A DNA stretch of 24,680 nucleotides from a virus: positions 1 to 24,680 of IMG/VR virus record IMGVR_UViG_3300020477_000124; one strand, 5' to 3'. The notes beneath the pieces were generated by a model. That model was not told where the DNA came from. It did no database searches and saw only the letters and a list, made by a program, of their open reading frames with translations. Every line of letters starts with the position of its first letter. Positions within the stretch are counted from its first letter, which is position 1. Both the position numbers and the translations under genes were made by a program. Below, one piece after another: positions 1-24,680 of the stretch.

Positions 1-2
1 TC

Positions 3-443
3 GACATCCTGTGGGAAACCGGCGCGGCGCAGTCCGACGCCGCCAACTTCCGCATCGAGCAGCTCTCGGGCGGGGTGATCACCTACCAACGCTGCAAGAC
101 CGGTGTACGGGCCGCCCAAGCAGTCAGCCCCGAGCTGCAGCTGGCCCTCCAAGGCGTCGCAGCTGGACGCACCAGCGGCTACTTCCTCCCCTCCATCCAG
201 CGGATGGACAGCAAAGACCGGGCAACCATCTTCCGGCGCAAATGCCTCCAGCTGGGAATCAGCGGCGTCACGCTGCACAGCTACCGCTACGCTTGGGCCG
301 AGCGGGCGTTCGAGCTGGAGATGCCGGAACGGCTGGCGATGGTCGCACTCGGCCACAACTCGGCCGCGATCCACCGGGCCTACGCGAAGAACGCGAAGCT
401 GGTCTGCCCGTCGCTGGCCGAATACCAGAACCAGAACAAATAG
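3..443 (+). CDS. Tyrosine recombinase/integrase, C-terminal part (5' end outside window)
   Basis: The frame is open from the left edge (codons from position 3) to TAG at 441-443, leaving 146 residues of the catalytic domain. In fragment numbering, K32 sits in the KTG of the beta-hairpin, H92-x-x-R95 in LHSYR, H118 in LGHNS and the likely nucleophile Y127 in HRAYAK. The nine-residue H-to-Y spacing is standard for tyrosine recombinases. Such enzymes integrate and excise phage DNA through a covalent 3'-phosphotyrosine. The place where most family members carry the first catalytic Arg (TGxRxxE) reads TGAAQSD and has no Arg. The motif around LHSYRYAWAERA is, from memory, typical of integrases in Verrucomicrobiota. 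The gene converges on the lysis cassette with a gap of about 20 bp. The family is confident; activity and host are not. Confidence 0.9.
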   Translation, partial: DILWETGAAQSDAANFRIEQLSGGVITYQRCKTGVRAAQAVSPELQLALQGVAAGRTSGYFLPSIQRMDSKDRATIFRRKCLQLGISGVTLHSYRYAWAERAFELEMPERLAMVALGHNSAAIHRAYAKNAKLVCPSLAEYQNQNK

Positions 444-474
444 GCAGCCGAGGCAGCGAGGCAGCTACTGCCTC
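442..474. repeat. Three AGGCAGC direct repeats plus a hairpin at the integrase 3' end
   Basis: AGGCAGC occurs at 442-448, 451-457 and 459-465, starting on the integrase stop codon. The last copy leads into a perfect inverted repeat: GAGGCAG at 458-464, loop CTA at 465-467, CTGCCTC at 468-474. The loop is also the stop codon of the convergent lipoprotein gene. No T-run follows on either strand, so a Rho-independent terminator is not well supported. It could reduce read-through between the convergent genes or be a recombinase-related site; neither is shown. Confidence 0.5.
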
Positions 475-653
475 TCCAGCTCATACTCCAGCTCGGCCAC
501 TTTCTTCAACGCCGCCTCCGTCCAGACTGGTGCGGACTGTGCTGCCCTCGGGAAGTGGGGGTGTTCGGTCAACTCCCTCACTCCATTGAGCTCCCGCCCC
601 GTCTGGCAGGCGGTGAGCAGCAATAGCGGCGTCAATATGATCCAGTTTCGCAT
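465..653 (-). CDS. Small lipoprotein, probable outer-membrane spanin (Rz1-like)
   Basis: This 62-residue protein has a classic lipoprotein signal: M-R-N start, hydrophobic stretch IILTPLLLL and lipobox LTAC with the lipidated Cys at residue 16. The mature part is about 47 residues and ends in a short charged helix (LKKVAELEYELERQ). A purine-rich GAGAG lies about 5 nt before the ATG. Nearly the whole gene lies inside the 3' part of the 94-residue gene at 481-765, in another frame, the arrangement known for lambda Rz/Rz1. Spanins join inner and outer membranes in the last lysis step of phages of Gram-negative hosts. The lipoprotein call is firm; the spanin role is inferred from size, overlap and position. 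Confidence 0.65.
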   Translation of the reverse strand: MRNWIILTPLLLLTACQTGRELNGVRELTEHPHFPRAAQSAPVWTEAALKKVAELEYELERQ

Positions 654-765
654 TGAATCTCTCGCGGGCTCTGGCCTCCCGAACCCCGTCGGCCACCTTC
701 AGGAACAGCCGCTCCAGAGACGGGACGGCCTTGAGCAGGGCCACGATTGCGCTGATGAGCCCCAC
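481..765 (-). CDS. Membrane-associated small protein, candidate inner-membrane spanin partner
   Basis: This 94-residue protein starts at GTG (765-763), three bases after the stop of the holin-like gene. The N-terminus (GLISAIVALLKAVPSLERLFLKVADG) is moderately hydrophobic but contains Lys, Glu and Arg, so it looks more like an amphipathic or membrane-peripheral helix than a clean transmembrane segment. A charged helix follows (REARARERFNAKLDHIDAAI). The last 45 residues are Pro/Gly/Ser-rich and low in complexity, as expected where another frame (465-653) is the one under selection. Overlap with a lipoprotein gene makes an Rz-like partner the best guess. Without a clear transmembrane helix this stays tentative. 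The shine site before the GTG is weak. Confidence 0.5.
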   Translation of the reverse strand: MGLISAIVALLKAVPSLERLFLKVADGVREARARERFNAKLDHIDAAIAAHRLPDGAGAQWSEGVDRTPPLPEGSTVRTSLDGGGVEESGRAGV

Positions 766-768
766 GCC

Positions 769-1011
769 CTAGCTGGCTTTCTTCTTCGCCACCTTCTTCT
801 TCTTGACGACAGGAACCACCGTGCTGGCCGCTTCAGCTGCCGCGTCGGCCGCCAGCTCGCTTTTCTGCACGCCCATCCGAAGGAAGACCGCCAGCCCGCT
901 GGTGACCACCAGCTGCAGCATCTCCGCCATCTCCAGCTCGCCCGTGAAATATCCGCCGATGGCGGCGATTATCGCGGCGACCGCTGTCCAGACTGTTTTA
1001 GACTTTAGCAT
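769..1011 (-). CDS. Holin-like small membrane protein
   Basis: This 80-residue protein begins MLKSKTVWTAVAAIIAAIGGYFTGEL. It has one hydrophobic helix at about residues 8-22 and a second at about 30-46 (LQLVVTSGLAVFLRMGVQ), then an Ala-rich linker and a Lys-rich tail (VVKKKKVAKKKAS). Two short membrane helices with a basic cytoplasmic tail, in a cassette of envelope proteins beside a spanin-like pair, fit a holin that permeabilises the inner membrane. From memory, the opening resembles many phage proteins annotated as holins. The start is an ATG only four bases after the preceding stop, without a clear ribosome site, so translational coupling is likely. Confidence 0.6.
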   Translation of the reverse strand: MLKSKTVWTAVAAIIAAIGGYFTGELEMAEMLQLVVTSGLAVFLRMGVQKSELAADAAAEAASTVVPVVKKKKVAKKKAS

Positions 1012-1014
1012 AAT

Positions 1015-1338
1015 TTAGTCAGGTTTGTGCTCCGACCGATTGACCGCCCCGAGTTTCATCTCGACCGTGTTGGTTCCGGCCTTCACCGTCAGCGACGGGA
1101 ACGGAACCTCCACCGAGAGGTACGGGATTTTCAGGTTGATGCCCTCCGGGCTCACCTTCGCGTCCGGCAACACGCCGGCCTTCGCGCCCACGCAAAGGGA
1201 CGGCATCGCCCACGCAATCGTTTGCCCGAAAAGGGTGACAGCTGGTTTCGGCTTCCACGCCGCACCGAACAGTTCACCCGCGTTGGCGGTCGCTGCAGTC
1301 AGCAGCAACGCCCCGATAATGTATCTTAACTCCTTCAT
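1015..1338 (-). CDS. Secreted/periplasmic protein of unknown function
   Basis: This 107-residue protein, starting at ATG 1338, has a Sec signal peptide: M-K-E-L-R basic start, hydrophobic core (IIGALLLTAA) and a likely cut after ANA near residue 20. The mature part has alternating hydrophobic and polar residues (INLKIPYLSVEVPFPSLTVKAG), suggesting beta-strands, and a single Cys. I do not recognise the family. A GTG directly upstream (1341) would add one residue. AAAGG lies about 14 nt upstream, and the gene overlaps or abuts the 52-residue gene, suggesting coupling. Its place among small membrane proteins suggests an envelope or lysis-related role, but no function can be assigned. Confidence 0.6.
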   Translation of the reverse strand: MKELRYIIGALLLTAATANAGELFGAAWKPKPAVTLFGQTIAWAMPSLCVGAKAGVLPDAKVSPEGINLKIPYLSVEVPFPSLTVKAGTNTVEMKLGAVNRSEHKPD

Positions 1339-1340
1339 CA

Positions 1341-1499
1341 CTATTTTTTACCTTTGTACAAATCCGAACATTTCTTGGTGACGTACAACAGCGACACCAG
1401 CGAGATGAAAAACTTCAGCAAAATGTCCATCTGAACCAGCCAGTTCCCGATTCCCGTCGCCGAGGCCAGCGCCACCTTCAGGTCGTCCACCCAGCTCAT
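1341..1499 (-). CDS. 52-residue single-pass membrane protein
   Basis: The start codon ATG (1499-1497) overlaps the stop of the upstream lipoprotein gene as TGATG, and the stop TAG is at 1343-1341. The product runs MSWVDDLKVALASATGIGNW, then a membrane helix at about residues 25-41 (DILLKFFISLVSLLYV), then a short basic tail (TKKCSDLYKGKK). One transmembrane segment and a positive C-terminus fit a small holin, a holin regulator or another envelope peptide. No family is recognised. The tight stop/start overlaps on both sides and the clear hydrophobic segment are the reasons to call it a real gene despite its size. Confidence 0.6.
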   Translation of the reverse strand: MSWVDDLKVALASATGIGNWLVQMDILLKFFISLVSLLYVTKKCSDLYKGKK

Positions 1500-1726
1500 C
1501 ACCGTTTCCCAGTCATCGGCATCAGCTGCGGGTAGCTGGCCGGCACGGCGCGGACAGAGTTGGTCGCCACGCCGAAGAACCCTCCGGCATCCTGCTCCGG
1601 GTGAGCGGGATAATATTCAGCCTCGAACCCCGTCAGCGATATGTCGATTTCCTTCAAGTTTTTACAGCCTGCCCCCACCCAGATCACGAACGCGGCAATG
1701 GCAACAATCGCCATCAGCCGGGTCAC
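1499..1726 (-). CDS. Small lipoprotein of unknown function
   Basis: Starting at GTG 1726, the product is 75 residues with M-T-R-L, a hydrophobic core (MAIVAIAAFVIWV) and lipobox VGAGC, followed by a mature part of about 55 residues without a recognised domain. The GTG overlaps the upstream stop as GTGA. The upstream sequence AGGAGG is only about one base from this GTG and about 13 bases from an ATG at 1714, so the start is uncertain. A longer reading from 1774 is possible but would put about 50 nt of overlap into the upstream gene. It is a second lipoprotein in the cassette and an alternative outer-membrane spanin candidate, though its longer, sheet-like mature part fits that role less well. 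Confidence 0.55.
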   Translation of the reverse strand: MTRLMAIVAIAAFVIWVGAGCKNLKEIDISLTGFEAEYYPAHPEQDAGGFFGVATNSVRAVPASYPQLMPMTGKR

Positions 1727-2016
1727 TCCTCCTGCCGTGGCTTCGGTGTCCGCTTTGGGCTCATTCCCATACATTTGTAGAGCGCGGCGACCTCCACTCG
1801 CAGCATTGCGATCTCCTTCGAGAGCTTGTTCGTTTCCTTGTCGTGTCCATTCAGTCTGTCAATCAGTTTGACAACTATCTCATACAACGACTTCACTTCT
1901 CCAGAGAGGTCGCGCAGGACGTAGAAAACGATCTTGTAGCCAAATATCCCAGCTGCCGCCGCTGCGACGACCGGGAACCCCAGCGTCTGGATCAGGTTGG
2001 CGGTGTCGGTTCCCAC
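1723..2016 (-). CDS. Membrane protein with coiled coil, holin-like (BhlA-type layout)
   Basis: This 97-residue protein starts at GTG 2016. An N-terminal membrane helix at about residues 8-34 (LIQTLGFPVVAAAAAGIFGY and onward) is followed by a long charged helix rich in Leu/Ile/Val heptads (about 38-80: LSGEVKSLYEIVVKLIDRLN, then KETNKLSKEIAMLRVEVAAL) and a basic tail (PKRTPKPRQEE). The layout, with the LIQTLGFP-type opening, recalls BhlA/UviB-like holins from memory. A coiled-coil inner-membrane protein could also be a spanin-type protein. The gene sits two to four bases after the preceding stop and overlaps the next start as GTGA, so it is coupled on both sides. Confidence 0.55.
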   Translation of the reverse strand: MGTDTANLIQTLGFPVVAAAAAGIFGYKIVFYVLRDLSGEVKSLYEIVVKLIDRLNGHDKETNKLSKEIAMLRVEVAALYKCMGMSPKRTPKPRQEE

Positions 2017-2019
2017 TCA

Positions 2020-2268
2020 TCACTCGCCATCACCAACGGCCTTCACCTCTGGCTCGGCCTTTTCCAAGCTGGCGTTCAGCTGGGCCATAAAAAAGCCTTT
2101 TGCCCCTTGGGCTTGGGCCAGACTGAAACTCATCTGCCCAATCTTGCCGTCAAGGTCAACGACTTGGTTGAGTAACCCAATCTGCTCCTGCGAGAGATCG
2201 GCCACGTTGTGCTCCTCACCGTTGATGACAACGGTCTGCTTCTCTGTTTTTGTTGCTTCTTTAGCCAT
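2020..2268 (-). CDS. Conserved phage hypothetical protein (DUF6447-like)
   Basis: This protein of about 82 residues is read from ATG 2268; an in-frame TTG two codons upstream is less likely. It starts with a charged stretch, then VVINGEEHNVADLSQEQIGL and a helix with a regular polar/hydrophobic pattern (VVDLDGKIGQMSFSLAQAQGAKGFFMAQLNASLEKA). The opening short beta-hairpin followed by a helix resembles, from memory, small proteins frequent in marine phages (DUF6447-like). There is no signal or membrane segment, so it is cytoplasmic or virion-associated. Function unknown. It is the first gene of the small cassette after the 34-residue basic protein, with no clear ribosome site before the ATG. 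Confidence 0.6.
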   Translation of the reverse strand: MAKEATKTEKQTVVINGEEHNVADLSQEQIGLLNQVVDLDGKIGQMSFSLAQAQGAKGFFMAQLNASLEKAEPEVKAVGDGE

Positions 2269-2276
2269 AACCAAAA

Positions 2277-2381
2277 TTATCTTTTTCGCTTTTTCATCGA
2301 AGATTTTGCCGCAGCTTTCTTCGTCGTTTTTTTCGGTGGACGACCCACTTTACTTCCGTATGTTCCTTTACCGTGCGGCAT
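2277..2381 (-). CDS. 34-residue basic protein (MPHGKGTYG type)
   Basis: The ATG is at 2381-2379 and the TAA at 2279-2277. The product opens MPHGKGTYGSKVGRPPKK and continues Thr/Lys/Ala-rich to a tail KKRKR. It is very basic, with an AT-hook-like GRPPKK. From memory, short proteins with an M-P-x-G-K-G-T-Y-G start recur in marine phage genomes, which supports a real gene. It fills the gap between the tail fibre and the small-gene cassette almost exactly. Nucleic-acid binding or a minor virion role is possible; function is unknown. Confidence 0.65.
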   Translation of the reverse strand: MPHGKGTYGSKVGRPPKKTTKKAAAKSSMKKRKR

Positions 2382-2385
2382 AAAA

Positions 2386-5300
2386 TTATCCTTCCAACGT
2401 CTTCACCCTCGCCGACAGTTCCTGCACCGCCTTAATCAGCGGCATCACCAGATTGCCGTACTTCAGCGACAACTTGCCGTTAGGCGACTCGTTCACCAGA
2501 TCGAACTCAACACCCGCCTCGGTCATCGCCGTCTGCACATCCTGCGCTATCAACCCCAGCCGCACGGTGTCGTCATCGTCTGGCCGGTCATCTGCCGGGA
2601 CGGTGACTGTCTCGTAAACGGCGTCCTTCGCCTCGACGGCAGCACTTACCAGACGGCGTTCTTTGATCTCCTCACGCGCTGGTTCAGCCGGTGTGACGAT
2701 GTGTGTTTCTGTCCACTCGTCCTTTGCCTCAACAACCACCCGTGTTTCGGTTCGTTCTGGAACCGCCTCGCGAACGCAGACGCGCTCGGTGACTTCTTCC
2801 TGTGCGGTCTGGACAACAAACGTCTCGCGCACTTCGTCGCACGCTTCTTGGACGACGTATTCTTCCATCACCGGCACTTTGTGCTTCACCGGCTCACGCA
2901 CTTCCGCGACAGCTTCAACCGCCGGTTCGATCTCGTTACCGTCCTCGTCAACAACCGCATCTTTCGCCTCAACTGCTTCTTGCACGCAGCAAGTGCAGAG
3001 TGAACCGTCCTCGTTGTACAGATCACACTCCTCGTAAACCGGGGTGCGCTCGATGCGCGTGACTTCTTCGCTGATCTGCTTCTTAACCCACTTGCCATCG
3101 ACTTCAACGATCTCCTCGCGGGTGACAGTCTCGGTCACTTCCTCCTCGGTGTGCTTGTGCCGTTCGCCTTTGATTTCTTCCCGCGCCTCCTGCGTGACCC
3201 GTTCCTCGGTGATCTCGTCCCGCGCTTCTTGCACCACACGATCTTCGTACTCGGCGTCTTGCGCCGGGATCGTTACTTCCTCGGTGACTTCCTCGACGGC
3301 GGGATGAACTTCTTCGCGTGTGACTTCCTCAACCGCATCACGCGCTTCTTGCACGACTACGTCTTCCCACACCTCGTCGGCAGCTTCTACGGCTGGGGTG
3401 ACGAGTTCTTCGCGGGTTGTGTCGCGGAGATGGTTCTCTTTGATTTCGTCTGGATAATCAGCGGGATTAACATTCTTGAACGTGATTGGCTGCAACTTCT
3501 CGATGAGTGCCAGACCAACCGCACTTGCCGCCACATCGCGCTTAACACGTCTGTCTGAAGTTATTGATGTCTGGGCGCAATGAAGTGCGCTAATGCTGGC
3601 ATTACCCAGTTGAATCGTGTTCGTCCCCTGACCCTGACCGCCGTAACCGATGACGATTTCGTTAACTTTATCTTGATCGGCTGACTCCGTAGCCGCACCG
3701 ATGAACACCGACTGTTTTGCTTCATTTACGACAGCCGGTGAAGCATCTGTTGTTTGTATGCCAGCGTTTGCACCAACCGCAACATTGCTGTCAGCATTGG
3801 CGTGGTTAAGATTTAAAAGCGCAGACGTACCAATGGCCGTATTGCTGGTCATCTCGGCAGCGGCTGCGCTCATCGCAAACGCACCTACCGCTGTGTTTTG
3901 ACCGCCGGTAATTGCCGCATCCATACAGCCAGAACCAATGGCCGTGTTTTTATTTCCCGCTGTTGAAGCCGCTAGCGCGTTGTAACCAAGTGCCGTACAA
4001 TCGTTATCATCAGCAATCGCACTCCCCGCTGAATGGCCGATCAGCACGTTCTGTGTGCCGGTGCTGATTGTCGAACCAGCCGATGAACCAATGGCTAAAT
4101 TTGTTATGTCACCAGCCGTTCCGTTCTGTGCGCCAAGCGCGTTGCGCCCGATTGCAATACAGTTGTTTGAACCGGATACTTCAGCGTCTAAAGCGTTCGC
4201 ACCTATCGCAATGTTTGAATCGCTGTCGCCAACCATCCCCAATGCAGCTTGATACCCAATGGCGATATTGTAATCGCCGGTGGTCATTGCCTTACCAGCA
4301 CCGCGTCCGATGAGTACGTTACCGGGGCCGTCTTCTAGAACGTGACCGGCTTCATAACCCACAGCTACGTTAGACGCGCCGGTGTTGTCTCCTGCTGTGC
4401 CAGAACCTTTTAGTGCCTCGTAGCCAACAGCCACGTTTGCACCACCTCGCATATTTTGAAACGCGTTGTGACCAACGGCGACGCTGTTCGACCCAGTACT
4501 TGCTTGGTATGTTTCGTTGCCAGCATAATAGCCGACAAATGTGTTGCCAGTTGAATCATCAATCTTCTCACCCGCATACCCACCAATGGCGGTGTTCTTG
4601 ACGTTGGCGTTTTGTCCCGTGAGTGCGTAAAGGCCGACAGCCACACAGGCATCTGCGCCAGAAGTCTCCGAACCCATCGCACCGAAGCCAACCGCCACGT
4701 TGTAATTTTCGCTATCGTTGGCTGCGTCAAGCGCCCAAGCACCGACAGCCACGTTACCATTGTTGTTGGTTATTGCGCCGCCAGCAGAACGCCCTATCAG
4801 TACGTTGCTGTCACCTGTGTCGAGTGCGTCGCCAGCAATTGACCCCATAATGGTGTTATCCGCACCCGTCGTAATTGCGTAGCCAGCACGGTAGCCAACC
4901 ATCGTGTTATCATCACCATCACCTGCGCCAGTACCCCCACCAATCGCACCCAACGCCCCGGCTTGATAACCAACAGCGGTATTTTGAACGCCACCATCGT
5001 CAACGCCGCTACCAAGACTGGTGAGTGCTTGATAACCAATAGCCGTGTTCTTTGAAGCATTACGGTTCTGTGCCAGCAATGCGTTGTAACCAATGGCCAC
5101 GCAACCATCGGCACTGGATGTCTCTGCGCTTAATGCCTGATGTCCTATGGCGACGTTGTAATGTTCACTAGCGTTCGCGGCTAACATTGCATTATAACCT
5201 ATGGCGATATTGCCAATCCCGTCTGTCATTGCCGAGCCAGCTTGATGGCCAACGGCAACATTCTTGTTCCCCGTAGTCGTTGCATCTAGGGAGTAGTTGC

Positions 5301-7002
5301 CGATGGCAATGTTGTAGTCGCCAGTTGGTGCAGTTGTGCCGTCGCCTTGTAGTGCGCCTTTACCAATCGCAACGCAACCTGTGATAGAAGTCGCATCGTA
5401 TGCGGCATAAGCACCAACAACTGTGTTTTCAGCACCCGTGACATCTGCACCCGCATTGACTCCAATGGCCACGTTGTCGGCGCTGCTACTAAGATTAGTG
5501 AGTGCTTGATAACCCAAACCGACATTCCGCGTCCCCGTCGTGATTGCATCAAGCGAGTAGTTCCCGATGGCAATGTTGTGGTTGCCGGTGGCGTTGTCAG
5601 AATTGTCACCAGCACTATCTGCGGCTTTGAGTGCGCTGTACCCAATCGCTATGCAATCGTCTGTGGTGGTTGCGTAAAAACCGGCCCAAGTGCCAAGAAA
5701 CGTGTTTCTACTGCCAGTAGTCTGGTTTCCGGTATATGAACCTAAACCAACATTCAACTCACCCCCCGTGAGTGCTTCAAAGCAACTACGACCAACGGCT
5801 GTGTTCCTGTTGCCAGTACAAGCAGCCAACGCATTCATTCCTACGGCAGTTGTATGCAGCGAACCAACCGCTAATGCTGCTGCACCACTACCCACGGCAG
5901 TTGCATCGCTGCCGGTGAATGCGTTGAGTGCTTTATATCCAACACCTGTATTATCGTGACCTACGCCAGCAGCACCAACAGTTCCATAGCCAATCGCCGT
6001 GTTGTAATTACAATCTGTGCCTCCAACTAATGACGACCGACCAAGGGCCGTGTTTCTTTTACCCGAAGTGAGCGCAGCCGAGGAATTAGAGCCAACTGCG
6101 GTGTTGTGGTCAGCGGTGGCTGTTAAAACAGCCGTAAGTGCGTTGTAACCAATGGCCGTGTTTTCAAGCGCACCAGCTAAAGCACCATCCATTGCATCCG
6201 TTCCAACTGCCGTGTTTGAATCGTCACCATTCGCACCGTGGCCAATGTCCAGCGAGCCGACTGTGAATGTGCCGGGGATGGAGACCGCTCCCGCGCTTGA
6301 GATGGTGAGCCGTTCAGTTGGAGCCGCACCCGTTGCACTCGTCCAAAAACTTAAACCGTGCGCGTTGTTCGTGTCAGTCGCCTTGGCTTCAATTATCGCG
6401 CCCCGTGCCGCACCTGCGTCAGACGGGTCAAAAGCCGCACGGCCAGACATAAACAACCGAACTCCCGCGCCGTTACTCGCGCCGCCGTTGTCGTTGGCGA
6501 GGTTCACTTGAGTTACTACCGCGCCCGCCGATGCATCGTGAATGTGCAACTTGGTTTTTGGACTAGCGGAATTAATCGCCACATTGCCCGTGCTGTCGAT
6601 GACCAATGCGTTTGCGCGAGTAGTTCCAGCGTCAATGACAGAAAACTCCCAAGCGTTTTCGGACGCATCCCAAGTCAGCCGTCCAGTATTGTTGGAATCC
6701 TCACCCATTATCAAATGGCAGTCTCCAGAATCGCCAATAGTGAGTGCGGTGTCGGATGTCACCCCGCTCAAATCCGCCCCGACTCTCACATTGCCCGAGG
6801 ACACAACAATGTCCAAATTGTTGCTATCGTCCTCGCTTATCGTGATATTGCTGCCCTCGTTGTTCGAGAGCCATTGCATCACATCGGAACTCGCACCATC
6901 GGACTTGATGATGGGTTCGTTCTCGATATGTGTGCCAGCCGCAATCGTGCGGTCAACATTTACGGTGACGTTTCCGCCTCCTCCGTTTAATGAAGCTCCC
7001 AT
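2386..7002 (-). CDS. Giant tail fibre/spike with YadA-like head repeats and C-terminal peptidase S74 chaperone
   Basis: This protein has 1538 residues, with AAGGAG seven bases before the ATG. Residues 1 to about 260 are a Ser/Asn/Asp-rich beta-type stalk. Residues of about 262-1130 contain about 48 copies of an N-T-A-[IV]-G-Y-x-A-L-like unit, as in trimeric adhesin heads. From residue 1149 there is a peptidase S74 (intramolecular chaperone) domain. The S-D-R-R-V-K motif gives the expected Ser1149/Lys1154 pair used in self-cleavage. The domain resumes at GLIAQDV (1483-1489) and ends in a helical stretch (LVMPLIKAVQELSARVKTLEG). Between them lies an insert of about 300 residues rich in Glu, Val, Thr and Ala with recurring VQEARD-like units. 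The protein should trimerise, cleave itself and act in receptor binding. The gene is AT-richer than its neighbours. Confidence 0.9.
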   Translation of the reverse strand: MGASLNGGGGNVTVNVDRTIAAGTHIENEPIIKSDGASSDVMQWLSNNEGSNITISEDDSNNLDIVVSSGNVRVGADLSGVTSDTALTIGDSGDCHLIMGEDSNNTGRLTWDASENAWEFSVIDAGTTRANALVIDSTGNVAINSASPKTKLHIHDASAGAVVTQVNLANDNGGASNGAGVRLFMSGRAAFDPSDAGAARGAIIEAKATDTNNAHGLSFWTSATGAAPTERLTISSAGAVSIPGTFTVGSLDIGHGANGDDSNTAVGTDAMDGALAGALENTAIGYNALTAVLTATADHNTAVGSNSSAALTSGKRNTALGRSSLVGGTDCNYNTAIGYGTVGAAGVGHDNTGVGYKALNAFTGSDATAVGSGAAALAVGSLHTTAVGMNALAACTGNRNTAVGRSCFEALTGGELNVGLGSYTGNQTTGSRNTFLGTWAGFYATTTDDCIAIGYSALKAADSAGDNSDNATGNHNIAIGNYSLDAITTGTRNVGLGYQALTNLSSSADNVAIGVNAGADVTGAENTVVGAYAAYDATSITGCVAIGKGALQGDGTTAPTGDYNIAIGNYSLDATTTGNKNVAVGHQAGSAMTDGIGNIAIGYNAMLAANASEHYNVAIGHQALSAETSSADGCVAIGYNALLAQNRNASKNTAIGYQALTSLGSGVDDGGVQNTAVGYQAGALGAIGGGTGAGDGDDNTMVGYRAGYAITTGADNTIMGSIAGDALDTGDSNVLIGRSAGGAITNNNGNVAVGAWALDAANDSENYNVAVGFGAMGSETSGADACVAVGLYALTGQNANVKNTAIGGYAGEKIDDSTGNTFVGYYAGNETYQASTGSNSVAVGHNAFQNMRGGANVAVGYEALKGSGTAGDNTGASNVAVGYEAGHVLEDGPGNVLIGRGAGKAMTTGDYNIAIGYQAALGMVGDSDSNIAIGANALDAEVSGSNNCIAIGRNALGAQNGTAGDITNLAIGSSAGSTISTGTQNVLIGHSAGSAIADDNDCTALGYNALAASTAGNKNTAIGSGCMDAAITGGQNTAVGAFAMSAAAAEMTSNTAIGTSALLNLNHANADSNVAVGANAGIQTTDASPAVVNEAKQSVFIGAATESADQDKVNEIVIGYGGQGQGTNTIQLGNASISALHCAQTSITSDRRVKRDVAASAVGLALIEKLQPITFKNVNPADYPDEIKENHLRDTTREELVTPAVEAADEVWEDVVVQEARDAVEEVTREEVHPAVEEVTEEVTIPAQDAEYEDRVVQEARDEITEERVTQEAREEIKGERHKHTEEEVTETVTREEIVEVDGKWVKKQISEEVTRIERTPVYEECDLYNEDGSLCTCCVQEAVEAKDAVVDEDGNEIEPAVEAVAEVREPVKHKVPVMEEYVVQEACDEVRETFVVQTAQEEVTERVCVREAVPERTETRVVVEAKDEWTETHIVTPAEPAREEIKERRLVSAAVEAKDAVYETVTVPADDRPDDDDTVRLGLIAQDVQTAMTEAGVEFDLVNESPNGKLSLKYGNLVMPLIKAVQELSARVKTLEG
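2568..3465 (-). repeat. Acidic E/V/T-rich repeat insert inside the S74 domain
   Basis: Residues of about 1180-1478 of the fibre protein are made of short related units such as VVQEARD, EEVTREEV, VTQEAREE and VEAKDAV. They also include a Cys-rich spot (LCTCC) and two Asp/Gly-rich turns (YNEDGSL, DEDGNEIEP). The DNA shows recurring GACTTCCTC and CGCGCTTCTTG-like words. Flanking residues on both sides match the S74 domain, so this is an in-frame expansion and not a separate gene. Confidence 0.75.
3558..6218 (-). repeat. Array of about 48 degenerate fibre-head repeats
   Basis: Coding repeats of roughly 12-28 codons each carry a core read as N-[TVI]-[AG]-[IVL]-G-x-x-A. I counted about 48 by eye. 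The spacers vary, and some blocks recur at longer period: NIAIGNYSLDA appears twice, and NVAIGHQ and NTAIGYQALT variants appear several times. The repeats are diverged at DNA level and are not perfect tandem copies. Each unit is expected to form one turn of a left-handed beta-roll in a trimeric fibre. End positions are approximate. Confidence 0.8.
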
Positions 7003-7014
7003 AGTCGGTCTCCT

Positions 7015-7395
7015 TTATTCAAATTCTACTAATGTGAAATCGTTTGTAGATGGGTGGATTGAAACGACGCCCGTGTATGAGCTCAAGTTCAACGTGCCAC
7101 CCGTGCCCGCCAAGCTGTTGTTGCCGGCCACCTCAAAATGATAATCCGATGCACCGGCACCGCTTCCCATCTTGATGTAAATCGCATCCGCCCCTATGTT
7201 CTGTATGAACAGGTCTTTCCTCGCGGTGTTGGCCGCGACAGATGTCGTGTCGCTTTTCTTTCCGCTGTTGGAACCTACGGTTTGCCCTTCGCCGCCAAGG
7301 TTCTTTAGTGCGCCCAGTATCTTGTTCTGTACGCGGAGGGGGGAGTCCTGAATGGAGTTTGCAACTCCGTCTGAATATATCTGTGGATTGTTCAT
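7015..7395 (-). CDS. Small virion structural protein, unknown role
   Basis: This 126-residue protein has an N-terminal helical part (residues 1-60, MNNPQIYSDGVANSIQDSPL at the start). A beta-rich part follows, with KDLFIQNIGADAIYIKMGSG and a later strand ending FTLVEFE. Such a beta-sandwich with an I-Q-N-x-G-x-x-x-I-Y core is, from memory, common in small phage decoration, head or neck proteins. It lies between the capsid terminator and the fibre gene, 12 bases before the fibre start, so it may be co-transcribed with the fibre and be its partner or a base. No clear ribosome site precedes the ATG. It should depend on read-through of the terminator at 7431-7476 or on a weak local promoter. Family not recognised with certainty. 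Confidence 0.6.
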   Translation of the reverse strand: MNNPQIYSDGVANSIQDSPLRVQNKILGALKNLGGEGQTVGSNSGKKSDTTSVAANTARKDLFIQNIGADAIYIKMGSGAGASDYHFEVAGNNSLAGTGGTLNLSSYTGVVSIHPSTNDFTLVEFE

Positions 7396-7430
7396 AAAGT
7401 GTTTTCTACTGCTTCAACTCTATCTAAATT

Positions 7431-7476
7431 AAAAAAAGCTGGTGGCTCACCCGCCTAATGGGGCGAGCCACCAGCT
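7431..7476 (-). terminator. Rho-independent terminator after the capsid gene
   Basis: On the minus strand a 12-bp perfect stem (AGCTGGTGGCTC pairing with GAGCCACCAGCT, top-strand arms about 7437-7448 and 7465-7476) is closed by a loop of about 16 nt. Seven Ts follow directly (top strand A at 7431-7437). It starts 16 bases after the capsid stop codon. This is a strong intrinsic terminator for leftward transcription. Confidence 0.92.
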
Positions 7477-7491
7477 GCAAACTTCTACACC

Positions 7492-8745
7492 TTACACGGT
7501 GCAGGCGGTGACATCGGTTATCGTGATGTCATTCGACGTGCCGCAGGCACGCTTGAAGATAACCGTCATCCCGTGACTCGGGAACTCCGGCCTCGCGGCG
7601 TGCTTGAACTCGGCGTAGTGACGACCCAGCTTGTCCAGCGGGTCTTCACAGTCCGCGTTGGAAGCCATAATCTTGCTGCCGCCCGTCACCCACTTCCACT
7701 CACCCATATAGGAGGTGGGGTTCCAGCTGACACCGCCAGCTGAATTTACCGGCGGAACAATCTCCGAGGTAAACACAGACGGGTTCAGGATGATGGCTGC
7801 CTCGTAGGGGGCTGTCTGCCAAGCGGAGTTCAACTCCGCCTTCTTGCCCTTCGTGGCGGCGTTCATCTCGTACTGGTTCACGCGAACGTACTTACCAGCA
7901 CTATAGGTGAACCGCGCCGGACGAAGGTTGGGGATGTGGCGGAAGTTCTTGATCTGCCGCGTGGCACCCATCCGGCTCATCAGCTCGGAAGCTGACCCTT
8001 TGCCCGAATCGGCGTGACGGAAGTCGTTCCGCATCTCGCCGTGCAGCGCAAGCTGCTGGCTGGCTTCCAAGCCAATCAACAGCGGGAACACAGGGCCGTC
8101 CTCGCCGTAGCTGATCCAACCATTGCTGTCCGGGTTGGTCGCGCCACGGTCAATCAGGTCAACCGCCAGCTGGTCAAGCAGCTGCTGCGTGATGGTGGAG
8201 GCGGCCTCCTCTACGGCAACTGCCTCAAGTTCTCCCTCGGTGTCCACAATCGACAAGCCGTTCCCGGCGGGAACCTTCGACGCGAACTTCATATAGAGGT
8301 TCTCGTACCGCTTCTCCCAGCTGCGCTGCGCCCGCTTGGTCATTTCCTCCACATAGGCGCGAAGGAATGTGTCCACGTTGTGATCGTAGATCAGGTCATC
8401 CTTACAAATGACCGGCCCGCGAAGCGCAAACTCCTCTGGGTTGTAAGTGCGGCTGGTGTAGCCCACTTCCACGTCGGTGTAGCTGCTGGCGCAGGAGCCT
8501 CCGGCTCCGCCGTCGTCACCGCCCCCTACTACGGTGTTGGTGATCGCCGTCCAAGTCTCGGTGTCGTCCGTCGGTTCGCTGTTCTCGATAGCGAACGTCG
8601 TCTTGGTGGTTCCCACACCCGTCTCAAAAGTTCCGCGAGGAATAGCATTAAGCCAAACGGAACGATAAGAAGCATTGCGATAAACCTCATCGGCTAAATT
8701 CTCCGTGGCAACCGCGAAAGCATCAAATACATTACTACAAGCCAT
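7492..8745 (-). CDS. Major capsid protein
   Basis: This 417-residue protein starts at ATG 8745, chosen because AGGAAAGG lies about seven bases upstream and the sequence upstream of it is non-coding. It begins MACSNVFDAFAVATENLADE. A long helix of about 40 residues near the middle (FLRAYVEEMTKRAQRSWEKR) matches the spine helix of HK97-type capsids. Beta-rich segments follow, and the C-terminus has VIFKRACG and a strand ending ITDVTACTV. Position just after the scaffold, a length typical of capsid proteins, a strong ribosome site and a private terminator all support it. No processing protease is visible in this module. The call is from context and general fold features, not a recognised close homologue. 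Confidence 0.78.
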   Translation of the reverse strand: MACSNVFDAFAVATENLADEVYRNASYRSVWLNAIPRGTFETGVGTTKTTFAIENSEPTDDTETWTAITNTVVGGGDDGGAGGSCASSYTDVEVGYTSRTYNPEEFALRGPVICKDDLIYDHNVDTFLRAYVEEMTKRAQRSWEKRYENLYMKFASKVPAGNGLSIVDTEGELEAVAVEEAASTITQQLLDQLAVDLIDRGATNPDSNGWISYGEDGPVFPLLIGLEASQQLALHGEMRNDFRHADSGKGSASELMSRMGATRQIKNFRHIPNLRPARFTYSAGKYVRVNQYEMNAATKGKKAELNSAWQTAPYEAAIILNPSVFTSEIVPPVNSAGGVSWNPTSYMGEWKWVTGGSKIMASNADCEDPLDKLGRHYAEFKHAARPEFPSHGMTVIFKRACGTSNDITITDVTACTV

Positions 8746-8961
8746 AGTAAATCCTTTCCTTAAAAGGGTTCTAACTAATGACGCAACACCACACTTCCAC
8801 ACGGAAGGGGGCGCATACGCCTCCTGTTCGGTCGGCCAATCCCGATTGGGCCGGTGCGATTGCCACTCGCTGCAAGGCTAAACGTGAGCCGGTTTATGCG
8901 CCCGGCTCGGGGCGCAACACTCTTGTGCATCGGGTCGGCTTGGGGCGTCAAACGGTTTGTG
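8746..8961 (-). promoter_or_regulatory. Hairpin-rich leader of the capsid mRNA (non-coding)
   Basis: These 216 bases between the scaffold terminator and the capsid start hold no convincing gene. At least four inverted repeats lie in a row: GAGCCGG/CCGGCTC (8886-8892/8902-8908), CGGCCAATC/GATTGGGCCG (8834-8842/8845-8854, one bulge), GGCG/CGCC (8811-8814/8819-8822) and CTTCC/GGAAG (8795-8799/8804-8808). The leftward transcript would start near 8930-8960, fold heavily, and end with the capsid ribosome site (AGGAAAGG near 8753-8760). It could control capsid translation or stabilise the mRNA. It is not a known riboswitch class that I can recognise. Confidence 0.5.
8947..8959 (-). promoter_or_regulatory. 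Shared motif CAAACCGTTTGAC upstream of the capsid unit
   Basis: On the minus strand the 13 bases CAAACCGTTTGAC end two bases from the scaffold terminator T-run. The same 13 bases occur on the plus strand at 14974-14986 in the divergent control region. It contains the near-palindrome CAAAC-C-GTTTG and a TTGAC that resembles a -35 box. No good TATAAT-like -10 box follows at the usual distance, so a standard sigma-70 promoter is not demonstrated. An operator or a phage-specific promoter element is possible. Confidence 0.45.
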
Positions 8962-9066
8962 AAAAAAAATGACGGCCACCGGCCGCCCGTGGGTGCAGGC
9001 CGGCAGGGCAAGCAACTCACGACGGCGGGGAGGAGGAACGCCGCCGCCCACGACCCCGTGGCCGTC
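8962..9066 (-). terminator. Long-stem intrinsic terminator after the scaffold gene
   Basis: On the minus strand GACGGCCAC (9066-9058) pairs with GTGGCCGTC (8979-8971), a perfect 9-bp stem, followed after one base by eight Ts (top strand A at 8962-8969). The enclosed stretch of about 78 nt holds further complementary words (CGTGGG with CCCACG), so the folded form is branched. It begins eight bases after the scaffold stop. It should separate scaffold and capsid transcription. Confidence 0.8.
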
Positions 9067-9073
9067 AAGATTG

Positions 9074-10204
9074 TTACCGAGCGCCGCGCACCCCCAGATC
9101 GCGCAACTCTCCAAGCACCTTGTCGCTGAAGGAACTGTTCTGCACCGGCTTCGGGTCTTCCCCGGAAACCGCCCCCGTGGCCGACGGCTCGGCCCCCTTC
9201 AGCTTGTTGATCTCCGCCTGCAGCCGGCGGTTGTGTTCCACCAGCCCGGCGTTCTGCTCCACCAGCGCACCGCCGCTGGCCGCCCACAGCGCCGCCGTTG
9301 CCGCATCCTCGAAGCTGTTCTGCTCCATCAGGATTTTCCGGGCGAGGTTTACCCGCTCCCGAACGCCGGCGTTCCACTCATCGTCCCCCTCCCGCGACTG
9401 GTAGATTGGGATATTCTCCTGCGCCTGCTTGAGCATCTCGCTGAACGAGCTCTCCAGCGCCTTGCTCCGCTTGGCCTGCTGCGCCTCCGTCCCGGCCTGC
9501 TCCTCGGCGATCATCTTCTGGTAGCTCTCCCGGCTGCTCTCCAGCTGCGCGTCCCGCTCGTGCGCGATCTCGTCAATCCGGCTGACCGCGCTCTGGATGT
9601 ACGCCTGCCTCGACGCCGGCAGGTCAGCCGTCAGCGCGTCCAGCGCGTCGGCCCGCTTCGGGCTGGCCGGCATCTTGAGGATGCCCACCAGCTCCCGCCG
9701 GCTCTCCTCTGGGACGTAGGCGCTTACCCGCTCGATCTGCGCGTTGATCGGCTCCACGAACTGCTTCTGGAACTTCGGGTGTCGCTCCAGATTGGAAACG
9801 CTCACCAGCTGGCTCAACTCGTCGTACTCCGCCTTCAGCTGGTCGTACTCCTCCATTCGGGAAGACTGATCCTCCAGCTCGGCCACCTTCGCGCTCATCT
9901 CCTCGGCCTGTCTGCGGGCCTCGTCCCGCTCCTGCTTGATCAGCTTGAAATCCTTTGCCGAGCGGGACTCCTTCTTCGTGTCCGCCGCAGCCTCCTCGGG
10001 CGGACTCCCCACCGCAGCCTCCTCGGGGGGCGGATCGGCCGGCGGTGGGGGCGCGCTTTCGTCCGGCGCGGCAGCCGTTTCGCTACCCATCGCCTGCTTG
10101 AAGGCGTCCGCCATACTGCTGATGTTTTGGTTTGTCTCCGGCAGCAGGCTCGGGTTCCCCACCACGGCCGCCGGGCTGGCTTCTGTCGTTGCTTCCTTAC
10201 TCAT
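9074..10204 (-). CDS. Head scaffolding protein
   Basis: This 376-residue protein starts at ATG 10204 with AGGAG eight bases upstream. An acidic, Pro/Ala-rich region at about residues 45-80 (PPPPADPPPEEAAVG) is followed by coiled coils at about 85-140 (FKLIKQERDEARRQAEEMSA) and further Glu/Gln/Ala helices to about 340. It ends in a basic tail (DKVLGELRDLGVRGAR). This acidic, highly helical and compositionally biased make-up, with a basic C-terminus directly before the capsid gene, is typical of phage scaffolds, which guide procapsid assembly and then leave. The start overlaps the preceding stop by eight bases. Position and composition make the call likely; no family motif is claimed. Confidence 0.75.
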   Translation of the reverse strand: MSKEATTEASPAAVVGNPSLLPETNQNISSMADAFKQAMGSETAAAPDESAPPPPADPPPEEAAVGSPPEEAAADTKKESRSAKDFKLIKQERDEARRQAEEMSAKVAELEDQSSRMEEYDQLKAEYDELSQLVSVSNLERHPKFQKQFVEPINAQIERVSAYVPEESRRELVGILKMPASPKRADALDALTADLPASRQAYIQSAVSRIDEIAHERDAQLESSRESYQKMIAEEQAGTEAQQAKRSKALESSFSEMLKQAQENIPIYQSREGDDEWNAGVRERVNLARKILMEQNSFEDAATAALWAASGGALVEQNAGLVEHNRRLQAEINKLKGAEPSATGAVSGEDPKPVQNSSFSDKVLGELRDLGVRGAR

Positions 10205-10481
10205 TTATGTTGCTCCTGCTAAATGTCGCCTCCGGCTCCTCCGGCAGCTGGGGAGTCGCCTCACCCATCGCCTTCAGCACCTTCAGCGTAAATTCGTACC
10301 CTTTCTGCATCCCGTGGGCGTAGGCGAAATCGGTCGCCGAGGAACCGAACGGCAGCGGCACCCGCACCAGCGGGGACTCCGCCCTCAATACCTCCTCCAT
10401 CGCCCTGAATGTCGCCCCGGACATCAGCTTGCGCGCCTTGTCCACGGATGTGGCCGACGCCGTCCATTCGGTTAGTGTCAT
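10197..10481 (-). CDS. Small protein between portal and scaffold, unknown function
   Basis: This 94-residue protein has a helical N-terminus (MTLTEWTASATSVDKARKLM), then VLRAESPLVRVPLPFGSS and a helix (YAHGMQKGYEFTLKVLKAMG). It has no signal peptide or membrane segment. A strong AAAGGGAGG touches the ATG, leaving unusually little spacing. The gene overlaps the scaffold start by eight bases and lies 30 bases after the portal stop. Its place suggests a head-assembly helper or minor head protein. I do not recognise the family. Confidence 0.65.
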   Translation of the reverse strand: MTLTEWTASATSVDKARKLMSGATFRAMEEVLRAESPLVRVPLPFGSSATDFAYAHGMQKGYEFTLKVLKAMGEATPQLPEEPEATFSRSNINE

Positions 10482-10511
10482 CCTCCCTTTGTGTTGGTTT
10501 CGCCTGCTAAA

Positions 10512-12707
10512 CTAGATCGCGGCCGCCGCTTTCGCGTCCGCCAGCGCCATCTCTTGGCGCATCTTTGCCTCACTCCTCTGGATGTCGGCCTGCAGGGCGG
10601 CGTCTTTACGCGCCTCCTCCCTCTCCATTGCGGCCATCTTCATCTGTTCCTCCGGCGCTGGCCCGGCCTGCGCCTGCGCCTGCTGCTCCATCTGTGCGGC
10701 CTGCGCCTGCTCCATCTGCTGCGCCACCTGATTGGCCAGCTCGTTCGCGAAGCCGGACAGCTCCTTCAGCTGTTCACCCAGCTGCTTCACTTCGTCCTTT
10801 CGAGAATCGTCCGCCTCGAGCGCAGCGAGGTGCTCCCCGATGTGAGGAATAAGTATGCTGAAAAACTGTGCAGCCATAGCCGGATCGCCACCTTGCTGGA
10901 TCGCCTGCGCTATTTCTGTGCCTTTTGCTAGGTGTGTTTGGGCGTGCAGCGAATGGTTGTGCGAGTCGGTGATGATGACGGGGTTTCCCATTTGCATAAC
11001 AGCGTTCTCGATGTTCGCCTCTGCAATCTGGTCTTTGGCGTAAATGTCCTGCTCCGGCCCCACCATATAGCGCCCCACCTGCTGCTGTCCGGCCAGCGCG
11101 GCAATGTAATCCCGCAGCAGCGCGTCCCGGCCCGACTCCGGCAGCTGGCCCGCAATCTGCATCAGGCCGGAAATTGTCTGCATCCGAAGGAATGCCGACC
11201 CTTGGCCGTAGTTGCGGGACGCCTCAACGTAGTCGAGACTGGTCAGCGCCTCCCTCGGAACCCCGCGTGACACGCAACGCTTCTGGAACTCAATCGCCTC
11301 CGCGTCCACCACGTCCGGGTTGGCCGCTCGCCGGTATCGCTCGGCAAAAAAGTGATCCAGCTGCTGGTAATACCGCGCAATCTGCGTCTTCCCCAGCACG
11401 CTGGCCTGCTGCACGATTGCCTGAACCTCGGTCGCCGTCTTCGGGTTGCCCTGCGGCTTGTCGAGCCGCTGCCGGTACTGCGACAGGTTGGACTGCATCA
11501 CGCCCTCGAGCTCGCGATCCACCGCCATCGGGGCGTCCACGATGCCGGAGAACTGGCGCTGCACAACGCGGTATCCAGCTGGCAGGATGCTGTACGGCCC
11601 CATCTGGACAACGCTCGCCTTCTGCATCGCCTCCGGCGTCTCGGCCTGCAGCTGCATCGCCGAGGCGGTCGCCGCCACGTCCACCATATGACATTTCTGG
11701 CGGTTCTTCAGCTCGATCACCGGGTACATCTTGACGCCCAGACCCTTCACGCTGTGGTGCTGGCCGTCCCCCTTGTCGTAATACATCGGGTGCAGCACCT
11801 GATCCCAGCTGTCGTACTTGCCGACGTGCTCGTAAAGGAAGTCCGCCCCGTCCTCCTTGACGATGTAGCAGCTGATTCGACCCTCCTGCTCGCCCGCAGA
11901 CGGGTACTCCCTCACATAGATATGGGCCGCGTTGACGAGGTCGCATTGTGCGGAGTAGTGCAGGTCGTTGTTCCGAATCTTCTGCTGGTGCCACTCCCAG
12001 TTGTCGTGCCTCTGGTAGTTTTCCGGCCCCGACTCGATGATGGCGGCCCGCGTGGCGTCCACGTTCCAGCCGACCGAGGCGGCCGCCTTCGGGTCTCGGA
12101 TGTAGGCGTAGAGCTCGTGTGCCTGATAGCGTCGGCGCACCACCGCCACCTCCCAGTCGCCGGGATTGCTGCGCGCATTCTCCGGCACCAGCAGGTCGCC
12201 CGACTTGATTGCCCTTGCGCGCCAGCTGGTGGGGTTCTCGAAGGTCAGCGGCCCAGACCCGAACAGCACCATCTCGTGCTGCGAAAGCTGCATCGTGTAG
12301 TCAAACTCCCGATCCTTCTTCTGGAGCCGGTCAAACTCCTCGGTGATAATTCGAGAGTGCGCCACCCGCTCGGCGTCCGTCCCGACCCCCGTCTTGACCG
12401 TGGCGTAGGTTGGGGTCTCGCTGAACACGTCGTAGAACGCGGTCAGCGCAATTGAGAAGAATGCCTCCGCCTCGCGGAAGTTGACGTTGGTGCGGTACGA
12501 CTGGCCCGTTCGCTTGAGCTGGGCCGCGCTATACGGCGGGTTGCCGTCCACGATGCCCTTCACCTTGGCCCGGACACGGCCCCGCTCGCTGTCCGCCCGC
12601 ACCAGCATCTGCACCAGATCGACGACGGCCTTGGCCGAGGAAAGACGGGCCTTGGGAGGGGAGCCGCTCTCGTCAATGTTCTCCAGCGGCAGCGTGTGAC
12701 TGTTCAT
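10512..12707 (-). CDS. Portal protein (podovirus-type)
   Basis: This 731-residue protein is read from ATG 12707, which overlaps the upstream stop as ATGA. A helical N-terminus is followed by a mixed domain (YRTNVNFREAEAFFSIALTA; QLSQHEMVLFGSGPLTFENP), a stem/wing-like middle (QFSGIVDAPMAVDRELEGVM) and TEVQAIVQQASVLGKTQIAR, a stretch typical of the crown-side helices of portal proteins. The last 130 residues are a long Gln/Ala/Glu coiled coil (QQMEQAQAAQMEQQAQAQAG), a barrel-like tail as in long podovirus portals. It forms the dodecameric channel for DNA entry and the docking site for terminase and adaptor. Its place between terminase and scaffold supports it strongly. Confidence 0.85.
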   Translation of the reverse strand: MNSHTLPLENIDESGSPPKARLSSAKAVVDLVQMLVRADSERGRVRAKVKGIVDGNPPYSAAQLKRTGQSYRTNVNFREAEAFFSIALTAFYDVFSETPTYATVKTGVGTDAERVAHSRIITEEFDRLQKKDREFDYTMQLSQHEMVLFGSGPLTFENPTSWRARAIKSGDLLVPENARSNPGDWEVAVVRRRYQAHELYAYIRDPKAAASVGWNVDATRAAIIESGPENYQRHDNWEWHQQKIRNNDLHYSAQCDLVNAAHIYVREYPSAGEQEGRISCYIVKEDGADFLYEHVGKYDSWDQVLHPMYYDKGDGQHHSVKGLGVKMYPVIELKNRQKCHMVDVAATASAMQLQAETPEAMQKASVVQMGPYSILPAGYRVVQRQFSGIVDAPMAVDRELEGVMQSNLSQYRQRLDKPQGNPKTATEVQAIVQQASVLGKTQIARYYQQLDHFFAERYRRAANPDVVDAEAIEFQKRCVSRGVPREALTSLDYVEASRNYGQGSAFLRMQTISGLMQIAGQLPESGRDALLRDYIAALAGQQQVGRYMVGPEQDIYAKDQIAEANIENAVMQMGNPVIITDSHNHSLHAQTHLAKGTEIAQAIQQGGDPAMAAQFFSILIPHIGEHLAALEADDSRKDEVKQLGEQLKELSGFANELANQVAQQMEQAQAAQMEQQAQAQAGPAPEEQMKMAAMEREEARKDAALQADIQRSEAKMRQEMALADAKAAAAI

Positions 12708-13294
12708 TTTCTTTTCCAGCAATGAGTCGGCAGCGCCTCGTTCTCGGCGTCGCTCATCGTTTTTTGTAGCGCGTCCAGCGGCAACCAGACTTGGGCCGCG
12801 TTAAAGCAGCCGCAATGCTGGCACGACTTGAGAAGGTTGTCATACGCTGTTTTTCGGGCTCCGACGATAAACTCGACCGCCTTGCTGACCAGACCACTCT
12901 TGCAGCCGGAGCAGCCCTTCGGCTCCACGTTGTCGGAACACATCGAGCAGATAGCCGCCCGCTGATCCGCCTCGGCCTGCGACTCCACCCGCTTGCCGCC
13001 GGCCGCGACCAGCGTCCGGGTCAGCCTCACGGCCAGATCAAGCGCCACCGGCCGCGTCCGCTTTACCGGTGCAGGCGAGTCATCCGCGCACAATTCACCG
13101 CGCTCCTTGCAGAGCGCCTCCTCGACAATATCCTCAATATTAAACGGAACGGGCAGGTTGTTGGCTTTTCGGTGGGCCACCACCCGGTTCACCAGCTGGT
13201 GAAGACTGTCCGACTGCAGCACCTGCCCCGTCTCCGGCTGCGTGTAGCTGTACCCGCCGGGGGGCACCACACTCGTCTGTATTAGCCTCATCAT
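12704..13294 (-). CDS. Cysteine-cluster (probable zinc-binding) phage protein
   Basis: This 196-residue protein is read from ATG 13294, which overlaps the terminase stop as ATGA; the next codon is also ATG. The N-terminal part (MMRLIQTSVVPPGGYSYTQP) resembles, from memory, proteins seen beside terminases in marine phages. Cysteines lie at 62 and 69, then CxxC pairs at 116/119 and 128/131, and CQHCGC at 158-163, with HC near the end (191-192). Four or more such pairs suggest two zinc-binding knuckles, as in small DNA- or RNA-binding modules. Its place, coupled to terminase and portal on both sides, suggests a packaging or head-assembly helper. Function is not known; metal binding is inferred from spacing. 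Confidence 0.7.
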   Translation of the reverse strand: MMRLIQTSVVPPGGYSYTQPETGQVLQSDSLHQLVNRVVAHRKANNLPVPFNIEDIVEEALCKERGELCADDSPAPVKRTRPVALDLAVRLTRTLVAAGGKRVESQAEADQRAAICSMCSDNVEPKGCSGCKSGLVSKAVEFIVGARKTAYDNLLKSCQHCGCFNAAQVWLPLDALQKTMSDAENEALPTHCWKRK

Positions 13295-14988
13295 ACTGCT
13301 GACTCCGCAAAAGTGTCGTGGTAGACCCGGTCGCATTCCTGCACCAGCTGATCCCAGCTGTCCACGCCGCCACGCCTCGCCGGAGTGGAGGTGGCATACC
13401 CACCCAACCGCCGCGCCATCTCCACTACCAGCGTTATTGCATCTGCAAAATCCGGCGATTGGCCGGTACGCGCCTTCATCTCAACCTTTCTCTCGATGAT
13501 TGTCATACGCTTTTCGTCGTCAAACATCCTCGAGCAAAATTCAATCACCGCCTCGTGATGCATTCCGCGCAGCTGCTCGTTGATCACCCATTGCCTCACG
13601 CTGAACCACAGCTCGGTCACCTTGTTCGCGTACACGTCGCTGCTGCGCCGGTGATCCTCCGGGCTCACCGGGCGGTCGCTGGCCTTCCCGCCGAACTCCA
13701 CCCGCTGGATCGAAGGACTCCAAGTCTTCGCCAGAATATCGCACAGACCGCCTCCCTCGCCCGTGGCATCCACCGCCAAGTGCTGCGGCAGCACCCGGTG
13801 CTCCTCGCAGAAGGCCCGCACCCGGCTCGCAATCTGGAAATGCACCGGCTCGCTGCTCTTGGCGTCCACCTCGATGATCTCGTTACGATCCAGCGAGATG
13901 CCCATCTTTCCGTTTTCAAAGTCCCCGTACCGCCCCAGCTGGATCACGCAGCGGTCGCCCCCGTTGAACGCCGGGTCGAGCCCGGCCACCGGGCGGCTCG
14001 AGCGGACGAACACCGCCGGCAGCATCGCCCGGTATTTCTCGACAAGGTTCTCGCTCAACACCGTCTTGCACACTCCCTCGGGCGACCACATCCCCCGCGT
14101 GTATTTCCAGAACTTCGGGCTGTCCTCCCCGTCATATTTCTGCGCCTGACGCACTTGATCCTCCGAGATCAGGAACTCGTACCGAGTCTTGCCGGCCTGC
14201 ATATTCGGCGACTTCATCCCGTCGAACCGCACGCAGACGCCCCGCTCCGTCTCCCACTCCTCGTCCTCGATGCTGATGCTTGACCACCCCTTTTTCGGCG
14301 TGGAAAAGCGGCCGTGCTGGTCGAACTTGCTGTGCGGGTTCCCGATGGCCAGAAATTTGAACTCCCTCGTTCCCTTCTGGAGGTTCGAGCACGCCTCGAA
14401 CGCCGCCTCCGGCGTGTCGGTCGCCTCGTCCACGATCACCATCGTGCGGGGCGAGCGGATGCCTTGGATGTTGGCCACCGCCTTCGAGGTCGCCCCGTCC
14501 AGAACCGGGATCGCGTAGATCGCGTGCTTGTCATCCCCCCGGATCGCCTGCAGCGTCGTCTTGCTGTCCACCAAATGCGCCGGATAACCGCCTTCGCACG
14601 TCCTGTACAACTCTTGTATCACCGGCCACGCCCGTTTTCGGATCATCTTGGCCGTCGTCGAGGTCAGCAGAATCGAGGTCTGGAGCGGTGCCGCCAAGAA
14701 GTAGACCATCGAGTAGAGGCTCGCCGCGAACGTCTTCCCGCTTGCCCCGCAACCGGCCCAGCAAACCCATTGGTGCTCGCACAGGCTTTCGAGCTGACGC
14801 TCGAGCCACGGGTTCCAGATCAGCTTGGGCCACAGGTGCCGCACCGCGTTTCGGAAATGCTGGTACGACCCCAGCCCACCCCTCTCCGGCGAGTGGTTGA
14901 TTCGGAAGGCGTACAGCTCCAGCTCGATGTCGTTCAGCTGCACGTCGAACGCCAACCCGTATTTATGCTTGATCAAACCGTTTGACAT
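13291..14988 (-). CDS. terL: Terminase large subunit (packaging ATPase and nuclease)
   Basis: This 565-residue protein has Walker A at 79-86 (GCGASGKT), Walker B with the catalytic acid at 184-189 (VIVDEA) and a coupling motif at 213-218 (LAIGNP). The RNase H-like nuclease domain shows acidic residues at D338 (GLDPAF), D408 (AVDATG) and D516 (SPDFADA). It pumps DNA into the procapsid through the portal and cuts the concatemer. It is the first gene of the leftward head operon and starts directly in the divergent control region without a clear ribosome site. No small terminase subunit precedes it, which is unusual. The downstream Cys-cluster gene is coupled by ATGA. Confidence 0.95.
   Translation of the reverse strand: MSNGLIKHKYGLAFDVQLNDIELELYAFRINHSPERGGLGSYQHFRNAVRHLWPKLIWNPWLERQLESLCEHQWVCWAGCGASGKTFAASLYSMVYFLAAPLQTSILLTSTTAKMIRKRAWPVIQELYRTCEGGYPAHLVDSKTTLQAIRGDDKHAIYAIPVLDGATSKAVANIQGIRSPRTMVIVDEATDTPEAAFEACSNLQKGTREFKFLAIGNPHSKFDQHGRFSTPKKGWSSISIEDEEWETERGVCVRFDGMKSPNMQAGKTRYEFLISEDQVRQAQKYDGEDSPKFWKYTRGMWSPEGVCKTVLSENLVEKYRAMLPAVFVRSSRPVAGLDPAFNGGDRCVIQLGRYGDFENGKMGISLDRNEIIEVDAKSSEPVHFQIASRVRAFCEEHRVLPQHLAVDATGEGGGLCDILAKTWSPSIQRVEFGGKASDRPVSPEDHRRSSDVYANKVTELWFSVRQWVINEQLRGMHHEAVIEFCSRMFDDEKRMTIIERKVEMKARTGQSPDFADAITLVVEMARRLGGYATSTPARRGGVDSWDQLVQECDRVYHDTFAESAV
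14974..14986 (+). promoter_or_regulatory. Shared motif CAAACCGTTTGAC at the terminase start
   Basis: The 13-nt word is identical to the one upstream of the capsid leader (8947-8959, minus strand). Here the palindrome extends to TCAAAC-C-GTTTGA (14973-14985). It lies within the first codons of the terminase gene, and TTGACA (14982-14987) is a perfect -35-like box for rightward transcription. The TATACT at 15008-15013 is a possible -10 box, but the 20-bp spacing is longer than normal, so use as a sigma-70 promoter is uncertain. Confidence 0.45.
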
Positions 14989-15062
14989 ACTGGGGGGATG
15001 CAGCCGCTATACTCCCCAGCAAGGGAATTAGTTCCCGCATATTTTTCTCAAATCGTCAAACG
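14989..15062. promoter_or_regulatory. Divergent control region between head and tail operons
   Basis: This 74-bp gap separates the leftward terminase gene from the rightward fibre gene and must hold both start points. It contains CTGGGG/CCCCAG arms (14990-14995/15014-15019), a perfect small hairpin GGGAA-TTAG-TTCCC (15023-15036), TATACT (15008-15013) and an 8-nt GTCAAACG at 15055-15062, which is the inverted copy of CGTTTGAC at 14979-14986. The paired motifs overlap or touch both start codons, so a regulator bound there could control both directions. No Shine-Dalgarno-like site is seen for either gene. Confidence 0.55.
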
Positions 15063-16106
15063 ATGGCTGTCACATTAAATCAAAACACCGATTGCTGCGA
15101 AACCAGCTGCACCTCCACCACCGTCAACGTGCCCGGCACAGCCGGCACAGACGGCGCAGACGGCGCAGCTGGCGCGGACGGCGTCAACGCCTACACAACA
15201 ACCTCCGGCACTTTTGTGGTGCCGTCCGTCAACTCCACGGTGACACCTGTCGCGGTGGCGTCGTCCAGCTGGGCCTCAATCGGACAGGTTGTTTTTGTCA
15301 GCACCGCCGGGTATTACGAGGTGACAGCCAAGCCAAGCGGCACCTCGCTCACCTTAAAAAACCTCTACGCCTCCCCGACCAACGCGGCGGCCGGTGTCAC
15401 GATTGCCACCAGCCAGACTGTTAGCCCGGCCGGCTTAAAAGGGGACACCGGCGCGACCGGGGCAGCCGCATCAAGCCTTCCGTCGCTGGCCAAGGGGTCA
15501 CTCCTGACAAACAACGACAGCGCCAACGTGGCGCTCGCTGTCGGTGTCGGCTCCGGCGCACAATTTCTAGGGGTGGACAGCGGAGCCGCCACCGGGATGG
15601 CGTGGGACACCATAAAATACTCCGACCTTGAAGGGACGCTCGCGCTGAACACCGTCACCACCAGCGGCCAGCTACCGCTGGCGGACATAGCCAACGCCGG
15701 CGGAGCAGCTGGAGACGTCGCCTATTGGGACGGCACCAACTGGGTGCGACTGGCAAAAGGGTCAACCGGACAAGTGCTTAAACAGGGAGCAAGCGCCCCA
15801 CAATGGGCCGCCCAGTCAGGCGTCAGCTTGGAGGCAATGGGGCGTGTGACATACGATAACAGCACAACATCCGTAGTGTACACGGGCACTCCAACGAACT
15901 GCACCGACCCGCCTTCTGTAGCTACTCACCTTGTTACAATTAACTTCACCACAAGCATAACCTCATCGTTCCCGATAACTATATTGACACCAATGGATGC
16001 GAATACCGCAGATTTGTATGTTAAAACAATAACCACATCCGCGATGACTGTTCAGTTGCCCGCAACATCCACCGACAAGGAGTTTTCTTTTGCCGTCTTT
16101 GCCTGA
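15063..16106 (+). CDS. Short collagen-like tail fibre protein
   Basis: This 347-residue protein starts at ATG 15063. The N-terminus has a Cys pair and a third Cys (DCCETSC). Two short Gly-x-y runs follow (residues 25-40 and about 124-133, GLKGDTGATG). The middle (TTSGQLPLADIANAGGAAGD, then WDGTNW and GQVLKQGASAPQW) shows wording common in phage fibre shafts. The last 80 residues are Thr/Ser-rich beta strands and their DNA is clearly AT-richer. It is probably a trimeric fibre or fibre-base protein. There is no ribosome site in the usual place. The next gene overlaps by one base (TGATG). Confidence 0.7.
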   Translation: MAVTLNQNTDCCETSCTSTTVNVPGTAGTDGADGAAGADGVNAYTTTSGTFVVPSVNSTVTPVAVASSSWASIGQVVFVSTAGYYEVTAKPSGTSLTLKNLYASPTNAAAGVTIATSQTVSPAGLKGDTGATGAAASSLPSLAKGSLLTNNDSANVALAVGVGSGAQFLGVDSGAATGMAWDTIKYSDLEGTLALNTVTTSGQLPLADIANAGGAAGDVAYWDGTNWVRLAKGSTGQVLKQGASAPQWAAQSGVSLEAMGRVTYDNSTTSVVYTGTPTNCTDPPSVATHLVTINFTTSITSSFPITILTPMDANTADLYVKTITTSAMTVQLPATSTDKEFSFAVFA

Positions 16107-18553
16107 TGCCCGTTCTCGACCGCCAGCGAATTAGCGACGGGTTCCTTACGCTCGAGCGCGGCGTGGATGCCGGGCGCTCCCCCGCCCTGTTGGCGCGCAA
16201 TCAGGCTGCCTTCGCCGGGAACGTGACGATGCGTGGCGGCTACGCGCAGACCCGGCCCGCGTTTGTCAATATCCCGCTTGAGTTTGACCTTTCATTCAAG
16301 CGGCTCACCAGCGGCAGCCTTGTCGTTGGGAAGAAGTACAAGATCACAAAGACCGGTTCCGGCTTTAATGCGACCGGGGTCGGCGCGGCCGACAACAATT
16401 TGAACACCGAGTTCGTCGCAACCGGCACCACTCCCAGCTGGGGGGACGCCAGCGGCGACGGAGGAGGGAGCGGAACCAACCAGAACGACGGGACAAACGC
16501 AGCTGACTGGGGCGTTGATGCGGCAACCCCGGCCGCGTTCAACACGGCCTACAACTCACTCAACTGGTATACCGTCGGCGCGCTCGAGGAGAGCCCGCCC
16601 GCACTCATCGTCAGCGGCAACGTGCTGCAGGTGACCAACAAAACCGGCTCCGGCCCGGACACCTACGCCGCCGGGGCGGGCATCAAGTGGACAAACCCGG
16701 ACGGGCTGGACACCGTCCAGATCACGATGAGCGCCGGTGCGGCAAACAATTCCAACGACTGGTATCTGACCAACTCGTCCGGTGACCAGACGCTGATCGA
16801 GACCGGCACCAAGACCTACGAGGTCAACCTAAAAGGAGGAGAGCTCAAGATCATTACCAGCTCCTCGTCATACGCCAGACTCTCCATCGAGGGCGGGACG
16901 GCCGACGTGGAAATTCTGGTTGTAGGGTCGAACGGATCAACCGGAACGGGCGAGCTCTCCACCACGATGTACGAGGGGGTGACTTCCGAGGAGGCAATCA
17001 AGGAGGCGTTCGAGTCCAAACGCTTCCAAGGGGCGTACAACTATCACCACGGCTCGAACCAGTTTTTGGTCACCTCCATCGGGGGGCATATCTACAAGAT
17101 AGAGACAAAGACCGGGATGGTGCAGGACGTGACTCCCACGAAGGGGGTCAACGCGCTTGACGAGGTCATCTACGACCCCAACGCCTCCGACATCGAGGTT
17201 GCCTACTTTCAGCAGGCCGAGCAGTACCTCATCGTGCAAGACGGCAGCTCCGCCCCCATCATCTTTGACGGGGCCGGCTCGCGCCGGAGCGACACTTCCA
17301 GCAACGAGGTGCCGACCGGGACGGTGATGGCCTACGGCAACGGGCGGCTGTGGGTGGCCAAGGGGCGCGAGTTCGCGGCGGGCGACATCGTCGGCGGCCC
17401 CACCTCGGTAATAAAGTTCACCGAAAACACCTACATCGCCGAGGGTGGCGCGTTCTCTGTCCCGCTCGACACGGGCGACATCACCGCGATGAAGTTTATG
17501 AACCAGCCCGACTCCAGCCTCGGGCAGGGCGAGCTGCTGGTTCACACCACAAACGCTGTCTTCGCGGTCAACGTGCCGACCAGCCGTGATAGCTGGAAGA
17601 ATTTGCAATACCCAACCGTCCGCATCGTGGCCATCAACTACGGCGCGGTGAGCGACCGCAGCTGCGCGCTGGTCAACGGGGATATGTTCTACCGCGCACC
17701 GGACGGTATCCGCAGCTACATCTCCAGCCGCCGAGAGTGGCAGGAGTACGGCCAGATTCCGATCAGCCGAGAGATCGGCCCGGTACTGCGCGACGAGAAG
17801 GATCACGAAATCCTGCACACCACCAGCGCCGTTCTCTTTGACAACCGGCTGATCACCACCGTCACGCCGCAGAAAAGCTCGCAGGGCACCACCTTCCTCG
17901 GGCTGGCCCCGCTCGATTTCGACACCGTCGGCGGCACCGGGCAGAAAATGCCCCCGGCTTGGGAGGGTCTCTGGACGGGGCTTAACTTCCTGCAGATTTT
18001 AACCGCCAACATCGACGGTGAGGAACGCTGCTTCGTGTTCCACCAAAACAGCAGCTGCAACATCCAGCTGTGGGAGCTGACGCGGAACGGGGTGAAGGAC
18101 GCCGGCAACACCCGCATCGAGTGCTACGTCGAGACCCCGAGCTACAATTTTCAAAACCCGCTCGAGCTGAAGCAGCTGGAGTACGGGGAAATGTGGGCCG
18201 ACGACCTGCAGGGTGAGGTGGACTTCACCGTCCGCTACAAGCCAAACCAGTACCCGGCTTGGGTGGACTGGAACAGCTGGACGGAATGCGCGAAAACAGA
18301 GTCGTGCAACCCGGTCGCCGGCTCCTGCCTGACGCTCAAGAATTACAAGCCACAGTACAGGTCACGGATGCGGATGCCGCAGCCGGAGGACACCTGCGAA
18401 ACAACCAACGGTGCGCCGATGCGGAACGGGTATGAGTTCTCGTCGCGCATCGAGTGGGTCGGGCACGCCCGCGTCAAGGCGTTCCGCCTGCATACCTACC
18501 CGGTCGTTGAGGAACCCTACGGCGAGTGCGGCACCGCCGGAAACTGCGTTTAA
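16106..18553 (+). CDS. Large virion protein, candidate tail nozzle (T7 gp12-like role)
   Basis: This 815-residue protein has an N-terminal segment that reads like an anchoring arm (RNQAAFAGNVTMRGGYAQTRP). The middle consists of beta-strand repeats with HHGSNQFLVTSIGGHIYKIE, YGNGRLWVAKGREFAAGD and GDMFYRAPDGIRSYISSRRE, a pattern that suggests a beta-propeller. The C-terminus has several Cys. Length (T7 gp12 is 794 residues), propeller-like make-up and neighbourhood to collar and adaptor genes fit a tail-tube nozzle. The assignment is from analogy, not a recognised close homologue. It could also be a propeller-type tail-fibre adaptor. It is translated by coupling with the upstream fibre gene. 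Confidence 0.6.
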   Translation: MPVLDRQRISDGFLTLERGVDAGRSPALLARNQAAFAGNVTMRGGYAQTRPAFVNIPLEFDLSFKRLTSGSLVVGKKYKITKTGSGFNATGVGAADNNLNTEFVATGTTPSWGDASGDGGGSGTNQNDGTNAADWGVDAATPAAFNTAYNSLNWYTVGALEESPPALIVSGNVLQVTNKTGSGPDTYAAGAGIKWTNPDGLDTVQITMSAGAANNSNDWYLTNSSGDQTLIETGTKTYEVNLKGGELKIITSSSSYARLSIEGGTADVEILVVGSNGSTGTGELSTTMYEGVTSEEAIKEAFESKRFQGAYNYHHGSNQFLVTSIGGHIYKIETKTGMVQDVTPTKGVNALDEVIYDPNASDIEVAYFQQAEQYLIVQDGSSAPIIFDGAGSRRSDTSSNEVPTGTVMAYGNGRLWVAKGREFAAGDIVGGPTSVIKFTENTYIAEGGAFSVPLDTGDITAMKFMNQPDSSLGQGELLVHTTNAVFAVNVPTSRDSWKNLQYPTVRIVAINYGAVSDRSCALVNGDMFYRAPDGIRSYISSRREWQEYGQIPISREIGPVLRDEKDHEILHTTSAVLFDNRLITTVTPQKSSQGTTFLGLAPLDFDTVGGTGQKMPPAWEGLWTGLNFLQILTANIDGEERCFVFHQNSSCNIQLWELTRNGVKDAGNTRIECYVETPSYNFQNPLELKQLEYGEMWADDLQGEVDFTVRYKPNQYPAWVDWNSWTECAKTESCNPVAGSCLTLKNYKPQYRSRMRMPQPEDTCETTNGAPMRNGYEFSSRIEWVGHARVKAFRLHTYPVVEEPYGECGTAGNCV

Positions 18554-18558
18554 TTTTT

Positions 18559-18663
18559 ATGAACTACACCGAACTAACAGTCAGCTGCGCGTCGGCCACG
18601 GCGAACACCCGATACACCTACACCGTCACGGGCAACTGTAACGACACATCAGCGGAGATTTAA
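18559..18663 (+). CDS. 34-residue ORF, unknown
   Basis: ATG 18559 begins five bases after the previous stop, and TAA 18661-18663 lies two bases before the next start. The product (MNYTELTVSCASATANTRYT, then YTVTGNCNDTSAEI) is Thr/Ser-rich with two Cys and looks like a beta-hairpin. It fills the gap exactly and is in frame with good local spacing, but has no ribosome site of its own, so it may rely on coupling. It could also be untranslated spacer. No family recognised. Confidence 0.45.
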   Translation: MNYTELTVSCASATANTRYTYTVTGNCNDTSAEI

Positions 18664-18665
18664 CA

Positions 18666-19361
18666 ATGGCATCCAATCAGCAAGTCATCCTGCAGGCCGG
18701 CACCGTCTCGGCGGACACCTGCTTCGAGAGCGTCCAGCAGCTCTACAACACCTTCGTGGACAAGACCACGGCGTATGTCGCGGGCAGCTACAGCCTATTC
18801 AACTACGGCGACACCGTGCCGTCCGTGGACGATCAGGATCGCCCGTGGATTCGGACGATCAACGGGCTGCCGGACAAGATTTACACTTGGATCAGCGGTC
18901 AATGGGCGTCCAAGCACCCCGTCCCAACAGGCAGCAGCGTGCGAATGCTGTGGGTCGGCAGTCTCGGCGACCTCAACACCTACGACGGAGGCTCGGCCGG
19001 CACGGCCAGCTCCTTCTCCGGCCCGTTCTGGGAGCAGGACACCGCGTTCGACGCTCGCTTCCCGGTCGGTGTTGGTGATTTTGCCGCCGCCGTGACAAAC
19101 ACGGGCGGCGAAAAGGATACAACGCTGGAAGAAAAGCATTTGCCGCCGCACTCCCACAGCCTCAAGTACACCGAAAGCGGGCTTAAAGACACAAATGCCG
19201 AGCTAGACGACGGAGAGGGTCTTTTCACGGCTGGGTCAAAAGAGGCTAACGGAATGGTCAGGGCCGGCTCCGCCCAGAACTCGGAATCCTTCACCAACCT
19301 GCCGCCCTACTACGGCGTCTACTTTATCAAGCGCACCGCTCGGGAGTATTACACGGTCTAA
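18666..19361 (+). CDS. Tail-collar domain fibre protein
   Basis: This 231-residue protein has GGAG eight bases upstream. The phage tail-collar signature is clear: residues 131-165 (RFPVGVGDF, GGEKDTTLEEKHLPPHSHS) and the C-terminal YFIKRTAR stretch after NLPPYYGV (211-218). Residues 1-110 form a fibre-like N-terminal part. Collar-domain proteins fold as trimers at fibre tips or shafts and often contact the receptor. It follows the nozzle candidate and precedes the adaptor candidate. Its stop and the next start overlap as TAATG. Domain call firm; exact location on the tail not known. Confidence 0.8.
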   Translation: MASNQQVILQAGTVSADTCFESVQQLYNTFVDKTTAYVAGSYSLFNYGDTVPSVDDQDRPWIRTINGLPDKIYTWISGQWASKHPVPTGSSVRMLWVGSLGDLNTYDGGSAGTASSFSGPFWEQDTAFDARFPVGVGDFAAAVTNTGGEKDTTLEEKHLPPHSHSLKYTESGLKDTNAELDDGEGLFTAGSKEANGMVRAGSAQNSESFTNLPPYYGVYFIKRTAREYYTV

Positions 19362-20371
19362 TGAAAGTCACCCTCGGAACCGCCAAGACCCGCGTCGCGA
19401 AGCACCTCAACCTTTGCGACACAGACAGCCGCGTCACCGGGTACATCAACGAGGCACAGCGTCGGCTGATCGAGAGCGGCAAGTGGAAGGGCACCTACGG
19501 CAAATTCACCCTGTGCGCCACCGACGGCTGCATCGCGTGGCCCCGGCAGATCGAGACCATCGAGTCGGTCGCCGTCTGTGAAAACCCCGGCATCGTTCGC
19601 AACGGCTGGTTTGAGTTTGTCGAGAGCGGCTATGGCCTGCTCGACAATAAGGACAACGTCGGCTACCAGCTGCTGGATCGAGGCGAATCGCCCACCCACA
19701 AGGGGATGAGCGGGGACGGCAAGAAGGTGCGAGTCTACGCCTTCCTTGACGCGGACGCCGGGAAAACCGTCACGATACAGGGGCGCGACAGCAACAACAA
19801 CTGGGTGCGAACGGTGAAAAGCGGCAGCGGGGCCGACGCGGTTTATCAGGACGGCGAAGTCGTCACGCTGGTCAACGGGTACGTCGATACGACCACCGTG
19901 TTCAACAACATCACCGGCGTGCTGAAGGATGTCACACAGGGCAACGTGCAGCTGTACGAGCTGAAGGACGAGGCCGCCCCCACGCTGGTGGACATTGCCA
20001 CCTACGAGCCGGACGAGACCCTGCCCAGCTATCGCCTATCGATGATCCCCAGCCTCGGCGGGGCAGCTGGCTGCGAGGACGGCACCGACAAGAAGGTGCC
20101 GGTCACCGTGATCGCCAAGCTGCGCTTTATTGACGCGGTTAACGACACAGATGTCCTGATGGTGAGCGACCTTTATTCCATCAAGAATATGGCCATCGCC
20201 ATCAAGCTGGAGGAGAACAGAGACTTTGGAGCAGCTGCCGAGTACCGCAACTTGGCTATTGAATCGCTGCAGAACCAGCTGGCCAACCATATGGGCGACG
20301 GGGTTGTTCCAGTTTTACAAATGACAAACCTAAACACCCACGGCGGTGGGGGAATTGAAAGTTTAATTTAA
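19361..20371 (+). CDS. Virion structural protein, candidate head-tail adaptor
   Basis: This 336-residue protein opens with a helical segment (KTRVAKHLNLCDTDSRVTGY, then INEAQRRLIESGKW), a pattern common in phage adaptor or neck proteins that bind under the portal. The middle is beta-rich (FAL-type strands, VRVYAFLDADAGKTVTIQGR). The C-terminal half is helical (DLYSIKNMAIAIKLEENRDF, then EYRNLAIESLQNQLANHM). Helix-strand-helix and its place next to the nozzle candidate suggest a role like T7 gp11, but it is longer than that protein (about 196 residues). It may instead be another neck or tail-tube protein. Coupled to the collar gene by TAATG. Confidence 0.55.
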   Translation: MKVTLGTAKTRVAKHLNLCDTDSRVTGYINEAQRRLIESGKWKGTYGKFTLCATDGCIAWPRQIETIESVAVCENPGIVRNGWFEFVESGYGLLDNKDNVGYQLLDRGESPTHKGMSGDGKKVRVYAFLDADAGKTVTIQGRDSNNNWVRTVKSGSGADAVYQDGEVVTLVNGYVDTTTVFNNITGVLKDVTQGNVQLYELKDEAAPTLVDIATYEPDETLPSYRLSMIPSLGGAAGCEDGTDKKVPVTVIAKLRFIDAVNDTDVLMVSDLYSIKNMAIAIKLEENRDFGAAAEYRNLAIESLQNQLANHMGDGVVPVLQMTNLNTHGGGGIESLI

Positions 20372-20372
20372 T

Positions 20373-21230
20373 ATGGCAGCAGCAATCGGAGCAGCAATGG
20401 GGGTTCTTGGCGGACTTTTCAAGAAGGGGCCAAAGATTCCAGAGTACAAAAAGGTAGACCAAGCGAAGGAGCAGGATGCGGCTATTTCCAGCAATCTTGC
20501 CAGCTTCGAAAAGTCGAGGCAGCTGGCGGAGCAAACCAGCGCCGCCGATCAGGAGATGCTAATGGCCAATCTGGAACGGGCCTTGCCGGGGTACGGTGGG
20601 CTGGTCAGCGGTGCCAGCGGGGCGATTGGCAGTATGATCGCCGGCAACATCCCGATGGCCGACCAAGGGTTGCTGATGCGCCGAGCTGCTGAAAGTGGTG
20701 TTACCGGCGGCATCAGCGGCAGCCAAGCCGGACGCAACCTGACCGCTCGCGACCTCGGCCTGACGCAGATCGGTATGACGCAGGCCGGCCTTGGCGCGCT
20801 TAACCCGTTCCTGTCCACCGTTCGCAACACGGCCGTCGCCACGCCAATGAGCGCCCGGTCGATGTTTGTTGACCCAACCCGCTGGACACAGAACGCCATC
20901 GGGGAAAACCGATTCGGATACAACGCGGCCATTGGGAAGGCGCAGTCTGACGCGGCGAACAGGGGGATAAACAGATTTGCCGGTGCCCTGCAAGGGGTCG
21001 GGGGAATGATGGCCGGCGGAATGTTCGACGGTGGAGCTGGTGCCGGCGGAATGTTCGGTGGTGTCGGCGGAATGTTCAGCGGTATAAGCAGGCTTGCGGG
21101 CAGAATATTCGGTGGCAGCGGCCAACCAGCCACGGTGGCTGGCCCAGCCAACCAGACGATGTACAGGTTCACAGGGAGCGGTGGGGCGGCATACGGCACT
21201 CGACCGCCAACACTTCCTCCCGGCTGGTAA
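20373..21230 (+). CDS. Probable internal virion (ejection) protein, Gly/Met-rich tail
   Basis: This 285-residue protein has a hydrophobic Ala/Gly start (MAAAIGAAMGVLGGLFKKGP), then a charged helix (residues 20-70). Next come a Gly-rich segment with RNLTARDLGLTQIGMTQAGL and a stretch NPFLSTVRNTAVATPMSARS. The C-terminus repeats GGMF-type units (GGMMAGGMFDGG, GGMFGGVGGMFSG). This helical, Ala/Gly-rich make-up fits a small internal or ejected protein. I recall similar proteins in marine phages, but not a named function. It starts one base after the adaptor stop and is likely coupled. Cytoplasmic or head-internal location is inferred. Confidence 0.55.
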   Translation: MAAAIGAAMGVLGGLFKKGPKIPEYKKVDQAKEQDAAISSNLASFEKSRQLAEQTSAADQEMLMANLERALPGYGGLVSGASGAIGSMIAGNIPMADQGLLMRRAAESGVTGGISGSQAGRNLTARDLGLTQIGMTQAGLGALNPFLSTVRNTAVATPMSARSMFVDPTRWTQNAIGENRFGYNAAIGKAQSDAANRGINRFAGALQGVGGMMAGGMFDGGAGAGGMFGGVGGMFSGISRLAGRIFGGSGQPATVAGPANQTMYRFTGSGGAAYGTRPPTLPPGW

Positions 21231-21245
21231 AAAGGATTTATAGTT

Positions 21246-22310
21246 ATGCCACTTATGGACGAATTCTACAAAGGAGCGGAGCTGGGGCTGCGCGTTTCAG
21301 ATCAGCGAGCACGGCACACCAACCTCGCTGAACGGGCAGCGCAGACCAACCGCGCTCTGGACATCCGCGAGCGACAGACCGACGCAGACTTGTCGCGGCT
21401 CAACCTGCTCAACAAGCAGCTGGACTACGACCTCACCAGACAGAAGGACGACGACAACGAGAAGACGGTGCAGCTTAACTTGCTCAAGGATTATGCCGCC
21501 ACGCTAACGGCAGCGGCCAACGATCCTGACTTCAGCGAAAAACTGCCAATGCCTCCAGCTGGACTTTACGGGCAGTACCACACGCAGGCCGTCCAGTCGC
21601 ACTCGGCTTATATGAAGTCGCGACAGGACGACCTAGACTACAAGCGTCACGTCAAGTCGGTTGAGAATGAAAACGATCTCCTTGACAACTGGGGACTGCC
21701 TCTGAACTGGCAAACCTCAACCAATGAAATCGGCCAGCCTAACGGTCAGTTTTTATACCTCCAAGCCACCCAGAGGCGTGCCGCGTCTAGGGCGTCAGCG
21801 ATTGCAGACGGGCTTGGGGTGAACTTTCGAGAGGCTGTCGCCAAAGGTGTGCACCCGTTCGACCACATCAACCCGGCCACGGGAGACCTTGAGGAAGACA
21901 GCTATCGTTCAAGCCTGCGGCCTTTCTCTCCTTATAGGACGGCGTCGGTGACAACGCACCCCACGGGTGCCCGGTCAGAAACCTTCATTACAGACGAAAA
22001 GGTTAGGTCAGAAAGGGCTTACGCCACCTCAAAATCTGCCGCCGCTTCATTCGCAAGGCTCAAGGAGCAAATGATAATAAAGAGAGCGGACTTACTAGAC
22101 CCACTTAAAGGGGGTCGAACCCCGGAGGAAGCCGACGCGGATATATTAAAATTATTTCCGCCGGAAGCGATAGTGGACGTGCCTCAACCTGACGGAACAA
22201 CTTCACAGGTTCCCATTTATGTTGGCTCCCAGATGACAAACAACGGGGTTACTTATGTCTATATCGGAGGCGGGCACCAAAACGAAGCGAACTGGAAAAG
22301 ACTTAACTGA
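21246..22310 (+). CDS. Internal virion protein with coiled-coil N-terminus
   Basis: This 354-residue protein has AAAGGA nine bases before the ATG. Residues of about 25-90 form a charged coiled coil (RQTDADLSRLNLLNKQLDYD and onward). The middle is mixed (RTASVTTHPTGARSETFITD), and the C-terminus is beta-like (VDVPQPDGTTSQVPIYVGSQ, YVYIGGGHQNEANWKRLN). No enzyme motif or membrane segment. Its place between the Gly-rich protein and the giant last gene is that of internal core proteins in podovirus genomes. The next start overlaps its stop as TGATG. Function is inferred from position only. Confidence 0.5.
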   Translation: MPLMDEFYKGAELGLRVSDQRARHTNLAERAAQTNRALDIRERQTDADLSRLNLLNKQLDYDLTRQKDDDNEKTVQLNLLKDYAATLTAAANDPDFSEKLPMPPAGLYGQYHTQAVQSHSAYMKSRQDDLDYKRHVKSVENENDLLDNWGLPLNWQTSTNEIGQPNGQFLYLQATQRRAASRASAIADGLGVNFREAVAKGVHPFDHINPATGDLEEDSYRSSLRPFSPYRTASVTTHPTGARSETFITDEKVRSERAYATSKSAAASFARLKEQMIIKRADLLDPLKGGRTPEEADADILKLFPPEAIVDVPQPDGTTSQVPIYVGSQMTNNGVTYVYIGGGHQNEANWKRLN

Positions 22311-24680
22311 TGCCAAAGCCTTGGGAACTTAAAGGAAGCGGTGGCGCAGTCACGACCGCGCCAAGGGGAGCCTCGACCAAGCCGTGGGAATTTAAGCGAA
22401 CAGACGAGCCGCTGATCGACCCGCTTCCTGACCCGGAGGCGGAGGAGTCGCCGCACGGGTTCTGGGAGGACTTCGGCAAATCGTTCCTAGCGGGAGCCGT
22501 GTACGACACCGGAACGGCCGCCTACTCGATACTCGAAACCATTGCGAAGCCGTTCAGCGAGGAGTGGGAAAATACGTTCAGGGAGCTGGCGGACGAGTCG
22601 GCCAAGATGGGGCGCGGCCTGCGTGAAGAAGGCAAACTGTGGGAAGGATTGGGCGAGGCCGGATTCGAGCGCGGCGTTGACCAAGACAGCTGGGGCTCTG
22701 CCATTGGCAGCGGTGCCGGAAGCCTGACTCCGCTTTTAGCTGGCGGCGCAACATTTGCTGCGGCTGGCCTTGGGCGAAAAGCAGCGGGCCGGGCCGTCCT
22801 TGGGCTGGTCGGGCTGCAATCCTACGGCGGCACCTATCAGCGCGCCCGGAAAGGTTTTGAGGAACAGGGTCTCTCGGAGGAGGAAGCTGCCCGGGCGGCA
22901 ATGCTGCCGGCGCTGCAGCAGGGCGGACTGGACATCGCCTTGACCGCCCTAGGCGGCAAGGTGGCCGACAAGCTGGGTGCGTTCAACATCGAAAAGCTGG
23001 CGGCCGGCCTCGGCAGTAAAAACACGAAGGAGGCGATGGACATCCTCGTTAAAGGCTCCGGCGCACGCGAGCTGGCTGCAAAGACCGGCGGAAAGCTGGG
23101 CGGGATTGTCAAGGGCGGCCTGATCGAGGGCGGTATCGAGGAGGCTCCCTCCGCGTGGGTCGGGGAATACATCATCGCCCGTGGAAGCTACGACCCCAGC
23201 GTCACGCTGGAGCAGGCCAACAAGGAGGCGTGGACTTCGTTCGTCGTCGGCGGCACGCTTGGACTGGCGATGGGTGCCGCAAGCTCGACCGGGCGGAGGC
23301 GTTCCCCCGAGGAGGCTGCGAAGCGCGAAACCATCCGAAGTGTCGCGCCGGCCACCGCCGCCAAGCTCGACGAGCGGGATGCCGCCGCCTCCGTCCTGCC
23401 GGACGAAGCGACAACGGTTCCCGAAGTGAGAGTCGAAGGGGCCGAAGAGGCTGGCCCGTTCCCGAAGTCTGCCCGCGACGAGATCGTCAAGACTGCCCGC
23501 GAGGACGGTCGCCTGCCGCTTTGGTGGGATCGGTACGAGGACACCGTTGGCCCGGACGATTCAACCGTGCCGTCCGGCCTGCGTCACGCCGATCAGGAAA
23601 CCGTGGATCGCTTCATCGAGGATCAGGAGGCTCACAACGAGCTGTCCCAGTTCTCGGTTGAGGAGAACGCGGACGGCGAGTGGATTGTTTCACGCCGGGA
23701 CGAGGCCATCGACTTGTTCGAGACGGAAGCCGAGGCCCGTGATGCCGCAAGGGAGCTGGCGCTCGCCGTTGCTCCACGGAAGGTGCGACGCCGTATCCGT
23801 CAATACAAGCGCCTCACCCGGCAACTTCGAGAACTGGAGCGGCTCGACGCCTTGTACCAGCAGCAGCTGGAGCTATCCCGGCAGCAGGCCGCTCGGGTGG
23901 AAGCCGACGCCGCACCGCAGCAAGTCAGCCCGGAAGATCGGGCTTTCGTTGCGGAGCGCCTCGGAATCCCGGTCGAGGAGCTGAAGTACAGCGGGCTGGA
24001 CATCACGCCCGAGCTGGTCAACGAGTTAAAATTTAGCCCAGAAGGGGCCGATGTGTCGGCCATAGCTGGCAGGATGCGTCAGGCAACAGGCGAAGCCAGA
24101 GCCATTCAAGCGGCGGCCGAAATCCGCGCCGCTGCCTTAAAGGAGGCTCGCGATCAAGCCGAGGCAGAAGCCCGCCGGCAGGCGGAACAGTTGGCCGCCA
24201 CCCGCCGCGAGGCCGAGACTACAGAACGTCGCCGGCTGGAAAAGGCACGGGCCGACGAAGAAGCGGCCGGTAGCGTCCCGCTGCTGGAACGCTCGCCGGC
24301 CGACGCCGAGGCTGGCCCCAACTCGGCCCAGCTGGCCCAGCTGGCCGAGAACGAGCTGGACAGCGGGCGCAACCGACTCAACCCGTCACAGAAAAAGGTG
24401 CTGCGCGGACTGCTTAACCGGCGGGCCGACCTGATCGCCGACGCGCACGAGACCATAGAGGCCGGAGGCGCAACAGACTTGTTCGTGGAATCAGTCGCCG
24501 ACGTGGACAACCGGATCGCGTCGCTGCTTGGAGAGGTGGCTGACCTTAAACCGCACACGAGAATTGATGCCGGGCAGCTGGTGGAGATGGCTGACGAGTA
24601 CGGGGCCATTCCCGGCGAGTTGCCCCCCGAGCCGGCCGAGCCTGTTGCCACAATGACCATCGACGGCACCGAGATCGAGG
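22310..24680 (+). CDS. Giant ejection/polyvalent-type protein, 5' part (3' end outside window)
   Basis: Open from ATG 22310 to the right edge: at least 790 residues without a stop. The first 30 residues repeat a KPWE motif (PKPWELKGSG, TKPWEFKRTD), seen from memory at the N-termini of large virion proteins with later enzyme domains. A central Gly/Ala/hydrophobic block (about residues 125-330: GSGAGSLTPLLAGGATFAAA, GGLIEGGIEEAPSAWVGEYI, WTSFVVGGTLGLAMGAAS) looks membrane-active, as in ejected proteins. After it come charged helices (RQYKRLTRQLRELERLDALY; EARDQAEAEARRQAEQLAAT). No enzyme motif is visible yet. It could be a core protein that lines the DNA ejection channel (T7 gp16-like role) or a polyvalent protein with nuclease, protease or helicase domains further on. 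Confidence 0.65.
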   Translation, partial: MPKPWELKGSGGAVTTAPRGASTKPWEFKRTDEPLIDPLPDPEAEESPHGFWEDFGKSFLAGAVYDTGTAAYSILETIAKPFSEEWENTFRELADESAKMGRGLREEGKLWEGLGEAGFERGVDQDSWGSAIGSGAGSLTPLLAGGATFAAAGLGRKAAGRAVLGLVGLQSYGGTYQRARKGFEEQGLSEEEAARAAMLPALQQGGLDIALTALGGKVADKLGAFNIEKLAAGLGSKNTKEAMDILVKGSGARELAAKTGGKLGGIVKGGLIEGGIEEAPSAWVGEYIIARGSYDPSVTLEQANKEAWTSFVVGGTLGLAMGAASSTGRRRSPEEAAKRETIRSVAPATAAKLDERDAAASVLPDEATTVPEVRVEGAEEAGPFPKSARDEIVKTAREDGRLPLWWDRYEDTVGPDDSTVPSGLRHADQETVDRFIEDQEAHNELSQFSVEENADGEWIVSRRDEAIDLFETEAEARDAARELALAVAPRKVRRRIRQYKRLTRQLRELERLDALYQQQLELSRQQAARVEADAAPQQVSPEDRAFVAERLGIPVEELKYSGLDITPELVNELKFSPEGADVSAIAGRMRQATGEARAIQAAAEIRAAALKEARDQAEAEARRQAEQLAATRREAETTERRRLEKARADEEAAGSVPLLERSPADAEAGPNSAQLAQLAENELDSGRNRLNPSQKKVLRGLLNRRADLIADAHETIEAGGATDLFVESVADVDNRIASLLGEVADLKPHTRIDAGQLVEMADEYGAIPGELPPEPAEPVATMTIDGTEIE

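Follow-up and report, generated by a model that had tools for sequence, protein, structure and literature searches.

Gene 10 of phage T7 forms a unit of promoter, leader, capsid gene and partial terminator that is transcribed by the phage's own polymerase, and the packaging RNA of phage phi29 is a separate small RNA with its own end. Among phage messages with a structured 5′ leader, that of T4 gene 32 carries a pseudoknot and is described as the most stable T4 mRNA (PMC3014915), and 5′ stem-loops are described as stabilisers of the ompA and papA mRNAs (PMC3997798). Here we report on a capsid leader in a 24,680-base virus record (IMGVR_UViG_3300020477_000124, positions 1 to 24,680); this whole stretch of analysed DNA is called the window.

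The capsid gene and its relatives

The minus strand of the window encodes a terminase large subunit (13291-14988; PHROG match, E 2.6e-15), a 736-aa protein that is a putative portal by its place in the gene order, a 376-aa scaffold-like protein (9074-10204; 'scaffold' again by place) and, behind the terminase and scaffold-like genes, a protein of 417 aa (7492-8745) for which we found no useful family match. The predicted structure of the 417-aa protein, built from 30 relatives, is of modest confidence (pLDDT 53, pTM 0.56; an earlier model with pLDDT 38 was discarded). When this model was compared with solved structures, the capsid protein of phage N4 was the best match (Foldseek E 7.7e-10), with a loose overlay (TM-score 0.42 and rmsd 11.8 in the best row), and the best 50 PDB matches were all head or capsid entries from phages, satellites and an archaeal virus. 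Based on the gene order and this weak fold match, we take the product of 7492-8745 to be the major capsid protein. We also note a tail-spike-like protein of 1538 aa on the same strand (2386-7002), which is rich in repeats and carries a Peptidase_S74 chaperone domain at its C terminus.

A direct search with the capsid protein gave 16 relatives. An alignment-based search found a capsid relative encoded in 300 stretches of one collection, and a second search centre gave 304 stretches; 80 loci were kept in each case. The capsid proteins fall into three groups: the window clade W (about 70-93% identical to the window protein), the sister clade F (about 52-55%) and a third clade X (about 43%). One F-type member lies on a contig binned to an Akkermansiaceae bacterium. 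Searches of a phage collection gave no nucleotide match to the 501 nt around the leader and no match to the capsid protein, so no cultured relative was found there. Capsid starts were obtained for 177 loci (in some cases several loci per contig), and a k-mer filter reduced these to 52. Alignment A5 consists of 38 sister-clade leaders out of those 52, and it keeps L066, L089 and L090 despite their misalignment, all three of which count against structure. Alignment A6 has 14 rows (the window plus 13 relatives) and omits L030 and L031 (identical to L029) and L004 (which has the same leader as L003). One motif pattern for the window clade matched 6 stretches and missed members that are one base shorter.

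The gap between the scaffold-like gene and the capsid gene is 328 nt long (8746-9073). An initial annotation of the window had given the region as about 215 nt, ending at 8961; this boundary lies one base past a stretch of eight T, and positions 8962-9067, which hold a further structured RNA, had been missed. The same annotation placed no gene in the leader, and the alignment agrees: in A6, the structured region has 97 gap runs, 89 of them with a length not divisible by 3, and no frame is free of stops in any of the 14 rows, which together exclude a coding leader.

Covariation of the leader fold

Judged by comparison of related sequences, and not by folding energy, the leader at 8746-8961 is a genuine structured RNA. 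As read on the minus strand, its order in clade W is pseudoknot 1, pseudoknot 2, a short hairpin (P3) and a tall hairpin, about 140 nt in length. Pseudoknot 1 (8886-8916) is of the H-type, with a helix S1 between 8916-8911 and 8902-8897 (TGCGCC/GGCGCA in the window, TGCGC/GCGCA in W) and a helix S2 between 8908-8903 and 8891-8886 (GAGCCG/CGGCTC), in which the loop pairs with CTAAACTC-like letters downstream. Both helices show changes on both sides among the 14 sequences. Pseudoknot 2 (8856-8878), also H-type, has S1 between 8878-8876 and 8864-8862 (GCC/GGC) and S2 between 8870-8867 and 8859-8856 (GCGA/TCGC, or GCGAT/ATCGC in a longer form). S2 covaries, with GCGA/TCGC replaced by GAGG/CCTC in L029. 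S1 is invariant inside W and inside F, and it reads GCC/GGC in W versus GTC/GAC in F and, by eye, GGTC/GACC in X.

P3 (GGCC/GGCC, 8852-8849 with 8837-8834, within 8828-8852) and a tentative third pseudoknot (TCGG/CCGA, 8845-8842 with 8831-8828) are paired in 94.6% and 91.1% of cells, respectively; they hardly vary and have no double-change branch. With little or no variation in W, covariation says little about S1 of pseudoknot 2 and about the third pseudoknot. The tall hairpin (8780-8821, with an apical C(GTGT)G loop at 8794-8807) shows both-sided changes in 12 of its 17 pairs among the 14 sequences. Out of the four consecutive inverted repeats listed in the initial annotation, three are recovered to within 1-2 bases (8794-8807, 8834-8852 and 8886-8908), the last of them not as the simple hairpin it was taken for but as one helix of pseudoknot 1. 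The letters of the fourth repeat (8810-8821) are present, but in the counted model each arm has its partner in 8780-8792 instead of in the other arm. Outside the fold, an AU-rich stretch contains the ribosome-binding site AAGGAAAGGA (8752-8761, minus strand), which ends 6 nt upstream of the capsid ATG and which had rightly been called a good site; a Shine-Dalgarno-like word was found upstream of the capsid gene in 6/6 window-clade contigs checked.

Over all 14 sequences of A6, 91.1% of cells are paired, and 44 cells carry both-sided changes, as compared to 11.7 in shuffles (44 was reached in 0/500) and a maximum of 17 with slid partners. On the capsid-protein tree, 36 double-change branches were inferred (3 to 8 with slid partners), including 3 and 4 for the two helices of pseudoknot 1, 2 for S2 of pseudoknot 2 and 27 for the tall hairpin. 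The earlier proposal of a structured RNA in the capsid leader, with compensating changes in relatives, is borne out by this strong covariation. G-U exceeds A-C in the named pairs (69 vs 10 in W, 52 vs 31 in F, and 39 vs 2 in element 1, the neighboring RNA described below), which indicates that the fold acts as RNA of the capsid sense strand.

Folding energy, which had been expected to exceed that of shuffled sequences, fails to do so in the window: z is -0.86 for the 216-nt leader (35 of 200 shuffles as good), -0.29 for the whole 328-nt gap and -0.03 for the 142-nt leader core (85 of 200 shuffles as good), with a range of -0.22 to -2.32 for the leader cores of nine relatives. We note that the energy model cannot score pseudoknots and that the window is G+C-rich. 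Being no better than shuffled, folding energy was rejected as evidence for the window leader. An energy equal to that of shuffled sequence, together with a palindromic box at 8946-8959, is what a DNA-level element (a packaging site or an operator array) or chance inverted repeats could look like; such a reading is scarcely credible, and already disfavoured, given the one-strand excess of G-U and the compensatory changes in crossing helices.

The 38 leaders of the sister clade (A5) repeat the W architecture in the same order with other letters: GACC/GGTC is crossed by a 9-position helix, GTC/GAC is crossed by GCGG/CCGC, and a hairpin domain follows. A5 contains 96 both-sided cells (41.7 shuffled, at most 24 slid) and 57 double-change branches (at most 13 slid), and two of the five measures had no clear advantage over shuffles (54 and 59 of 500). 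In F, no part of the leader varies more than the second, crossing helix in pseudoknot 1 (e.g. 2859-2881 in L034), versions of which are found on differing backgrounds, a pattern that resembles exchange by recombination. Recombination may therefore inflate the F branch count. In a tree-free test, the 31 distinct versions of this helix had on average 7.8 of 9 positions paired, as compared to 5.9 with partners swapped, and the observed pairing sum was reached in 0/10000 permutations. The two-pseudoknot layout fits the three distinct leaders of X by eye, their sequences being too uniform for covariation. A covariance model of the W leader found the W leaders searched and gave no credible match in F or X, so that a common origin across the clades rests on architecture and position, not on sequence.

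The place of the leader before capsid genes is constant in F. Scanning viral contigs for the F pseudoknot 2 motif gave at least 120 stretches; in 114 of the 118 loci read, the capsid start lies 84-96 nt downstream, the remaining 4 are cut by contig ends, and none lies elsewhere. A C(GNKT)G hairpin is found 50-61 nt upstream of the ATG (37 nt in X) in 75/89 leaders, as compared to 1.5% in shuffles; as the 89 leaders are related, this count stands for three clades, not for 75 events. A hairpin with a similar loop 37-61 nt before the ATG in all three clades has the look of a recognition site and, along with the constant linkage of the leader to the capsid gene, could suggest an autogenous operator, in keeping with the feedback by capsid binding raised in the initial annotation: on a build-up of free subunits, the capsid protein or another virion protein would bind the C(GNKT)G hairpin or the pseudoknots and repress translation of the capsid gene. 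Among phage leader pseudoknots, the closest precedent, that of gp32, is described as autogenous (PMC3014915). However, the ribosome site in W is left uncovered by the fold, the loop and helix letters differ among the clades, and the hairpin as searched is absent in 14/89 leaders; an operator of this kind is the strongest rival to the explanation favoured below, although on balance a rather unlikely one.

A probable capsid transcription unit and element 1

Upstream of the fold lies a promoter-like box (CAAACCGTTTGACG, 8946-8959, minus strand), in which the palindrome CAAAC-C-GTTTG overlaps a -35-like hexamer, TTGAC, of a putative promoter. TTGAC is found 34-41 nt upstream of pseudoknot 1 in 85/89 unique leaders of the three clades (searched 28-46 nt upstream); other 18-nt spans of the leaders contain it at 0.2% of places. 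Of the four remaining leaders, two read TTTAC and one TTGCT; the fourth is L110, whose leader fold is unassigned. This spacing suggests that the fold probably starts a separate capsid transcript. Reading the leader sequences revealed no recognisable consensus -10 for the capsid box, and the spacer between the box and pseudoknot 1 has no shared fold or hairpin. Some F spacers beat shuffles on their own (z from +1.5 to -3.3 for 30 dissimilar spacers), so the spacer might still be transcribed. As a whole, the pattern resembles a message that would start at pseudoknot 1, preceded by a spacer that is not transcribed and a -35 element. TTGAC might also pair with F's GTCGG upstream of the start.

In W the box is the extended palindrome CAAAC-N-GTTTG-AC. 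The 13-mer CAAACYGTTTGAC has an exact match at one further window site only, at the divergent structural operon, where a second copy of the box (CAAACCGTTTGAC, 14974-14986, plus strand) lies upstream of the genes. At this second box, a TATA-like hexamer is found 20 nt past TTGACA in 5/5 contigs read. It is a fair guess that the box marks an activator-dependent late promoter. Two further observations concern these sites: CGTTTGAC at the second box is mirrored by GTCAAACG (15055-15062) just upstream of the ATG of the divergent operon, and T replaces C in the box at both sites of the L006 contig.

Behind the capsid gene, a terminator scan identified an intrinsic terminator with a 16-bp stem and a U-run (7437-7476, minus strand). 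The W relatives listed have a hairpin at the same place, with a U-rich run in most and no clear one in L032. Terminator-like sites both upstream and downstream of the capsid gene in the window suggest that this gene forms its own unit. Between the capsid terminator and the next gene (7396-7436, minus strand), we observed GAAGCAGNAGAAAA-like letters in a short stem with ten distinct variants in W; the stem is mostly AAGT/ACTT and is AACT/AGTT in L013 and L032, and it is perhaps another structured start-site element. Past the capsid gene, L034, L045 and L082 have a further TTGAC-like box, then short hairpins and a strong candidate terminator; together these could represent a separate small RNA.

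Three features would also suit antitermination of the put type: the leader lies just past a promoter-like box, the capsid gene is followed by a terminator, and in W and X the next ATG is only about 8-60 nt further on, which leaves little room for a promoter. The nascent leader would bind its own RNA polymerase, which would then pass the capsid terminator, so that the downstream genes are expressed; HK022 putL is likewise located just downstream of its promoter (PMC9378689). We consider this unlikely: putRNA is about 70 nt long with two stem-loops, and the main text of its description does not contain the word 'pseudoknot' (PMC9378689); partial termination accounts equally well for the downstream genes; and the model found the leader only once in the window, which would leave the operon at the second box without one. 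Pseudoknots are common in riboswitches, too, but a ligand-sensing riboswitch or attenuator is very improbable here, as no expression platform was seen (the leader has no terminator-like site, and the counted model has no arm against the ribosome site), the letters vary across the clades, and control appears to extend to a single gene.

Directly after the scaffold-like gene, the gap contains a second pseudoknotted RNA, element 1 (8962-9067, minus strand), with a U8 end at 8962-8969. Helix P1 (9067-9061/8976-8970) encloses P3 (9045-9039/9027-9021) and P4 (9003-8998/8984-8979), and P2 (9053-9047/8993-8987) is the pseudoknot, in which the P4 loop pairs back to the strand before P3. Copies in relatives include 1840-1940 of L032 and 2512-2632 of L029. 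Among 14 sequences, 95.8% of cells are paired (96.7% in P4), with 38 both-sided cells (11.2 shuffled, at most 7 slid) and 29 inferred double-change branches (at most 4 slid). P2, which was absent from the model that aligned these sequences, is paired in 14/14 and shows both-sided changes in 3 of its 7 pairs. The folding-energy z of element 1 is -2.45 in the window and -0.38 in L007.

In 14 members, element 1 starts within about a dozen nt of the stop of the scaffold-like gene. In L032, a 277-aa reading frame (no Pfam match) separates element 1 from the capsid leader, and the fold is kept while the U-run, present in the window and most relatives, is absent. This suggests that element 1 belongs with the scaffold-like gene and is probably more than a terminator. 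As in an intrinsic terminator, a G+C-rich stem is followed by a U-run in the window and most relatives, whereas the long structured loop with a pseudoknot is unlike a plain terminator. The 30 sources searched included F and X loci as well as L110, and none of these yielded element 1. Its motif matched 13 stretches, 12 of them in window-clade contigs; the thirteenth (L304, outside those 30 sources) lies inside a gene and looks like chance. Stop-codon recoding by element 1 was also considered and dropped: read-through in the window ends after two codons, and the frames behind differ among the relatives. Element 1 could be a separate small RNA.

The leader, too, had been suggested to be a separate small RNA ended by its hairpins. 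The elaborate fold, and the U-run end of the adjoining element 1 in the window and most relatives, would be in keeping with a virion RNA or one acting in trans, encoded upstream of the capsid gene, such as a small regulatory RNA or a packaging RNA like phi29 pRNA. We hold this to be improbable: in the window no terminator-like site closes the leader before the capsid start, contrary to that suggestion, the distance to the capsid start is nearly fixed in F, and the R2 model found one copy each in 5 of 13 whole contigs and none in the other 8.

Proposed role and comparison with known systems

The best explanation of these data, which we put forward tentatively, is that the leader is a cis-acting 5′ element that protects the capsid mRNA and keeps its start region open. 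Positions 8746-8961 would then hold the promoter region of a capsid mRNA transcribed on its own, together with the 5′ leader of that message, with transcription probably starting about 35 nt past the TTGAC box. Two tandem pseudoknots would make up the extreme 5′ end of the message; after them would come a short hairpin, the tall hairpin with its C(GNKT)G loop and, left open, the AU-rich ribosome site. This compact 5′ fold may act in cis as a protective cap, offering no single-stranded end to 5′-end-dependent ribonucleases, and as a spacer that isolates the start region from upstream pairing; the outcome would be a long-lived, heavily translated message for a protein needed in hundreds of copies. 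Pairing that is kept while the letters drift is what a physical role of the fold predicts. Together with a ribosome site outside the fold, the cap-like place and the position before the most-needed gene, it favours a stabilising and insulating 5′ element. An observation that speaks against a protective cap is that the loop letters are conserved within clades beyond the need of a purely mechanical one.

By rough counts (leftmost ATG of simple ORFs), Shine-Dalgarno genes number 18/55 in W (5.7 expected), 7/117 in F (9.1 expected) and 0/24 in X (0.8 expected). With an excess in W and none in F and X, these phages, though related, seem to have hosts that differ in their translation signals. As the leader is present in clades with and without this excess, it appears to be no replacement for a ribosome site. 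More speculatively, the two linked RNAs (the element 3′ of the scaffold-like gene and the leader 5′ of the capsid gene) might set the stoichiometry of the head proteins, being read by free head proteins during assembly, and the complementary pseudoknot helix of the leader might be kept variable to evade rival phages' elements or a host factor; we give this idea little weight.

On the comparisons that follow, the capsid leader is not assigned to any known family. At curated gathering thresholds, Rfam 15 gave no match in the window or in 8 relatives, and the best match below threshold in the gap scored 18.4 bits (cut-off 65.3), so the remark in the initial annotation that no described class matches holds for Rfam 15. 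Among the best-ranked titles of our literature search there was no capsid-leader RNA of this kind (a 2017 survey of 224 candidate RNAs lies outside this comparison), and a word search found no 'capsid' in the main texts of the 2010 and 2021 RNA surveys. In this large group of uncultured phages, a fold with several independently supported helices heads the most-demanded structural gene, and it escapes detection both by Rfam families and by folding energy. It makes testable the question of how phages raise or balance capsid output via the message, in hosts with and without Shine-Dalgarno use.

Like T7 gene 10, the capsid gene described here appears as its own terminator-ended transcription unit. 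A search for a T7-type polymerase matched neither 13 contigs nor the control genomes, and so carries no weight in this comparison. As compared to the phi29 packaging RNA, the window leader has no terminator-like site before the capsid start; processing is invisible to sequence. The leader shares with HK022 putRNA its place as a structured RNA just past a phage promoter (a putative one here), but putRNA is described as two stem-loops of about 70 nt in early operons (PMC9378689), whereas the capsid leader has pseudoknots and spans about 140 nt. The ompA and papA stabilisers are likewise folds located close to or at the 5′ terminus of an mRNA; those are described as simple stem-loops in host mRNAs (PMC3997798), whereas here pseudoknots are found in phages. 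The likeness to gene 32 of T4, T2 and RB69 is an H-type pseudoknot in a phage 5′ leader, upstream of a ribosome site that lies in an AU-rich stretch (PMC3014915). Gene 32 differs in having one pseudoknot, 67 nt before the start codon, as compared to two in tandem plus hairpins here, and in encoding the single-strand binding protein gp32, whereas the leader here heads a capsid gene; autogenous repression is reported as demonstrated for gene 32 (PMC3014915) and is a hypothetical role for the capsid leader.
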